Assembly: GCA_024682555.1 (NCBI GenBank)
Contig: JAIKZD010000003.1
Coordinates: forward strand, 1 to 64,000
Origin: Lachnospiraceae bacterium
GTDB lineage: Bacteria > Bacillota > Clostridia > Lachnospirales > Lachnospiraceae
Reading direction: 5' to 3'
DNA: 64,000 nucleotides
Part shown: one piece after another, positions 1 to 64,000 of the stretch
How the letters are laid out: each line of letters starts with the position of its first letter
How positions within the stretch are numbered: position 1 is the stretch's first letter
Notes under the pieces: generated by a model
What the model saw: the letters and a program-made list of their open reading frames with translations, nothing else
Databases searched by the model: none
Told to the model about the DNA's origin: nothing
Made by a program: the position numbers and the translations under genes

Positions 1-600
1 GATATAAGAAGCATAAATAAAAAGCTGATAAGACTTGGAGGCTTTCTGACCATAGGCTTTATCGCCGTGGCTCCGGAGGCTTTAATGATCTTATCGCCCA
101 ATTCTCCCGACTACTGGATAGCCAGATATGTCGTGCCGCCGGTAGCCCTGGGAACCTTTTCACAGTATCTCTATACAAATTACGTGAATGTGGAGCTGTT
201 TCATAAAAAGACGCCGATCATTGCCGTGAGTTCCTGTTTTGCGGCCCTGTTAAACTATATCCTCAATTATTATGCCATCGGAAGGTTCGGGTATGTTTCC
301 GCATCCTATACCACCCTTATAAGCTACATGGCCCTGATGGTCCTGCATTTTGCAGCTGTCAGATTTATCTTAAAGGAGAAGGTATATGATGACGGTTTCA
401 TTTTCGCATCTTTAGCACTGTCCATCCTGATCGGCCTTTCCTTTATCCTGTTATACGGGGATGAAATGGTTTTCAGGATAACGAGGTATGCCGCGGCGGT
501 CCTGTTACTCGGGATTTTTGCTTTTGCAAATAAAAATGATATAATGTATTTTACGAAAAAAGGACTGGCAGGCTTAAAGAAAAAGCTTAACAGAAACTGA
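1..600 (+). CDS. Polysaccharide flippase (Wzx/MATE-like), C-terminal part
   Basis: The frame is open from the first base of the window, so the gene starts upstream and only about the last 199 residues are present. The product is very hydrophobic, with roughly five or six membrane segments (GGFLTIGFIAVAPEAL, the SSCFAALLNYILNYYAIG region and FASLALSILIGLSFILLYG are typical). This pattern fits the C-terminal half of lipid-linked oligosaccharide flippases (PF01943/PF13440 type). The family moves undecaprenyl-PP-linked repeat units across the membrane. It ends with a lysine-rich cytoplasmic tail. The following nonulosonate gene begins 16 bp downstream, so they are probably co-transcribed. Family assignment rests on topology, context and partial motifs only. 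Confidence 0.72.
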   Translation, partial: DIRSINKKLIRLGGFLTIGFIAVAPEALMILSPNSPDYWIARYVVPPVALGTFSQYLYTNYVNVELFHKKTPIIAVSSCFAALLNYILNYYAIGRFGYVSASYTTLISYMALMVLHFAAVRFILKEKVYDDGFIFASLALSILIGLSFILLYGDEMVFRITRYAAAVLLLGIFAFANKNDIMYFTKKGLAGLKKKLNRN

Positions 601-616
601 GAAAAGGAAATGATCC

Positions 617-2269
617 ATGAAGACTCTGATAGTCATCCCCGCAAGAGGCGGTTCAAAGAGGATACCCAGAAAGAATGTCCGTATCATGTGCGGAAAGCCG
701 CTCATAGTTTATTCCATAGAAAATGCCAGGGCGCTTAAGCAGGTTTTTCCGGACTGTATCGACGTGGCGGTATCCACCGATGATGAAGAACTGGGAAGCA
801 TAGTACGAAAAAGGGGAGTGGAGGTTATCGACCGTCCCGCACAACTTGCGGGAGACAATGTGACTCTTGATCCCGTTATCTGCCATGCTGTTTCATATAT
901 GGAGGAGAAAAAGGGGATAACCTATGATACCGTTATCACCATGCAGGCAACCTCTCCCACTCTTAAGAAGGAAACCATAGAGAAGGCCGTAAGATATTTT
1001 GAGGAGTCCGGTTTTGATACGGTCATATCGGCCATGAACAAGCCGCATCTGTCCTGGGGTTTAAAGGACGGTGTCATCACCAAGAATTATGAAAAGAGAC
1101 TTAATTCGCAGCAGCTTCCTGCCAATTATATAGAGACCGGCGGATTTCTGATAACAAAAAGATCCTGTGTCACACAGGAAGGAAGAATAGGTGAAAAGGT
1201 AAGCGTTTTTGAGATACCCGAAGATGAGGCGGTGGATATAGATACCTATTCGGACTGGGTGTTATGTGAAAACATTCTTAGGCGCAAGAAGATAGTCTTC
1301 AAGACCATGGGAAGGATGCAGGTCGGGATGGGGCATATCTACAGATGCCTGACCCTTGCCTATAAGCTTACGGGACATGATATCACCTTTATCCTTGATA
1401 AGGACAGCGATATAGGGATCGAGAGGATAGAAGCCTCGAATTTTCCCATTATGGTTGTCGAAGATGACAGAGAGCTCGAAAAGGTCCTTAAGGATATGCG
1501 TCCGGATATCCTTGTTAATGATATCCTGGATACTTCCCTTGAATATATGATAATGGTCAATAAGTATGCAAAGAGGATCATTAATTTTGAGGATGTGGGA
1601 AAGGGCGCGAAGTATGCGGATGCCGTTATAAATGCCCTGTATGAGAAAGGTGACAAGCTCCACAACGAGTATTACGGCTCGAAATACTTCTGCATAAGAG
1701 ACGAATTCTTAGAGGAAGAGCCTAAGGAATTTTCCGAGGAAGTGAAGAATATCCTGATCATCTTCGGGGGTGCGGATCCCTCCAACCTTACCGCGAGGAT
1801 GTATGACATATGCAAGGTCCTTCATGAGAAGCATCCCGCAATAGATTTCCATTTCCTTATCGGATTTGCCTATCCCGATAAGGACAGGATAAAAGACGAT
1901 CCCGATAATAATATTTACATCCACAGGGATGTGAGGAGAGTCTCAAGTTATATGAACCGGATGGATCTTGCGGTGACATCCCAGGGCCGGACGGTTTACG
2001 AGCTTGCAAGCATGGGTGTTCCCTCGGTGGTCCTTGCCCAGAACGAGAGAGAGGCCGAGCATGTCTTTGCCGGTATCCAGAACGGATTTATCAATCTCGG
2101 ACTCGGAAAGAACACCGATGCCCTTACAATTATACAGACGATAAGGTGGCTGATACAGACCCCGAAGGTCAGGGAGGAAATGAGAAAGCTTCAGCTTTCA
2201 AAAGACTTTTCAAAGGGCCAGGAGAGAGTTATCCATCTTATCCTGAATGACCTTGATGATGAGGATTGA
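617..2269 (+). CDS. Bifunctional CMP-nonulosonate synthetase / PseG-like UDP-sugar hydrolase
   Basis: This is a two-domain fusion. Residues 1-225 are an acylneuraminate cytidylyltransferase (NeuA/PseF) domain with the nucleotide-binding motif ARGGSKRIPRKN at 9-20 and QATSPT near 110-115. Residues about 227-550 match PseG, the UDP-2,4-diacetamido-2,4,6-trideoxy-altropyranose hydrolase. They carry GMGHIYRCL with the expected catalytic histidine at about 240, FGGADPSN at 383-390 and a GT28-like C-terminal lobe. In the pseudaminic-acid pathway PseG releases the free sugar and PseF makes the CMP-activated nonulosonate, so one polypeptide would hold two non-consecutive steps. PseB, PseC, PseH and PseI are not in the window and may lie upstream. 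The ATG follows AAAGGAAA by 7-8 bases. Whether the product is pseudaminic acid or a related nonulosonate cannot be told. Confidence 0.85.
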   Translation: MKTLIVIPARGGSKRIPRKNVRIMCGKPLIVYSIENARALKQVFPDCIDVAVSTDDEELGSIVRKRGVEVIDRPAQLAGDNVTLDPVICHAVSYMEEKKGITYDTVITMQATSPTLKKETIEKAVRYFEESGFDTVISAMNKPHLSWGLKDGVITKNYEKRLNSQQLPANYIETGGFLITKRSCVTQEGRIGEKVSVFEIPEDEAVDIDTYSDWVLCENILRRKKIVFKTMGRMQVGMGHIYRCLTLAYKLTGHDITFILDKDSDIGIERIEASNFPIMVVEDDRELEKVLKDMRPDILVNDILDTSLEYMIMVNKYAKRIINFEDVGKGAKYADAVINALYEKGDKLHNEYYGSKYFCIRDEFLEEEPKEFSEEVKNILIIFGGADPSNLTARMYDICKVLHEKHPAIDFHFLIGFAYPDKDRIKDDPDNNIYIHRDVRRVSSYMNRMDLAVTSQGRTVYELASMGVPSVVLAQNEREAEHVFAGIQNGFINLGLGKNTDALTIIQTIRWLIQTPKVREEMRKLQLSKDFSKGQERVIHLILNDLDDED

Positions 2270-2275
2270 TCATAA

Positions 2276-3655
2276 GTGAAAGACATTGATGCCGTTTCCC
2301 TGGATGAAAACATAGAAAACGAATATATAGGTCTCGGAACAGAGGATGAGGTAGAGCTTCCGGGTTACTCACAGGAAGAATCCTATGTCATGAAATCCAT
2401 GAATTCCCTGGAAAACAGACGGGTAATGTTAGTAAATACCGTGGTGGGACCCGGAAACAGCGTGGGCAGGCTTGTTGCCGGTCTTTATGACACCCTGCTG
2501 CAGCACGGTTATGACTGCCTTGTGGCCTATGGAAGGGGTGAGTGTCCCGCCTATATGAAATCCTACCGGATAGGCAGGGATATCGATATGTATATCCACG
2601 GAGCCGTGACCAGATTAAGGGACAGGCACGGGTTTGCCTCCACAAAAGCGACCAGGGAATTTATAAACATCATAGAGGAATTTGATCCGGACATAATACA
2701 CCTTCATAATATTCACGGTTATTACCTGAATGTGAAGGTGCTCTTTGAGTATCTTAAGACCTCCGGCAGGAGGATCATATGGACTTTGCATGATTGCTGG
2801 AGCTTCACCGGACACTGCTCCCATTTCGAATATGTGGGCTGCATGAAGTGGTCCACCGCAAACGGCTGCAGTAAATGCGAACAGCTTGAGGAATATCCCA
2901 GATCCTTCGGGTATGATAATTCCGAAAAGAACTTTTCACAGAAAAAAGAACTGTTTACCGGGATCGACAACCTGACCGTCGTCACCCCCTCCGAGTGGCT
3001 TAAGGCCCGGGTTCAGCAGTCATTTTTAAAGGAGTATCACATCGTGGTGGTTCCCACGGGGATCGATCTTACCCAGTTTCGGCCTATAGAGGAGGAACTC
3101 GACAGGGACAACGTTATATTCAAGCTGAAAAATGCCCTGTCCCTAAGGGGAAAAAAGATCATTCTCGGAGTAGCCAATCCCTGGAGGGACAGAAAGGGTC
3201 TTATGCAGTTCATCACCCTTAACAAGACCATAAGTGATAAGTATGCCATTGTGCTTCTGGGTCTTAATGATGAACAGGCCGGGGATCTTCCCGAAACCAT
3301 GATCCCCCTTGCAAAGACCGAATCCATGGATGAGCTTGCCGCTCTTTATTCCATGGCAGATGTGTATGTAAACCTGACACTTGAGGATACCTTTCCCACA
3401 ACCAATCTGGAAGCTCTGGCCTGTGGCACTCCCGTGGTGACCTTTAAGACCGGGGGAAGTCCCGAGAGCATCGACGAGACATGCGGTATAGCAGTGGAGA
3501 AGAACAGCATTCAGGGCATCGTCGCTGCCCTTGACAAGATAGAGCTTTCCAAGGGGCAGGCCTTTACAAGGGAACAGTGCGTTTTAAGGGCCATGCAGTA
3601 TGACAAGGAAAACAGGTTTATGGAATATATACAGGAAGTATATGAGGGCATTTGA
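2276..3655 (+). CDS. Glycosyltransferase family 4 (WcaC-like)
   Basis: This 459-residue protein has a GT-B fold. The N-terminal donor half contains HNIHGYYLN and TLHDCWSFTGHC, and the C-terminal half contains LEDTFPTTNLEALACGTPVV. That is the GT4 EX7E region, with E in the TLEDTF segment and E in NLEAL. The closest well-known pattern is the colanic-acid WcaC-type retaining transferase. The open frame starts with GTG at 2276, seven bases after the previous stop, with GAGG about 11 bases upstream. An internal ATG at 2390 would remove an acidic 38-residue extension not usual for the family, so the start is uncertain. It probably adds a sugar to a cytoplasmic undecaprenyl-PP-linked intermediate. 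Donor and acceptor are not predictable. Confidence 0.82.
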   Translation: MKDIDAVSLDENIENEYIGLGTEDEVELPGYSQEESYVMKSMNSLENRRVMLVNTVVGPGNSVGRLVAGLYDTLLQHGYDCLVAYGRGECPAYMKSYRIGRDIDMYIHGAVTRLRDRHGFASTKATREFINIIEEFDPDIIHLHNIHGYYLNVKVLFEYLKTSGRRIIWTLHDCWSFTGHCSHFEYVGCMKWSTANGCSKCEQLEEYPRSFGYDNSEKNFSQKKELFTGIDNLTVVTPSEWLKARVQQSFLKEYHIVVVPTGIDLTQFRPIEEELDRDNVIFKLKNALSLRGKKIILGVANPWRDRKGLMQFITLNKTISDKYAIVLLGLNDEQAGDLPETMIPLAKTESMDELAALYSMADVYVNLTLEDTFPTTNLEALACGTPVVTFKTGGSPESIDETCGIAVEKNSIQGIVAALDKIELSKGQAFTREQCVLRAMQYDKENRFMEYIQEVYEGI

Positions 3656-3661
3656 GGTACC

Positions 3662-5026
3662 ATGAAGGATTTCTGCAGCAAGTTCAGAAACAGCATACTG
3701 ATCCTTACAGCACTGATAATGTATCTTTTGTGCGCTTTACTGTTTTTTTTGCTGTTTTCCATCGACAATCCCGAGATAATCGATCTTTCAAGGACGGCCG
3801 CAGTAACCCTTTCCACATATTTCCTCTTCATGCTCCTTCTGTCGGTGATCTACGGAAGGTATGATGTCAGGAAAAGGAAGGAGAAGGAAACGGTATTTTC
3901 CCTTACCGTGACCCATATCCTGACGGATCTGGTGACTTATTTCGAGCTCACCATCATGAAGACCAATGATGCAAACAACAGGAGTTTTACCATTGAAAAC
4001 GTGGGGATCCTGTTTCTTGTTTTTATTCTGCAGATCTTTGTCATAATTGTATTCACAAAGCTTGGAGGAAAGTTCTGCCTGTGGATCTTTGACAAGGAAA
4101 AATGTCTTGTGATCACTAAGGACATAAAGGCGGGGGAGAGGATCAAAGATGCCCTCTCCGCTTTTGACAACAGATATACCGTCAACGGTATCATAAGCTA
4201 TGAAAGCGGTGAGCTTGAAAAGGAAATGCTTAAGGCGGATACGGTAGTTCTGTATGAGGTTCCGGTGGGGATAAGAACGGAGATCTCCGATTTCTGCTAT
4301 CAGAATCTTAAGAATTTTTATTTTAATCCCCATATTGCCGATATCCTCGAACAGAATTCGAGACCCGCGGCTCTTGATGATATCTCTTTTTTCACCTGGG
4401 ATTTTCATCTTATAAGCTTTGAGGAGAGGATAATCAAAAAACTCATGGATATTGTGATCTCCGTCCTGCTTATCATCCTCTTAAGCCCCATACTGATAAT
4501 ATCCGCCGTCTGTATAAAAAAATATGACGGAGGCAGCATTCTCTTCAAACAGAAGAGAGCCACCGCAAACGGAAGGATATTTGAGATCTACAAATTCCGT
4601 ACCATGAGGGAGCATGTGGAAAACAGGTCCGTAACAAAGGATGACGACAGGGTAACAAGGCCCGGAAGGATACTGAGAAAATACAGGATAGATGAGCTTC
4701 CGCAGCTCTTTAACATATTAAAAGGGGATATGTCCTTAGTGGGTCCCAGACCCGAGATGCTTGAAAACGTGGAGGATTATGAAAGATCTCTTCCCGAATT
4801 CAGATACAGACTCAGGATGAAGGCAGGCCTTACGGGTTATGCCCAGATCTACGGAAAGTACAATACCTCCTCTCAGGATAAGCTGATGCTTGATATCATG
4901 TATATAGAGAATTACAGTATCTTCAAGGATATCCAGATCCTGTTCCAGACGATAATGGTCTTGTTCAAGGCGGAGGATTCAACCGAAGCTTTTTCGGATA
5001 AGGATCCCGGGAAGAACGGGGGATAG
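3662..5026 (+). CDS. Undecaprenyl-phosphate sugar-1-phosphate transferase (initiating enzyme 1)
   Basis: This 454-residue polyisoprenyl-phosphate hexose-1-phosphate transferase has an N-terminal region with about four membrane segments (residues 10-150) and a central nucleotide-binding-like domain. The C-terminal bacterial sugar transferase domain (PF02397) starts near residue 255. Diagnostic motifs are the membrane helix after FEERIIKKLMDI, LFKQKR, YKFRTM, DELPQLFNILKGDMSLVGPRP and KAGLTGYAQIYG. The family transfers a sugar-1-phosphate from an NDP-sugar to undecaprenyl phosphate and so starts repeat-unit assembly on the cytoplasmic face. It starts 6 bp after the GT4 gene and is followed by further glycosyltransferases, as expected for a polysaccharide operon. 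A second, different initiating enzyme lies at 50723-52123. The sugar transferred (Glc, Gal or a HexNAc derivative) is unknown. Confidence 0.92.
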   Translation: MKDFCSKFRNSILILTALIMYLLCALLFFLLFSIDNPEIIDLSRTAAVTLSTYFLFMLLLSVIYGRYDVRKRKEKETVFSLTVTHILTDLVTYFELTIMKTNDANNRSFTIENVGILFLVFILQIFVIIVFTKLGGKFCLWIFDKEKCLVITKDIKAGERIKDALSAFDNRYTVNGIISYESGELEKEMLKADTVVLYEVPVGIRTEISDFCYQNLKNFYFNPHIADILEQNSRPAALDDISFFTWDFHLISFEERIIKKLMDIVISVLLIILLSPILIISAVCIKKYDGGSILFKQKRATANGRIFEIYKFRTMREHVENRSVTKDDDRVTRPGRILRKYRIDELPQLFNILKGDMSLVGPRPEMLENVEDYERSLPEFRYRLRMKAGLTGYAQIYGKYNTSSQDKLMLDIMYIENYSIFKDIQILFQTIMVLFKAEDSTEAFSDKDPGKNGG

Positions 5027-5031
5027 GAAGA

Positions 5032-5781
5032 ATGAGTGATGAAGGCGTAAGGGTGAGTCTCATAACCGTCACCTTTAACAGCGAAAAGACCCTGGAAAGA
5101 ACCATAAGATCCGTACTTCAACAGACAGTTAAACCTTATGAATATATCCTGGTGGACGGTCTGTCAAAGGATGATACCTTAAAGATCATAAGGGATTATA
5201 AGGACAGGTTTGAAAGTGAAGGGATAAGGTACAGGTATATATCGGAAAAGGATGAAGGGATCTATGATGCCATGAACAAGGGCATCGGCATGGCGGAGGG
5301 TGATATCATCGGGATCATCAATTCGGATGACTGGTATGAGAATATCGCAGTGGAGACCGTGATAAAAGATTATGAAAGATATCATTTTGATCTTTTTTAT
5401 GCGGATCTTAAGATGCATCTTCCAAACGGGATGACCTTTATCAAACATTCAAGAAACAGAAAATACAGAACCTCAAGGGACTGGAACCACCCCACTACCT
5501 TTATTACCGCAGAGGTATACAAGAGATACAGATACAGAAATTTAACCCTTCATGACGATTATGATCTTATATTAAGGCTTTTTCGGGCCGGGGTGAAAAC
5601 CGTGGTGGATAATACGGTGATCGCGAACTTTACCATGAACGGAAAGAGTCATGAAAGAGATATAAAAAAGGCGCTTGAGCGGTGCAGGATAAAATACGGT
5701 ATCTACAGGGATAACGGGTATTCGCCCCTGTATTTTTTCGAGTGCTTTACGGTGGAATTTCTGAAGCTTATCATAGGTTGA
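5032..5781 (+). CDS. Glycosyltransferase family 2 (WcaE-like)
   Basis: This 249-residue soluble GT-A fold enzyme has VSLITVTFNSEKTLERTI at the N-terminus, YILVDGLSKDDTL for the nucleotide-binding strand, SEKDEGIYDAMNKG and the metal-binding region GIINSDDWY. A catalytic-base-like LHDDYDLILR lies near residue 180. The pattern matches colanic-acid WcaE and similar inverting GT2 enzymes. It starts five bases after the initiating transferase, with GGAAG just upstream. This position suggests it adds the second or a later sugar. The donor cannot be predicted. Confidence 0.85.
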   Translation: MSDEGVRVSLITVTFNSEKTLERTIRSVLQQTVKPYEYILVDGLSKDDTLKIIRDYKDRFESEGIRYRYISEKDEGIYDAMNKGIGMAEGDIIGIINSDDWYENIAVETVIKDYERYHFDLFYADLKMHLPNGMTFIKHSRNRKYRTSRDWNHPTTFITAEVYKRYRYRNLTLHDDYDLILRLFRAGVKTVVDNTVIANFTMNGKSHERDIKKALERCRIKYGIYRDNGYSPLYFFECFTVEFLKLIIG

Positions 5782-5782
5782 C

Positions 5783-6988
5783 ATGGATATAAAAACACTG
5801 ACTTTTTTCTCAAATTATTTCAATCATCATCAGAAAGCTCTCTGTGACGAATGGCAGGCCTTTCTCGGAGAGGGCTTTACCTTTGTGGAGACAGAGCCCG
5901 TTGAGGAGTTTCGGTCAAAAATGGGATGGGGAAAAGAGAAAATACCGTCCTATGTGCTTAGGACCTATGAGAGCGCCGAAAATGAAAAAAAAGCACAGGA
6001 GCTTGCCTTAAGTTCCGATCTTGTCATAATGGGAACAGCTCCGGAAAAGTATATAGAAGAGAGACTTAAACGGGACAGGATCATCTTCAGATATTCCGAG
6101 AGACCCTTAAAGGAAGGCTTTATAAAGTTTTTCATTCCGAGGCTTACAAAGAAATATCTCCATCTCCATGTGAGGAACAGGGATAAGAGGATATATATAC
6201 TGGCAGCCAGTGCCTATACCGCATCGGATTACAAAAAGATGTTTAACAGTTATCCCGGAAAGTGTTATAAGTTCGGTTATTTTCCCAAGCATATGACCTA
6301 TGATCCAAAGAAGCTCATGGAAAGAAAAAGGGAATACGCAAAAAAGACCTTCGGGGATGAAGATATTCCCACAATACTCTGGGCCGGAAGGATGTTAAGG
6401 CTGAAGCGCCCGGATCTTTGCGTAAAAGCCCTGCATGCCCTCAGAAAAAAGGGCTATGATTTCAGGCTGACCATGGTGGGGGAGGGACCACGGAGAGCCG
6501 GGACGGAGGCTCTGGTAAAAAAATACGGCATGGAAGATATCACCCGTTTTTATGATTTTAAATCACCGGATGAGGCTCTCAGTATAATGGCTGATCACAG
6601 GATATACCTTATGACCAGCAATTTTCTGGAGGGATGGGGGTCCGTGATATATGAAGCCTTAAATGCAGGCTGTGCCGCCGTGGTATCACATGCACCCGGT
6701 GCCGCCCCGTGGCTTGTCCGTCATGAAAAGACAGGACTGTTATATGAAAGCGGAAGTGTAAAAAGCCTTGAAAGACAGATCGAAAAACTTCTGAAGGATA
6801 AGGATAGGATCCCGGAATACGGAAAAAATGCTTATGAACAGATGGCAGAACTCTGGAATCCTAAGACTGCTTCAAAAAATGTCCTTACCCTTTATTCGGA
6901 CCTTACAAACGGCAAAGATACAAGCATTAAGGAAGGACCCTGCAGTATCGCGGAGGAACTTGGGAATGACTGGTACAGGGACAGATGA
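5783..6988 (+). CDS. Glycosyltransferase family 4
   Basis: This 401-residue GT-B enzyme has a C-terminal domain from about residue 190 with ILWAGRMLRLKRPDLCVKAL and FLEGWGSVIYEALNAGCAAVV. The latter is the GT4 retaining motif, with its two glutamates seven residues apart around EGWGSVIYE. The N-terminal acceptor domain is less conserved. The ATG lies two bases after the preceding TGA. The next gene overlaps by 4 bp (ATGA), which indicates translational coupling with a second GT4. Acceptor and donor are unknown. Confidence 0.85.
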   Translation: MDIKTLTFFSNYFNHHQKALCDEWQAFLGEGFTFVETEPVEEFRSKMGWGKEKIPSYVLRTYESAENEKKAQELALSSDLVIMGTAPEKYIEERLKRDRIIFRYSERPLKEGFIKFFIPRLTKKYLHLHVRNRDKRIYILAASAYTASDYKKMFNSYPGKCYKFGYFPKHMTYDPKKLMERKREYAKKTFGDEDIPTILWAGRMLRLKRPDLCVKALHALRKKGYDFRLTMVGEGPRRAGTEALVKKYGMEDITRFYDFKSPDEALSIMADHRIYLMTSNFLEGWGSVIYEALNAGCAAVVSHAPGAAPWLVRHEKTGLLYESGSVKSLERQIEKLLKDKDRIPEYGKNAYEQMAELWNPKTASKNVLTLYSDLTNGKDTSIKEGPCSIAEELGNDWYRDR

Positions 6989-8139
6989 GTAAAAAGATCG
7001 TTTATCTTATGGAATACCCCATAGATCTTCCGGGCGGCGGACAGATGTCTACGAAAACACTCTGCGAGGGTCTTGAGGGAAGTGAATACGTGCCGGTGGT
7101 GATCTGCCCGAAACTTCTGGCTCCCAAAAAGGATGCCTTTTCATTTAAAGTGGACGAATACCCCTCTTTTGAAAACAGGGAGGACGGGAAGGTAAAGAGG
7201 ATCATCAATTTTATCCGAAGGCTCTTCTCTTTTTACGGACTGATAGTTAAGGAAGATCCGGACCTGATTCATGTATCCATGTCCGAATCCCTGATAACCT
7301 ACGGATTTATAAGGGGTTTAAAAAAACTGAAAAGGATCCCTTTTATATATACGGACAGGGGACTGTGCTACGGATACAGGGCCCATTCGAAATTCTTTAT
7401 GAAAAGGACCTTAAAACATGCCTCCGCCATGATATGCACCACGGACTATAACAGATCCCTGTGGGAAAAGGAGGCGCTTCCCGTAAAGATAAGGGTCATA
7501 CCCAATACCATAAGCAGTGTCTTTGGTTCATATGAGGAAGATAAGAGAGCTATACTCAGGAAAGAGCAGGGTATAAAGGATGATGACTTTGTTATAGGCT
7601 TTGCCGGAAGGATCTCCGAGGAAAAGGACTGGGATCTTGTCCCCGTGCTTGTAAAGAGGCTGTGGGAAGAAGGGATCCGGTTTAAGGTGGCTCTGGTCAT
7701 ATCGGTATATGAAAAAAAAGATCTTGAAACGGTAAAGGGTATCAAAAAAGGGATAACGGATGTCATAACCGAAGATTCCCTGATATACATGCAGGATCTT
7801 TCGCAGGAAAAAATGTCCGACTATTATTATCTGCCCGATGTCTTTATAATGTCATCCTCCTTTGAAAGTTTCGGAAAGGCAGCGGTGGAAGCCATGAGCA
7901 GGAAATGTCCCGTGGTCTCCACAAGCGTCGGGGGACTCACCGAGGTCATCGGAAAGGAAGAGAACCTCTATACAAAGGATGACCTGACCAAATTTACAGA
8001 ATGCATAAAACGACTGTATAATGACAGGAAGGAGCTTGAGAAGGACAGAGATTTCTTTTATGAAAGATACAGGGATAATTTTACCCTTGATGTCCATATT
8101 AAACGCCATATCAGGCTTTATGACGAGGTGCTTAAGTGA
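6985..8139 (+). CDS. Glycosyltransferase family 4
   Basis: This is a 384-residue GT-B enzyme. The N-terminus has a glycine-rich loop (PIDLPGGGQMSTKTL), VIGFAGRISEEKDWDLVP opens the C-terminal nucleotide-binding domain, and SSFESFGKAAVEAMSRKCPVV is the retaining GT4 signature. The start codon overlaps the stop of the previous GT4 gene by 4 bp. Its own stop overlaps the GTG start of the aminotransferase gene by 4 bp, so three genes are translationally linked. The product probably works on the same repeat unit. Specificity is unknown. Confidence 0.86.
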   Translation: MSKKIVYLMEYPIDLPGGGQMSTKTLCEGLEGSEYVPVVICPKLLAPKKDAFSFKVDEYPSFENREDGKVKRIINFIRRLFSFYGLIVKEDPDLIHVSMSESLITYGFIRGLKKLKRIPFIYTDRGLCYGYRAHSKFFMKRTLKHASAMICTTDYNRSLWEKEALPVKIRVIPNTISSVFGSYEEDKRAILRKEQGIKDDDFVIGFAGRISEEKDWDLVPVLVKRLWEEGIRFKVALVISVYEKKDLETVKGIKKGITDVITEDSLIYMQDLSQEKMSDYYYLPDVFIMSSSFESFGKAAVEAMSRKCPVVSTSVGGLTEVIGKEENLYTKDDLTKFTECIKRLYNDRKELEKDRDFFYERYRDNFTLDVHIKRHIRLYDEVLK

Positions 8140-9245
8140 TACAGACCAACAGACTTGACAGGGGATTTTATAAATACCAGAGGGAATTTGAAGACAAGGC
8201 TCTTGAAGTACTGAGATCGGGATGGTATATACTGGGTTCGGAAGTATCTTCTTTTGAGGAGAGCTTTGCCGCTTATACGGGCGCGGGATACTGTGTCGGT
8301 GTTGCCAGCGGGCTGGATGCCCTGATACTTGCCTTCAGGGCCCTCGGTATCGGAAAAGGCGATGAGGTCATAGTTCAGGGAAATACCTATATCGCAAGCG
8401 TCATGGGCATTACCATAAACGGTGCCACCCCCGTGTTTGTCGAACCCGATGAGTATTACAATATGGATCCGGAGAGGATAGAAGAGAAGATAACGGAAAG
8501 AACAAAGGCCCTCCTCGTGGTCCATCTTTACGGGCAGGCATCCGATATGGGAAGGATCCTTAAGATCTGCAGAGAGCATTCCCTAAAGCTTGTGGAGGAC
8601 TGTGCCCAGTCTCACGGCTCATGCTTTGAAGGGAAGATGACCGGTACCTTCGGGGACATAGGCTGTTTTTCCTTCTATCCTTCGAAAAACATCGGCGCCT
8701 TCGGAGATGCCGGCGCCATAGTCACCGATGATGAAGGTATCGCAAAGGAGATCCGGATATTAAGGAATTACGGGAGTGAAGTAAGATATCACAACAAAAC
8801 GGTGGGAATGAATTCAAGGCTTGATGAGCTGCAGGCCGGACTTTTAAGAGTAAGGCTTTCCCATGCGGCGGAACTTAATGATGAAAAAAAGGCCATTGCA
8901 AAAAGATATGATAAGGAGCTGGATAATCCCTGCATCATCCTCCCTAAAGTGCGTAAAGGCTGCGATCACATATACCATCAGTATGTGATCAGGGTTAAGG
9001 AGAGGGAGAGGTTCATGAACTACCTTAAGGAAAACGGAGTGGGGACGCTGATACACTATCCCATACCGCCCCATCTTTCCGAAGCTTATGCATATCTGGG
9101 AATGAAGAGAGGAAGCCTTGAGATAACCGAAAGGTACGCCGATGAGGTTCTGTCCATCCCGATGTATAACGGAATGTACAGTGAAGAACAGGATAAGGTC
9201 ATAGAGGTGATAAATGAGTATAAAGGACCAGTACAGGATAATTGA
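8136..9245 (+). CDS. DegT/DnrJ/EryC1/StrS sugar aminotransferase (FdtB/QdtB-like)
   Basis: This 369-residue PLP-dependent sugar aminotransferase has VASGLDALILAFRA near residue 55, EDCAQSHG for the PLP-stacking region and FSFYPSKNIGAFGDAG with the Schiff-base lysine near 186. MNSRLDELQAGLL follows. The family transaminates NDP-keto-sugars. The next gene is a WxcM/FdtA-type ketoisomerase overlapping by 32 bp. That pairing is typical of FdtA-FdtB or QdtA-QdtB, which convert dTDP-4-keto-6-deoxyglucose to dTDP-3-amino-3,6-dideoxyhexose (Fuc3N or Qui3N). RmlA and RmlB, which supply that precursor, are at 24751-26756. The start is GTG overlapping the preceding TGA. No N-acetyltransferase (FdtC/QdtC) is visible nearby. 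Confidence 0.88.
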   Translation: MIQTNRLDRGFYKYQREFEDKALEVLRSGWYILGSEVSSFEESFAAYTGAGYCVGVASGLDALILAFRALGIGKGDEVIVQGNTYIASVMGITINGATPVFVEPDEYYNMDPERIEEKITERTKALLVVHLYGQASDMGRILKICREHSLKLVEDCAQSHGSCFEGKMTGTFGDIGCFSFYPSKNIGAFGDAGAIVTDDEGIAKEIRILRNYGSEVRYHNKTVGMNSRLDELQAGLLRVRLSHAAELNDEKKAIAKRYDKELDNPCIILPKVRKGCDHIYHQYVIRVKERERFMNYLKENGVGTLIHYPIPPHLSEAYAYLGMKRGSLEITERYADEVLSIPMYNGMYSEEQDKVIEVINEYKGPVQDN

Positions 9246-9636
9246 ATTCGGAGAATACGGAGACGAAAGGGGAAACCTTGTTGTTGCGGAATGCGGCGGC
9301 ATAGATGTTCCCTTTGACGTAAAAAGGGTATTTTATATCTACGGAAGTGACCCCGACGTTATCAGGGGAAGACATGCCAACAAAAGAACGCATTTCGTGC
9401 TGATAAATGTTGCCGGTGCCAGCAAGGTTAAGATCGATAACGGAAAGGAAACAAGCGTTGTTGTGCTTGACAGGCCGAGAATGGGCCTTTATATCCCACC
9501 CATGTTGTGGAAGGACATGTATGATTTCACACCGGATTCGGTACTGCTTGTCCTTGCCAGCGAGCATTATGACGGAAATGAATATATCAGGGATTATGAT
9601 GAATATCTGAGGATCCTGAAAGAGAGAGAGGAATAA
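9214..9636 (+). CDS. dTDP-4-keto-6-deoxyglucose 3,4-ketoisomerase (FdtA/QdtA-like cupin)
   Basis: This 140-residue single cupin domain belongs to the WxcM-like/FdtA family (PF05523). It has EYGDERGNLVVAE, FDVKRVFYIYG, RGRHANKRTHFVLINVAG with metal- or substrate-binding histidines, and LYIPPMLWKDMYDF. Family members isomerise dTDP-4-keto-6-deoxyglucose to the 3-keto sugar before 3-transamination. Its start lies 32 bp inside the aminotransferase gene, preceded by AGAGGTG. Its TAA overlaps the next ATG by one base (TAATG). Choice between the Fuc3N-forming and Qui3N-forming isomerase needs the active-site comparison and cannot be decided here. Confidence 0.85.
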   Translation: MSIKDQYRIIEFGEYGDERGNLVVAECGGIDVPFDVKRVFYIYGSDPDVIRGRHANKRTHFVLINVAGASKVKIDNGKETSVVVLDRPRMGLYIPPMLWKDMYDFTPDSVLLVLASEHYDGNEYIRDYDEYLRILKEREE

Positions 9637-10574
9637 TGAGCAGAATATCCATAATCGTCCCCGTATACTACAATGCGGACACCCTCATGCTGTTATATGA
9701 GGACATGAAGAATAAGATACTCGGTAAGCTTCCGGATTATGAGATCGTATTCGTAGATGACGGCTCCGGGGATGACTCCTGGGAGATTATGAATGAGATA
9801 AGAGCCCTTGATGAGAAGGTTAAATGTGTAAGGCTTTCGAAAAACTTCGGGGAGCATGCGGCCATACTTGCCGGTCTTTCACACTGCACGGGAGACTGTG
9901 CCGTCACAAAACAGGCCGATCTTCAGGAGGATTCGGAGCTGATCCTTCGTATGTATGAAAGCTGGGAGAAGGGCAATAAAGTTGTCATTGCCGTAAGGGA
10001 AGAAAGAGACGATTCGGCGATAAAGAAATTCTTTGCAAATCTCTATTATCTGATAGTCAGGAAATTCATAGACAGAAACATGCCGGTGGGAGGATTTGAC
10101 TGTTATCTTCTGGACAGACAGGTAATAAAGGTCCTTATGATGCTTGATGAAAAAAACTCAAGCCTTTCCCTTCAGGTCCTCTGGGTTGGTTTCAGGCCGG
10201 ATCTTATCTATTTCCACAGGAAAGACAGGGAGATCGGGAAGTCCAGGTGGACTCTTGCAAAGAAATTCAAGCTTGTGGTTGACTCAATGATGAGTTTTTC
10301 CTATTTCCCCGTAAGATTTATGTCCTTTCTGGGATTTGTTTTTTCCATTATATCCTTTGTCTGGATAATAGGTGTGATAATAGAGAGGATCGTGGTGGGA
10401 ACTCCCATCGCGGGCTGGGCATCCTTAATGTGCCTGGTGCTTTTTTCCGCAGGGCTAATAATGCTGATGCTTGGGATCCTGGGAGAATACATCTGGAGGA
10501 CTCTCGACGCCTCAAGGAACAGGCCTCCTTTCCTTGTTGATACTGTTAACGACTCAAGGCGTGAAGACAAGTAA
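9636..10574 (+). CDS. Membrane GT2, polyprenyl-phosphate glycosyltransferase (GtrB/DPM1-like)
   Basis: This 312-residue protein has an N-terminal GT-A domain (ISIIVPVYYNADTLMLLYEDM, EIVFVDDGSGDDSWEIM, SKNFGEHAAILAGL and the acidic TKQADLQED). Two membrane helices follow at about residues 230-290 (FVFSIISFVWIIGVIIERI and SLMCLVLFSAGLIMLMLGILGEY, the latter ending in the typical GEYI segment). This is the architecture of GtrB/ArnC enzymes that charge undecaprenyl phosphate with a sugar for use outside the membrane by GT-C enzymes. Several GT-C-like proteins follow in region B, so it may supply their donor. It has one-base TAATG overlaps with both neighbours. Confidence 0.86.
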   Translation: MSRISIIVPVYYNADTLMLLYEDMKNKILGKLPDYEIVFVDDGSGDDSWEIMNEIRALDEKVKCVRLSKNFGEHAAILAGLSHCTGDCAVTKQADLQEDSELILRMYESWEKGNKVVIAVREERDDSAIKKFFANLYYLIVRKFIDRNMPVGGFDCYLLDRQVIKVLMMLDEKNSSLSLQVLWVGFRPDLIYFHRKDREIGKSRWTLAKKFKLVVDSMMSFSYFPVRFMSFLGFVFSIISFVWIIGVIIERIVVGTPIAGWASLMCLVLFSAGLIMLMLGILGEYIWRTLDASRNRPPFLVDTVNDSRREDK

Positions 10575-12031
10575 TGACCGTGGATAATAAACAGAAACAG
10601 ACAGGCCTTTTAAGCAGCTTTATTGAATACTTTTACGGGAATTTCGTGGTACTCCTCCTGGGGTTTGTTTCCCTGCCTCTCATCACAAGGGTTTTGCCCA
10701 CGGATGAATACGGCAGGACCTCAATGTTTACCTCGGCCGTTTCCATAATCTACATTTTTGCCATTCTGGGTCTTGACCAGTCATACATCAGATTTTATTT
10801 CAAAGAAGGTGTTGACAAAAAGACCCTTATTTTACAGTGTCTTAAATATCCGGTCATCCTTATTCTCGTTCTTTCGGCGGTATACGCCTTTTTTTCGGGA
10901 CTTTTCAACACCTTTCTGTTCGGTGAATCCTCACCGGATATAACCCTGCTTGTCATAGCATATACCGTAACCTCGGTATTTGAACGGTTTTTATTCCTGA
11001 ATATCAGGATGGAGCAGAACGGAAAGCTGTATTCCAATCTCAATATCCTTTCAAAGGTTCTCTATATAGCCTTTATTTTTTTATTTGTTTATCTCATCGG
11101 CAGGGATTTTAAGGTTGTGCTGTATGCCCTGACCCTTCCCCTTGTGATCGTGACGGCGGGGCTTTTTATAAGATATTTCTTTGTAAGGCACAGGGAAAAG
11201 CACACGGCACATGATCTTACGGAGAGGGAGCTTCTTTTGTACGGCATACCCTTTGTCCCCATACTTTTAATGGAATGGCTTTTATCCTCAATGGATAAAT
11301 GGTCCATAAAGATCTTTAACGGATTTTCCGAAACAGGGGTCTATTCCTCGGCCATGCAGATAATGACAATACTGCTTACGGTGAAGATAACCTATGTTGC
11401 CTTCTGGTCGCCCATCGCCATGAAAAAATATGAAAACGAGAGTGAGGAAAGCTGTAAGGCATTTTTTAAGGATACCTTTGACAAGGTTCAGTTCCTGTGC
11501 ATGAGCGCGGCTTTTTTACTGACTCTTTTCAGGAGTCTGATAGTGCTGATACTGGGAGAGGATTACAGAGAGGCCGTAAGAGTCATCCCTTATCTGTCAT
11601 TAATGCCTGTACTGAGCATCTTATTTGAGATGACAGGCCAGGGAGTTAAGTTCACCGGCAGGCTTAAGTATTTTAACTATGCCTCGGCAGCAGCCATCAT
11701 CTGCAATCTCATAGGAAACACACTGTTAGTACCAAGGCTCTGCGGGACCGGTGCGGCACTGGCAACCGCGGTGACCTATATCGTTTATTTTTTCATAGGA
11801 ACTTATTATTCAAAGAAATGTTATCCGGTGGATTACAGGCTTAAGGGGCTGATCATGTCCCTGATCCTGTATACGGTGTTTGCCTCCTATGCCACCTTTT
11901 TTCAAAATGCACCCGTATTTGTCCTTCTCGGGGCAGGTACCTTCATCATACACCTGATCATCAACAGGGATATCATGAAGGATCTTATTATCAGCCTGAA
12001 GGGGATCATTAAGCAGTTTAAGGAAAGATAA
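10574..12031 (+). CDS. Oligosaccharide flippase (Wzx-like)
   Basis: This 485-residue polytopic protein has about 12-14 membrane segments. It shows family features such as VVLLLGFVSLPLITRVLPTDEYG near residue 20 (the conserved first-helix/loop of polysaccharide biosynthesis proteins, PF01943), YGIPFVPILLMEWLLSSMD and GTGAALATAVTYIVYFF. It probably flips an undecaprenyl-PP-linked repeat unit made by the upstream glycosyltransferases. It is coupled by TAATG to the GtrB-like gene. It is the second flippase in the window, because the tail of another is at 1-600. No clear Wzy polymerase can be named, although one of the large membrane proteins downstream could act as one. Confidence 0.85.
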   Translation: MTVDNKQKQTGLLSSFIEYFYGNFVVLLLGFVSLPLITRVLPTDEYGRTSMFTSAVSIIYIFAILGLDQSYIRFYFKEGVDKKTLILQCLKYPVILILVLSAVYAFFSGLFNTFLFGESSPDITLLVIAYTVTSVFERFLFLNIRMEQNGKLYSNLNILSKVLYIAFIFLFVYLIGRDFKVVLYALTLPLVIVTAGLFIRYFFVRHREKHTAHDLTERELLLYGIPFVPILLMEWLLSSMDKWSIKIFNGFSETGVYSSAMQIMTILLTVKITYVAFWSPIAMKKYENESEESCKAFFKDTFDKVQFLCMSAAFLLTLFRSLIVLILGEDYREAVRVIPYLSLMPVLSILFEMTGQGVKFTGRLKYFNYASAAAIICNLIGNTLLVPRLCGTGAALATAVTYIVYFFIGTYYSKKCYPVDYRLKGLIMSLILYTVFASYATFFQNAPVFVLLGAGTFIIHLIINRDIMKDLIISLKGIIKQFKER

Positions 12032-12038
12032 GGTATCC

Positions 12039-12776
12039 ATGAAGACAGTTTTTGCGCTTTCGGTGACCATTGCCGTCATCCTGCTTTTACTGATCAAAAA
12101 AGAATACAGAATACGGATAATAACAGGATATACAGGGATACTCATCCTGTTCAATCTTGCCTATGATATTCTTCTCATAAAGAATACGGTGCCCTTTTAC
12201 AGACCTTTTTCCCAGACCTATTATCAAAAGGAGTTTGCACAGGGGGGAGAGTACCCCGACAGTCTTCTGCCTCTTATCCTTAAGGGGAAGAAGATATATG
12301 TAAAGGACGATCCCTATACGATAGAGGAAGCCAAGGCAGAGGGAAAGGACTATCTGTATGCTTATTATCACGGGGTAAATCTCGTGAATTTTGCGAAGTT
12401 TTCGGGCGCAGAGGTGATAAAGGATGAGACCATGAATGATTCGGCCATCCCGGGGTCCTTACGGGAATCGGACTTTGAGTGCCTCGGAATGGCAAATGAC
12501 ATGTTCAGGTATACCTTCCTGATGAATGATTTCTGGGAGGAGCTTGGGAACTATTTTACCTATCAGTGGTACTATTACGATCATCTGGATCCGATATTTG
12601 CCTATGCGAACATATTGCCTGACAAAGGCGGAAAAGATGTCTATACTTCCGATGAACTTGTGATATTGTGGGATTCCTCACATGAAAGGGAGGAAGAGGA
12701 TATTTATCTGATGACAAAGGAATATTATGATGACAGGATCAGAAAGGATCCTGAGAGTATTTCATCAAAACGGTAA
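12039..12776 (+). CDS. Unknown protein with two N-terminal membrane helices
   Basis: I do not recognise the family of this 245-residue protein. It has two N-terminal hydrophobic helices (residues about 3-20 and 27-48) followed by a soluble, acidic domain of about 195 residues. That domain is rich in tyrosine and tryptophan (YQWYYYDHLD, FWEELGNYF) and is probably extracytoplasmic. It begins seven bases after the flippase gene with AAGG upstream and is followed six bases later by a large membrane protein. The soluble part resembles in composition the C-terminal extracytoplasmic domains of the GT-C proteins in this region. It could therefore be a detached accessory domain for one of them, but this is speculation. 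Confidence 0.6.
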   Translation: MKTVFALSVTIAVILLLLIKKEYRIRIITGYTGILILFNLAYDILLIKNTVPFYRPFSQTYYQKEFAQGGEYPDSLLPLILKGKKIYVKDDPYTIEEAKAEGKDYLYAYYHGVNLVNFAKFSGAEVIKDETMNDSAIPGSLRESDFECLGMANDMFRYTFLMNDFWEELGNYFTYQWYYYDHLDPIFAYANILPDKGGKDVYTSDELVILWDSSHEREEEDIYLMTKEYYDDRIRKDPESISSKR

Positions 12777-12782
12777 CGCGAA

Positions 12783-14348
12783 ATGGAAATCTGGATAAGT
12801 AATCTTACGGATAATTTCACAGCGGAATATTTCATAAAACAGTTCCTGGTGATCCTTGCCATATTTCTGACGGGGATTATCATAAATTTTGTGTCCGGGT
12901 TTATGCGGGATACCATGATCTCCGTTTTGTGCGCTTTCCCCATGGGGCTTTCTCTGTATATCCTCTGCGGATATATGATCCTTGCCGCAGGGCTTTATAT
13001 TTCGGTAAAAAAGATCCTTTTTATCGAGGCCGCATTCCTTTGCTTTCTGCTGCTTATCCGGTATCTTGCCGTAAAAGGAGAAACCGGTGCAAAAACAGGA
13101 TTTTTTCCTTCATTACAGGCAAAGAAGATCCTTCCCGTCGTGCTGATACTTGCTGCCATGGCAGCGGTTTCTGTATCAGGGATCATATCCGTCAGCCTTT
13201 CAAACGATTCCATGTATTATTTCAATCTGTACCCCAAGGCCCTGGTAAATTACGGGGTATTAAGGAGAGAGTTTAATGTGATGCTTACGGATGTGGGGCT
13301 TGGAGCGGCCGTAATAGGGACTCTTCCCCATATGTTCGGATATAATGAAGGATTCGGAGTACTGACCTTCTTTAACTTAAATTTCATCTGCATATTTGCC
13401 CGGGCGGCTTATAACTGCGCCCTTAAGACCGGCAGGGGAAAAGGCTTCGGGGTTAAGGCTTCCCTGACCGTTACTCTCTTTCTTCTGTGTGCCATGCCGT
13501 TTATCATTATTTCCAAATGGGTAATGGCAAATGTATATTTTATGGAATATATGTTTATCTGCTTTTATCTGTTTTCGGAATTCTCAGCGGGGGAAACCGG
13601 AGAAACTATCCTTTCGTTTGCGGATTCCCTTAAAAAGGGCAGGATCACGGATGTCATACTGATATCCGTAATGGTGACCTCCATGTCATTTCTGAGGATG
13701 GAAGGGTCGATGATGTCCATCCTTTTCATACTTATAATCTCCATGATGGTATCCCTGCCGGATACGGAGCTTGCGGTCATACTTCTGTTACCCCAGATCC
13801 TTTTAAAGCTTTTGTATGATATAAGGATCTTTGTACTTATGGATATAAATGCACCATATACCTTCTTAACAAGGGAAAAAGCGGTTATAGAACTTGCCGC
13901 TCTCGTGCTGGTATTTGTTTACATCCTGTTTCTGAGGGGAAGATGGGGTTTTCTGAACAGACATATGGGCGGACTGATACTGTTTGGTCTTGTATGCGTC
14001 AATCTTGTCCTTTTCCTGCTTGACAGGACCCTTTACATAAATAACATGACTACCTTTATCCGCAATCTTTCAAACAGGTCAGGCTGGGGTGCTTTTCCGG
14101 TAACGGTCCTTTCCGTCGTGCTGGTAACTTCGGTCTGCAGGCTGACGGATAAAAAGCCTTTTAAGTTGAATGGAGCGGATCTGTTCGTTCTGGGATATAT
14201 TCTGCTCACCTTTGCGGTCTGCTTTGCCAGAGGGAATGAGCTTCAGGAAAACATCGGGGATTCGGGCAACAGGGTTTTGCTGCAGATAGTTCCCATGACT
14301 GTGTTTGCCCTGTATATACATGTCCTTGATCTGATGACGGAAGGCTGA
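12783..14348 (+). CDS. Large polytopic membrane protein, GT-C-like, unknown
   Basis: This 521-residue protein has about 12-13 predicted membrane helices and no long soluble tail. An early loop after helix four contains SLSNDSMYYFNLYPKALVNYG, an acidic-residue-containing first large external loop as in many GT-C transferases and polymerases. No named family was recognised. Placement after a flippase and among similar genes suggests a polyprenyl-phosphate-sugar-dependent glycosyltransferase or polymerase. Its last 143 bp overlap the 3' end of the convergent minus-strand gene, so no terminator lies between the two genes. Confidence 0.6.
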   Translation: MEIWISNLTDNFTAEYFIKQFLVILAIFLTGIIINFVSGFMRDTMISVLCAFPMGLSLYILCGYMILAAGLYISVKKILFIEAAFLCFLLLIRYLAVKGETGAKTGFFPSLQAKKILPVVLILAAMAAVSVSGIISVSLSNDSMYYFNLYPKALVNYGVLRREFNVMLTDVGLGAAVIGTLPHMFGYNEGFGVLTFFNLNFICIFARAAYNCALKTGRGKGFGVKASLTVTLFLLCAMPFIIISKWVMANVYFMEYMFICFYLFSEFSAGETGETILSFADSLKKGRITDVILISVMVTSMSFLRMEGSMMSILFILIISMMVSLPDTELAVILLLPQILLKLLYDIRIFVLMDINAPYTFLTREKAVIELAALVLVFVYILFLRGRWGFLNRHMGGLILFGLVCVNLVLFLLDRTLYINNMTTFIRNLSNRSGWGAFPVTVLSVVLVTSVCRLTDKKPFKLNGADLFVLGYILLTFAVCFARGNELQENIGDSGNRVLLQIVPMTVFALYIHVLDLMTEG

Positions 14349-16146
14349 CGGAAGGGCGCCTGTATACTTTTCCGCATTCCACTTCCGTTTCCTCGTACCC
14401 GTTTTCAAGCATATACTCCATAAAGGGTCCCGAGAGTTCGTTTTCATTGGGATAGGGATCGGCTTCGACATCTCCGCAGGTATCATAGGCCCCGTATTCA
14501 TCATCAAGGATAAGAACCACATCCGGGATCCTTTCCGGATTCATTTCATAGTATTCCATGAGTCTTTCGCTTCCGATCATGTTGCGCCAGGTGGTCGGTG
14601 CAGCCACCCTGAGGTCGGAGCGAAGATATCCGAAGGGTAAGAGTTTTGATATGAGAAGATTTCTCTGCCCGCCTTTTGCACTGTCTGACATACAGTATTC
14701 ATCTATGACCCTGATGATGCTTTCATAGGCTTCAAGATGTTCCTTTGTGGTAAGCAGCGATCTTGCCGGCCCGTCCGGTATCCTTTCGGTAAGCTCTTTA
14801 ACAGGAGCATCCCTGTAGATATAGAACATCCTGTGAAAGATCGAAACCGAAGGTGTGATAAGGATCACGGCCAGGGCAGCGATCATACAGATCCTGTTCA
14901 GGATAAGGTTATTTTTGTTGCCCGAAAGATCTTTGATAAAATCCCGGATAAATATGAAGGCCGAAACCGAAGCGATAAAGTGTCCCATTGAAAGTACATA
15001 TAAATATCCGTTTGAGGAATAGCTGTATACAAGAGAGAACAGCATTCCTCCCGCAAAAAGAGTAAAAAATGCGGAAAGATCGGGCTTGTCCGTGATAAAG
15101 AACAGGGGCAGGGCGAAGAGGCATACAGCCGTAAAAATGTATCCCGTATGGAAGACCGACACCGTCAGATCATAAATGAACAGGATAAGAGCGGCAAAAA
15201 AAATCCCGTACTTAAGGAAATACAGTCTGCCGTTTTTTATTTTCCTTCCGAAAAGGAGGGAGGTTAATATCAAAAGATAACCTGCATAGGCGGAAAGACC
15301 GTAGACCTCGTTGATGCTTATGAAGAACTTCTTAAGGGGATATATAAAACTTGTCCCGTGCTCGTCATCACTCAGTACATAAGGTATATTTGCGATAAAG
15401 TCAGGCAGGTTCACATTTCGGAACATGAAAATGAAGAAAATAAGTGCGGGAAGGGCTATTCCGAAAAGGGTGAATAAGAGTATCTCTTTTACCGTCTTTT
15501 TATCCGTCTTAAGGGAAAAGATCCGGTCAAGGGGGCCGGAAAAGAGGCATGAAAGGATCAGAAGAACAACCGTAAGAATATATCCGGGGGCCATGGTGGG
15601 AAGTGCAAGGACACTTACGGCATAATACACTCCTGCAGCAATGAGTCCGGACTTTTTGTCTTTAAGCTTTATATATGCGTATATGAGTAACATTGCCATC
15701 ATATAACACTGGGTGGACAGGGTGTAATAAGACAGGGTGGCAATGTTTAAATGGCTGTAAAAAAGCATGCATACCGATGCCGGTAAGGCAATATGAAAGG
15801 AGGAGATCTTTTTTAACAGATGAAACATCAAAGCGGAATTTGCTAAGGAGAAGATCACGAAAAGTATCCGGAAAAAAAGGACTATCCCGTCGCTGCTTCC
15901 CGTTATTCCCATATAAAGGGAGAAAAAGGGCAGCAGTATCACCGAGGACAGTTGGGTGGGAAACCAGTCATTTTTGAAAATGGAATCTCCCCGGTAAAAT
16001 CTGGCTGTGGTTGCAAGATAAAAGCTTTCATCCGACCAGCAGAAACTTAAGAAGCATCGTATGATAAGAATGATACCGGACAGAATAAATATCAGGACCG
16101 GAAGGTATTTTATGATATACCGTTGTTTCTCTTTAAACCGTGTCAT
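14206..16146 (-). CDS. Large polytopic membrane protein, GT-C-like, unknown (only minus-strand gene)
   Basis: This protein is about 646 residues from ATG at 16146, which has AGAGGA eight bases upstream. A longer form from 16191 lacks a ribosome site. It has about 12 membrane helices, then a soluble C-terminal domain (about residues 460-600) with acidic motifs such as VVLILDDEYGAYD. After the first helix comes CWSDESFYLATTARFYRGD, an early-loop acidic pair followed by a D as in GT-C glycosyltransferases. The final 50 or so residues overlap the convergent gene and have a serine-, proline- and cysteine-rich composition unlike the rest. The original stop was therefore probably near 14350, and the present tail looks like read-through into neighbouring sequence. 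Function is unknown. Confidence 0.62.
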   Translation of the reverse strand: MTRFKEKQRYIIKYLPVLIFILSGIILIIRCFLSFCWSDESFYLATTARFYRGDSIFKNDWFPTQLSSVILLPFFSLYMGITGSSDGIVLFFRILFVIFSLANSALMFHLLKKISSFHIALPASVCMLFYSHLNIATLSYYTLSTQCYMMAMLLIYAYIKLKDKKSGLIAAGVYYAVSVLALPTMAPGYILTVVLLILSCLFSGPLDRIFSLKTDKKTVKEILLFTLFGIALPALIFFIFMFRNVNLPDFIANIPYVLSDDEHGTSFIYPLKKFFISINEVYGLSAYAGYLLILTSLLFGRKIKNGRLYFLKYGIFFAALILFIYDLTVSVFHTGYIFTAVCLFALPLFFITDKPDLSAFFTLFAGGMLFSLVYSYSSNGYLYVLSMGHFIASVSAFIFIRDFIKDLSGNKNNLILNRICMIAALAVILITPSVSIFHRMFYIYRDAPVKELTERIPDGPARSLLTTKEHLEAYESIIRVIDEYCMSDSAKGGQRNLLISKLLPFGYLRSDLRVAAPTTWRNMIGSERLMEYYEMNPERIPDVVLILDDEYGAYDTCGDVEADPYPNENELSGPFMEYMLENGYEETEVECGKVYRRPSVSLPSSDQGHVYTGQTQSWELSAAKPCCPNPRCFPEAHSLWQSRPQR

Positions 16147-16184
16147 AGGGCGTATCCTCTGGGATTTCGATAATCCGGGCGTTT

Positions 16185-16213
16185 TTACCATTTGCGTCCG
16201 TTTATGGTATAAT
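16185..16213 (+). promoter_or_regulatory. Sigma-A-type promoter for the deacetylase/YfhO operon
   Basis: A perfect -10 box TATAAT lies at 16208-16213, with TTACCA at 16185-16190 (four of six matches to the -35 consensus) and a 17-base spacer. It sits in the 111-base divergent gap between the minus-strand gene and the GTG at 16258. It would give a leader of about 40 bases. Confidence 0.6.
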
Positions 16214-16257
16214 GATAGCTGTGTATCATGTATAGATTTTAATGGGAGATAATCAGG

Positions 16258-17013
16258 GTGTCAATGACAGTAAATGCCGACGATCTGGGGCTTGATGAGA
16301 GCACAAGCCGGGCAATACTTGAAGCTTTTAAGAAAAATTACATAAGTTCCTCCACTCTCATGGTCAATATGCCCTATGCAGAGGCGGCTGCGGATCTTGT
16401 AAGGACTGAAGGGCTTGCGGACAGGATCGGACTGCATCTTAATATCACTGCGGGGGAGCCGTTAAGCGAAGGGATCAGGAACAACCCCCTGATATGCGGA
16501 AATGACGGCGTTTTCAATGCCGCCTTTTATCATACTACAAAATACAGGCTTTATATGGATGATCTTACCATCAGGCAGATAAAGGATGAATTCAGGGCCC
16601 AGATAGAAAGGTTTCTCTCCTTTGGATTTAAGGAGCTCCATATAGATTCCCATCATCATGTGCATACCAATTATCCCGTATACAGGGCTCTTAAGCAGTT
16701 AAGTGCGGAGTATGATCTTAAGTATGTAAGACTCAGCAGAAATATGTACCACGGGGGCAGTATCCCAAACAGGGTGTATAAGTTTTTTTATAACAAAGGA
16801 ATAGAAAAGCTTTCGGAGGAACATACGGATCTTTTCGGCTCCTTTACAGATCTTTTTGCGTACATAAACGGAGATGAGAATGCTTTAAGGGCGCTCATTG
16901 ATAAAAAAAACATAGAGGTAATGGTACATCCCATGTATAAAGACGGTATCCTCTATGATACGGACACGAAGATGGAAGATGAATGGAGGCTTTTATGTCA
17001 CGCTCAAGGATAA
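16258..17013 (+). CDS. YdjC/ChbG family carbohydrate deacetylase
   Basis: This 251-residue protein of the YdjC-like family (PF04794) has the metal-site and catalytic aspartates at NADDLG (residues 6-11). The IGLHLNITAGEPLS segment near 60-74, HIDSHHHVHTN with the metal histidines near 126-136, and VMVHPMYKDG at the C-terminus are also present. Characterised members remove acetyl groups from N-acetylated sugars (chitooligosaccharides for ChbG, lipid intermediates for HpnK). Here it leads an operon of membrane glycosyltransferase-like genes, so deacetylation of a lipid-linked HexNAc is plausible but inferred. The start is GTG 16258 or ATG 16264, and both have AGGG or GGGAG nearby. Confidence 0.85.
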   Translation: MSMTVNADDLGLDESTSRAILEAFKKNYISSSTLMVNMPYAEAAADLVRTEGLADRIGLHLNITAGEPLSEGIRNNPLICGNDGVFNAAFYHTTKYRLYMDDLTIRQIKDEFRAQIERFLSFGFKELHIDSHHHVHTNYPVYRALKQLSAEYDLKYVRLSRNMYHGGSIPNRVYKFFYNKGIEKLSEEHTDLFGSFTDLFAYINGDENALRALIDKKNIEVMVHPMYKDGILYDTDTKMEDEWRLLCHAQG

Positions 17014-19799
17014 ATGAGATAACAAAATATATAATCCCGGTTCTTATAACCGATGTGCTTTTCTGCCTCATACTGTTTTCGAAGCATATTTATCCCTTCG
17101 GGGAGGAAACCATAGATTACTATGATATGGCACAGCAGATCGCCGCATTTTATTATCATGTCTATGATGCACTGCATAACACAAAGGCATGGTTTTACGA
17201 TTTCTATACCGCCCTTGGCACCAATATGGCCATGAGCACCTCGGGCTGCAGCCATCTCTCGGTTTTCAATCTCTTCTTTCTCTTCATAAGGAGAGGATCG
17301 TTGCTTAAGAGCCTTTCCGTATTCCACCTTATAAAGATATCCGTGATGACTCTTACCATGTATATCTACGTACACAGATCCTTTAAGCTTTCCTATGCTT
17401 TCGAGGTAATGGTCTCCGTGGGATATGCCTTCTGCGGGTTTGTTCTGATGCTGTATATCACAAATCAGTGGATGGATATTGCCGCCCTTTTCCCGCTTCT
17501 TATGTATTTCTACGACAGACTTCTGAGAGAGGGAAAGGTCACGGGGTATACCGTGATGCTCACCCTCATAACCATAAACAGTTATTATCTGAGCTTTATG
17601 ATACTTTTATTCCTGGTGCTTCTGACCGGACTCAACATCGCATCGGAAAGGATCTATGTAAAGGCTGAGGACAGGAGAAGATTTTACCTGATGGAGCTTG
17701 CAGCCGCAACCATACTGTCTCTCATGCTCTCCTCCTTTATAATGATACCACAGCTCACCCAGACCCTGTCCTCGGCAAGGTTCGGAAACGAAAGCGGAGG
17801 AAACGGGCTTTTTGCCATGTATAAGAACATTCTTGTCCAGGTATCGCCCGCGTATACCACAAGGTGGTGGTCCTTATACAATACCGCCCTTCTCTTTGCG
17901 GTCATCTTTGCAGGGATCATAAAGCACAGGAAAAACAGGAGGATACTGTTCTATACCTTTTCCCTCATTCTTATGATGTGCCTTGAGCTGTTTGTGGAGA
18001 GCATCAACCTGATATGGCATTTCGGATCCTATGTCCAGTATCCCATAAGAAACGGATTTATCATTTATTTTTCCCTGGCCTATTTAGCCTGCAGATTTTT
18101 TGAAAAAGATGAGAAGAACGACTTCGAAGTTCTCTCACTGTTAGGATTTCCGGCATCCCTGCTCATGTTTTTTGTTTTTGCCTTCATATACAGAAAGCAC
18201 CCGGGTATGCCTGTAAGGAGCGTGTTCCATATAACCGCGGCTATGATGGCGGTAACCTTCTGTGTATATCTTGTTCTTCTCATATGGAAGAACGGAAAGC
18301 ATTATTCCTTTATGATAATGATCTTTGCCGCCGAGATACTCTGTTATGGTTTTCTTATGTACGGAAAACCCGCATTTATCACGGGATACAGTGAAGAACC
18401 CGAACAGGACGGGGAATACATAAGGATATGCGAACAGCTTGCAGAGCAGTTTGACCTTGAGGCGGAGAGCATATACAGGATCAAAAATCCCGATGAAAGC
18501 CTTAATGCGAATTATCCCCTGGTGTTAAGAAGATCAGCACTTTCAAACTGGACGCATCTTGTGCCGAAGGAGATGCAGACGGATGCGGCCAAATGGGGAT
18601 ACAGCATACAGTTCACAAGACTTCTTGATTCGGGCGGAACTGCCTTTACCGATGCGCTTATCGGTGTAAGGGATGTAATAAGCCTTAAGGAACTGGATGA
18701 GGAGCTCTATGAAAAGAAGGACAGTGCCGAAGTGATAACGGATCATAAAACCGGTGAAAAGAGGACTTATTATCTGTACAGATGTAAATATACCCTGCCT
18801 TTTGCAATACCCGTATATGCAAATGCCATATTCGACTCCGAGATCGAAACAAGGGACATGGTCAATTACCAGAACCAGATCTACAGAGCCATGACGGGTG
18901 CGGATACCGGCGCCGAGCAGCAGATCACGGAATGGGTCATAAGGAATGACCAGCTGGTGGTTGACGATGATGCCCAGATAAAGACTGAGGTGATCACCGA
19001 CGAAAAAACACAGTCTGCCGTTAAAAGGACTGTCCTGAGCCGTAATGTAAAGGGAAAAAAGGCAATGTATCTAAACTGCAGCTGCTATGATACCGAAGAT
19101 AAGAACATCATGATAACGGTGGCGGACAGGGATAAGACCGGGATAGTGGAGATACCGGATATAAAAGATGAGGATAACGTGTATTATCCTTCGCATTTTA
19201 ACAATAACGCGGTATATCTGGGAACCTTTGAAAACGAGACCGTAACGGTCATCGTCGACTGCAGGCTTTTGGAAGATGTTCCGGCGCAGCCCGTATACGT
19301 GTCGGAGCTGGATCTTAACAAACTGCGGATCCTCTGTGATTCCTACAGGGATCTTAATGAAGAGATACGGGTGGGAAAGAAGACCATAGAATTCTCCACC
19401 GATATAGAGGAAGAGACGGGAAGTGCGGTAATGCTGCTTCCGGTGGCTTATGACAAGGGCTGGGAGCTTAAGGTAAACGGAAAAAAGACCGACATAGCAT
19501 ATTCCTACAACGGCCTGTTCACCGCTATTCCCCTGTATTCGGGGATAAATACCATCAGGATGAAGTACACTCCCGACGGGATGGGACTGGGGATAGCAGT
19601 ATCCGTTGCCGGGATCATTCTCTTTATGCTGTTTGTCCTGTTAAGGCATACAAAGAACAGCATGATAAGGGAAGAGGTGGATATCTTAAGCAGGGATGTT
19701 GAAGGCTGGCTTACTCCTGTCTGGCTCTTCGGATTTTCGATGCTTATCCTGGTGATGTATCTGATCCCCATCGGTTATGCATTGACACATCTGAGATAG
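16995..19799 (+). CDS. YfhO-type GT-C membrane glycosyltransferase
   Basis: This protein is about 934 residues, with about 12 N-terminal membrane helices (to about residue 450), a long extracytoplasmic domain (about 460-885) and one more helix near the C-terminus (VSVAGIILFMLFVLL). This is the architecture of the YfhO family (PF09586), whose members add sugars to teichoic or lipoteichoic acids from undecaprenyl-phosphate donors. The first external loop contains PFGEETIDYYDMAQQ, with acidic residues in the position expected for a GT-C base. Start 16995 has GGAGG five bases upstream and is better than ATG 16983. It overlaps the deacetylase gene by 19 bp. A GtrB-like donor synthase at 9636 could supply its substrate. 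Confidence 0.78.
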   Translation: MSRSRINEITKYIIPVLITDVLFCLILFSKHIYPFGEETIDYYDMAQQIAAFYYHVYDALHNTKAWFYDFYTALGTNMAMSTSGCSHLSVFNLFFLFIRRGSLLKSLSVFHLIKISVMTLTMYIYVHRSFKLSYAFEVMVSVGYAFCGFVLMLYITNQWMDIAALFPLLMYFYDRLLREGKVTGYTVMLTLITINSYYLSFMILLFLVLLTGLNIASERIYVKAEDRRRFYLMELAAATILSLMLSSFIMIPQLTQTLSSARFGNESGGNGLFAMYKNILVQVSPAYTTRWWSLYNTALLFAVIFAGIIKHRKNRRILFYTFSLILMMCLELFVESINLIWHFGSYVQYPIRNGFIIYFSLAYLACRFFEKDEKNDFEVLSLLGFPASLLMFFVFAFIYRKHPGMPVRSVFHITAAMMAVTFCVYLVLLIWKNGKHYSFMIMIFAAEILCYGFLMYGKPAFITGYSEEPEQDGEYIRICEQLAEQFDLEAESIYRIKNPDESLNANYPLVLRRSALSNWTHLVPKEMQTDAAKWGYSIQFTRLLDSGGTAFTDALIGVRDVISLKELDEELYEKKDSAEVITDHKTGEKRTYYLYRCKYTLPFAIPVYANAIFDSEIETRDMVNYQNQIYRAMTGADTGAEQQITEWVIRNDQLVVDDDAQIKTEVITDEKTQSAVKRTVLSRNVKGKKAMYLNCSCYDTEDKNIMITVADRDKTGIVEIPDIKDEDNVYYPSHFNNNAVYLGTFENETVTVIVDCRLLEDVPAQPVYVSELDLNKLRILCDSYRDLNEEIRVGKKTIEFSTDIEEETGSAVMLLPVAYDKGWELKVNGKKTDIAYSYNGLFTAIPLYSGINTIRMKYTPDGMGLGIAVSVAGIILFMLFVLLRHTKNSMIREEVDILSRDVEGWLTPVWLFGFSMLILVMYLIPIGYALTHLR

Positions 19800-19813
19800 A
19801 GGATAAGAGAAAG

Positions 19814-21562
19814 ATGGAAAGAGGCAGAATAAAGAGTGATCTGATATACTCGCTTATCCTTAATGCGGCGGCATTGATCGTCTCCGTTTTATTATACTGC
19901 CCTTTTTTTGAGGAGAATGATGATGCCTTTATTGCCATGATCTCCGAGGGCGCATTCGGAAGCAGGGATCACCATCTGATATATGCGAATGTGGTCTACG
20001 GTAAGATACTGACCGCATTAAGTTCTCTGTTTTCAGGTGTCAGATGGCATTCGGTGCTTCAGTATCTGCTGATATTTGCCGCCATGACCCTGATGACCCT
20101 CTTCATATGCAGATATTCGGGCAGCAGACTGTTTGCCCTGCTTTTTACAGCTGCTTCTTTTTATGAGCTTTATGTGTCGCTTCAGTATTCAAAGACCGCG
20201 GCCTTTGCGGCTTCCGTGGGTTTTGTCCTGCTATTTCGTCAGGTACATGAGAAGGAAAAAGATACCGCGGGTATCATATCCGGATCCGTATTACTTACGG
20301 CTGCGGCCCTGCTTAGGGACAGTTCCTTTTATCTTGCGGGGATATTTGCCTTTGTGATCTGTATGACCGATCTGGCAGGCACCGTCTTTTCCTCCGGAAA
20401 AAGGGATGATAAAAAAGCCGGTCCGGGTGCCTTTTCGGACAGATTTCTGTCCTATGTAAGGGTGTTTGCTCCGGTCCTTACCATTATCCTTGTTCTTGTG
20501 TCCGTAAACAGGTGGTCCTATGAAAAGGATGAGGGCTGGAAGACTTTTACGGAATACAATGATAACAGGATGCGGCTTCTTGATTACAGATACGATCTTT
20601 TAGACATCACAAAGCATAAGGACAGTCTCTCAAAGGCCGGGATATCCGAAAACGATGCTCTTTTATATCTTACCTGGCAGTTTGGGGATGACGGTATATT
20701 AAGCAGTGAAAAGATGGAAGGGATCCTTGAAACGGGGACTATGAGGCCTGTGGATCTGTCAATGTTTAAGGGGTTTGCGGCAAATGTTTATAATGACTTT
20801 TTCAGACTTAACCCTCTCTGCCTGTTCCTGTTATTCGTTATCGTGGTCCTTATTTCCGGGGATTTCGTAAAAAGAAGGGGCCTGGTCCCGGCTATTTTCG
20901 TGCTTTGCCTCGAACTGTTTGTATTCTGCGGGATTTTGTTTTATTTTCACTACAGCGGAAGATGGACCCACAGGGTCGCCTACGGGGCAGCGCTCTCTCT
21001 GTGCGTGATGCTTACAGGGCTGTATGTTTCGGGATGTTTCGGGGAGAAGACCGTTAAGATCAAAGATCCGGACGGACCGGATAACACAAAACTTCTGATC
21101 CCTGTCCTTGTATTTCTGGCATTTGCGGATATATCCCTTCTTCTGGGAAACCGGTTCGATCATAATGCCTATAAGAGGGAAGAGCCCGATTACAAGGCAT
21201 TTTACGGATATGTCGCCGACAATGCGGACACTCTGTTTGTGGCGGACACCTTTACTTTCCAGAATGCATATGTTTATGATATTTTTACCGCATATCCGGA
21301 AGGTTTCCTTAAGAATTATGTTACCACCGGAAGCTGGTTTGTAAATTCACCCATCACCAAAGAAATAACGGGAAGGTTCGGGTATAAGAATCCCTTCGAT
21401 GCCCTCTGCGGTGATGATGAAAATGTTATCCTTGCGGATAATCTGTATCCGGAAGAAAAGCTTGAATTCATAAATGAACATTACGGTGAAGATCATTACC
21501 TGTCAGAGCAGGGTGAGATAAACGGTATCAGACTTTACGGGATACATAAAAAACCGGAGTGA
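19814..21562 (+). CDS. Polytopic membrane protein with C-terminal soluble domain, GT-C-like, unknown
   Basis: This 582-residue protein has about ten membrane helices between residues 10 and 440 and a soluble C-terminal domain of about 125 residues (from KREEPDYKAFYGY). An early external loop FFEENDDAFIAMISEGAFG carries paired acidic residues after helix one, a GT-C hallmark. No named family was recognised. The gene begins 14 bases after the YfhO gene with a purine-rich GATAAGAGAAAG upstream. It ends overlapping the next open frame's GTG by 4 bp. Confidence 0.6.
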   Translation: MERGRIKSDLIYSLILNAAALIVSVLLYCPFFEENDDAFIAMISEGAFGSRDHHLIYANVVYGKILTALSSLFSGVRWHSVLQYLLIFAAMTLMTLFICRYSGSRLFALLFTAASFYELYVSLQYSKTAAFAASVGFVLLFRQVHEKEKDTAGIISGSVLLTAAALLRDSSFYLAGIFAFVICMTDLAGTVFSSGKRDDKKAGPGAFSDRFLSYVRVFAPVLTIILVLVSVNRWSYEKDEGWKTFTEYNDNRMRLLDYRYDLLDITKHKDSLSKAGISENDALLYLTWQFGDDGILSSEKMEGILETGTMRPVDLSMFKGFAANVYNDFFRLNPLCLFLLFVIVVLISGDFVKRRGLVPAIFVLCLELFVFCGILFYFHYSGRWTHRVAYGAALSLCVMLTGLYVSGCFGEKTVKIKDPDGPDNTKLLIPVLVFLAFADISLLLGNRFDHNAYKREEPDYKAFYGYVADNADTLFVADTFTFQNAYVYDIFTAYPEGFLKNYVTTGSWFVNSPITKEITGRFGYKNPFDALCGDDENVILADNLYPEEKLEFINEHYGEDHYLSEQGEINGIRLYGIHKKPE

Positions 21563-21576
21563 TCAAGAGGAAGAAT

Positions 21577-22641
21577 ATGAATGCATTAAATATCCTGCTT
21601 ATAATCATATGGGGACTGGTCATACCTTTTTTTGCCGGGATGATTCCGTCTTATCTGCTTTCCGGCGGTAAAGTAAAGAATGTAAGCATATCCGAAAACT
21701 TCATGTTCGGATTTCTTATGTACCTTGCCGTATTTTATGTTCCTGCTTTTCCCATGATAATGTTAAAGCTTCCCTTTGTTTATCTGAAGATCACGTGGAT
21801 CCTTTTTATCCTTCTCCTGTTTTTCTTCTCACTGTGGCTGACCTTTAAGGACGGACCGGAAAAGTTTTTTTCATCCTTTGTAAGGACCGGGGGTGAGAAT
21901 GTCCTGTATATATTTGCGGCCGCCGTCCTGCTGATATTTTCACAGACCCTTCTTCCGGGACTCCGTATGCATATGGACACGGACGATTCGAGATTTATAG
22001 CGGAGGCGCTTGAGACCTTCGAAAAGGGAACCATGCTTTCGTATAATCCCATAACCGGTGAATATCTGGATGCGCCTGTGGGGGAGATGCTAAAGGACTT
22101 AAGTTCCCCCTATCCCATATTTGTGGCGCTGTTAAGCTGTCTTTTCAGGCTTCACCCGGCAATAACGGCTCATACGGTCCTTCCGTTTCTTCTGATCCCA
22201 TTAAGCTACGTTACCGTATACAACGTGTTTAAGCTTTTCCTTAAAAAGGATGCCGTAAGCCTGGGTCTTGCCCTTATTTTCTCGGCCCTGATCAATTTCT
22301 TTTATTTCGGGAGCAAATCCTCGGCAGGATATGTGCTTCTTGAGATAATCTGGCAGGGAAGGTCCATCGGCGCAATGATCATGATACCGGCAGCCTGGTA
22401 TGCCCTGTTAAGGCTTTTACAGGACGAAGAGTTTTATTTCGGACATTATTTTCTTTTGTTTATTTCAGGCCTTTCCGCGATACTATTAAGCGGAACCACT
22501 GCGATGCAGTTTATGTTTCTTGCAGCGGCCTTTCTTCCCGTCCTTCTGATCAAGAGGAAGTCGCCGGGTCCCGCGGCAGGGGTGATCATTGCCTGTATAC
22601 CCTGTGTCATCGGGCTGATAAAGTACTATATCTTCAAGTGA
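21577..22641 (+). CDS. N-terminal half of an interrupted polytopic membrane protein
   Basis: This 354-residue, almost wholly membrane-embedded protein has about nine helices. The best start is ATG 21577, with AGAGGA five bases upstream. An in-frame GTG at 21559 overlaps the previous stop. The loop after the third or fourth helix contains GLRMHMDTDDSRFIAEALE, with an acidic cluster typical of the first large loop of GT-C-like proteins of Lachnospiraceae (DUF6077-like; name tentative). The reading frame ends at TGA 22639, and the next gene continues in exactly the same frame with no other stop between. The two are therefore most simply halves of one ancestral gene. Without its second half this protein would lack the soluble domain its relatives carry. 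Confidence 0.6.
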   Translation: MNALNILLIIIWGLVIPFFAGMIPSYLLSGGKVKNVSISENFMFGFLMYLAVFYVPAFPMIMLKLPFVYLKITWILFILLLFFFSLWLTFKDGPEKFFSSFVRTGGENVLYIFAAAVLLIFSQTLLPGLRMHMDTDDSRFIAEALETFEKGTMLSYNPITGEYLDAPVGEMLKDLSSPYPIFVALLSCLFRLHPAITAHTVLPFLLIPLSYVTVYNVFKLFLKKDAVSLGLALIFSALINFFYFGSKSSAGYVLLEIIWQGRSIGAMIMIPAAWYALLRLLQDEEFYFGHYFLLFISGLSAILLSGTTAMQFMFLAAAFLPVLLIKRKSPGPAAGVIIACIPCVIGLIKYYIFK

Positions 22642-22665
22642 TCTGATAAGGACAGAGAAAAGACA

Positions 22666-24666
22666 ATGAAGGATATCATCATAAACATCATTCATCTGAA
22701 TAATGAACTGACTTACGGAAATATGTACATGGGGCTTTATTTTCTCGCCCTTATATTTCTTGCCTTTGTCCTGAAGGACAAAAGATACAGGAATGCCATA
22801 CTGTGGCCTTCCCTGTGCCTTCTTTTCTTTGTGTATGTAATACTTCCCGTATTCAACTTTCTTGATTACAAATACATAAAAAAATACATCCTGGGGTGGG
22901 ACATGAATTACAGGATGGTGTGGCTTTTGTTGGTTGTTCCGGTTATAGCGCTTTTTCTGTCGCTGCTCATTAAAAGCATTGAAAAGAGAAACGAAAGGAT
23001 CGCGGCGGCACTTCTTCTGATCCCGGTCATCTTTTTCTGCGGACAGTTCAAGATCAACGGAACGGAGTTTGCAAAGGCGGAGAATCTGTATAAGCTCCCC
23101 CGGGCTCTTCTTGATATATCGGATACGGTCCTTTCGGAAAAGGATGAGCCAAAGCTTTTAGTTCCCTATGAGACAGCTCATGTATTCAGACAGTATTCGT
23201 CCGATATAAAGCTCTTATACGGCGAGGATGCGACTTATGGAAGGGTAAAGCCCGCAGCGGAGGAACTTGTGGCGGTATGTAACGAGATGACAAAGGAGGT
23301 TCCGGATCTGTATTTCATAAATGAAGTGGCAGAAAAGAACGGGGTTGATTATATCATCTTTGATGCGGCCTACCACCGTTTCGGAGGGCAGTCCGTGAAC
23401 GTATATGATTACAGTCCGGATCCGGATTATATAGGAGACCGGAGCGTTGCGGTAAGCGAGAACCGGATCCCCTATATCGACATGCGGGATGAGGAAAAAG
23501 AGAGCATACACTGGGATCTTTCGGAGTTCGGACTTTCTTATGAGGGAACTTACGGACAGTATCTTCTGTACAGGTATGACAGGGATTTGTTAACGGGTGC
23601 CGGTTCTGATACGGGAATAAGCACCGGGACTGTCGGTGTCAGGGAAGATACGGATTTTGGAAACGTCATAGTTGAGACCGGGGTGGATGAGTTCAATGAC
23701 CTGGGATTCAAACATGGCGACAGTCTGGATGTAAGGTTCTCAAACGGCTATACCCTTGAAGACATCCCTTATTACTCGGGGTACTATAATGCTGCGGGAG
23801 AACCGCTTCTGGTTGAATTCATGGGAAAGGAGATCGTGGCTGCCATCAATTACGGATCGTTATGGTCCGAAGCCGGTCTGTCGGAGGGTGATACGGCGGA
23901 GATCTCTCTTAATGAGGCCGGAAAGTACCTCGATATACAGAATGCCCTTGATATAGCTTATACGGACGACAGAAACGACTATGACAGCGATGTGGTTTTT
24001 GCGAATTTCAGAAGCATAAATGCCGGAAAACTTAAGGAGAATATACTCTGCCGCAGCGCCTCGCCCTGTGACAACAAACATAACAGGGCGCGTTACTGCG
24101 ATGATCTTGCAGAAAAAGCGGGCATAGGACTGATAGTGGATCTTGCGGATTCCCATGAGGAGATAAAGGGTTTTATGAGCGCGGATGACTTCGATTCTCC
24201 CTGTTTTGCTTCCCTATATGAAAGAGACGCAGTGATACCCGTGAATCTGCAGGTAAACTATAAAACGGATGATTTCAGGAAAAAGATCACGGAGGCCTTC
24301 CGGATAATGAGCAGAACCGACGGGCCTTATCTTATACACTGTGTTGAGGGAAAGGACAGGACCGGATTTGTATGTGCGCTCCTTGAATGTCTTGCGGGAG
24401 CTTCCTATGACGAGATCGTTTCGGATTACATGGAATCCTATATAAACTATTACGGGCTGGATCCCTCATCCGAAAGGGAGAGGTATGACACCATTTTGGA
24501 TAATAACCTCGTTCCCATGCTTAGATTCATAGCAGGTGCGGAGGAGAATGCCGATATTACAGCCATCGATCTTGTATCCGGTGCCGAAGCATATCTGCTT
24601 GACGGCGGGATGACCAGGGAAGAGATCGAAGCACTTAAAGAAAAACTCTGCGGACCTGAAGGCTGA
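22666..24666 (+). CDS. Membrane-protein C-terminal half fused to a protein-tyrosine-phosphatase-like domain
   Basis: This protein has 666 residues. Residues 1-140 contain four or so helices. Residues about 145-320 form a soluble domain of the kind found at the C-terminus of the GT-C-like proteins here. Residues about 328-666 are a separate unit: a beta-rich segment (TDFGNVIVETGVDEF onwards) leading to a cysteine-based phosphatase fold with HCVEGKDRTG. C559-X5-R565 is the tyrosine/dual-specificity phosphatase P-loop in the GKDRTG form seen in PF13350-type enzymes, and an acidic general-acid loop around 500-510 is plausible. It is in frame with the upstream gene across one TGA. The ATG has only a weak AAGGAC 12 bases upstream. 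If the first helices run as in the intact family, the phosphatase domain would be outside the cytoplasm, which is unusual. Confidence 0.7.
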   Translation: MKDIIINIIHLNNELTYGNMYMGLYFLALIFLAFVLKDKRYRNAILWPSLCLLFFVYVILPVFNFLDYKYIKKYILGWDMNYRMVWLLLVVPVIALFLSLLIKSIEKRNERIAAALLLIPVIFFCGQFKINGTEFAKAENLYKLPRALLDISDTVLSEKDEPKLLVPYETAHVFRQYSSDIKLLYGEDATYGRVKPAAEELVAVCNEMTKEVPDLYFINEVAEKNGVDYIIFDAAYHRFGGQSVNVYDYSPDPDYIGDRSVAVSENRIPYIDMRDEEKESIHWDLSEFGLSYEGTYGQYLLYRYDRDLLTGAGSDTGISTGTVGVREDTDFGNVIVETGVDEFNDLGFKHGDSLDVRFSNGYTLEDIPYYSGYYNAAGEPLLVEFMGKEIVAAINYGSLWSEAGLSEGDTAEISLNEAGKYLDIQNALDIAYTDDRNDYDSDVVFANFRSINAGKLKENILCRSASPCDNKHNRARYCDDLAEKAGIGLIVDLADSHEEIKGFMSADDFDSPCFASLYERDAVIPVNLQVNYKTDDFRKKITEAFRIMSRTDGPYLIHCVEGKDRTGFVCALLECLAGASYDEIVSDYMESYINYYGLDPSSERERYDTILDNNLVPMLRFIAGAEENADITAIDLVSGAEAYLLDGGMTREEIEALKEKLCGPEG

Positions 24667-24667
24667 C

Positions 24668-24701
24668 ATGATGGCTGAAAATCGCGATCATTGCTTTTTT
24701 T
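24668..24701 (+). terminator. Weak intrinsic terminator after the phosphatase fusion gene
   Basis: Arms ATGATGGC (24668-24675) and GCGATCAT (24684-24691) pair in seven of eight positions around an eight-base loop and are followed by TGC and seven Ts ending at 24701. It lies directly after the stop at 24664-24666 and overlaps the -35 box of the next promoter. Confidence 0.45.
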
Positions 24702-24719
24702 ATCACAAAATGTTACAAT
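24691..24719 (+). promoter_or_regulatory. Sigma-A-type promoter of the rml operon
   Basis: TTGCTT at 24691-24696 and TACAAT at 24714-24719 are separated by 17 bases. The rmlB start at 24751 follows after a short leader with AGGAG at 24741-24745. Together with the preceding terminator-like hairpin this marks a transcription-unit boundary. Confidence 0.65.
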
Positions 24720-24750
24720 TACCATGAACTATGCTTTGAGAGGAGTAGAG

Positions 24751-25830
24751 ATGAGGACATATCTTGTAACAGGGGGAGCGGGTTTTATCGGCTCCAATTA
24801 TATCCATTACATGTTTGACAAATATGATAAGGACATCCGTATCATAAACGTTGATGCGCTTACCTATGCCGGAAATCCCGAGAATCTTAAGGATATCGAG
24901 AAGAGGGATAATTATGCCTTTGTAAAAGCCGATATCTGTGACAAGGATGCCATAGAGAAGATATTTAAGGAAAACGATATAGACAGAGTGGTCCATTTCG
25001 CAGCGGAAAGCCATGTTGACAGGAGCATAAAGGATCCTGAGGTCTTCGTACGCACAAATGTACTGGGAACCGCTGTAATGCTGAATCAGGCCAAGGCTGC
25101 CTGGGAGCTTCCCGACGGATCATTTATGAAGGATAAAAAATTCCTCCATGTTTCAACGGATGAGGTGTACGGTTCATTAAGTGAGGACGGAGGATTCTTC
25201 TATGAGACCACTCCCTATTCCCCTCACAGCCCCTATTCAGCAAGCAAGGCCGGGTCCGACATGTTGGTAAAGGCATATATGGATACCTACGGATTCCCTG
25301 CAAATATAACCAACTGTTCAAATAATTACGGACCATACCAGTTCCCGGAAAAACTGATACCGCTCATGATCAACAATGCTTTAAACGGAAAGAAGCTTCC
25401 GGTATACGGTGACGGAAAGAATGTCAGGGACTGGCTTTATGTTGCCGATCACGCCAAGGCCATAGATATGGTTCAGGAAAAGGGCAGACTGTTTGAGACC
25501 TATAATGTGGGCGGCCACAATGAAATGCAGAATATTGAGATCGTTAAGATCATCATAGAGACCCTGAATGAAATGCTTCCCCCGGATGATCCGAGGAAAG
25601 AGCATATCAATACGGATCTGATAACCTATGTGGAAGACAGGAAGGGACATGACAGAAGATATGCCATTGCTCCCGACAAGATAAAGAATGAGATCGGATG
25701 GGAACCGGAAACTTCCTTCAGGGAAGGCATAAAGCTCACCATCAGATGGTATTTTGAGCATAAGGAATGGATGGATAACGTAACAAGCGGTGATTATCTG
25801 GATTATTACAGATCGATGTATAAGGAATGA
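24751..25830 (+). CDS. rmlB: dTDP-glucose 4,6-dehydratase
   Basis: This 359-residue short-chain dehydrogenase/reductase makes dTDP-4-keto-6-deoxyglucose from dTDP-glucose. It has the NAD-binding GGAGFIGSNY at residues 7-16, VHFAAESHVDRSI, HVSTDEVYGSL with the catalytic Thr-Asp-Glu, YSASKAGSD with the catalytic Tyr-X3-Lys, and NYGPYQFPEKLIP, all signatures of RmlB. ATG 24751 is chosen because AGGAG lies five bases upstream and the protein then begins just before the Rossmann motif. A longer frame from TTG 24691 would add 20 residues that include the promoter. The product feeds both the FdtA/FdtB-like branch (8136-9636) and RmlC (30030). Confidence 0.96.
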   Translation: MRTYLVTGGAGFIGSNYIHYMFDKYDKDIRIINVDALTYAGNPENLKDIEKRDNYAFVKADICDKDAIEKIFKENDIDRVVHFAAESHVDRSIKDPEVFVRTNVLGTAVMLNQAKAAWELPDGSFMKDKKFLHVSTDEVYGSLSEDGGFFYETTPYSPHSPYSASKAGSDMLVKAYMDTYGFPANITNCSNNYGPYQFPEKLIPLMINNALNGKKLPVYGDGKNVRDWLYVADHAKAIDMVQEKGRLFETYNVGGHNEMQNIEIVKIIIETLNEMLPPDDPRKEHINTDLITYVEDRKGHDRRYAIAPDKIKNEIGWEPETSFREGIKLTIRWYFEHKEWMDNVTSGDYLDYYRSMYKE

Positions 25831-25886
25831 CCGCCTGCCGGAAAGATCTTAAGAGCCGGTATGTTTATCACATTACGGAGGAATAA

Positions 25887-26756
25887 ATGAAGGGAATAAT
25901 ACTTGCCGGAGGTGCGGGAACAAGACTGTATCCGCTCACCAAGGCAATGTCAAAACAAATGATGCCGGTATATGACAAGCCGATGATCTATTATCCGCTG
26001 TCTACGCTGATGTTAGCCGGGATCAGGGAAATACTGATAATATCAACACCAAGGGATCTGCCGTTATTTAAGGAGCTTTTGGGAGACGGAAGCAAGCTTG
26101 GGATGCACTTTGAATATGCGGTTCAGGAATATCCCAGAGGCCTTGCCGATGCTTTTATTATCGGGGAAGATTTCATAGGAAAAGACTCCGCAGCTCTTAT
26201 ACTCGGGGATAATATCTTCTACGGGCAGAGTTTTACAAGAATATTACAGAGGGCCGTATCGAGAGAAAAAGGCGCCACCATATTCGGGTATTACGTAAAA
26301 GATCCCAGGGAGTACGGAGTTGTGGAATTCGATGAGGAGGGAAAGGCCGTATCCATCGAGGAGAAACCCGAGGTTCCGAAGTCTAATTACGCAGTTCCCG
26401 GACTCTACTTCTATGACAATGATGTTGTGGAGATAGCGAAGAATATCAAGCCGTCTGCCAGAGGAGAACTGGAGATAACGACGGTGAACAATGCCTATCT
26501 TGAAAAGGGACAGCTCTATGTGGAGACCCTCGGGAGAGGATTCGCCTGGCTTGATACGGGCAATCACGAAATGCTTCTTGAAGCCGCCAATTACGTAAGG
26601 ACAGTCCAGAAGAGACAGGGTCTTTACATAGCCTGTATAGAAGAGATCGCATACAAGAAGGGTTTCATTGACAGCGATATGCTTATGGAACTGTCAAAGA
26701 GCCTGAACAAGACAGAGTACGGAAAGTATCTGGAGGATATAGCCGGCGGATTATAG
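25887..26756 (+). CDS. rmlA: Glucose-1-phosphate thymidylyltransferase
   Basis: This 289-residue protein is the usual length for RmlA. The N-terminal [20 protein letters not shown] is the nucleotidyltransferase signature. [26 protein letters not shown] with the metal aspartate, and [11 protein letters not shown] with [17 protein letters not shown] are all RmlA-specific. It joins dTTP and glucose-1-phosphate to give dTDP-glucose, the substrate of the upstream RmlB. GGAGG lies six bases before the ATG. The two genes are 56 bp apart and probably co-transcribed. Confidence 0.97.
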
Positions 26757-26779
26757 GAAGAGGGAGCCTTGATCTGCCG

Positions 26780-26834
26780 TTCCGGTCATGGCCGGAATAA
26801 AGTGAATGGGAAGTAACGGGGATTTTTTATTCAC
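26780..26834 (+). repeat. Two short inverted repeats in the rmlA-GH25 gap
   Basis: TTCCGG (26780-26785) pairs with CCGGAA (26792-26797) around a six-base loop. GTGAAT (26802-26807) pairs with ATTCAC (26829-26834) around a 21-base loop that includes six Ts. They fill the 99-base gap before the muramidase gene. They could be a weak attenuator or a processing site. No convincing promoter was seen in the gap. Confidence 0.4.
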
Positions 26835-26855
26835 GGATTGATAAGGGGAAAGATA

Positions 26856-29800
26856 ATGAATAAGGATAAGAAAATGCACAACGGCAAGGGTGCCGTTGAG
26901 TGTAAACCCATCGAATGGGATCAGTATCGCATCAGTAAGGATACGGAAGGATCCGCAAATAAAAAGGATAGTTCAAAGTCTGTAGTTGATGCTTCAAAAC
27001 CGGAAGGAACAAAGGGGCAGGGAATAAAAGTCTCGAAGCAGGAATCGTCAATAGACGGATTTACCGCCGAGTTTGAGACAAATATAATCAATTCCACTCT
27101 GATGCAGGATGAAAACCTGTTCATCGAGGCAGCGAAAAAGGACAAGAGTCTGGCAGAGAGTTCCGGATCCTCAAATGTTTCGCCGGAAGCGGTAAAAGCC
27201 CTTAAGGAAACTGCAAAAAAACCGGATGAAAGCAAGTTCACCGATACATATCTGAAATCCCCCGAGGAAAAGATATCAGAAAAGCTTTCAAATATCGGAA
27301 AACCGGATCCTGAAAGCGAACCCCTTACCTCAGATGTCATGAAGGCAAGGAAGGCGGTCAATGACAAGATCATCATTCGTTCGGAGGAAGTAAAGAAGAA
27401 CGGGGATCCCGGAAAAAAAGCAAAGTTCAGGAAGAATTCCGGGGATGATACCGACGGGTCGCAGGAGACCATCGAAAAAACCGATGAATCCCAAAAAGAC
27501 AGGGAGAATCTGAAGAAAGACGGATACGGCAGGGAAAACCGGGATCATCCTGCAGGTTATTCATCGGATTTCAGGAAGAATGCCGGTGAATGGAAGCGGG
27601 ACAACGGATCCGCGGGAGAACCGGATACGGTCATCGACGGATTTTTCAGGCGCTTTTCGGTTCTGCAGTGGGCCATGATAGGAATGGCGGTGCTCATCTT
27701 TGTCACAGCCGTTATGACGAGTGCCGTTTATGCGGACTACAGAGGCGAGCAGAATAAAGCCAGGGCTCTTGAAAGCCTTAAGAGATATGATGCGCAGGAG
27801 GAACAGATCCTTGAATCCGTAGAAGAGATAGAACAGCCGGAAGCGGCACAGGAGCCCGAGGAAGTGGAGTTAAAGGCAGTTAATCTCGTTCTTACCTCGG
27901 TTGAAAAAGATCTGAAGATAAAACTCGTTGATGACGAGGATATTCTGATAAAAGAAGTTCCCTGGGGCGTTACCGTATCGGACGATAAGGGAAACAGCTC
28001 GGAAGAACATGATGATGATGAGGACGGGGTTATTCACCTGACGGATATGTCGGCAGGGGATTATTCCGTGGAACTCATTCCCAGCGATGCGCTTTCCGGA
28101 TTCATCCTTCCTCCCGCGAAGCAGGTATGCTCCGTAAAGGCTACGGTGGAATATAAGGTTATCGCAAATATTAAAGAGGAGATAAGGTCCGAGAAGGAAG
28201 TCAATGCAGCTGCCGAGGATGCAAACGGCAACCAGGCAGCCGATGTGGAAACAGGAACAGCCCCCACGGATACCGTGGAGTGGTGTGAGTCCACAAAGAC
28301 GGCTAACGGTGAGGAATTTATAGAGGCTGTACCGGATCTTACAAAGACCGCCTCCATAAAAAAAGAGAATCAGCTTCTTGCGGCTCTTGATATCATCAAA
28401 GCCTCGGCGGACAGAAATATAGGAAAAAGAACGATATTCGGACTTCCGGTTCTGCTTGTGGATGCCGGTCAGGATGCGCCTGTCGGAGAACCCGGAAATG
28501 AAGATGACAATACATTGGACGATACTTCTGAGGAACCGACACCGGAACCGACGCCGGAGCCCACACCGGAACCGACGCCGGAGCCCACACCGGAACCGAC
28601 GCCGGAGCCGACGCCTGATCCCACACCGGAACCGACGCCTGATCCCGTGCAGATCACTCTGTCGGATATAAGCGGTCCCAAAGAGGTTTTCGCAGGATCG
28701 GAAATACAGTTAAGCGTTACGGTCACTCCGGCGGGAACCCCCATAACATGGTCAACCGAGAAACCTGCCTATGCGGGCGTGGACCAAAGCGGCAAAGTAT
28801 CGGGAATAAGACCCGGAACGGTAAAGATCACGGCAAAGGCCGGGGATGTTACAAAGACATATGAGATAAACGTTGTATTAAAGCCTGAGGATAACAGCTT
28901 AAGGATAGAAGGAAACACAACGGTGGCAGCAGGCTCCACCGTAACCCTTAAAGCTGTGGCCGTTCCCGCAGATACGGTGGTAACCTGGGCATCGGCCGAT
29001 GCGTCAATCGCGGCCGTCGATCCCTCAACGGGCGTTGTAAGCGGTATAAAAGCAGGGACGGTTGCCATTACCGCAGCCGGCAACAACGGCAAGACCGCTT
29101 CCGTTAACATCACGGTAACAGCCGGACAGTATGCGGATACCGCACAGTTATATGATGCAAACAAGAATCCGCTGTATGTAAGCGACAACGGGACCTACAG
29201 GCTGGCCAAATATGCGGATTACATAAGCGGAAATTTCAGCAAGTATTACAGAAAGGCCGAGAGCTTCCTGTATACGGGCTGGCAGACCATAGATAATGTG
29301 ACGTATTATTATAAGAGCGACCATACCTATGTTACCGGACCGCAGATCATACAGGGTGTTTCCTATAACTTCTCGGATAACGGAGCTTTAGCCCAGGGAT
29401 CGGGCACCCTCGGTATCGATGTATCAAAGTATCAGCCCAGTATCAACTGGTCATCGGTAAAGGCATCCGGAATTGACTTTGTTATAATCCGGTGCGGATA
29501 CAGAGGTGCAAGTACGGGAGTCCTCATTCAGGATCCCTGCTATATATCCCATATAAAGGGCGCCAAGTCCGTAGGACTTAAGGTCGGGGTCTATTTCTTC
29601 TCGACGGCTCTCAATGAGACCGAAGCCGTGGAAGAAGCTTCCATGTGCGTTGCCCTTGCTTCGGGATACGGAGTGAACTATCCCATATTCATAGATGTGG
29701 AATCAAGCTCCAGACCCGGATACAACGGGCTGTCTGCCGCACAGAGGACCCAGAACATAAAGGCCTTCTGTCAGACCATAAGATCCGCGGGCTATTCTGC

Positions 29801-30002
29801 GGGAGTTTACGCGAATAAGACCTGGCTCTCAAGTTATATGAATGCTTCGGAACTTTCGTCATATAAGATATGGCTTGCACAGTACAGCGCAAGCGGGCCT
29901 ACCTACGGCGGCAAATATGATCTCTGGCAGTTTACCTCAAGGGGATCCGTAGGCGGCATCAGCGGAAATGTCGATATGAACAAGAGCTTTTTGGGATATT
30001 AG
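26856..30002 (+). CDS. Membrane-anchored GH25 muramidase with Big2 domains and cytoplasmic domain
   Basis: This protein has about 1048 residues. The first 265 residues are charged, Lys/Ser/Glu-rich, have no signal peptide and should be cytoplasmic. One helix follows at about 268-292 (WAMIGMAVLIFVTAVMTSAVY). Outside come a Glu-rich stalk and a prealbumin-like region to about 470. A Pro-Thr-Pro-Glu/Asp repeat lies at 561-597, followed by two Big2 immunoglobulin-like domains (about 598-765). A short aromatic repeat resembling cell-wall-binding repeats (FLYTGWQTIDNVTYYYK) precedes the C-terminal GH25 lysozyme domain (about 848-1048). GTLGIDVSKYQ and FIDVES carry the catalytic acidic residues of the family. 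The likely role is local peptidoglycan cleavage where surface polymer is attached or exported. ATG 26856 has AAGGGGA six bases upstream and is preferred over TTG 26838. Confidence 0.88.
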   Translation: MNKDKKMHNGKGAVECKPIEWDQYRISKDTEGSANKKDSSKSVVDASKPEGTKGQGIKVSKQESSIDGFTAEFETNIINSTLMQDENLFIEAAKKDKSLAESSGSSNVSPEAVKALKETAKKPDESKFTDTYLKSPEEKISEKLSNIGKPDPESEPLTSDVMKARKAVNDKIIIRSEEVKKNGDPGKKAKFRKNSGDDTDGSQETIEKTDESQKDRENLKKDGYGRENRDHPAGYSSDFRKNAGEWKRDNGSAGEPDTVIDGFFRRFSVLQWAMIGMAVLIFVTAVMTSAVYADYRGEQNKARALESLKRYDAQEEQILESVEEIEQPEAAQEPEEVELKAVNLVLTSVEKDLKIKLVDDEDILIKEVPWGVTVSDDKGNSSEEHDDDEDGVIHLTDMSAGDYSVELIPSDALSGFILPPAKQVCSVKATVEYKVIANIKEEIRSEKEVNAAAEDANGNQAADVETGTAPTDTVEWCESTKTANGEEFIEAVPDLTKTASIKKENQLLAALDIIKASADRNIGKRTIFGLPVLLVDAGQDAPVGEPGNEDDNTLDDTSEEPTPEPTPEPTPEPTPEPTPEPTPEPTPDPTPEPTPDPVQITLSDISGPKEVFAGSEIQLSVTVTPAGTPITWSTEKPAYAGVDQSGKVSGIRPGTVKITAKAGDVTKTYEINVVLKPEDNSLRIEGNTTVAAGSTVTLKAVAVPADTVVTWASADASIAAVDPSTGVVSGIKAGTVAITAAGNNGKTASVNITVTAGQYADTAQLYDANKNPLYVSDNGTYRLAKYADYISGNFSKYYRKAESFLYTGWQTIDNVTYYYKSDHTYVTGPQIIQGVSYNFSDNGALAQGSGTLGIDVSKYQPSINWSSVKASGIDFVIIRCGYRGASTGVLIQDPCYISHIKGAKSVGLKVGVYFFSTALNETEAVEEASMCVALASGYGVNYPIFIDVESSSRPGYNGLSAAQRTQNIKAFCQTIRSAGYSAGVYANKTWLSSYMNASELSSYKIWLAQYSASGPTYGGKYDLWQFTSRGSVGGISGNVDMNKSFLGY
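28536..28646 (+). repeat. In-gene Pro-Thr-Pro-Glu/Asp tandem repeat
   Basis: Nine 12-base units encode Pro-Thr-Pro-Glu or Pro-Thr-Pro-Asp and form a 24-base higher-order unit by alternating codons. The tract encodes a stiff wall-spanning linker between the stalk and the Big2 domains, and such tracts often vary in copy number between strains. Confidence 0.9.
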
Positions 30003-30029
30003 ACAAAAAAACGGAAAAGGAACGGAAAA

Positions 30030-30581
30030 ATGAGCAAGATCACTGTAGAAACATGTCATATAGAAGGACTCAAGGTCATCACCCCCAAAGTGTTCGGTGA
30101 CAAGAGGGGATATTTCATGGAGACATATAACTATAATGATTTTAAGGAGGCAGGCATTGACCTGGAATTTGTTCAGGACAACCAGTCGGCATCCGTAAAA
30201 GGTGTGCTCAGAGGTCTTCATTTCCAGAAGGAACATGCTCAGGACAAGATAGTAAGGTGCATAAAGGGTGAGGTCTTTGATGTGGCCGTTGATATAAGAA
30301 AAGGTTCAAAGACCTTCGGGCAGTGGTTCGGGGTAAGGCTTTCGGAGGAGAACAAGAAACAGTTCTTCATCCCCAAACACTTTGCCCATGGTTTTCTGGT
30401 GCTGTCGGATTATGCGGAATTTGCCTATAAATGCACGGATTTCTATCATCCCGAGGATGAAGGAGGGATCATTTACAACGATCCCGATATCGGCATAGAA
30501 TGGCCTATATCCGGTACGGATGAACTTATCATTTCCGATAAGGACACAAAATGGCGAACGCTCAGAGAGACGGTCTGCTGA
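30030..30581 (+). CDS. rmlC: dTDP-4-dehydrorhamnose 3,5-epimerase
   Basis: This 183-residue cupin of typical RmlC length has GDKRGYFMETYNYNDF, NQSASVKGVLRGLHFQ with the catalytic histidine, CIKGEVFDVAVDIRKGS, and FFIPKHFAHGFLVLSD. It epimerises C3 and C5 of dTDP-4-keto-6-deoxyglucose on the way to dTDP-L-rhamnose. It lies 27 bp after the muramidase gene, which therefore splits rmlAB from rmlC. No rmlD reductase gene was found in the window. L-rhamnose synthesis would then need RmlD encoded elsewhere. GGAACGG lies upstream of the ATG. Confidence 0.95.
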   Translation: MSKITVETCHIEGLKVITPKVFGDKRGYFMETYNYNDFKEAGIDLEFVQDNQSASVKGVLRGLHFQKEHAQDKIVRCIKGEVFDVAVDIRKGSKTFGQWFGVRLSEENKKQFFIPKHFAHGFLVLSDYAEFAYKCTDFYHPEDEGGIIYNDPDIGIEWPISGTDELIISDKDTKWRTLRETVC

Positions 30582-30618
30582 AACCGTATATGAGTTAAGC
30601 CTGTAAAGCGGGAACTGT

Positions 30619-31602
30619 ATGAGAAAGAAAAAGAAAATACTGATAGTGATATCTGCAGTGGTTATATTACTTAATCTGTATATAATCATTCATCATAATC
30701 CTTTAGATAATGCCACACAGGAGTTGATCAAAAAGATTTTCTCCTGTGTTGTTTTGGATATTATCTATCTGATCCTTTATAAGTCCTATGACAGGATATT
30801 TATGCTTCCCACGGAGCTTTACCAGAACAGGATGCTTATCTGGAAGCTTGCAAAGAATGACTTTAAGACCAGGTATGCAGGGTCGTATCTCGGTATTTTC
30901 TGGGCCTTTGTCCAGCCTGTCATTACCATAGTCCTTTACTGGTTCGTGTTTGCCGTGGCTCTTCCCCAGAGAGCCGCAGCCGTAAGGGGAGGAATACAGA
31001 TTCCATATATCCTTTGGCTGATCGCGGGCATAGTGCCCTGGTTCTTCTTTTCGGAGGCACTGGCAAGCGGGGCCGGCTCCCTTCTTGAATACAATTTCCT
31101 GGTAAAAAAAGTGGTCTTTAAGATCAGCATACTTCCCATCATCAAAATAGTATCCGCACTTTTCGTACATGTCTTCTTTATAGTGTTTGTTCTGATACTG
31201 TACTCCTTCTATGGTCTGTATCCGGACATTTATGCTCTTCAGATAGTGTATTATTCCTTCTGCATGTTTGTTTTCGTGCTTGGATTAAGCTATATAACCT
31301 GTTCCGTGATGGTTTTTTTCAGGGATCTCGGACAGATCATAAACATAATCCTTCAGGTGGGGATATGGGCTACTCCCATCCTGTGGAATATCGATACCAT
31401 ACCCGCAAAATATCACATCATTTTTAAGATAAATCCCATGTTTTATATCGTGCAGGGCTACAGGGATGCTCTCATAAATAAGATATGGTTTTTTGAGAAT
31501 TTTTACTGGACGGCATATTTCTGGATACTGACTGTCTGTATCTTTGCCCTGGGTGCGCTTATCTTTAAGCGCTTAAAGGTGCATTTTGCGGACGTATTAT
31601 AG
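30619..31602 (+). CDS. Polysaccharide ABC exporter, permease subunit (Wzm/TagG-like)
   Basis: This 327-residue ABC-2 type permease has LIWKLAKNDFKTRYAGSYLG, the amphipathic N-terminal segment of Wzm/TagG/RfbA. This is followed by six helices, IPYILWLIAGIVPWFFFSEAL, and GIWATPILWN before KINPMFYIVQGYRDAL. It has an extra N-terminal part of about 70 residues with two hydrophobic helices (residues 7-26 and 38-57) that is not usual in the family. With the ATPase directly downstream it would export a complete lipid-linked polymer. Its end is ten bases before the ATPase start. Confidence 0.92.
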   Translation: MRKKKKILIVISAVVILLNLYIIIHHNPLDNATQELIKKIFSCVVLDIIYLILYKSYDRIFMLPTELYQNRMLIWKLAKNDFKTRYAGSYLGIFWAFVQPVITIVLYWFVFAVALPQRAAAVRGGIQIPYILWLIAGIVPWFFFSEALASGAGSLLEYNFLVKKVVFKISILPIIKIVSALFVHVFFIVFVLILYSFYGLYPDIYALQIVYYSFCMFVFVLGLSYITCSVMVFFRDLGQIINIILQVGIWATPILWNIDTIPAKYHIIFKINPMFYIVQGYRDALINKIWFFENFYWTAYFWILTVCIFALGALIFKRLKVHFADVL

Positions 31603-31612
31603 AGGAATTGAC

Positions 31613-32893
31613 ATGGAAGAGACTGCAGCTATAGAGATAAAAAATCTTACCAAGATATATAAGCTCTATGACAGAAACAGGGACAGGATCAAAGAGGCCC
31701 TTCACATCGGAAAAAATATCCATTGCAGGGAGCATTATGCCCTAAATAATGTCAACATGACGGTAAAAACCGGTGAAACCGTCGGAATAATCGGAACCAA
31801 CGGCTCCGGAAAATCCACGATACTTAAGATAATAACGGGAGTTCTTAACCCCACCTACGGTGAAGTCCGTATCAACGGAAGGATATCGGCCCTTCTGGAA
31901 CTTGGTGCCGGCTTTAATATGGAATATACGGGGATAGAAAACGTATATTTAAACGGCACCATGAACGGCTTCTCCGAAAAGGAGATCGATGAAAAGCTTA
32001 ATGATATACTTGAATTTGCCGATATAGGGGAATTTGCGGATCAGAAGGTGAAGACCTATTCGAGCGGAATGTTCGTGAGGCTGGCTTTCGCGGTTGCCAT
32101 AAACATAGATCCGGAGATACTCATAGTGGATGAGGCTCTTTCCGTAGGTGATGTCTTTTTCCAGAATAAATGTTACAGAAAATTCGAAGAGTTCAAGAAA
32201 CAGGGTAAAACCATTCTTTTTGTAAGCCATGATCTGTCCAGCATTGCCAAATACTGTGACCGGGTGGTTCTTTTGGAAAAGGGATCAAAGATCGGGGAAG
32301 GTTCTCCCAAAGAGATAATAGACATGTATAAAAAGGTCCTGGTGGGCCAGCTTGACAAACAGGTTGATACGCATAAGAGCGAGGGCTTTTTAAGCGGCGA
32401 GACCTGGAAGAGCAGAATGAAGCTCAATCCCAATAAGGATGAGTACGGCAGCGGGCTTGCGGAATTTGAAGATTACTGCGCCTATGACAGATCCGGCGAG
32501 ATAACCAACACCATAATCAAGGGCGAAGAGTTTACCATCAGGTTAAAGGTCCGTTTCTTTGAGACCGTCCAGGATCCGATCTTTGCGGTTTCATTTAAAA
32601 ATATGCAGGGAACCGAGATAACCGGTACAAATACCATGTTTGAAAAGCTTACCACGGGAACTCCGGGCCCCGGGGATGTAATGGTTGCCACTTTTACACA
32701 GAAAATGAGTCTTCAGGGCGGAGAATACCTTATCTCCTTAGGATGCGTAGGCTACAGGAACGGGGATTTTACCGTATATCACAGACTTTATGATATTTTT
32801 AACCTGACGGTTATTTCGGATAAGAACACTACCGGTTATTATGACATGGATTCGGTTGTCACTGTAAGGAAGCTTGAAGATGGCGAAAAATGA
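31613..32893 (+). CDS. Polysaccharide ABC exporter ATPase with C-terminal substrate-recognition domain (Wzt-like)
   Basis: This 426-residue protein carries an ABC ATPase in residues 1-245, with Walker A GTNGSGKST near 62, ALLELGAGFNMEYTG (the typical Wzt/TagH segment), signature YSSGMFVRLAFA, Walker B ILIVDEAL and the switch histidine in LFVSHD. Residues about 280-420 form a beta-sandwich like the Wzt C-terminal domain (PF14524), with FTIRLKVRF, TGTNTMFEK and GEYLISLGCVGY. In E. coli O8/O9a that domain reads the modified non-reducing end of the chain. The next gene is a methyltransferase-kinase, which fits that mechanism. ATG 31613 has AGAGGA six bases upstream. A longer frame from 31586 has no site. 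Confidence 0.93.
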   Translation: MEETAAIEIKNLTKIYKLYDRNRDRIKEALHIGKNIHCREHYALNNVNMTVKTGETVGIIGTNGSGKSTILKIITGVLNPTYGEVRINGRISALLELGAGFNMEYTGIENVYLNGTMNGFSEKEIDEKLNDILEFADIGEFADQKVKTYSSGMFVRLAFAVAINIDPEILIVDEALSVGDVFFQNKCYRKFEEFKKQGKTILFVSHDLSSIAKYCDRVVLLEKGSKIGEGSPKEIIDMYKKVLVGQLDKQVDTHKSEGFLSGETWKSRMKLNPNKDEYGSGLAEFEDYCAYDRSGEITNTIIKGEEFTIRLKVRFFETVQDPIFAVSFKNMQGTEITGTNTMFEKLTTGTPGPGDVMVATFTQKMSLQGGEYLISLGCVGYRNGDFTVYHRLYDIFNLTVISDKNTTGYYDMDSVVTVRKLEDGEK

Positions 32894-35261
32894 AAAAACG
32901 GAAAAGATAGGAAATGTGCTTCTTGACCTTGAGTATTACAAGGGGGAGGATCTTTATTCCGAGGGAATAAATGAGGATATCCTGCTACAGTACGTGAAGG
33001 ATTATCCGCAGGAAAAATATGACGAGCTGATATTCGGATCAAGATCCTGGTCGGTGATGTACCATCTGTCCCATACCAGAGAGAATATCGTATCTTTTCT
33101 TGACATAAAAAAGGATGCTAAGGTGCTTGAGATCGGTGCGGGCTGCGGTGCGGTCACCGGGGCACTGTGCGCAATGGCTGAAAGTGTCACCTGTATTGAA
33201 CTCAGTAAGAAGAGAAGTCTCATAAATGCATTCAGGCACAGGGATGCATCAAATCTGGCCGTTATCGTCGGCAATTTCGAAGACATAGAACCACATATAG
33301 ATGAGCAGTATGATTTTATAACCCTTATAGGGGTGCTTGAGTACGCGGAGAGCTATATTAACAGCGATACTCCCTATCATGACATCCTGAGAAGGATAAA
33401 AAGACATTTAAAGCCCGGGGGAAAGCTTGTGATCGCCATAGAGAACAAATACGGGCTTAAATATTTCGCAGGATGCAGGGAAGATCATACCGGAACCTAT
33501 TTTGAGGGAATAGAGGGTTATCCCGGTACCACAGGTGTTAAGACTTTTTCTCATGACGGTCTGAACACTCTTTTGAAGGAGACCGGCCTTTTCGGGAGAT
33601 TCTATTATCCCTATCCCGATTATAAGCTCTGTCACAGTATCTATTCCGATGAATGGCTTCCGGGTATCGGTGAGCTTAACAGAAATATCAGGAATTTCGA
33701 TAATGACCGGGTGATCTGTTTTGACGAAACAGCAGCTTTTGACGAGATAATAAGGGAAGGAAGGTTTTGTGAGTACTCAAATTCCTTCCTGGTCATAGCC
33801 GGAAATGAAGAGGTTAGGGAAGACGGCCCGAAAGACCCGGGGAAAAATACAGAAGAACACATAATATATGCCAAATTTTCCGATGAGAGAAGTGAAGGCT
33901 ACAGGATCGCAACAGTGGTATCTCTTACGGAAAACGGAGAGAGAACCGTATGCAAAAAAGCTCTTTCATCCCTTGCAGACAGCCATATTGAAGAGATGTC
34001 GGGCCATTACGGTCATCTGCTTGAGAAGTACGGTGACAAAGGTGCTCTCCCCGTCAGATGCCATAAAGACGCAAAGAACGGGGAAGGAGGCCTTAAGAGG
34101 CTGTATTTTGAATATGCAGACGGGATAAGTATGGAAGAGTATCTTGACAGACTGGATTCCATGAAGAGATACACGGAAATGCACAGTCTGATCTTAAGAT
34201 ACAGGGATATACTGACTGAGGCAGAGAAGAAAAGGGAAGCAGAGGAAGATCCTGACGGGGATGATGCGGTTCTTAAGGAGATCTTCGGGGATATGGCCGA
34301 AGGACCGGGAGCTTCGCAGGATGTTTCGGATGTCGATCTGATATTTGAAAACATAATATTCGATGACGAAAAGGGACCCGAGGGACCCTGGAGGATCATA
34401 GATTACGAGTGGACCTTTGACGGAAGGATCCCGGTAAGCTTTATCATGTTCCGTGCCCTGTTTTATTATTTCAGACATAGGGAAAACTGTGGATTTGCGG
34501 GGTGGCTTAAGGATGAAGGCATTGATATATATGAAGAACTCGGAATAAGCACAGAGGATAAGGAATTCTACACTTCCCGTGAAGAAAGCTTTCAGCTGTA
34601 TATAAAAAGAAATACCGTATCCTTTGAGATCCTGCATGAGATAATGCCCGTTTCCACGCTGAACTTTTCGAATATGGTAAAAAAGAGTCTGAGAGGAAAG
34701 AATCTGAGGACTCCCCAGGTATATCTGTGCCGGGAGGAGGGAAAAGGGTTTGCGCCGGAAGATATAATAAATGCGCTTGGAGATCATAATGAGGAGGACG
34801 ATTCCATAACCCTCTCCATAGATCTGGATCCGGAGATAAGAGAGGTCAGGATAGATCCGGTTGAATGTGAGTGCATGATAAAAGTGTTAAATGCAGAATT
34901 AATAAATACCGAAATAACGGCCGGTACCTCCGGAAAGATCGACAGATATCTGATGAACGGATATCATATTTCCGATTCGACCTTTCTGTTTGAGCACAAA
35001 GATCCGCAGCTTGTCTTTTTCGGACTGCCGGAGACAAAAAAGACTCTCCGTGTAAGCTACTGCGTCTCTTACGTGGATGAAAACCTGTCGCAGGATCTGT
35101 ACGGAATGCTCAGAAAACTGAGGAAAAAGGAGCAGGAAGAGCGAAGAGGCACTATTATTAAAAGAGGGTTTAATAAAATAAAAACGCTTGTTAATGGACC
35201 CGTAAAAACAGATGATGACATCTATCCGGGTTTCATATGCAATATAAGGAAACCGGTCTGA
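32880..35261 (+). CDS. Methyltransferase-kinase fusion (WbdD-like chain terminator candidate)
   Basis: This protein has about 793 residues. Residues about 60-240 are a class I SAM methyltransferase with motif I VLEIGAGCGAVTG at 82-94, an acidic residue at the end of strand two (CIELSKK) and FITLIGVLEYAES. Residues about 330-560 look like a protein/aminoglycoside-kinase fold. They show VCKKAL with a candidate ATP-binding lysine near 359, LYFEYADGISMEEYL for the hinge, DVDLIFENIIF for the catalytic-loop D-X4-N near 484-489, and WRIIDYEW for the metal aspartate near 508. The C-terminal 200 residues are beta-rich with a Lys/Arg tail. The same order (methyltransferase, kinase) is known in WbdD, which caps O-antigen chains with methyl phosphate. 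ATG 32880 overlaps the Wzt gene by 14 bp. The assignment is by motif and context. Confidence 0.78.
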   Translation: MAKNEKTEKIGNVLLDLEYYKGEDLYSEGINEDILLQYVKDYPQEKYDELIFGSRSWSVMYHLSHTRENIVSFLDIKKDAKVLEIGAGCGAVTGALCAMAESVTCIELSKKRSLINAFRHRDASNLAVIVGNFEDIEPHIDEQYDFITLIGVLEYAESYINSDTPYHDILRRIKRHLKPGGKLVIAIENKYGLKYFAGCREDHTGTYFEGIEGYPGTTGVKTFSHDGLNTLLKETGLFGRFYYPYPDYKLCHSIYSDEWLPGIGELNRNIRNFDNDRVICFDETAAFDEIIREGRFCEYSNSFLVIAGNEEVREDGPKDPGKNTEEHIIYAKFSDERSEGYRIATVVSLTENGERTVCKKALSSLADSHIEEMSGHYGHLLEKYGDKGALPVRCHKDAKNGEGGLKRLYFEYADGISMEEYLDRLDSMKRYTEMHSLILRYRDILTEAEKKREAEEDPDGDDAVLKEIFGDMAEGPGASQDVSDVDLIFENIIFDDEKGPEGPWRIIDYEWTFDGRIPVSFIMFRALFYYFRHRENCGFAGWLKDEGIDIYEELGISTEDKEFYTSREESFQLYIKRNTVSFEILHEIMPVSTLNFSNMVKKSLRGKNLRTPQVYLCREEGKGFAPEDIINALGDHNEEDDSITLSIDLDPEIREVRIDPVECECMIKVLNAELINTEITAGTSGKIDRYLMNGYHISDSTFLFEHKDPQLVFFGLPETKKTLRVSYCVSYVDENLSQDLYGMLRKLRKKEQEERRGTIIKRGFNKIKTLVNGPVKTDDDIYPGFICNIRKPV

Positions 35262-35288
35262 TAAATATCCGGACCGTAAGAGAGGATC

Positions 35289-37442
35289 ATGAGCATATTT
35301 GATACAAAGAAGCTGCACGGACTGTATGGCAGAGAGCTGTTAAAACAGAAGGATCCGTACGAATATCATGTCAGATACGGTGAGATCACAGACGACAGAG
35401 GGATAAGATCGGATAATGCCCCTCTGTTTTATGATTATGATGAAAATGATCCCCTGGTAAGGGACTTAGGCAGGATCTTTAACGACTTAAATATCCGGGG
35501 ATACAAAAAGGACGGAAAAGAATACCTGATATTTATAAAGAATGATTCGGAAGTATCGGCCGGGTTTATTACCGGAGCCATGAAACCGGAAGATAAAGGC
35601 CTTACTTATTTCGATCATGATCACATCTTTAACGGGAAGAGGATCGCCCCTTTTTTAAAACCTGATCCCGCCTATGATACCTTTATGCATTTCAATTACA
35701 TTAGGGATGTTTTCTTCATTGACAGGGAAACTGCCCTTGAAGCCCTTGAGGAGACCGGACCGGTCATGGGAGAGGACTGTCTTCCCGATGAGAACGGAGC
35801 GTGGGACAGGGCATTTGCGGAGCTTTTGTTCCTTCATTACTTTATGGAGAAGGGGCTTGTACGACATGTTGAAAAGACGGCTCTTCACATAAGGATCAGG
35901 GAGGAAGATATCCGCGGATATGAAGAAGAGGATGATGATGCAAAAAAAAGCCCTGAAAGAGCGATCCACCGAATGTATTATGAAAAACACCGGGCGAAGG
36001 ACATCCTCAGGGCCCATGAGAAACTGAGGGCAAAGGCCGGATATGCAAAAGACATGGAAGAATACAGGGTTTCGGTGATCATTCCCTCCAAAGACAACAG
36101 CAGCTTAATGAAAAAATGTCTGGAAGGCTTTTTAAATATAGCTGAAAAGGGCAGGATAAAACTGCAGATAATAACAGTCGATAACGGAAGCCGGGAAGAA
36201 GAACGGATTAAAATAACGGAAGATATCGAAAAATTCAATTACGAAAACGCACTTAAAAACAGGGATTCCTTTGCCGAGTATATATATGAACCGATGGAGT
36301 TTAATTTTTCGAGGATGTGCAATATCGGTGCAGATAGAGCCTGTTATGAAATTCTGCTGTTCATGAATGACGATATCGAATTTTCGGATGATGAGCCCTT
36401 CATAAGCATGTTCAGATATGCCATGATGAAGGATGCCGGTGCAGTCGGGATCAAGCTGCTGTACCCTGATTCCGGGCTTATCCAGCACTGCGGCATAACG
36501 GATCTTGACTGCGGACCCTCCCACAAACTGCAGTTTCATGATGACGGAAAGATATGGTATTTCGGCATAAACAGGATAAACAGGAATACCCTTGCCGTTA
36601 CGGGCGCCTGCCTTGCCGTCACGAGGGAAAAATACTTTAATGTTTCGGGCTTTAATGATAAAATGAAGGTCGGGTACAATGACGTGGATCTTTGCCTGAA
36701 ACTCCACGAGTACGGCTATCGGAACATAATATTGAATGAGGTGTTTTTATATCATCATGAATCCCTTACAAGAGGCAGGGATTCAAAGGATGATGCAAAA
36801 TACCAGAGACTTCAGATGGAAAGGAGCCTTTTGTACAGGGATCACAGATGGCTGAGAACTGACGGCGATCCCTTCTATAATTCCAGGCTCATAACCGATA
36901 CCCTGGATTACGACATAAACGTGATCCCGGAATATATGAAGCGGAGCACCCGCAGTATCGTGTCGGAGATACCGCCGCGGGAGCTTAAGAAGATCGAAAG
37001 ATTTTCATCGGGAAGGCTTAAGTTCAACATAGAGTCTGTTTCCTTCGAAAGAGCGGTAAATACGGAGGAAGACGATCATTATGTGATAGAAGGCTGGTGT
37101 GTCATGGATAAAAGGGACAACTCGGTATATCTTAAGGAGCTTATCCTGATCCCCGGTAAGAAAGACGGAGAAGACGGAAGGGAGACATCCGGTGAGCAGG
37201 GTCATGTGCCGGCACTCAGGGTTTCCTTATTTCCAAAATACAGGGAAGATGTGAGCCTTGTATTTAAAGATTCAAAAAGATCGGAATTATCGGGATTTGC
37301 GGCAAAGATACCCTGTAACACGGTAAGGGAAGACGTAAGCTATCTCCCTGCGGTTGAAATGACTTCCTTTCTTACCGGAAAGAGGAATATGTCATCGGAT
37401 ACAGGTGATGTGAATATAAGGAATGTTGTCTTCGGAAAATAA
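35289..37442 (+). CDS. Large glycosyltransferase family 2 protein
   Basis: This protein has 717 residues. A central GT2 GT-A domain spans about 258-520, with YRVSVIIPSKDNSSLMKKCL, IITVDNGSREEE, EILLFMNDDIEF (the DXD-like metal site), AVTGACLAVTREKYF and VGYNDVDLCLKLHEYG with a candidate base. The order is that of O-antigen and rhamnan-type GT2 enzymes. Residues 1-255 contain a domain I do not recognise that begins FDTKKLHGLYGRELL. The 170-residue C-terminal part is beta-rich and may bind carbohydrate. It starts 27 bases after the methyltransferase-kinase gene with AGAGGA upstream. It is likely a polymer-elongating enzyme of the ABC-exported glycan. Specificity is unknown. Confidence 0.82.
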   Translation: MSIFDTKKLHGLYGRELLKQKDPYEYHVRYGEITDDRGIRSDNAPLFYDYDENDPLVRDLGRIFNDLNIRGYKKDGKEYLIFIKNDSEVSAGFITGAMKPEDKGLTYFDHDHIFNGKRIAPFLKPDPAYDTFMHFNYIRDVFFIDRETALEALEETGPVMGEDCLPDENGAWDRAFAELLFLHYFMEKGLVRHVEKTALHIRIREEDIRGYEEEDDDAKKSPERAIHRMYYEKHRAKDILRAHEKLRAKAGYAKDMEEYRVSVIIPSKDNSSLMKKCLEGFLNIAEKGRIKLQIITVDNGSREEERIKITEDIEKFNYENALKNRDSFAEYIYEPMEFNFSRMCNIGADRACYEILLFMNDDIEFSDDEPFISMFRYAMMKDAGAVGIKLLYPDSGLIQHCGITDLDCGPSHKLQFHDDGKIWYFGINRINRNTLAVTGACLAVTREKYFNVSGFNDKMKVGYNDVDLCLKLHEYGYRNIILNEVFLYHHESLTRGRDSKDDAKYQRLQMERSLLYRDHRWLRTDGDPFYNSRLITDTLDYDINVIPEYMKRSTRSIVSEIPPRELKKIERFSSGRLKFNIESVSFERAVNTEEDDHYVIEGWCVMDKRDNSVYLKELILIPGKKDGEDGRETSGEQGHVPALRVSLFPKYREDVSLVFKDSKRSELSGFAAKIPCNTVREDVSYLPAVEMTSFLTGKRNMSSDTGDVNIRNVVFGK

Positions 37443-37450
37443 GCTATAAG

Positions 37451-37466
37451 CCTGCCTGAAGGCAGG
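37451..37466 (+). repeat. Small perfect hairpin between two GT2 genes
   Basis: CCTGCC and GGCAGG pair around a TGAA loop in the 40-base gap. No T-run follows, so it is unlikely to be a terminator. It may influence mRNA processing or stability. Confidence 0.4.
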
Positions 37467-37482
37467 AAACCAGAGAGGATCA

Positions 37483-39501
37483 ATGGAATCACCGGATAAA
37501 GAACTGACAGGACAGACTGAATATTATAAGGAACTGTATCTTAAGGAACAGGAAAAGACCGCAGAGCTTACACGGAAGCTTGTGGATATGGAGGCGGAGA
37601 ACGCCGATCTTAATTACAAGCTTGACAGGATACGAAAGAGCCGGCTGTGGAAGGCGGTTTACCCGGTAAGGCTTGCTTTCAGTCATTTGAAAAATCTCAT
37701 TACAAGGATAAAACGGTACGGAAATTTTAAAAATATCCTGGCAAAAATAAAGAGTAAAAGGATAGAACAGAAGGCGTACAAAGCTTACGGAACAATGAGC
37801 ATGCCTTCGGAAGAGGAGAGGGAAAGACAGCGGAACGAGTTTATCGACAGTGATATAAAGTTCAGCATACTGGTCCCCCTTTACAATACACCCGAAAGAT
37901 TTTTAAGGGAGATGATCGCATCTCTCAAGGCGCAGACTTATCCGAAATGGGAACTCTGCCTTGCGGACGGTTCCGATCCGGAACACGACCTTGTGGGAAC
38001 CATATGCAGGGAATACTGTCAGGATGACGACAGGATAAAATACAGAAAACTTGACAAAAACGAGGGTATATCCGGAAACACTAACGAATGCTTCAGGATG
38101 GCCACGGGTGATTATATAGGCCTTTTTGATCACGATGACATACTGCATCCCTGCGCATTGTATGAATATGTAAAGGTCATCCTGAGGGAGGAGGCCGATT
38201 ATATCTACTGTGATGAAACCACTTTCAAGGGAAACAGCATAGATGACATGATCACCCTTCATTTCAAGCCGGATTTTGCCATAGACAATCTGAGAGCCAA
38301 TAATTACATATGTCATTTTTCTGTTTTTTCCAGGAAACTTGTGGATGAGGCGGGAGTATTCAGAAGTGAGTTCGACGGATCACAGGATCATGACATGATA
38401 CTCAGACTCACAAAGAGGGCCGGAAAGATAGTTCATGTTCCAAAGATCCTGTATTACTGGAGAAGCCATGCCGGTTCCGTTGCAAGTGATATAAATGCCA
38501 AGACCTATGCCATAGATGCTGCAAAAAATGCGGTGGCTGCCCATCTTAGGGATTGCGGCTTCGAAGGCTTTGAGATCGAGAGCTCCAGAGCTTTTGAGAC
38601 CATATTCAGGATAAGATACAGACTGACGGAAAAGCCGAAGGTTTCCATCCTTATACCAAACAAGGATCACCTTGAGGATCTTAAGAGATGTATTGAATCT
38701 GTCCTGAACAAGACCTCTTATGAGGATTATGAGATAATAGTCATCGAGAATAACAGCGAAACGACCGAGATAAAGGAGTATTACGATACCCTTATGAAAC
38801 TTCCGAATGTTAAGGTAGTAACCTTCACGGGAGAGTTTAACTATTCAAAGATCAATAATTTCGGCGCAGGCTTTGCGGAGGGCAGATACCTGATCCTGTT
38901 AAATAACGATACGGAGGTCATCACAAGGACCTGGATCGAGGAGATGCTCATGTATGCCCAGAGAGATGACGTCGGGGCCGTGGGATGCATGCTCTATTAT
39001 CCCGATTATTCGATCCAGCATGCAGGCATAGTGCTGGGACTCGGAGCCCACAGGACCGCGGGGCATACGCATTATAAAATGCCCAAGGAAAATCTCGGTT
39101 ATATGGGAAGGCTCTGTTATGCCCAGGATGTATCAGCGGTAACGGGTGCCTGCATGATGACAAAGAAAAAGCTGTATGAAGAAGTTAACGGTTTAAGTGA
39201 GGAATTTGCGGTTGCCTTAAATGATGTCGACTATTGTCTGAAGCTTAGGAAAAAGGGGCTGCTCAATGTGTTTACGCCGTTTGCCGAGCTTTTTCACTAT
39301 GAGTCCGCTTCAAGAGGAAAAGATTCGGGAGATCCTGAGGCTTCGGAGCGGAATATAGAAAGATATAACAGGGAAAGCGAGCTGTTTAAGGAAAAATGGA
39401 AGGAAGTCCTTGAAAAGGGAGATCCCTATTTCAACCCCAACTTTTCCCTTGATCACTCGAATTTCGTCCTGAAAGGAAATCCGAAAAGCATGGTGGGCTG
39501 A
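37483..39501 (+). CDS. Double-domain glycosyltransferase family 2 with N-terminal coiled coil
   Basis: This protein has 672 residues. Residues 10-55 form a heptad-rich helix (ELYLKEQEKTAELTRKLVD onward) followed by RKSRLWKAVYPVR, a segment common in glycan polymerases with coiled-coil rulers. GT-A domain one starts near 126 (KFSILVPLYNTPERFL, CLADGSDPEHD, GLFDHDDILHPCALYEY with the metal site, SQDHDMILRLTKRAGK). Domain two starts near 385 (KVSILIPNKDHLEDLKRCI, YLILLNNDTEV, VTGACMMTKKKL, ALNDVDYCLKLRKKG). Two full active sites suggest that it adds two different linkages alternately, as in the WbdA/WbbB-like class. It ends 34 bases before the phosphoglucomutase gene. A related protein with a degenerate second domain is at 48298. 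Confidence 0.86.
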   Translation: MESPDKELTGQTEYYKELYLKEQEKTAELTRKLVDMEAENADLNYKLDRIRKSRLWKAVYPVRLAFSHLKNLITRIKRYGNFKNILAKIKSKRIEQKAYKAYGTMSMPSEEERERQRNEFIDSDIKFSILVPLYNTPERFLREMIASLKAQTYPKWELCLADGSDPEHDLVGTICREYCQDDDRIKYRKLDKNEGISGNTNECFRMATGDYIGLFDHDDILHPCALYEYVKVILREEADYIYCDETTFKGNSIDDMITLHFKPDFAIDNLRANNYICHFSVFSRKLVDEAGVFRSEFDGSQDHDMILRLTKRAGKIVHVPKILYYWRSHAGSVASDINAKTYAIDAAKNAVAAHLRDCGFEGFEIESSRAFETIFRIRYRLTEKPKVSILIPNKDHLEDLKRCIESVLNKTSYEDYEIIVIENNSETTEIKEYYDTLMKLPNVKVVTFTGEFNYSKINNFGAGFAEGRYLILLNNDTEVITRTWIEEMLMYAQRDDVGAVGCMLYYPDYSIQHAGIVLGLGAHRTAGHTHYKMPKENLGYMGRLCYAQDVSAVTGACMMTKKKLYEEVNGLSEEFAVALNDVDYCLKLRKKGLLNVFTPFAELFHYESASRGKDSGDPEASERNIERYNRESELFKEKWKEVLEKGDPYFNPNFSLDHSNFVLKGNPKSMVG

Positions 39502-39511
39502 AACCATAAAA

Positions 39512-39528
39512 TATAATCTTAAGGAGGT
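39512..39528 (+). promoter_or_regulatory. Perfect -10-like box and strong ribosome site before pgm
   Basis: TATAAT lies at 39512-39517, but no good -35 is found at 16-18 bases upstream, so the promoter call is weak. AAGGAGGT at 39521-39528 is the strongest Shine-Dalgarno site in the window and sits seven bases before ATG 39536. The phosphoglucomutase may therefore be expressed more strongly than its neighbours. Confidence 0.35.
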
Positions 39529-39535
39529 TCTGAAA

Positions 39536-41257
39536 ATGGGGTACATGGAGCAATATGAAAACTGGCTTAATGATCCTTACTTTGACGAGAAAACAAAGGA
39601 GGAGTTAAGAGGGATCTCGGGTAATGAAAAAGAGATCGAGGACCGTTTTTACAAGGATCTGGAGTTCGGAACCGGAGGCCTTCGCGGCGTCATCGGCGCC
39701 GGTACAAACAGGATGAATATGTATACGGTCAGAAGGGCAACGCAGGGACTTGCCAATTATATAATAAAGCAGGGAGCCTCCGGTAAGGGCGTGGCCATCG
39801 CTTATGATTCAAGATTTATGTCTCCCGAATTTGCCGATATAGCCGCGCTGTGTCTTAATGCCAACGGAATAAAGGCCTATGTTTTTGATTCTCTCCGTCC
39901 CACACCGGAATTATCCTTTGCGGTGAGATATCTTAAGTGTACTTCGGGCATCGTGGTAACGGCATCCCATAATCCTCCGGAATACAACGGATACAAGGTA
40001 TACTGGGAAGACGGCGCCCAGGTAACATCACCGAAGGATACGGATATCATTGATGAAGTAAAGGCAGTAAAGGAATTTTCCGACGCAAAGACCATGGATA
40101 AGGACGAGGCCGTTAAGAAGGGTCTCTATAACGTCATAGGCAGTGAGATAGATGATGCCTATATGGCCGAGCTTAAAAAACAGATCATCCATCCGGACAT
40201 CATTAAGGAAATGGCTGATGATATCAGGATAGTCTATACACCTTTCCACGGAACCGGAAATGTTCCCGTAAGAAGGATATTGTCGGAGCTTGGGTTCAAG
40301 CATGTCTATGTTGTGCCCGAGCAGGAGCTTCCCGATCCCGAATTTACAACTCTTGAGTATCCCAACCCCGAGGATCCCAAGGCCTTTGAACTTGCACTTA
40401 AGCTGGCAAAAGAAAAGGATGCGGACATAGTTCTTGCAACGGATCCCGATGCGGACAGACTCGGTATATATGCAAAGGACACGGCTTCGGGGGAATATGT
40501 TCCCTTTACCGGAAACATGTCGGGAATGCTCATTGCCGAGTATATCCTGAGAGAGAGAACAAAGACAGGAACTATGCCTGAAAACCCTGCAATGATCAAG
40601 ACCATCGTGTCCACAAATCTTGCGGATCCCATTGCCGCACATTATAACGTGAAGCTTATCGAGGTCCTCACGGGCTTTAAGTATATCGGAGAGCAGATAA
40701 AGTGGTTTGAAGAAAACCATTCCAACAATTATGTGTTCGGTTTTGAAGAGAGTTACGGATGCCTTGCCGGTACCCATGCAAGGGACAAGGATGCGGTGGT
40801 AGCCGTGATGTGTCTCTGTGAAGTTGCCGCATTCTGCAAGAAGCAGGGCATCACGGTATGGGATCAGATGATAAAGATCTATGAGGAATACGGTTTCTTC
40901 AAGGAGGGTATCCACACCCTGACGATGAAGGGAATTGAAGGTGCCGATAAGATAAAAGAGATAATGAACAGATTAAGGAATGACCCTCCGGTGAATTTCG
41001 GAGGCCTAAAGGTCGTCGAGTTCAGGGATTATGACAACGGCACAAGGAAGGATATGTTAACCGGAAAGGTTTCGGAAACGGGACTTCCCAAATCCAATGT
41101 CCTTTATTTTGAACTTGAGAATGATTCATGGTGCTGTGCAAGACCTTCGGGTACCGAGCCAAAGATCAAGTTCTATATGGGTGTTAAGGGAAAGAGCCTT
41201 AAGGAAGCCGATGAAGCCCTTGAAGTATTAAGGAAAGCAGTAGTGGACAGGATTTAG
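39536..41257 (+). CDS. Phosphoglucomutase/phosphomannomutase
   Basis: This 573-residue alpha-D-phosphohexomutase is of the PgcA/YbbT type. It has FGTGGLRGVIGAGTNRMN at the N-terminus, the phosphoserine loop TASHNPPEYNGYKVYW near residue 145, the metal loop ATDPDADRLGIY near 305, the sugar-recognition FGFEESYG near 405 and the C-terminal phosphate-binding RPSGTEPKIKFYMGV. It interconverts glucose-6-phosphate and glucose-1-phosphate (or the mannose phosphates). It would supply glucose-1-phosphate for RmlA and for the UDP-glucose used by the glycosyltransferases here. Length and all four motifs are canonical. Confidence 0.94.
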   Translation: MGYMEQYENWLNDPYFDEKTKEELRGISGNEKEIEDRFYKDLEFGTGGLRGVIGAGTNRMNMYTVRRATQGLANYIIKQGASGKGVAIAYDSRFMSPEFADIAALCLNANGIKAYVFDSLRPTPELSFAVRYLKCTSGIVVTASHNPPEYNGYKVYWEDGAQVTSPKDTDIIDEVKAVKEFSDAKTMDKDEAVKKGLYNVIGSEIDDAYMAELKKQIIHPDIIKEMADDIRIVYTPFHGTGNVPVRRILSELGFKHVYVVPEQELPDPEFTTLEYPNPEDPKAFELALKLAKEKDADIVLATDPDADRLGIYAKDTASGEYVPFTGNMSGMLIAEYILRERTKTGTMPENPAMIKTIVSTNLADPIAAHYNVKLIEVLTGFKYIGEQIKWFEENHSNNYVFGFEESYGCLAGTHARDKDAVVAVMCLCEVAAFCKKQGITVWDQMIKIYEEYGFFKEGIHTLTMKGIEGADKIKEIMNRLRNDPPVNFGGLKVVEFRDYDNGTRKDMLTGKVSETGLPKSNVLYFELENDSWCCARPSGTEPKIKFYMGVKGKSLKEADEALEVLRKAVVDRI

Positions 41258-41262
41258 TAAAT

Positions 41263-42435
41263 ATGTTGGATTCTGCCATAGAGCGTATTCTTTCGGATGA
41301 TAGGATCAAAAGGATAATATTGACGGTATTTTTACTTCTTGCAGCCCTGTCCCTGTTTCAGGGCTGTAAGAATGCTGTCATGGTAAGCCAGGACTTCCAG
41401 TGGGATGCGGCGAAGGCATTCACCTTAAGGATCAATCCTTACGACGAATCCTTAAGTCCCGGCGGGGTGCTTGAAAAATACGGCTTTGAAAAGTATTATC
41501 TGCAGATGGAAGCCAATCAGTTTCCTTCACTTCTCATGCTTTTGATACCCTTTACTTTTTTGCCTCCTCTTGCCGCAAGATATGTATGGCTTTTCTGCAA
41601 TCTTTTGTTTACGGCAGGCATCATCATCCTGTTAAGAAGGACGTTTCTCAGGGATACGGATGATTTTCTGTTTTGGTTTTCGGTTCTTTTTATGATAAGC
41701 GGAACACCTTACAGAAACCAGCTCGGTGTCGGTCAGCATACCCTGTTTGCTTTCTTCTTTTTCCTTTTAGCCGTATACTGTCTGGACATGAAGGGTAAGA
41801 AGGGATTCATTGCGGTAACTCTCTCACTTTTTGTCTGTTATTTTAAGTATACCCTGACCGTTCCGCTTGCCCTCTGGTTTGTATATAAAAAGAGATACAA
41901 AGAGATCATCGCCTCCGTCATCCTGCACGGGGTGCTGACCGTGTTTGCCGCATTCTGGCTGAAGGACAGCCTGATAAACATGATCCTTAAGCCCCTTAAG
42001 GTTTCTTCGGCCCTGTCCTCGGAGGGAGGGATCGATCTTCCGGCTATGCTTAATGGATCCCCGGCCGCTTATGTGCTCAGCCTTATGATCCTTTTACTGC
42101 TGCTTGTATATGCGGTTAAGGTCACGGGATATCCGGATAACGAAGGGCTTCTGATATCACTGCTTACCCTGTGGTCTTTGGTGACGGTCTACCACAGGAC
42201 CTATGATTTCTTCGTTCTTATTATCCTGACGGTATTATTTAGCGTGGATTTTGAACACAAAAGAAAGATCCTGTGTTTTTATGCGGTTTTGATGATATAT
42301 ATCAATTATGTTTTAAGGATCTTTTCGGAGAATCCCGCTTCCAGGGCCGGAGCGGCTCTCCTTTATTATACGTTTGCGGTCACCATAAGCGCTGCCGCGG
42401 TTAGGAAATTAACGAAAAATGGACAAAAAAGCTGA
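41263..42435 (+). CDS. GT87-like membrane glycosyltransferase (DUF2029)
   Basis: This 390-residue protein has about nine or ten helices. The segment VMVSQDFQWDAAKAFTLRINPYDESLSPGG in the first external loop matches the GT87 pattern of a D-F pair followed by N-P-Y. The helix-rich body contains LGVGQHTLFAFFFFLLAVY, also characteristic of the family (gxGQ). Known members are polyprenyl-phosphate-mannose-dependent mannosyltransferases, so an undecaprenyl-phosphate-linked donor is expected. GtrA- and DPM-like genes follow immediately, a typical GT-C supply set. It starts five bases after the mutase stop. Confidence 0.8.
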   Translation: MLDSAIERILSDDRIKRIILTVFLLLAALSLFQGCKNAVMVSQDFQWDAAKAFTLRINPYDESLSPGGVLEKYGFEKYYLQMEANQFPSLLMLLIPFTFLPPLAARYVWLFCNLLFTAGIIILLRRTFLRDTDDFLFWFSVLFMISGTPYRNQLGVGQHTLFAFFFFLLAVYCLDMKGKKGFIAVTLSLFVCYFKYTLTVPLALWFVYKKRYKEIIASVILHGVLTVFAAFWLKDSLINMILKPLKVSSALSSEGGIDLPAMLNGSPAAYVLSLMILLLLLVYAVKVTGYPDNEGLLISLLTLWSLVTVYHRTYDFFVLIILTVLFSVDFEHKRKILCFYAVLMIYINYVLRIFSENPASRAGAALLYYTFAVTISAAAVRKLTKNGQKS

Positions 42436-42931
42436 AAAAAGGAAAAAGCTGTTAAAACAGATATTAAAATTCGGAGTGGTGGGCGGACTTGCGTTTTTGA
42501 TCGATTTTATAGTCTATACCATCGTGCTTAAGCTCATAAACTGGGAATACGGTTATCTGATCGCGGGAATAATGGGATTTACCGTTTCCCTGATCTTTAA
42601 TTATTTTGCCAGCATGAAATTCGTATTTGAGAGGAAGGAAGATGCCGACAGGAAAACAGAATTTGTCATCTTTCTTGTGCTTTCCCTCATAGGCCTTCTT
42701 CTGAATACTTTTGTGCTGTGGCTCTGTATGGATGTGGTCTATGAGAAAAGTAATGCCGTAAAAAACCTTGTGGGGAGCCTCTATTCTTTTGTCAGCTCCC
42801 TGAAAGCCGGTGCCATCAGTTCGGCATCGGAGCTTGCGGCGCTGATAGCCAAGGTAATTGCTACCGGAATAGTTATGGTATACAATTTTATAAGCCGAAA
42901 GATGACACTTGAAAAAAAGGATGTGGAATGA
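42419..42931 (+). CDS. GtrA family membrane protein
   Basis: This 170-residue protein with four helices is of the GtrA family (PF04138): ILKFGVVGGLAFLIDFIVY, GFTVSLIFNYFASMKFVF and VAKVIATGIVMVYNFISRKMTL at the C-terminus are diagnostic. Members are thought to help move undecaprenyl-phosphate-bound sugars across the membrane. It overlaps the GT87 gene by 17 bp. It has an insertion of about 20 residues (SLKAGAISSASE) between helices three and four. Its partner glycosyltransferases are probably the GT87 gene and the GT2 at 44129. Confidence 0.88.
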   Translation: MDKKAEKRKKLLKQILKFGVVGGLAFLIDFIVYTIVLKLINWEYGYLIAGIMGFTVSLIFNYFASMKFVFERKEDADRKTEFVIFLVLSLIGLLLNTFVLWLCMDVVYEKSNAVKNLVGSLYSFVSSLKAGAISSASELAALIAKVIATGIVMVYNFISRKMTLEKKDVE

Positions 42932-42932
42932 A

Positions 42933-44129
42933 ATGAGAAGAAAGAGATCATTTGCTGCGATCCTGCTTGGAGCCGCCGTTGCAGGGTTTGTTCTGACAGG
43001 CTGCGGGACACAGAGCGATATCACCCCCATTTTAATACCCTCCAGTACGGAGAATGACATTACGGCGGATGAGGTCGACGAGCTTAGTAAGGCTGAAACG
43101 CAGGATGCAGCCGATAACTCCGATTCACAAAAGGAGGCGGAACCCGTGGTGGAGATATCCTATTCGGATGTTTCCGCAACGGAGGTTGAGAGTGTTTCGG
43201 ATAATGAGATAAACGAGGTCTTTGAAGAAGAGGTAAAAAAGACCGAGGACGGAAAGATCATAGTTGACCTTGTGATGTTCATGGGTCAGAGTAATATGTC
43301 CGGAGCCGGCGGAGATGCGGCGAGAGCACCTCATGTTCCCGTGGATCACGGGTATGAGTTCAGGGCCGTATCGGATCCCACCAGGCTGTATCCCATAGAG
43401 GAACCCTTCGGAAAGAATGAGAGCAACCTAAACGGGATATATGATCTTCCCGGTGCAAAAAAGGGAAGCCTTGTTTCGGCCTTTGCCAACAGATATTATA
43501 AGGAGACCGGTGTTCCCATAGTGGCGGTATCCGCTTCCCAGGGAGGGACCGATACGGATTTCTGGCTTTCTCCCTCAACGGTAAGTGATTTCACGGAAAG
43601 ACAGAAAAGAGCTCAGGTGTGGCTTGAGAGCAATGATTATTACATAAGAAAGCAGTATGTTATCTGGCTTCAGGGCGAATCAGATGCCATCGATGATATT
43701 ACGGTGGAAGGCTATAAGCAGAACATGGATAATATCATTAGGCCTCTTTTTATCGGGGGAGTTCAGAAGGTATTCATGATAACTCCCGGAAGGATAGTGG
43801 AGACGAAGGATTTCTTTGAAAATATAGTGGAAGCACAGATAGAGCTCTGCAGAAACAGCGGATATTACGCTCTTGCCACCACGGCCTTATGCAGGGTTTC
43901 TACCGAGTATATGGTGGATTCCTGGCATTACAACCAGTCTGTGCTGAATATGATCGGAGACCAGGCAGCCATGAGTGCTGCGTATTATACCAATAACAGA
44001 AGAGAAATGTGTCTGTATGATTACAGACATGATACCACTTATATCCCGGACGGATTTGATTATCCGGATGATGTGGAGGTTGAACCGCTCAACATAAACG
44101 AAGACTGCGGACTTGAAAGGATCGAGTGA
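42933..44129 (+). CDS. Lipoprotein with sialate O-acetylesterase-like domain
   Basis: This protein is about 398 residues. RRKRSFAAILLGAAVAGFVLTGCG is a lipoprotein signal, with lipobox LTGC and the modified cysteine near residue 24. An acidic Ser/Glu-rich linker leads to an SGNH/DUF303 (PF03629) esterase domain from about 110. The nucleophile is in MFMGQSNMSGAGG, ASQGGTDTDFW and WLQGESDAID follow, and DSWHYNQ carries the Asp/His pair. The family removes O-acetyl groups from sialic acids or xylans. Attached to the membrane outer face, it could trim O-acetyl groups on the cell's own glycan. ATG 42933 is chosen because the signal peptide begins there. It overlaps no gene and lies two bases after the GtrA stop. 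Confidence 0.83.
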   Translation: MRRKRSFAAILLGAAVAGFVLTGCGTQSDITPILIPSSTENDITADEVDELSKAETQDAADNSDSQKEAEPVVEISYSDVSATEVESVSDNEINEVFEEEVKKTEDGKIIVDLVMFMGQSNMSGAGGDAARAPHVPVDHGYEFRAVSDPTRLYPIEEPFGKNESNLNGIYDLPGAKKGSLVSAFANRYYKETGVPIVAVSASQGGTDTDFWLSPSTVSDFTERQKRAQVWLESNDYYIRKQYVIWLQGESDAIDDITVEGYKQNMDNIIRPLFIGGVQKVFMITPGRIVETKDFFENIVEAQIELCRNSGYYALATTALCRVSTEYMVDSWHYNQSVLNMIGDQAAMSAAYYTNNRREMCLYDYRHDTTYIPDGFDYPDDVEVEPLNINEDCGLERIE

Positions 44130-44911
44130 TGAAAGATAGGATACTGTTGTTTATTCCGGTTTACAACTGTGAAAACCAGATAATCAGGGTTCTTGGACAG
44201 CTTGACAGCGATATCATGAAGTATATATCCGAGGTTATCGTTGTCAACAACAGAAGTACGGATAATACCGAAGAAGTGGTCACGGGTTTTATGGACAAAC
44301 ACGGGGATATTCCGGTAAAGCTTCTCAGGAATAAGGAAAATTACGGCCTCGGAGGCTCTCACAAGGTCGCATTTAAGTATGCCGCGGATAACGGATTTGA
44401 CCATGTGATCGTCCTTCATGGGGATGACCAGGGATCACTGTCCGATTTTGAGCCGGTTTTAAGGACCGGATATTACAAAAAGCATGACTGTATCCTGGGG
44501 GCAAGGTTCATGAAGGGCTCAAGGCTTAAAGGCTATTCCGCCTTCAGGACCTTCGGAAATTATATCTTTGATTTTCTGTTTGCCTTTGTGGTGAGAAAAA
44601 AGATCTATGATCTGGGCTCGGGACTTAACATGTACAGCGTGGAGATGCTTAAGGATGAGTTTTATAAGGCCTTTCCCGATAATCTGATGTTTAATTACTG
44701 CATGATCCTTGCGAGCGAGTATTACGGACATGATATCTCCTTCTTCCCGGTCTCATGGCGTGAGGAGGATCAGGTCAGCAATGTGAAGCTTACGGATCAG
44801 GCATTTAAGGTATTAAAGATACTGTTTTCCTATTATTCCGATCCCTCGGTGATACTTGAGGATTACAGGGATAAGGTCATAGACAGCTATGAGGCGGAAA
44901 TCATAAAATGA
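44129..44911 (+). CDS. Glycosyltransferase family 2, DPM1-like catalytic domain
   Basis: This protein is about 260 residues: RILLFIPVYNCENQIIRVL, EVIVVNNRSTDNTEE, RNKENYGLGGSHKVAF, VIVLHGDDQGSLSDFEPVL with the metal-binding DDQ, CILGARFMKG and LGSGLNMYS. It resembles polyprenyl-phosphate sugar synthases but lacks C-terminal membrane helices. The ATG overlaps the previous TGA by one base (TGATG). Its own end overlaps the next gene by 4 bp. It may charge undecaprenyl phosphate for the GT87 enzyme, or transfer a sugar inside this module. Confidence 0.82.
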   Translation: MKDRILLFIPVYNCENQIIRVLGQLDSDIMKYISEVIVVNNRSTDNTEEVVTGFMDKHGDIPVKLLRNKENYGLGGSHKVAFKYAADNGFDHVIVLHGDDQGSLSDFEPVLRTGYYKKHDCILGARFMKGSRLKGYSAFRTFGNYIFDFLFAFVVRKKIYDLGSGLNMYSVEMLKDEFYKAFPDNLMFNYCMILASEYYGHDISFFPVSWREEDQVSNVKLTDQAFKVLKILFSYYSDPSVILEDYRDKVIDSYEAEIIK

Positions 44912-45741
44912 CGGAAATTCTGCGTACGGTTCTTTTTTCCATCATGACGGTCATCTTATTTTTGCTTATACACCTGTTTAAGATGATGAGGCTCTATCTC
45001 ATCCTTTTAGAGGAGAAGACAGAGTTTAAAAGGTTTGTTTTTGCCTACTTCAGAACCACACTGGTAAATCTGGTGATACCCTTTAAGCTTGGAGAACTGT
45101 ACAGGATAGCGGCTTTTTCCGGAATGACCAAAAGCCTGTTAAAGGGGACGGTGAGCATAATCTGTGACAGGTTTTTTGATACTCTGGCTCTTGTTCTTAT
45201 AATGCTGCCTCTGCAGATACTCTATAAGGATACCGTTTCACCGGTAAGCGTGTTCCTTACCGTGTTTCTGATCGCGGTCCTGTTTGTGTTCCGGGTATTT
45301 CCGTCAGCCTACGGATATCTTAACAGATACATAATTATTTACAGAAGTTCCAGAAGGTCCATGGCGGTACTGAAAAGCCTTGAGGTATTAAAGGGCGTAT
45401 ATGACGGGGTGAGGGATCTGGTATCGGGCCGTTATGCCATCATGATCATAATGTCCTTCGGGGCCTGGATCTTTGAAGGAATGCTGCTTTACTCCCTTTC
45501 GCGTCTTCTTGGGATTTCATTTGACGCAAGGGATTTCTGCGAATATGTGTCCTCTATCCTTTCACCGGTACATTACGCCGAAATACAGAAACCCTATGCC
45601 ATACTGGGGATCGTAATCCTCTCGGTATTTACCTGTTTAAGCGGGGCATATTACTTTGCAAGGACCGGGGGCACCGTCCTTAGAAGCCGCCGGGAAGAGC
45701 TGTTTATGTTCCTTAAGGGATCAAAGAAGGTAGAAAAATGA
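44908..45741 (+). CDS. LPG-synthase-TM/UPF0104-like membrane protein
   Basis: This 277-residue protein has about seven helices. The segments TLVNLVIPFKLGELYRIAAF and CDRFFDTLALVLIMLPLQIL match the conserved positions of the lysylphosphatidylglycerol synthase transmembrane region (PF03706). Many family members without the synthase domain sit in polysaccharide clusters and are proposed lipid-linked-sugar transporters. The 4-bp ATGA overlaps on both sides place it between a DPM1-like GT2 and a kinase-like protein. A role in flipping the lipid-linked product of the upstream GT2 is an inference. Confidence 0.7.
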   Translation: MTEILRTVLFSIMTVILFLLIHLFKMMRLYLILLEEKTEFKRFVFAYFRTTLVNLVIPFKLGELYRIAAFSGMTKSLLKGTVSIICDRFFDTLALVLIMLPLQILYKDTVSPVSVFLTVFLIAVLFVFRVFPSAYGYLNRYIIIYRSSRRSMAVLKSLEVLKGVYDGVRDLVSGRYAIMIIMSFGAWIFEGMLLYSLSRLLGISFDARDFCEYVSSILSPVHYAEIQKPYAILGIVILSVFTCLSGAYYFARTGGTVLRSRREELFMFLKGSKKVEK

Positions 45742-47156
45742 AGAAAGTAACAGTTATCTATGATGACAGCAGAAAACCGGATAAGGAAATAAGGAGCATC
45801 ACCGGGAACAGGAGTTTCGGAAATACCATCTTAAAAAGGATATCCTTAAAAGACAGGATGACCGGTATTTTTTTGGGGGTAAAACAGGTCGCAAATGTGT
45901 TCTATGCCGATGAAACCGGGGTGGATAAGGAATTTTTCCAGATCCCGGAGCAGGAAAAGGATTGTGCCGTTTTAAGATTTTTTTCCGATTTTTTAATAGA
46001 AGATTCAGAAGAAATATCGGTTCTGATCGAAAAAGCGTGTTATATTAAAGAAATATACAGGGTTACAAAGGGAGACCGGATCGTTGCGGTCATGTATCCC
46101 GGCATAGGTGATTATCTTCATGCGCAGGACAGTACCCTTGTCTCCTGCGAAAAGATAGAGGGCATGGGTTTTGCGGATCTGTCCGATGTAAATGATTTCA
46201 GACGGTTCATAACAAGCGGCTTTGATGCAAGATATTTTAATTCCCTTACCGGGGATAAATATGTTGTGATAAAGCATTCATCCAACAGGGAGAAGATAAG
46301 GGCGGAATACGAGTATTACCGCTTCCTTCCGGAAGAAATGAGGATGTGGTACGCTCTTCCTTTTGACTACAGGGAGGATGAAAAGGGTGCATCTTATTCC
46401 ATGGAGAGATTCTTTGTTACCGATGTGGCGTTAAGGTATGTACACGGGGCGGTGGACGAGGATGAGTTTAAGATGATCCTTAACAAGCTGTTTTATTACA
46501 TCGGTATCAGGAAAAAGAAGGCATATCCAAAGGAGCAGGTAATAAATTCGGCAAAGGAGCTCTATGTCGACAAGGTCATAAGCCGTCTCGAAGAACTCAA
46601 AAAGACCAAAGGCTATGACAGGCTTGAGGCCCTTATCAGGTCGGGCACGGGATATGCTTCCATCGACGGGATAAAGGAAAGATACCTGAAGCTATATGAA
46701 AAAGCGGAAAAGAAGAGGGTATTCGAACCTTTTCTTGTTGCCGGACACGGGGATCTGTGCTTTTCAAACATCCTTTACAATAAGGATGTGGATCTTCTTA
46801 AACTGATCGATCCCAGGGGAGCTCTTTCGGAGGATATGCTCTATATGGATCCATACTATGATCTGTGCAAGCTTTCACATTCCATTATGGGTGACTATGA
46901 TTTCTTTAACAGCTCGCTGTTTGAGATAACACTTGACGACGATCTTACATTCAGGCTTTCCATAGACGGAAACAATGAGAGTTTCAAGGAGATATTCGGA
47001 GAGTACCTGACAGAAGCCGGCTTCGATCCGATGATAGTAAGGATATATGAGGTTTCACTGTTTTTATCCATGCTTCCGTTACATATGGACAGGGAAAAGA
47101 AGGTGTTAGGGTTTATCTTAAACGCGGTAAGGATAATGGATGAGCTGGAGGGATGA
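45738..47156 (+). CDS. Kinase-fold phosphotransferase (APH/choline-kinase-like)
   Basis: This protein has 472 residues. The N-terminal 170 residues are an unrecognised mixed domain. Residues about 170-440 match the aminoglycoside/choline kinase fold: KYVVIKHSSNREKIRAEYEYY has the ATP-site lysine and the alpha-C glutamate, VAGHGDLCFSNILYN is the catalytic HGD-X4-N loop near 336-346, LLKLIDPRG holds the metal aspartate and YMDPYYDLCKL follows. All catalytic residues seem present. The substrate is likely a small alcohol or sugar. ATGA overlaps join it to the HAD gene downstream and to the membrane protein upstream. The nucleotidyltransferase that follows suggests the phosphorylated product is then activated with a nucleotide. 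Confidence 0.75.
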   Translation: MKKVTVIYDDSRKPDKEIRSITGNRSFGNTILKRISLKDRMTGIFLGVKQVANVFYADETGVDKEFFQIPEQEKDCAVLRFFSDFLIEDSEEISVLIEKACYIKEIYRVTKGDRIVAVMYPGIGDYLHAQDSTLVSCEKIEGMGFADLSDVNDFRRFITSGFDARYFNSLTGDKYVVIKHSSNREKIRAEYEYYRFLPEEMRMWYALPFDYREDEKGASYSMERFFVTDVALRYVHGAVDEDEFKMILNKLFYYIGIRKKKAYPKEQVINSAKELYVDKVISRLEELKKTKGYDRLEALIRSGTGYASIDGIKERYLKLYEKAEKKRVFEPFLVAGHGDLCFSNILYNKDVDLLKLIDPRGALSEDMLYMDPYYDLCKLSHSIMGDYDFFNSSLFEITLDDDLTFRLSIDGNNESFKEIFGEYLTEAGFDPMIVRIYEVSLFLSMLPLHMDREKKVLGFILNAVRIMDELEG

Positions 47157-47554
47157 TGGATTATAAAGAACTGACCTTTGTTTTTGACATAGACGGAACT
47201 CTGTGTCCCATAAAGAAGCCTGAAGAAAAATATGAAGACATGGTCCCTTATAAGGAGATGGTTGAAAAGATCAGGGAATATAAGGAGGGCGGTGCGAAGA
47301 TCGTACTGTTCACTTCGAGAAACATGAACAGCTACAAGGGAAACATAGGTCTTATAAATGCCAATACCGCAAAAGTGGTTTTAAGCTGGCTTGAAAAATG
47401 GGATATCCCCTATGACGAGATAATATACGGAAAACCCTGGCCGGGTCATAAAGGCTTCTATGTGGACGACAGGACGGTCCGCCCGGATGAGTTTTTAAGG
47501 TATTCACCTTCCGAACTCGACAGGATATGTAAGGACAGCAGGTGTAACCCCTGA
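47153..47554 (+). CDS. Small HAD-superfamily phosphatase-like protein (capsule type)
   Basis: This 133-residue protein has the HAD motif I FDIDGTLC with both catalytic aspartates near residues 12-14, motif II IVLFTSRN, a lysine at motif III (YGKPWPG) and motif IV YVDDRTV. The cap is minimal. Proteins of this size occur in capsule clusters next to nucleotidyltransferases. A phosphatase acting on a sugar or alcohol phosphate is probable, but the substrate is unknown. Two ATG codons in a row at 47153 and 47156 overlap the previous stop. Confidence 0.82.
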   Translation: MMDYKELTFVFDIDGTLCPIKKPEEKYEDMVPYKEMVEKIREYKEGGAKIVLFTSRNMNSYKGNIGLINANTAKVVLSWLEKWDIPYDEIIYGKPWPGHKGFYVDDRTVRPDEFLRYSPSELDRICKDSRCNP

Positions 47555-47588
47555 TATCCGAAAAGGACGGGATATAGCGGAGAAAGAT

Positions 47589-48326
47589 ATGGAAATAGTG
47601 ATAACGATGGCAGGTCTCGGGAAAAGATTCAGGGAGGCAGGCTACACGGAACCGAAGTATATGATAAAGGCATGCGGTAAGACCCTGTTTGAGTGGGCGC
47701 TGGAATCCCTGAAGGCTTTCCGCAGGGCAGAAGATGTATATACCTTTATCGTCAGAAAAGAAGATAATGCTGCTTCATTCATATATGAAAAATGTAAAGC
47801 CATGGAGATAGCTTCCCACAGAGTTTTAGAGCTTAAGAATACCACGGACGGGCAGGCTACCACGGCGATGCTTGCTTCCAGATCATGGAATACGGAGGAT
47901 TCTCTTCTTGTATACAATATCGATACCTACGTTGAGGCTTATGAAATGGAGCCTTCGCAGATCCACGGTGACGGATTTATCCCCTGTTTCAGGGCGGAAG
48001 GTGATCATTGGAGCTTCGTGAGCGTGGATGAAACCGGGAAAGCCGTTATGGTAAAGGAAAAAGAAAGGATCTCCGATAACTGTACTCTCGGTGCCTACTA
48101 CTTCAGGACCTGCCTTATGTATGAGGAAATATACAATGAGTATTATTCCGATGCTTCAAACCTTGTAAACGGTGAAAAGTATATAGCCCCTTTGTATGAT
48201 CACATGATAAAAAAGGGGATGAAGGTTTATATATCGGATGTGGACGCAAAAAAGGTCCATGTCCTGGGAACCCCCTCAGAGCTTAAAGATTTCATTGATG
48301 AATACGATGTTTCAAAAGATCAGTAA
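47589..48326 (+). CDS. Sugar/alcohol-phosphate nucleotidyltransferase (NTP_transferase-like)
   Basis: This 245-residue protein begins with MEIVITMAGLGKRFREAGY, a shortened G-X-G-X-R signature of nucleotidyltransferases, followed by EPKYMIKACGKTLFEWALE with the phosphate-contacting lysine. The metal site LLVYNIDTYVEA has an N-I-D in place of the usual G-D, and VVKEK-like VMVKEKERISDN leads to AYYFRT. The set looks like LicC or other small cytidylyl/uridylyltransferases rather than RmlA. Its neighbours are a kinase and a HAD protein, which fits making an NDP-activated alcohol or sugar. AGAAAG lies a few bases upstream of the ATG. Confidence 0.75.
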   Translation: MEIVITMAGLGKRFREAGYTEPKYMIKACGKTLFEWALESLKAFRRAEDVYTFIVRKEDNAASFIYEKCKAMEIASHRVLELKNTTDGQATTAMLASRSWNTEDSLLVYNIDTYVEAYEMEPSQIHGDGFIPCFRAEGDHWSFVSVDETGKAVMVKEKERISDNCTLGAYYFRTCLMYEEIYNEYYSDASNLVNGEKYIAPLYDHMIKKGMKVYISDVDAKKVHVLGTPSELKDFIDEYDVSKDQ

Positions 48327-49767
48327 AAAGAATATCGACAGGATATTAAACTACGCAAAAAGAAACGGAGCCTTAAAGACCTGTTATAAGATAGCGGAGC
48401 GCCTCAAACGGGATGATGAGGAGAAGGATTATTCCAGAGTCTTTATCGAAAGCAGGCCGGATGAGAATGAACTTAAAAGGCAGAGAAATCACGTTTTTTC
48501 CCATCCCTACAGGATAAGCATTCTCGTGCCCGCCTATGAGTCAAATCCGGTTTTCTTTAAACAGATGCTGAATTCTGTGATAAGACAGACCTACGCGGAC
48601 TGGGAGCTGTGTATAGCGGACGGAAGCGAGCATGACGATCTGAAAAAGGTTGTCATGAATGTGATCGGGCAATGTCCTGACAGACTTTTGGGCAGCAGGA
48701 TCAAATATCAGAAGCTTTCTGAGAATAAGGGCATATCCGGAAATACCAACGTTGCATTGTCAATGGCATCGGGTGATTATATAGCCCTGCTCGATCATGA
48801 TGATATCCTTGAGGAAAATGCCCTCTTTGAAGTGATGAAGGTTCTTGATGAAGGGATATACAGGGAGGGAACCATCACCCTGAACAGAACACTGTTGATC
48901 TATTCCGATGAGGATAAGGTTAATGCAGATCAGAGCCGTTATTTTGACCATCACAGAAAGCCGGATTTTGATATCGACCTGCTGAGAAGCAACAATTACA
49001 TATGTCATTTTCTGGTGGTGGACAGTTCCGTTGCCCGTAAAACCGGCGGATTTCTTCAGGAATACGATGGAGCCCAGGATCATGACTTCATTTTCAGATG
49101 CGTTGAGCAGCTTAAGGAAGAGAATATAAAGCATATTCCCAGGGTCCTGTATCATTGGAGAACATCAGATATGTCAACCGCCGATAATCCGGAGAGCAAG
49201 CTCTATGCCTATGCTTCGGCAAAGAAGGCCATAGAAGCCCATCTTAAAAGGCTTTGCATAGAGGCTGAGGTTGAAGAAACGCCCCACCTTGGCTTTTTCA
49301 GGGTAAAATATGCGGACAGGGGACTTAAATGCATCACCATGACGGAGGAGGAGTTTAAATCCCTTGGCACGGAGGAGATAAAAAGTCGGGGTGCGGACGC
49401 GGTTATGATACTGAACGGGGATATAGAGCCTCTTACCAAAGATTATCTTAAGGAACTTTCGGGGGTGTTATTCAGAAAAGAAGTGGGTGCCGTTTCAGGA
49501 AAGATCCTTGACAGCCGCAACAGGATCGAGAGTGCGGGTTATACCTTTGACGGGGAAGGAAAGCTCATTCCGGAGAACTGCGGCCTTAATTCACATTTTT
49601 CGGGATATATGCACCGGGCTTCGATACAGCATAAAACCTGCGGACTGCCCGCTGACTGCAGGATGGTAAAGACGGAAGCCTTAACGGATGACAGTAAAGA
49701 CAGGATAAAAGCGGGATATATATGCGTCTATGATCCTTTTGCCGTATTCAGGAGGAAAAATGGCTAA
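48298..49767 (+). CDS. Glycosyltransferase family 2 with degenerate second domain
   Basis: This protein is about 489 residues. The first GT-A domain (about 60-330) is complete: YRISILVPAYESNPVFFKQ, ELCIADGSEHDDL, YIALLDHDDILEENALFEV with the DHDD metal site, and AQDHDFIFRCVEQ. It is closely similar in order to the first domain of the 37483 protein. The C-terminal 130 residues keep the VGAVSGKILDSRNRIESAGY segment of a second domain. They have lost its N-terminal nucleotide-binding strand and its acceptor-side acidic residue, and the protein then ends. Start is ATG 48298 or 48307, both inside the 3' end of the previous gene and with weak ribosome sites. Confidence 0.8.
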   Translation: MNTMFQKISKKNIDRILNYAKRNGALKTCYKIAERLKRDDEEKDYSRVFIESRPDENELKRQRNHVFSHPYRISILVPAYESNPVFFKQMLNSVIRQTYADWELCIADGSEHDDLKKVVMNVIGQCPDRLLGSRIKYQKLSENKGISGNTNVALSMASGDYIALLDHDDILEENALFEVMKVLDEGIYREGTITLNRTLLIYSDEDKVNADQSRYFDHHRKPDFDIDLLRSNNYICHFLVVDSSVARKTGGFLQEYDGAQDHDFIFRCVEQLKEENIKHIPRVLYHWRTSDMSTADNPESKLYAYASAKKAIEAHLKRLCIEAEVEETPHLGFFRVKYADRGLKCITMTEEEFKSLGTEEIKSRGADAVMILNGDIEPLTKDYLKELSGVLFRKEVGAVSGKILDSRNRIESAGYTFDGEGKLIPENCGLNSHFSGYMHRASIQHKTCGLPADCRMVKTEALTDDSKDRIKAGYICVYDPFAVFRRKNG

Positions 49768-50716
49768 AGTAACAGTTGTTATTCCGAATTATAACGGGAT
49801 AAATTTTATTGAGAACTGCCTTTCCTCACTGATGGATCAGACCTTTCCGGATTTTGACATCTGTGTTGTGGATAACGCTTCGACAGATGGCAGCGCCGAG
49901 CTCATAGGAGAGAAATTTCCGGAAGTACTTCTCATAAGGAATACCGAAAACTACGGATTTGCGAAGGCCGTAAATCAGGGAATAAGGCAAAGCACCTCCG
50001 GATATGTTATACTTCTGAATAATGATACGGTGACCGACAGGGACTTTGTCCGGGCGTTGTATGAGGCTATACGAAAGGACGGCCGGGTCTTTGCATACCA
50101 GGCCAAGATGCTTAACCTCTATGACAGGACAAAGACAGATTCGGCCGGAGATCTATATTGTGCCCTGGGCTGGGCCTTTGCCCCGGGCAAGGACAAAGAT
50201 GCCGCCCGGTTTTCAAAGGATGTAAAGATATTCTCGGCCTGTGCCGGGGCTGCAATCTATAATAAGGAACTGCTTCGGAAGACGGGATATTTTGATGAAA
50301 AACACATATCCTACCTAGAAGATGTGGATATCTGTTACAGGGCAAGGATCGAAGGGTATGTTTGCAGGTTTGCACCAAAAGCCCTGGTATACCATGCAGG
50401 CAGCGGCGTAACGGGCTCAAGGCATAATCCCTTCAAGGTAAGGCTTTCCTCAAGGAACAGCGTTTATCTGATATACAAGAATATGCCGGTCCTGCAGCTT
50501 TTACTGAACCTTCCGCTGCTTCTTGCCGGGTATCTGATAAAGATTTTGTTCTTTACCCTCAAGGGAATGGGAAAGGATTATCTGTCCGGACTCTGCGAAG
50601 GGATGAAACTGTGCGCTTCAGGCAGAAAATATCCTTTTAAGCCGGAGAATCTTAAGAATTATGTTCTTATACAGCTTGAACTGTGGATAAATGTGATACG
50701 AAGAATTACGGGATAA
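49760..50716 (+). CDS. Glycosyltransferase family 2 (RfbF/WbbL-like rhamnosyltransferase type)
   Basis: This protein is about 318 residues: KVTVVIPNYNGINFIENCL, CVVDNASTDGSAELI, RNTENYGFAKAVNQGI, YVILLNNDTVTDRDFV with the NNDT metal site, GAAIYNKELLRKTGYFDE and SYLEDVDICYRARIEGY with the base aspartate. This is the classic WbbL/rhamnosyltransferase-like GT2 order, followed by a hydrophobic segment near 245-275 (LLLNLPLLLAGYLIKILFF). AGGAGG lies four bases upstream of ATG 49760 and decides the start. The start overlaps the previous gene by 8 bp. Rhamnose as donor would fit the Rml genes but is not shown. Confidence 0.86.
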   Translation: MAKVTVVIPNYNGINFIENCLSSLMDQTFPDFDICVVDNASTDGSAELIGEKFPEVLLIRNTENYGFAKAVNQGIRQSTSGYVILLNNDTVTDRDFVRALYEAIRKDGRVFAYQAKMLNLYDRTKTDSAGDLYCALGWAFAPGKDKDAARFSKDVKIFSACAGAAIYNKELLRKTGYFDEKHISYLEDVDICYRARIEGYVCRFAPKALVYHAGSGVTGSRHNPFKVRLSSRNSVYLIYKNMPVLQLLLNLPLLLAGYLIKILFFTLKGMGKDYLSGLCEGMKLCASGRKYPFKPENLKNYVLIQLELWINVIRRITG

Positions 50717-50722
50717 ACAGGT

Positions 50723-52123
50723 ATGATAAAGGATAATCAAAGTTTATTCAACAGACTGCATATACTGATAGACGCTCTGATAATCTCTGGGGCCTATGCT
50801 CTTGCCTGGTGGTTCAAATTCAAGAGCGGACTGGTGTCCTATTCCATCGGACTTCCCACGAAGTATTATTTCAAGGCATTGTATTATATAGTGCCTGCAT
50901 ACCTGTTTTTGTATTATCAGTTCAATCTTTACAATTCCAAAAGAGCCTCGGGCAGGAAACGGGAACTGATCAATATCATAAAGGCAAATACCGTCGGCCT
51001 GCTTGCCATAATGGTCGTTCTGTATGCCATTAACCAGCCCCATTTTTCCAGAGAGATGATAATGATCTTCTGGGCCTTTAATGTTTTCCTTGAGACTTTT
51101 GTAAGAAACGTCATCCGTTATATCCTAAGGTTTATCAGGCGCAGGGGTTATAATATCAAATATGTCCTGTTGGTGGGCTACTCCAAATCGGCCGAATCCT
51201 ATATCAACAAGATAAGACTTAATCCCCAGTGGGGATATGTCATAAGGGGGATCCTGGATGATAAGGTGGAGAGAGGAAGCATGTATAAGGGAGTTAAGGT
51301 CCTCGGAAAGATAGACAATCTTTCCATAATCCTTCCCGAAAACAAGCTTGACGAGATCGCCATAACCCTGAGCCTTTCGGAATACGGAAGGCTTGAAGAG
51401 ATCGTGGCCATGTGCGAAAAATCAGGCGTGCATACCAAATTCATCCCGGATTATTCGGGTATAATTCCCAATAAACCCTATACTGAGGATATACAGGGGC
51501 TTCCCGTGATCAATATCAGGCATGTTCCCCTTACAAATACCTTGAATTCCGTAGCTAAAAGGATCGTCGATATCGTCGGATCGATCTTTGCGATACTGAT
51601 ACTCTCGCCTGTCATGCTCGTAATCTCGATACTTGTAAAGACCACCTCCAAAGGACCGGTACTCTTTAAGCAGGAAAGGGTGGGACTTCATAACAGGCCG
51701 TTTATGATGTACAAATTCCGGACCATGTACGTTCAGGATGAACAGGAGGAGCAGGAAGGCTGGACCACCAAGGATGACCCAAGGGTTACAAAGGTAGGAA
51801 GGGTGCTCAGAAGGACAAGCCTTGACGAACTGCCCCAGTTCTTTAATATCATCGCCGGAAAGATGAGCATAGTGGGTCCGCGTCCCGAGAGACCTAATTT
51901 TGTGGAACAGTTTACCGAGGAGATACCCAGATACAATATCAAGCATCAGGTAAGGCCGGGACTGACCGGATGGGCTCAGATCAACGGCCTCAGGGGAGAC
52001 ACTTCCATAGAGAAGAGGATAGAATACGATCTTTATTATATTGAAAACTGGACCATGGGATTTGATTTTAAGATCATGTTCCTGACCTTATTCAGGGGAT
52101 TTGTGAACGAAAATGCATACTGA
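50723..52123 (+). CDS. Undecaprenyl-phosphate glucose-1-phosphate transferase, WcaJ type (initiating enzyme 2)
   Basis: This protein has 466 residues, with four N-terminal helices (residues 8-120) and a CoA-binding-like domain (about 140-260: YVLLVGYSKSAESYINKI). The C-terminal sugar transferase domain from about 270 carries AKRIVDIVGSIFAILILSP, VLFKQERVGL, MYKFRTMYVQD, TSLDELPQFFNIIAGKMSIVGPRPERP and RPGLTGWAQINGLRG. This is the complete WcaJ/ExoY-type architecture. The family usually places glucose-1-phosphate on undecaprenyl phosphate. It is distinct in sequence from the enzyme at 3662, so two glycans or two initiation sugars are likely. It overlaps the next gene by 11 bp. Confidence 0.94.
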   Translation: MIKDNQSLFNRLHILIDALIISGAYALAWWFKFKSGLVSYSIGLPTKYYFKALYYIVPAYLFLYYQFNLYNSKRASGRKRELINIIKANTVGLLAIMVVLYAINQPHFSREMIMIFWAFNVFLETFVRNVIRYILRFIRRRGYNIKYVLLVGYSKSAESYINKIRLNPQWGYVIRGILDDKVERGSMYKGVKVLGKIDNLSIILPENKLDEIAITLSLSEYGRLEEIVAMCEKSGVHTKFIPDYSGIIPNKPYTEDIQGLPVINIRHVPLTNTLNSVAKRIVDIVGSIFAILILSPVMLVISILVKTTSKGPVLFKQERVGLHNRPFMMYKFRTMYVQDEQEEQEGWTTKDDPRVTKVGRVLRRTSLDELPQFFNIIAGKMSIVGPRPERPNFVEQFTEEIPRYNIKHQVRPGLTGWAQINGLRGDTSIEKRIEYDLYYIENWTMGFDFKIMFLTLFRGFVNENAY

Positions 52124-53060
52124 CGGGTTAAGGGTGGATGTATGTATCCCGGTGTACCGACCGGGAGAAAAATTTGAAAAACTGCTATACATGCTCTCAA
52201 GGCAGACCGTTAAGATATCCGTACTGATCTGCATGTATACCAGGGAGGATTCCGAAGATTCCTATGAACGGAGGGATATTGACGGTCATTCCCTGAATAT
52301 TAAGGTTAGGGAGATCGATAAAAAGGATTTTGACCACGGAAGGACCAGAAATGAGGCAGCGAAGTGTTCCGATGCGGATGTGATCATCTTCATGACGGAT
52401 GATGCGATCCCGAGGGATGAGAAGCTTATAGAGAATCTGTTAAAAGGCCTTTCGTACGATAATACGGCCGTTTGTTATGCAAGACAGCTTCCTTCGGAGA
52501 ATTCCTCACTGACGGAGCGCTTTTCAAGGGAATTTAATTACGGGGATGAAAGCCTTTTAAAATCCGAGGAAGATATAAAGACCATGGGGATCAAGGCTTT
52601 TTTCTGTTCAAATGTATGTGCGGCCTACAGAAAAGATATATTTGACCGTCTCGGCGGCTTTACGGATACCACGATCTTTAACGAGGATATGATCTTTGCC
52701 AGAAAAGTGCTGGATAACGGATACCGCATCAGATATGAAGCGGATGCCGGGGTTATTCATTCCCATGATTATACCAATATGCAGCAGCTTAAGAGAAATT
52801 TTGATCTGGCGGTGTCGCAGAAACTGCATCCCGAAACTTTCGGGGGCATATCCTCCGAATCCGAGGGGATGAGATACGTAAAGGCTGCCTATGGATACAT
52901 GAAACAAAGAGGTAAAGCATACCTCATGTTTCCCTTTCTTGTGACGAGCGTATATAAGTATATCGGCTTTAAGCTTGGTAAGAATTATGACAGGCTTCCC
53001 GGAAAACTTGTAAAGAGACTCAGTATGAACAGGGATTTTTTTGAAAAAACGGATATTTAA
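52113..53060 (+). CDS. Glycosyltransferase family 2 (rhamnosyltransferase-like)
   Basis: This 315-residue protein begins VDVCIPVYRPGEKFEKLLY and continues with DKKDFDHGRTRNEAAK, a motif of L-rhamnosyl/fucosyl-type GT2 enzymes. IIFMTDDAIPRDEKLIENL carries the DD metal site, FFCSNVCAAYRKDIFDRLGGF follows, and FNEDMIFARKVLDNGY holds the base. The length is standard. It starts inside the end of the initiating transferase gene and could add the second sugar, possibly rhamnose. It is followed after 59 bases by glmS. Confidence 0.86.
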   Translation: MHTDGLRVDVCIPVYRPGEKFEKLLYMLSRQTVKISVLICMYTREDSEDSYERRDIDGHSLNIKVREIDKKDFDHGRTRNEAAKCSDADVIIFMTDDAIPRDEKLIENLLKGLSYDNTAVCYARQLPSENSSLTERFSREFNYGDESLLKSEEDIKTMGIKAFFCSNVCAAYRKDIFDRLGGFTDTTIFNEDMIFARKVLDNGYRIRYEADAGVIHSHDYTNMQQLKRNFDLAVSQKLHPETFGGISSESEGMRYVKAAYGYMKQRGKAYLMFPFLVTSVYKYIGFKLGKNYDRLPGKLVKRLSMNRDFFEKTDI

Positions 53061-53094
53061 CCGTATCAGAAAGCGTGAAAACGGAATCGGAAGA

Positions 53095-53109
53095 TCCTGT
53101 TTTTCAGGA
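53095..53109 (+). promoter_or_regulatory. Small hairpin abutting the glmS ribosome site
   Basis: TCCTG and CAGGA pair around five Ts. The right arm shares one base with AAGGAG at 53109-53114, which is five bases before ATG 53120. It might modestly limit translation. There is no room for a glmS ribozyme. Confidence 0.3.
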
Positions 53110-53119
53110 AGGAGTGTAT

Positions 53120-54940
53120 ATGTGCGGAATAGTAGGATATGCGGGGGATAAGCAGGCAGTCCCGGTTTTGATCGACGGTCTTTCAAAGCTTGAGTACAGA
53201 GGCTATGATTCTGCGGGAATAGCCGTTATGGAGAAAAACCGCATAAAGGTTGAGAAATGCCAGGGCAGGCTTAAGAACCTGGAAGATAAACTCGAGGCGG
53301 ACGGGACCCCTGCAGGTCACGTGGGAATAGGACATACCAGGTGGGCAACTCACGGAGAGCCTTCGGATATCAATTCCCATCCTCACGGTAACAAGAGGGT
53401 GTCCATAGTTCATAACGGGATAATCGAGAATTATAAGCAGATAAAGGATTTTCTGATCACCGAAGGCTACAGTTTTGTCAGCGAGACGGATACGGAGACA
53501 GTTGCCAAGCTTATAGATTACTGTTTCAACGGCAATCCGATAGAGACTTTATCCAAAGTGATATCACAGATAAGGGGTTCGTATGCGCTGGGAATAATGT
53601 TTCGGGATCTTCCGGACAGGATATATGCCGTAAGAAAGGATTCTCCCCTTATAGTCGGCCTGTCGGAAAAGGAAAATTTCATTGCTTCCGATGTTCCGGC
53701 CATCATCAGCTATACAAGGGATTATTATCTGCTCGAACAGAACGAGATAGCCGAGATATCCGCAAATAAGGTTACCATATACGATATCAGGGGAAACGTT
53801 ATCAAAAAGGAAAAACAGACAGCCGACTGGAGTGTGGATGCTGCGGAAAAGGGCGGTTATGAGCATTTCATGTTAAAAGAGATACATGAGCAGCCTTCGG
53901 CCGTTAATATGACCATAACCCCGAGGATAATAGATGATCTTCCGGATTTTACCATGGAGGGTCTGGAGCTTTCGAAGCTTAAGGATTATGACAGGATACA
54001 TATCGTGGCCTGCGGAACCGCAATGCATGCCGGGATGGTCGGAAAATATGTGATAGAGAGGCTTGCCAGGATACCTGTCAACGTGGATATAGCTTCGGAA
54101 TTCAGATACAGGGATCCCCTTATTACAAAAAATGATCTGGTGATAGTGATATCCCAGTCAGGAGAAACCGCAGATACCAAGGCAGCACTTGAGCTTGCAA
54201 AAGATCTGGGTGCCCTGACGGTGGCCGTGGTAAATGTAAAGGGATCAAGCATCGCAAGGGATGCGGATATAGTGGTATATACCCATGCAGGTCCAGAGAT
54301 ATCGGTCGCATCCACAAAGGCATATATGGTTCAGGTTTCGGTAATGTATCTTTTTGCCTTTGCTCTTGCTTATGCAAAGGGAAAGATAGACAGGGAAGCC
54401 TGTGAAAAGTATATCCGGGAATTAAAGGACATGCCCTCTGTCATAGAGGAAGCCATCGGCCTTGAGCAGAACTGTCAGTTTGCGGCCAGCAGGCTTTTAA
54501 ATGCAGACAGTCTTCTGTATATCGGAAGAGGACTTGATTATGCCCTGAGCATGGAAGGGTCGTTAAAGCTTAAGGAGATATCCTATATCCATTCGGAGTC
54601 ATATGCGGCAGGAGAATTAAAACACGGAACCATATCCCTTATAACGAACCAGATGCCCGTTATAGCTGTAGCCACACAGAGATCGCTGATCGAAAAGACC
54701 ATAAGCAATATCAAGGAAGTTAAGTCAAGAGGGGCTTATGTCATTCTCATCTGTGATAAGGACGTGGACATTGAGGATGGTGTCTGTGATCAGATAATCA
54801 GGCTTCCGGAAGCCGATGAGCTTCTGATGCCGATGGTAGCGGCGGTTCCCTTACAGCTTATAGCTTATTATACGGCCGTGTTAAAGGGCTGCGATGTGGA
54901 CAAGCCGAGGAATCTGGCCAAGTCGGTTACTGTTGAATAA
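53120..54940 (+). CDS. glmS: Glutamine-fructose-6-phosphate aminotransferase
   Basis: This 606-residue protein begins MCGIVGYAGDKQA, so the nucleophilic cysteine is exposed after Met removal. The glutaminase domain contains GYDSAGIAV, HTRWATHGEPSDINSHPH and HNGIIENYKQIKDFL, and two SIS domains follow (CGTAMHAGMVGKY, SQSGETADTKAAL, SYAAGELKHGTISLI). It ends in the conserved DKPRNLAKSVTVE. It makes glucosamine-6-phosphate for amino sugars. It is the last gene of the glycosyltransferase run and only 59 bases follow the previous stop, so the usual Gram-positive glmS ribozyme leader is absent. AAGGAG decides the start. Confidence 0.97.
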   Translation: MCGIVGYAGDKQAVPVLIDGLSKLEYRGYDSAGIAVMEKNRIKVEKCQGRLKNLEDKLEADGTPAGHVGIGHTRWATHGEPSDINSHPHGNKRVSIVHNGIIENYKQIKDFLITEGYSFVSETDTETVAKLIDYCFNGNPIETLSKVISQIRGSYALGIMFRDLPDRIYAVRKDSPLIVGLSEKENFIASDVPAIISYTRDYYLLEQNEIAEISANKVTIYDIRGNVIKKEKQTADWSVDAAEKGGYEHFMLKEIHEQPSAVNMTITPRIIDDLPDFTMEGLELSKLKDYDRIHIVACGTAMHAGMVGKYVIERLARIPVNVDIASEFRYRDPLITKNDLVIVISQSGETADTKAALELAKDLGALTVAVVNVKGSSIARDADIVVYTHAGPEISVASTKAYMVQVSVMYLFAFALAYAKGKIDREACEKYIRELKDMPSVIEEAIGLEQNCQFAASRLLNADSLLYIGRGLDYALSMEGSLKLKEISYIHSESYAAGELKHGTISLITNQMPVIAVATQRSLIEKTISNIKEVKSRGAYVILICDKDVDIEDGVCDQIIRLPEADELLMPMVAAVPLQLIAYYTAVLKGCDVDKPRNLAKSVTVE

Positions 54941-54963
54941 AACTTTCAGTTTTATTCAACAGT
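54929..54963 (+). terminator. Perfect 15-bp inverted repeat over the glmS stop codon
   Basis: ACTGTTGAATAAAAC (54929-54943) and GTTTTATTCAACAGT (54949-54963) are perfectly complementary around the loop TTTCA. The left arm contains the last Val-Glu codons and the TAA of glmS. No T-run follows, so it may be a factor-assisted or bidirectional terminator or a 3'-end stabiliser. Confidence 0.55.
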
Positions 54964-54967
54964 TAAA

Positions 54968-55027
54968 GATGCGCAGAAAATGCGAAAGGAAAAAATCACG
55001 CCGGATGCGCGGAAAATCGCATAGGAA
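54968..55027 (+). repeat. Imperfect 24-base direct repeat before clpX
   Basis: Two copies (54968-54991 and 55004-55027) agree at 19 of 24 positions. Each begins GATGCGC, contains a short CGCA/TGCG-type inverted element and ends AGGAA. The second copy supplies the clpX ribosome site AGGAAG. An ATG at 55005 opens a short frame to 55100 that overlaps the clpX start out of phase. Confidence 0.5.
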
Positions 55028-55036
55028 GATAATAAA

Positions 55037-56677
55037 ATGGATAATAAAGATAACGAGATTAAATACTGTCAGCTTTGCAGGCGGTCTTCGGATTCCGTGA
55101 AGGATATGTTCCGGTTGTCGGAGGATATGTATTTATGTTCGGACTGTATGCATAACATGCTTTCCTCACTGACGGGGTTTAAGCAGAACAAAACGCCATT
55201 TCCTTTTAATCTGCAGGATATGACTGATCTGTCAAAGCTTTTCGATCCGGTACCGGCAGAACAGGGCAGGGAGGATCATACTTCTGCAGGCAAGGAACAG
55301 GAAGTTTCTTCCCATGACTCTTCCCTGAAGACCGACGGAAAGGATGAGGGCAGGAAAGGACAGTCCGGGGAAGGCAAAAAGGAGTCCGGCGATGATGAAA
55401 AAAAGGACAGCGGGATAAGCGGTTTTTCACCGAATTTTTCCTTCCCCGGTGTGAGCTTCCTTAATATGTCCGATCTTCAGGGGATGTTATCCGGCAGACC
55501 CAGGGTAAAGAAGAAAAAGGATGATGAGCATGTTCCCGTGATCGATATAAAGAACATACCGAGACCCGATAAGATCAAGGCCATGCTTGACGAATACATA
55601 GTGGGGCAGGATCACGCCAAGAAGGTCATATCGGTTGCCGTCTATAATCATTACAAAAGAGTGGCCTCGGAAGGCATGGAAAAGGGCAGGTTCTCAAAGA
55701 GGCTTGAGGATGTGGAGATAGAAAAATCCAACATGCTGATGATAGGCCCCACAGGCTGCGGAAAGACCTATATGGTAAAGACCCTGGCAAAGCTGCTTGA
55801 TGTACCTTTAGCCATAGCTGATGCCACTTCCCTTACGGAGGCCGGTTATATTGGTGATGATATAGAAAGCGTTGTGACAAAGCTTCTGACCGCCGCCGAC
55901 AATGACGTAGACAGGGCTGAGACGGGGATAATCTTTATAGATGAGATCGATAAGATCGCAAAAAAGAAGAATACCCACACACGCGATGTTTCCGGCGAAA
56001 GTGTGCAGCAGGGTATGTTAAAGCTCCTTGAGGGCAGCGAGATAGAGGTTCCCGTGGGAAGCAACAGCAAAAATGCCATGGTTCCCATGGCGACCGTAAA
56101 TACAAGGAACATTCTTTTTATCTGCGGCGGGGCCTTTCCCGATCTTGATGAGATAATCAAGCAGCGGCTGAGAAAGCAGACCTCCATCGGGTTTAATGCC
56201 GAGCTTAAGGATACTCTGGACAAGAGAAAGGATATCCTTAAGGAGGTTACCGTTGAAGATGTCAAGAAATTCGGAATGATACCCGAATTTGTGGGCAGGC
56301 TTCCGGTTTTGTTTGCCATGGACGGCCTTACCGAAGATATGCTCACAGAGATACTGAAAGAACCCAAAAACGCCATTATCAAGCAGTATCAGAAACTGTT
56401 TGCCATAGACGAGGTTGACCTTCAGTTCGAAGATGAAGCCCTTCATGAGATTGCGAAGAAGGCCCTTTTAAGGGATACAGGGGCCAGGGCTTTACGGTCC
56501 ATAATCGAGGAGCTTATGCTTGATATAATGTATGAGATTCCCAAGGATGACAATATAGGAAGAGTTACCATTACAAAGGACTATATTCTCGGAAAGGGAG
56601 GGCCCCTTATAGAACTCAGGGGTATGGAGATAAGGCGCGATGATATTATGGGTATCGGCGCTTCGAACATGGCTTAG
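55037..56677 (+). CDS. clpX: ClpX-type AAA+ unfoldase with long linker
   Basis: This protein has 546 residues, against about 420 for typical ClpX. An N-terminal zinc-binding domain has four cysteines (C11, C14, C34, C37). A charged Lys/Asp/Glu/Ser-rich linker of about 110 residues follows (about 55-165). The AAA+ module runs from about 171: IPRPDKIKAMLDEYIVGQDHAKK, Walker A GPTGCGKT, pore loop GYIGDD, Walker B IIFIDEID, the ClpP-docking tripeptide in TSIGFNAEL, and sensor-two GARALRSIIEELMLDIMYE. It should unfold proteins and pass them to ClpP, which is not encoded here. The long linker suggests a specialised paralogue or a family-specific variant. It starts eight bases after AGGAAG. Confidence 0.9.
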   Translation: MDNKDNEIKYCQLCRRSSDSVKDMFRLSEDMYLCSDCMHNMLSSLTGFKQNKTPFPFNLQDMTDLSKLFDPVPAEQGREDHTSAGKEQEVSSHDSSLKTDGKDEGRKGQSGEGKKESGDDEKKDSGISGFSPNFSFPGVSFLNMSDLQGMLSGRPRVKKKKDDEHVPVIDIKNIPRPDKIKAMLDEYIVGQDHAKKVISVAVYNHYKRVASEGMEKGRFSKRLEDVEIEKSNMLMIGPTGCGKTYMVKTLAKLLDVPLAIADATSLTEAGYIGDDIESVVTKLLTAADNDVDRAETGIIFIDEIDKIAKKKNTHTRDVSGESVQQGMLKLLEGSEIEVPVGSNSKNAMVPMATVNTRNILFICGGAFPDLDEIIKQRLRKQTSIGFNAELKDTLDKRKDILKEVTVEDVKKFGMIPEFVGRLPVLFAMDGLTEDMLTEILKEPKNAIIKQYQKLFAIDEVDLQFEDEALHEIAKKALLRDTGARALRSIIEELMLDIMYEIPKDDNIGRVTITKDYILGKGGPLIELRGMEIRRDDIMGIGASNMA

Positions 56678-56688
56678 GAAAGAACGGG

Positions 56689-58164
56689 ATGATCTTTTAC
56701 AGCTTAAGATTTGCCGTATTTATGGCTGTTATTTTCCTGATCTACTGGAATATACCCCATAAATACAGATGGGCATTGATACTTGCAGCCAACATATGTT
56801 TTTATGCCTGTTATGATGTGAGATATCTCATCGTAATGGCGCTTTCGATGGTGATATCATATTTTACCGCGATCTATGTTGAGGACAGGCCTCTTTCGAA
56901 AAAAAGAAGGGGGCTTTTTGTGATGGGACTTATCCTCACCATGTCCTTCCTGTTTGTGTTTAAATATCTCAATTTCACCTTTTACGGTATCAGAAAGCTG
57001 CTGTCCTTTGTAAGCATTCCGGTCACGGAGAAGACCCTTGATCTTATAATGCCCATAGGGATCTCATTTTTTACCTTTGAGATGGCAGGCTATCTCATTG
57101 ATGTGTACAGGGGGAAAACAAAAGCAGTCAGACACTTCGGAAAATATGCGGTATTTACCTCGTTTTTTCCGAATATATCTTCCGGTCCCATCGAGCGGGC
57201 GGAGCATTTTCTTCCCCAGCTTGAAACAGAGAAGGCATTTGATCCTGAAACGGCGGTTTACGGCAGCAGACTCCTTTTGTTCGGTCTGCTTAAAAAGATA
57301 ATATTTGCCGATATGATGGTTAAATATGTTGACGCCGTATTTGACCATGTTCCCGAGAGGACAGGGATATGTTTTGCCTGGGCAACCCTTTTGTATACCT
57401 TCCAGATCTATTTTGATTTTTCGGGTTATTCGGATATGGCTGTCGGCATATCAAAGCTGCTGGGATTTGATCTGTTTACGAACTTTAAGAGTCCGTATCT
57501 TTCGGGAAGCGTGAAGGAATTCTGGAGCCGGTGGCATATTTCCCTTTCCACATGGTTTAGGGATTATGTTTATATTCCTTTGGGAGGCAACAGATGTTCA
57601 AAGCTTAAGAGGGACAGAAACCTTCTGCTGACATTTCTGGCATCGGGGCTCTGGCATGGAGCAAGCTTTACCTTCATATTATGGGGAGGCATTCACGGAA
57701 TCTGCCAGATAATCGAAAACAGGATAACCGAGGCGGTTAATGCCCGCCGGAGTAAAGTTTCGGATACGGGCAAAGGTGCAAAAGAGGGCAAAACCGAAAA
57801 AAAGGCGGTAAGGATACTAAGGACGGTCCTGACTTTTCTGATAGTCAGCTATGCCTGGCTTTTCTTCAGGGCCAATTCCATAAGCGAGGCCATATTTGCC
57901 ACAAGGAACATGTTTACCGACCTTTCGATAAGAAATGCCATGTCATATATGAAGATGAGTGACAGATCGGTGATAAAGACCACCTTTGCCATGGTATTTA
58001 TCCTGGTATACGACTTTTTCGCACTGAAAAAAGATCCCCTCAGGGAAATGGACAGGCTTAAGATGCCGATCAGGTGGCTTATATATGTGGCAGCGGGAGT
58101 TCTGGTCACGGCCTTTGCCGCACACGGCGGGCAGACACAGGAATTCATATATTTCAAGTTCTGA
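56689..58164 (+). CDS. MBOAT-family O-acyltransferase (AlgI/DltB-like)
   Basis: This 491-residue polytopic enzyme has about 11 helices: GISFFTFEMAGYLIDVYRG, the SSGPIERAEHFLPQL segment, YFDFSGYSDMAVGISKLLGF, WSRWHISLSTWFRDYVYIPLGG with the first conserved histidine, and SGLWHGASFTFILWGGIHG with the catalytic histidine near 323. The family moves acyl groups to glycans or teichoic acids outside the membrane. The next gene encodes a membrane-anchored SGNH-like protein, the usual partner. Insertion ARRSKVSDTGKGAKEGKTEKK near 350-375 is a charged loop. It begins 11 bases after clpX. Confidence 0.92.
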   Translation: MIFYSLRFAVFMAVIFLIYWNIPHKYRWALILAANICFYACYDVRYLIVMALSMVISYFTAIYVEDRPLSKKRRGLFVMGLILTMSFLFVFKYLNFTFYGIRKLLSFVSIPVTEKTLDLIMPIGISFFTFEMAGYLIDVYRGKTKAVRHFGKYAVFTSFFPNISSGPIERAEHFLPQLETEKAFDPETAVYGSRLLLFGLLKKIIFADMMVKYVDAVFDHVPERTGICFAWATLLYTFQIYFDFSGYSDMAVGISKLLGFDLFTNFKSPYLSGSVKEFWSRWHISLSTWFRDYVYIPLGGNRCSKLKRDRNLLLTFLASGLWHGASFTFILWGGIHGICQIIENRITEAVNARRSKVSDTGKGAKEGKTEKKAVRILRTVLTFLIVSYAWLFFRANSISEAIFATRNMFTDLSIRNAMSYMKMSDRSVIKTTFAMVFILVYDFFALKKDPLREMDRLKMPIRWLIYVAAGVLVTAFAAHGGQTQEFIYFKF

Positions 58165-58178
58165 ACGCAGGATGAAGG

Positions 58179-59219
58179 ATGATGAGGAAATATCTGCTTA
58201 AACTCTGTATTTACATACTGATACTGTTTACGATATTTGCTTCGGTAAATGTTTTTATCGATCCCTACAATATCTTTCATTATTCCGCGCCAAAAAACAA
58301 CGGTGTGGAGTCAAACAAGAACTACATAAAGACAAGGTATATCCTTGATAATCCCGATAAATTCGATTCGTTTGTTTTCGGCTCCTCAAGGGCGGGATTT
58401 GTAAATACCTATGATATCCCGGATGGAAAATATTACAATATGTGTTCTTCCGAAGCGGTTCCTCACGAACATCTGAGGATCCTGAAGGTCTTCATAAAAA
58501 ACGGAATAGTCCCGAAAAACGTTCTTATACTGCTTGATGATATAAGCTGCTTTGTGGATCCGGCACTTCACGATCAGATGCTTTACCGGGTACCCTATCC
58601 CGATGATGATCCGGTATCGAAGATGAAATTTTACTACAGATACTGCGATCTTATCACCACCATGGAGGCCCTGAGGGTAATGCGGGCATACGTGGATGAC
58701 GATCCCGAGTATCTTAACAGATACTTAAATTCGGGATCCGAGAGGATGGACAGGAAGGCCTCCGAGATAGCGGGTGATTTTTCCGAAGGTTATTGGGCGG
58801 ATTATTATTCCCTGAGGATCGATGAGGTCATTTCGGATATAGAAGAGATAATAAAACTGTGTGCCGATAACGGCATAAACCTGATATTTGTAACGAATCC
58901 GATGTATTATAAGACCTATACCCTGGGCGTGGAACAGGGATATTTGGAATTTCTTGACGCTCTTTCCAAAGTGACGGATTTCTGGAATTTCAGTTCATAT
59001 TCGGACATTACGGTAGATACGGCAAATTATTATGAGACCAGCCATTTTACTCCGGATACAGGCCGTATGATGATAGATACGGTATTTAGGGGTGCATATG
59101 ATGAGAGACTGTATTCTCAGGGCTTCGGAGTGCACGTTGACAGTGACAACAGGGAAGAATTCATATCCATGATCAAGCGGCAGGCCGGAGAGTTTGGTGT
59201 TGAGCGTTATGAACAGTGA
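58179..59219 (+). CDS. Membrane-anchored SGNH-hydrolase-like partner of MBOAT
   Basis: This 346-residue protein has an N-terminal helix (residues 5-25) and an extracytoplasmic domain. SFVFGSSRAG near 65-72 is an SGNH block-I serine site, VLILLDDISCF is followed by an all-alpha middle, INLIFVTNPMYYKTY resembles AlgX/DltD-type block III, and TSHFTPDTGRMMID near 288 carries the expected His of the final block (S-H-F rather than D-X2-H). It likely accepts or hands on the acyl group brought by MBOAT to the surface glycan. It begins 14 bases after MBOAT with CAGGA upstream. Homology to PatB, AlgJ or DltD is by pattern only. Confidence 0.72.
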   Translation: MMRKYLLKLCIYILILFTIFASVNVFIDPYNIFHYSAPKNNGVESNKNYIKTRYILDNPDKFDSFVFGSSRAGFVNTYDIPDGKYYNMCSSEAVPHEHLRILKVFIKNGIVPKNVLILLDDISCFVDPALHDQMLYRVPYPDDDPVSKMKFYYRYCDLITTMEALRVMRAYVDDDPEYLNRYLNSGSERMDRKASEIAGDFSEGYWADYYSLRIDEVISDIEEIIKLCADNGINLIFVTNPMYYKTYTLGVEQGYLEFLDALSKVTDFWNFSSYSDITVDTANYYETSHFTPDTGRMMIDTVFRGAYDERLYSQGFGVHVDSDNREEFISMIKRQAGEFGVERYEQ

Positions 59220-61608
59220 TATCATTAAGGCAGTTGATTACATATTGATCATAGGGGCACTTTCTCTCTGGTATTTCTATGTTTTTTGTGCCGGGAAGAA
59301 AGAGAAAGGATTCCTGCTTAAATTCCGCATCCGGGACATTGCATTTTTCCTTGTCCTGGGATTTCTTGTACAGATATCTGCCTCCGAACTTCTTTCCTTT
59401 GTTCTTGAACAGCTTGATAAGACTTCGGAGTATTCCGAACTCATTTCAAAGGTTATGGAAAAGACGCCTTATATTGTGCTGTATGTCTGTCTTCTCGGGC
59501 CGCTCTGCGAGGAGCTTATGTTTCGGGGGATCATATTTTCATACCTTGGAAAGATATCTCCGTTTATCCTGGCGAATATGATCCAGGCTCTTGCTTTCGG
59601 GATCTATCACCGGAATATCTATCAGGGTGTATATACTTTTATTCTGGGGTTTTTACTCGGTTATATAGATCATTTATACGATTCGATCTTCCCCTCCGTT
59701 CTTGTGCACATTTCCATCAATATCTCCGGACTGTTTATTGAAATGCCGTTATCGGAGCTTTTAAACAGGAACGTGATGTCTTATATTGCCGCAGCTGCCT
59801 TTGTTTTCTGTGTTCTGATCCTCTTTTATATGGCAAAGAAAAGGGAAAAGCCTTTCGGATCCGTAATGCGCGTATTTATTGCCTTTTTGACCGTTCTTTT
59901 CATACCGGCTTCCGCGCCCTTAAGCGTATCTGCGGAAACAAAGGATCAGGACAGGCATATCGGACTTTCCGTAACGGACCCCGGATATGATGTATTCAGG
60001 CCGGTGGACAGTCCGCATTTTGATTACAGATACGGTCCATCCATGATCTTAAATGATGACGGGAGTATCGATGCTTATTTTTCAGCCCCGGGAGACGGGC
60101 AGAAGGAATATGACTGGATATCTTACAGACATTCCGATGATAACGGTGCAACCTGGTCCGAAGACAAGATGATCTTAAGTTCCGATCCGGGATCAAGAGA
60201 TTCGGTATCGGTCTGTGATCCGGATGTGTTCTATTATGCAGGTTACTATTATCTGGGATACACCTCTACCCTTGATCATGAGAATAAAGGACTTGCCAAC
60301 AGCGTATTTCTGGCAAGATCCAGATACCCTGACGGGCCTTTTTCCAAATGGGACGGTAAGGGCTACGGAAAGGAGCCTGTTCCGATAGTCTGCTATGACG
60401 GGACCTGGTTAGGATGGGGTGCGGGAGAACCCAGCTTTGTCGTGCTTGATGATACCCTCTATCTCTATACCACCATGGATACCTACGCGGCTGATTATGT
60501 AAGAGTCAGGACAACGGAGGTCAGAACGGCTGATCTCAGGGACCCTGACTGGCCCTCAAAGCTTGAATACAGGGGTGTGGCCGTTGTAAGGACCGATAAT
60601 CCGGGGGAAGAGGGCTATGAGTATAATGACTGCGATTCCTGGGATGTGGCTTATATAGAGGAATACGGGAAGTTTGTTTCGGTCTGCACCAACAGACGTT
60701 TTAACAGGGACAGCTGTATCCTTTATTATGAATCAGATGACGGGATAAATTTTGAGGGAGTATCGGAACTCAATGAGAACATTATCTGCGGATGCCACAA
60801 TTGCGGCATCATGGGTGATAAAAGCGCCCATATCAAAAAGGGTGACAGAACATTCCTGGGCTACGCTTACGGGGGATCCGGAGATCCGAAATGGGGCATG
60901 TGGGCTACAAGATTTGCACCCTTTTCCATAAGCCTGAAAAAGGATTCCGATACTGTAAATGAAGAAAAAGAAAACCTTAAGGAAAGACGCAGATTTACAA
61001 AGAGAAGCGATACAATGGGTCTGATCTTTTTCAGTACCGACAGGCTGACTGCCATAGGCAGGCTGGGGGATTCCTCGATACCGCTATCCTTTTATATTTA
61101 TGACGAGGCCTTTATCAGACATCCGGTAAACGCGGATTTTGTCAGGCTGACCGGCTATGACCGGAGAGTGATAAACACAATAAACGGCAGGGTGATCCCG
61201 GCAGGTGAGGGTATTACCTATGCGTATGCGGAATATGAGGGTTTTAAGAGGCGTATCTGTTTTGTGGTGACTTCCGGAGAAGACTACGGCAGAGTTTTAG
61301 AAAATCCCGGGATGACAGATTTTTTTTCACCGGTTGAGGAATACAATATCGATAAGAATGTCTATTATCTTACAGCCGTACGACCTCTTGCAAGATATGA
61401 GGACAATTCCATCAGAGAAATAAAGTGCATTACAGTCAAAAATCCCGAATTTGTGCTGTCTTCCGCGGATATGAGCATATGCGGGGTAAGTCCCGACGGG
61501 GTACTGATACCCATGGCGGAAGGAAGCACCATCGTAACGGTGACCTCAAACACCGGGAGAAGCTACAGCGTCAGGGTAAATGTCACCGACAGGGAAAAAG
61601 AACAGTAA
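59197..61608 (+). CDS. CPBP intramembrane protease fused to GH43/68-like beta-propeller and Ig-like domain
   Basis: This protein is about 803 residues. Residues 1-215 are a CPBP (Abi/CAAX-like) metalloprotease: GPLCEELMFRG carries the EE-X3-R motif near 105, a histidine lies in GIYHRNIYQG, and SVLVHISINISG is the third motif. A signal-peptide-like helix follows near 228-248 (MRVFIAFLTVLFIPASAPL, then SVSAET as a possible cleavage site). Residues about 255-590 form a propeller-like domain: YRYGPSMILNDDGSIDAYFS, SVSVCDPDVFYYAGYYYLGY and WGAGEPSFVVLDDTLYLY resemble GH43/GH68-type blades, with Asp and Glu in family-like places. Residues about 610-803 include a Big2-like end. Start is GTG 59197 (GGAG six bases upstream) or ATG 59209, overlapping the previous gene. 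Confidence 0.72.
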   Translation: MLSVMNSDIIKAVDYILIIGALSLWYFYVFCAGKKEKGFLLKFRIRDIAFFLVLGFLVQISASELLSFVLEQLDKTSEYSELISKVMEKTPYIVLYVCLLGPLCEELMFRGIIFSYLGKISPFILANMIQALAFGIYHRNIYQGVYTFILGFLLGYIDHLYDSIFPSVLVHISINISGLFIEMPLSELLNRNVMSYIAAAAFVFCVLILFYMAKKREKPFGSVMRVFIAFLTVLFIPASAPLSVSAETKDQDRHIGLSVTDPGYDVFRPVDSPHFDYRYGPSMILNDDGSIDAYFSAPGDGQKEYDWISYRHSDDNGATWSEDKMILSSDPGSRDSVSVCDPDVFYYAGYYYLGYTSTLDHENKGLANSVFLARSRYPDGPFSKWDGKGYGKEPVPIVCYDGTWLGWGAGEPSFVVLDDTLYLYTTMDTYAADYVRVRTTEVRTADLRDPDWPSKLEYRGVAVVRTDNPGEEGYEYNDCDSWDVAYIEEYGKFVSVCTNRRFNRDSCILYYESDDGINFEGVSELNENIICGCHNCGIMGDKSAHIKKGDRTFLGYAYGGSGDPKWGMWATRFAPFSISLKKDSDTVNEEKENLKERRRFTKRSDTMGLIFFSTDRLTAIGRLGDSSIPLSFYIYDEAFIRHPVNADFVRLTGYDRRVINTINGRVIPAGEGITYAYAEYEGFKRRICFVVTSGEDYGRVLENPGMTDFFSPVEEYNIDKNVYYLTAVRPLARYEDNSIREIKCITVKNPEFVLSSADMSICGVSPDGVLIPMAEGSTIVTVTSNTGRSYSVRVNVTDREKEQ

Positions 61609-61642
61609 TGACCTGCCGATCATCCGCAGTTTTCCGGTATGA

Positions 61643-61671
61643 TTGAAGACGTATCTTTTTGATGATAGAAT
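61643..61671 (+). promoter_or_regulatory. Sigma-A-type promoter for the DHH phosphoesterase gene
   Basis: TTGAAG (61643-61648) and TAGAAT (61666-61671) have a 17-base spacer. In the leader, ATCCGG (61686-61691) pairs with CCGGAT (61698-61703) around six bases. GGGAGA precedes the ATG at 61719. Confidence 0.6.
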
Positions 61672-61718
61672 TGGGGATGAAAGATATCCGGCATTGACCG
61701 GATGACCGGGAGAAAACA

Positions 61719-63224
61719 ATGAGATTAAGGGACCTTCTTTCATATGAAAAAATAACACTTCAGTGTCATGACAATCCGGATGCGGATGCTTTGGGGGCGG
61801 CATTCGGATTATATCTGTATTTTAAGAGTAAAAATGCCGATGTTAACATCATCTATGGCGGAAGGAATGAGATACAGAAATCCAATCTGAAGCTTTTGGT
61901 GGAAAAATTCAGGATACCGGTCATATTCTGTGCCGAAAGGGATCTCCATTTTAAAGGTCTTCTGATAACCGTCGACTGCCAGGATGGTGAGGGAAACGTC
62001 ACACATTTTGATTCGGATATACGTGGTATCATCGATCATCACCAGTCGGATTTTACCCATAACGGGAACAAAGAGCTTATCGATATCCGTCCGGAGCTCG
62101 GAAGCTGTTCCACCCTTGTGTGGGATCTTCTGAATCAGGAGGGATTTGATGCCAATGAGAACATAAAGCTCTCCACCTGCCTGTACTACGGTCTTATGAC
62201 CGATACCGGAAACTTTGTTGAGGCCAGACATCCTCTGGACCGGGATATGATGGAGAGCCTTAAATATGATAAGGCCTTTGTCAACCAGCTCATCAATTCC
62301 AATATTTCCTTAAAGGAGCTTGAGGTAGCCGGGATAGCCCTCATCAGACACGTCTACAACAGGGATAACAGGTTTGCCATGATACATGCAAAACCCTGCG
62401 ACCCGAACATTCTTGGGCTCATAGCCGATTTTCTGCTGCAGGTGGATGTGGTGGATACCTGTGTGGTATTCAATGAAACCCTTGACGGATACAAGCTTTC
62501 TACCAGAAGCTGCATCAGGGAAGCCAGGGCGGATGAGCTCATAGAATATCTGACCAAGGACATAGGTGACGGAGGAGGTCATCTTGACAAGGCGGGAGGC
62601 TTTATATCCAAGCATAAATATGAAAAACTGTACAGGGATATGGATATCGATTCCTATGTGGGCATGAGGATGAATAAGTATTTTTCCTCCTATGACATAG
62701 TGGATACCGCCGACTTTGACATCAATAAAGAGGGTTTTGAAAAATATGCCAGAAGATCCGTTACCATGGGTATGGTGGATCTTTCAATGATATGGGAAAA
62801 CGGGACGCCGGTGACGGTAAGGACCAGAGCAGGGGATGTGAATACAAGGATAGACGGAAACTCATTTGTCATATTGGATTCATCGGGAAAAGCCTATTCG
62901 ATCAACAGGGAGAAGTTCTTAAAAAGCTACAGGATCTTAAACAGTACATATAAAAATGATACGGATTACATTCCGACCATAAGAAACAGAATGACGGGTG
63001 AGATGAGGGGACTTGAAAAATTCATCAAGCCCTGCAGGTCCATGCAGCAGTCTATCGTGCTTGCAAAGCAGCTTGACAGGACAGTGAAGCTGTTCACCAG
63101 ATGGGATGAAAACGGCTACTCCATCGGAAACAAGGGTGATTATCTTGTTGCAAGGATCGAGGATACTACGGATATCTCCATAGTGAGCACAGGGGTGTTT
63201 AAGAAGAATTATGAAAAGATCTGA
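61719..63224 (+). CDS. DHH-DHHA1 phosphoesterase (NrnA-like) with extra C-terminal domain
   Basis: This protein has 501 residues. The DHH domain has HDNPDADALGAAFGLY near 18-33, LITVDCQDGEG near 85 and GIIDHHQSDF near 105, all metal-binding motifs. RPELGSCSTLVWDLL follows. The DHHA1 domain ends with GDGGGHLDKAGGF near 285-297. NrnA-type enzymes are about 315 residues and degrade short RNA and 3'-phosphoadenosine 5'-phosphate. Here about 185 further residues follow, containing MVDLSMIWENGTPVTVRTRAG and IPTIRNRMTGEMRG, which I do not recognise. Their presence points to a lineage-specific variant. It has its own promoter and lies between a surface gene and a metal pump. Confidence 0.85.
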   Translation: MRLRDLLSYEKITLQCHDNPDADALGAAFGLYLYFKSKNADVNIIYGGRNEIQKSNLKLLVEKFRIPVIFCAERDLHFKGLLITVDCQDGEGNVTHFDSDIRGIIDHHQSDFTHNGNKELIDIRPELGSCSTLVWDLLNQEGFDANENIKLSTCLYYGLMTDTGNFVEARHPLDRDMMESLKYDKAFVNQLINSNISLKELEVAGIALIRHVYNRDNRFAMIHAKPCDPNILGLIADFLLQVDVVDTCVVFNETLDGYKLSTRSCIREARADELIEYLTKDIGDGGGHLDKAGGFISKHKYEKLYRDMDIDSYVGMRMNKYFSSYDIVDTADFDINKEGFEKYARRSVTMGMVDLSMIWENGTPVTVRTRAGDVNTRIDGNSFVILDSSGKAYSINREKFLKSYRILNSTYKNDTDYIPTIRNRMTGEMRGLEKFIKPCRSMQQSIVLAKQLDRTVKLFTRWDENGYSIGNKGDYLVARIEDTTDISIVSTGVFKKNYEKI

Positions 63225-63258
63225 TAAAAAGAAAATAATGGAAAGGAACGGTATATAA

Positions 63259-64000
63259 ATGGAACATTATGTCATTACGGGTATGTCCTGCGCGGCCTGT
63301 CAGGCGAGGGTTGAAAAGGCCGTAAGCAGGGTCTCCGGGGTAGAAAGCTGCAGCGTCAGCCTCCTTACAAATTCAATGGGAGTTGACGGAAACGCGGATC
63401 CTGAGGATGTCATAAAGGCCGTAACGGATGCGGGCTATGGTGCAAAGCTAAAAAATTCCGCAGGTCATGAAGGTAACGGAGAAAGAGGACTCACACCGGG
63501 GGGCAATGATAAACCGCGAGGTGACGGCGGGTACTATGAAAGACTCAGGGCAGATGAAGAAGCTCTTAAGGATAAGGTCACGCCTGTTCTTAAAAAAAGG
63601 CTTGTTTCATCTCTTTTGTTTTTATTGATACTCATGTACTTCTCGATGGGGCATATGATGTTTGGCATGCCCCTGCCCCCTTTTTTTGAGGGAAACCATG
63701 TGGCATTGGGACTTATACAGCTGCTGCTTGCGGCTTCGGTGATGATCATCAACCGGGATTTTTTCATAAGCGGGTTCAGGAGCATTTCCAATAAAGCCCC
63801 AAACATGGACAGCCTGATAGCTCTGGGATCCTCGGCGGCCTTTGTTTATTCGACGATCACTCTTTTTTTGATGACAAAGGCAGTGACCGAAGGAAATGAA
63901 GACCTTGTCATGAGCTATATGAATGAGTTTTATTTTGAAGCTGCGGCAATGATACTTACTATCATCACCCTTGGCAAGATGTTGGAGGCCCGTTCAAAGG
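63259..64000 (+). CDS. copA: Copper-type heavy-metal P-type ATPase, N-terminal part
   Basis: The frame starts at ATG 63259 and is open to the window edge, so only the first 247 or so codons are seen. Residues 1-70 are an HMA domain with the metal site TGMSCAACQARVEKAV (Cys-X2-Cys). A polar linker of about 35 residues follows. The first helices come next: LFLLILMYFSMGHMMF is the MA/MB region, and FYFEAAAMILTIITLGKMLE is the conserved region before the actuator domain. NMDSLIALGSSAAFVYS is also diagnostic of CopA (TCDB 3.A.3.5 type). The pump would export Cu(I). The CPC ion site and the DKTG phosphorylation site lie beyond the window. Confidence 0.93.
   Translation, partial: MEHYVITGMSCAACQARVEKAVSRVSGVESCSVSLLTNSMGVDGNADPEDVIKAVTDAGYGAKLKNSAGHEGNGERGLTPGGNDKPRGDGGYYERLRADEEALKDKVTPVLKKRLVSSLLFLLILMYFSMGHMMFGMPLPPFFEGNHVALGLIQLLLAASVMIINRDFFISGFRSISNKAPNMDSLIALGSSAAFVYSTITLFLMTKAVTEGNEDLVMSYMNEFYFEAAAMILTIITLGKMLEARSK

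What the first reader, a model, noticed from the sequence alone, without database searches (positions are those of the whole stretch)
21577..24666. One in-frame TGA splits a GT-C-like membrane gene; its second half carries a tyrosine-phosphatase domain
The frame ending at TGA 22639-22641 and the frame beginning at ATG 22666 are in the same phase. The eight codons between the TGA and that ATG are all sense codons, and the downstream ATG has a poor ribosome site. The first part has the N-terminal helices and acidic loop of a GT-C-like protein. The second part has the remaining helices and the soluble domain normally found at the end of such proteins. A single stop thus separates what look like two halves of one gene of about 1030 codons. 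Either it is a recent nonsense mutation, or the two halves are translated separately or by readthrough and assemble.
Basis: partly seen in the sequence, partly recalled or inferred. Interest (0 to 1): 0.75.

Follow-up and report, generated by a model that had tools for sequence, protein, structure and literature searches.

The report
Two-gene membrane glycosyltransferase with grafted phosphatase
What looked like one gene broken by a stop codon is an old, normal pair of genes whose two proteins probably fold together as one membrane sugar-transferring enzyme; the unusual part is that the second protein here carries an extra phosphatase domain at its end.

Summary
The in-frame TGA at 22639-22641 is real but is not a mutation. 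It is the ordinary end of a DUF6077 protein (Pfam profile 2-353 of 354). Among 100 loci, 71 distinct full-length DUF6077 sequences (the window's included) were found; 63 have the second-half gene B directly downstream. In 61 pairs the halves are separate genes, in all three relative phases and with all three stop codons; in 2 they form one frame. Same phase plus eight open codons is about a 1-in-5 chance. A joint AlphaFold model (pLDDT 88.8, pTM 0.91) has GT-C glycosyltransferases as its 12 best PDB hits, 5 of them at E <= 0.001, with modest TM-scores. So the pair most likely makes a two-polypeptide GT-C enzyme. The phosphatase is not that family's normal ending. It is a PtpB/ALP-type enzyme (HCVEGKDRTG), usually a separate predicted lipoprotein; here it lacks a signal peptide and is joined to B's predicted outer C-terminus. 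The fusion was seen only in this genome: 0 of the best 80 of 484 relatives, and no other genome among 37 of the genus or 299 of the family (candidates partly scored). One sister species has the phosphatase fused to another membrane protein.

The parts
16983..19799 (+). YfhO-family membrane protein, 938 aa, upstream neighbour
   Evidence: PF09586 E 4.6e-100
19814..21562 (+). U: 582-aa protein with no Pfam hit, membrane-protein-like by eye; its relatives lie directly upstream of A in the 11 same-genus genomes with a strong A match
   Evidence: tblastn hits upstream of A in 12 loci from 11 genomes
21577..22641 (+). A: DUF6077 protein, 354 aa; N-terminal half of a GT-C-like enzyme; start may be GTG 21559
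   Evidence: PF19554 E 1.7e-66, profile 2-353 of 354
21982..21987 (+). Asp136-Asp137 of A, in a loop predicted to be extracytoplasmic
   Evidence: D136 in 39 of 40 rows, D137 in 29 of 40
22639..22641 (+). TGA, the normal end of A
   Evidence: break conserved in relatives
22648..22652 (+). AAGGA, possible ribosome site of B
22666..24666 (+). B-P: second half of the enzyme fused to a phosphatase, 666 aa
22666..23037 (+). membrane part of B (about residues 1-124)
   Evidence: helices in the joint model; loop charges
23038..23583 (+). tail of B, predicted extracytoplasmic, ending where relatives' B proteins end
23584..23619 (+). linker at the fusion junction; the signal peptide and lipobox Cys of the stand-alone phosphatases are absent
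   Evidence: pLDDT 44 for the first ten residues
23620..23919 (+). small beta domain, probably the part that resembles a domain of SAM-dependent halogenases / SAM hydroxide adenosyltransferases (limits approximate; the aligned range was not printed)
   Evidence: strands in the model; Foldseek, 94-100 columns at 1.8-2.3 A to 7ccg, 5b6i_B, 2zbu_A
24016..24651 (+). PtpB/ALP-type phosphatase domain (Y_phosphatase3)
   Evidence: PF13350; PtpB and C. difficile PTP as top PDB hits
24337..24366 (+). P-loop HCVEGKDRTG
   Evidence: C, E, G, K, D, R and T of the motif invariant in 35 rows

Best explanation
A (DUF6077) and B are two adjacent genes that have long been separate. Their proteins are made independently and assemble into one GT-C-type glycosyltransferase. 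A supplies the first helices and an acidic extracytoplasmic loop; B supplies the remaining helices and a soluble extracytoplasmic tail. It probably moves a sugar from a polyprenyl-phosphate carrier to a surface glycan made by the surrounding cluster. In this lineage a secreted ALP-type phosphatase, usually a lipoprotein, lost its signal peptide and was joined to the outer C-terminus of B, so that the transferase now serves as its membrane anchor and places it at the outer face. Shown: separate genes, conserved break, natural single-frame versions, absence of the signal peptide. Predicted: the joint GT-C fold and the topology. Inferred: physical assembly, substrate, and any functional link between the two activities.
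For: A ends where DUF6077 ends. In 392 order genomes 69 match (68 over the cut-off), in 27 of 173 genera; 86 of the 93 matches listed lie in frames of 330-440 aa. B directly follows A in 63 of 71 distinct full-length sequences, including 2 single-frame forms. Phases 25/23/13 of 61 pairs, window included (chi-square p 0.13), and mixed stop codons. Joint model pLDDT 88.8, pTM 0.91. The 12 best PDB hits are DPY19 (3 entries), an OST-translocon chain, ArnT, ALG12, Pmt4 (3 chains), AftB (2) and ALG3; 5 have E <= 0.001, the others E 0.0045-0.024; that the OST chain is the GT-C subunit is recalled. Conserved polar residues in both halves. Loop charges on the whole fit an outer B tail. The phosphatase is stand-alone in five of the six other same-genus genomes with a strong match, and 58 of the 80 kept relatives pass a crude lipobox pattern. 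Homology to stand-alone L101/L102 reaches into their post-lipobox spacer.
Against: TM-scores of the joint model to the GT-C structures are only 0.23-0.46 with rmsd 6-17 A. The model was made with A and B in one chain across the stop, which pushes them together; A and B alone were not modelled. Two of 71 A sequences (L055, L076) have no B-like match in the roughly 1.5 kb fetched downstream, and in six paralogues no B lies directly downstream. Topology was assigned by eye from the model's helices; one loop placed inside is slightly negative (residues 281-290) and one placed outside is positive (61-67). No activity has been tested. The B-phosphatase fusion rests on one assembly.
Confidence: 0.8

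Rival explanations
1. A recent nonsense mutation split one gene, leaving a pseudogene or two working halves.
For: Equal phase and eight sense codons between the halves.
Against: 60 other distinct pairs show the two halves as separate genes; the start of B is conserved in relatives in other phases; A ends at the family's own end.
Confidence: 0.02
2. The TGA is read through at some rate (or decoded as a residue), giving a long form as well.
For: Only that the frame is open downstream.
Against: Phase not conserved (25 of 61 equal), stop codon not conserved, TGA not favoured (21 of 61).
Confidence: 0.02
3. A and B are separate, independent membrane proteins that merely sit in one operon.
For: Two of 71 A sequences lack a B-like match in the stretch fetched; no assay of assembly exists.
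Against: Natural A+B single frames in two genera; the joint model matches GT-C structures over 717-730 alignment columns for CeDPY19.
Confidence: 0.13
4. The B-phosphatase fusion is an assembly artefact joining two genes from different places.
For: One assembly of 159 contigs, contamination 5.84%; no second genome of the species; fusion not seen elsewhere in the searches.
Against: The join is in frame, at B's natural end and just after the signal-peptide region of the phosphatase; a comparable fusion to another membrane protein exists in G004, though it too rests on one assembly.
Confidence: 0.1

Closest known systems
DUF6077 (Pfam PF19554)
   Same: A is a full-length member.
   Different: The Pfam entry is named 'family of unknown function' and covers only the first half; here it is read as one half of a GT-C enzyme with B as partner.
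GT-C glycosyltransferases (DPY19, ArnT, AftB, ALG12; YfhO and PMT_2 enzymes of Gram-positive wall polymers, PMC8035078, passages seen)
   Same: Predicted fold, acidic residues in an outer loop, soluble tail, glycan-cluster setting.
   Different: Encoded as two polypeptides in 61 of the 63 A-B cases seen; the known enzymes named are single chains (recalled).
Atypical lipid phosphatases / PtpB type (PMC3091653; Pho16B, PMC6409689; passages seen)
   Same: P-loop HCXXGKDR[TA]G, Y_phosphatase3 domain, PtpB as top sequence and fold hit.
   Different: Has an extra beta domain resembling part of SAM-dependent halogenases and, in this genome, is joined to a GT-C half instead of carrying a signal peptide.

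Membership tests
GT-C glycosyltransferase superfamily | polytopic, about 8-13 predicted helices in the wall-polymer enzymes | tested here: inconclusive
   13-14 membrane-length helices over A+B counted by eye from the model's helix list, hydrophobicity not measured; range from a passage of PMC8035078
GT-C glycosyltransferase superfamily | conserved DxD or modified acidic motif in an extracellular loop | tested here: met
   D136 39 of 40, D137 29 of 40 rows; loop net negative, placed outside by eye; feature from a passage of PMC8035078
GT-C glycosyltransferase superfamily | GT-C fold | tested here: met
   12 best PDB hits are GT-C, 5 at E <= 0.001, but TM-score at most 0.46, on a model with A and B joined
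GT-C glycosyltransferase superfamily | use of a polyprenyl-phosphate sugar donor | not testable with these tools
   needs an assay
DUF6077 (PF19554) | profile match over the cut-off, whole length | tested here: met
   224.9 bits against 27; 2-353 of 354
Atypical lipid phosphatase (ALP) | P-loop HCXXGKDR[TA]G | tested here: met
   HCVEGKDRTG; signature from PMC3091653 passages
Atypical lipid phosphatase (ALP) | phosphoinositide or phosphotyrosine phosphatase activity | not testable with these tools
   needs an assay
Disrupted gene (nonsense pseudogene) | intact single-frame orthologues in close relatives | tested here: not met
   same-genus pairs are two genes; the two single-frame forms are in other genera

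The most novel reading that the evidence does not exclude
A heterodimeric GT-C enzyme whose outer face has recruited an ALP-type phosphatase, giving a membrane complex that both adds a sugar and removes a phosphate on the same surface glycan or lipid intermediate. If both assemblies are right, recruitment of this phosphatase to polytopic membrane proteins happened at least twice in one genus.
Probability: 0.2. Interest if true: 0.6.

Novelty: new variant of a known kind. Interest (0 to 1): 0.4.

Why it matters
It gives a family without assigned function (DUF6077, over its cut-off only in the window's own bacterial family) a concrete, testable role as half of a two-part GT-C enzyme, and points to its unnamed partner. 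It warns against calling such adjacent in-phase genes broken. It also gives a case of a secreted phosphatase apparently exchanging its own anchor for a glycosyltransferase subunit, which may link dephosphorylation to surface-glycan decoration.

Tried and rejected
Nonsense mutation and read-through were tested against relatives and rejected. TGA as an amino-acid codon was not pursued further, since the stop codon is not conserved. A joint alignment with the natural fusion L094 as query failed because B rows fell on the A region. One with the phosphatase included failed because B tails fell on the phosphatase. Both were dropped, and A+B without the phosphatase was used. The idea that the lipobox cysteine survives as a changed codon at the junction came from inspecting the alignments; it is not firm and is not claimed. 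Literature: 0 papers hold DUF6077. Two searches for GT-C enzymes encoded in two pieces showed none in the titles and abstract openings listed (20 of 25 and 10 of 71 papers); no paper was opened for this question. PHROGs gave nothing for B-P.

Full report
Observation. The sequence is as described: frame A ends at TGA 22639-22641, frame B begins at ATG 22666 in the same phase with eight sense codons between. By chance this happens about one time in five (1/3 for phase, 0.64 for eight open codons). A ribosome-site-like AAGGA lies 13 nt before the ATG.

What A and B are. A is a complete DUF6077 protein (profile 2-353 of 354). B has no Pfam family over its cut-off in its first 325 residues. A search of 392 genomes of the order found DUF6077 in 69 (68 over the cut-off), in 27 of 173 genera; 86 of the 93 matches listed are in frames of 330-440 aa, that is, the protein ends where A ends (only up to five first-look candidates per genome were scored). 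The one match outside the window's family is below the cut-off. In a draw of 398 genomes of the phylum 4 matched, all from the window's own family and the window's genome among them. The family is probably Lachnospiraceae, judging from the named nearest phosphatase relatives (inference).

The break is old. Among loci L001-L100, 71 distinct full-length DUF6077 sequences were found, the window's included; 63 have B directly downstream. Of these, 61 are separate genes and 2 are one frame (L094, 609 aa; L095, 611 aa). The 61 separate pairs, the window's included, are in equal phase 25 times, +1 23 times and +2 13 times; A's stop is TAG 23, TGA 21, TAA 17; the median gap is 12 nt. Of the eight without B downstream, six are extra copies that stand in front of a second A; where the stretch before them was held (L045, L100), a B-like piece lay upstream. 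Two (L055, L076) have no B-like match in the stretch fetched. So neither nonsense mutation nor read-through explains the window.

One enzyme in two pieces. An AlphaFold2 model of A plus B in one chain, with 55 rows, has pLDDT 88.8 and pTM 0.91; stretches below pLDDT 50 are only the join (355-361) and the extreme end (677-681). Its 12 best PDB matches are GT-C enzymes or complexes: CeDPY19 (three entries), an OST-translocon chain, ArnT, ALG12, Pmt4 (three chains), AftB (two), ALG3; five are at E <= 0.001 and the rest at 0.0045-0.024. TM-scores are 0.23-0.46, so this is a fold-class match, not a close one, and the single chain favours packing of the halves. Strongly conserved residues lie in both halves: Asp136 in A (39 of 40 rows), Arg446 (42 of 42), Asn503 (41 of 41) and Arg538 (40 of 41) in the B part, in model numbering. 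With helices assigned by eye, loop charges agree on the whole with the acidic loop of A and the tail of B being outside; exceptions are an inner loop that is slightly negative (281-290) and an outer one that is positive (61-67). The natural single-frame forms are independent support that the halves belong together.

Setting. The pair follows a YfhO-family gene and a 582-aa protein. Relatives of the 582-aa protein also lie directly upstream of A in the 11 same-genus genomes with a strong A match (12 loci). Elsewhere in the window are glycosyltransferases, a sugar transferase, a polysaccharide-export-type protein, a dTDP-4-dehydrorhamnose epimerase, ABC-2 and Wzt-type transport genes and a phosphoglucomutase: a surface-glycan cluster. 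A role in decorating that glycan from a polyprenyl-phosphate sugar, as in the multi-component systems reviewed in PMC8035078 (passages seen), is inference.

The phosphatase. Residues of about 320-663 of B-P are a phosphatase with the ALP P-loop HCVEGKDRTG (signature from passages of PMC3091653). The model of this part has pLDDT 94. Its best PDB hits are PtpB and a C. difficile PTP (TM-scores 0.29-0.48), followed by SAM-dependent halogenases and their kin over 94-110 columns; I take the latter to match the N-terminal beta domain, though the aligned range was not printed. Of 484 relatives in genome contigs the best 80 were kept (records of the window's own genome may be left out); none of the 80 has B in the same frame and none has more than two hydrophobic stretches before the phosphatase by a crude measure. 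58 of 80 pass a crude lipobox pattern in the first 60 residues (the pattern errs both ways). The nearest, L101 and L102 (75%), are stand-alone and predicted lipoproteins, and their homology to the window continues into the spacer after the lipobox. In the tree the window's domain groups with these two (100/100), apart from same-genus copies, several of which are poorly placed. In 37 genus genomes, 9 match and 7 strongly: one fused to B (the window), one in an 846-aa protein with a different membrane part (G004) and five stand-alone, of which L007 shows no clear signal peptide. The membrane part of the G004 protein is found in 33 of 61 genomes, all of this genus, in frames mostly of 490-627 aa (shorter at some contig ends); only in G004 is the frame long enough to carry the phosphatase. 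Among 299 family genomes no other B-phosphatase fusion appeared, with at most four candidates per genome scored. The simplest mechanism is an exchange of the lipid anchor for a membrane-protein anchor; a joint catalytic role is possible and untested. A related ALP with phytase activity is known (PMC6409689, passages), so inositol phosphates are one candidate substrate.

Verdict. The proposed break is ordinary and ancestral. What is worth keeping is the two-polypeptide GT-C reading of DUF6077 and the phosphatase fusion. The fusion rests on one assembly (159 contigs, completeness 95.69, contamination 5.84).

Noticed in passing
L100 (G000:C59:20000-29000), also L045: The genome's second DUF6077 cluster carries two units in the order B'(partial)-A'-A-B, with second halves at both ends; in L045 a piece of B' and A' lie in one frame.
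   Followed up: partly
L215:4481-7018 (-), G004: The same phosphatase type is fused to the C-terminus of a different membrane protein that is otherwise mostly 490-627 aa and was found only in this genus among 61 genomes.
   Followed up: yes
L111, L118, L144, L173; G560:C38, G430:C37: In other Firmicutes the phosphatase is joined to SLH domains, DUF3089, 5'-nucleotidase or choline-binding parts; frames of 754 and 781 aa (G560, G430) hold two copies.
   Followed up: partly
window 23620-23919: The phosphatase carries a preceding beta domain that probably accounts for its hits to SAM-dependent halogenases and SAM hydroxide adenosyltransferase-like structures.
   Followed up: partly
window 12783-14348 (+), 14206-16191 (-): Two long frames (521 and 661 aa) inside the glycan cluster have no Pfam hit at E 0.001 and overlap tail to tail by 143 bases.
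   Followed up: no
window 26838-30002 (+): 1054-aa frame with a run of PTPE repeats before what look by eye like Ig-like repeats and a lysozyme-like end; family not scanned.
   Followed up: no
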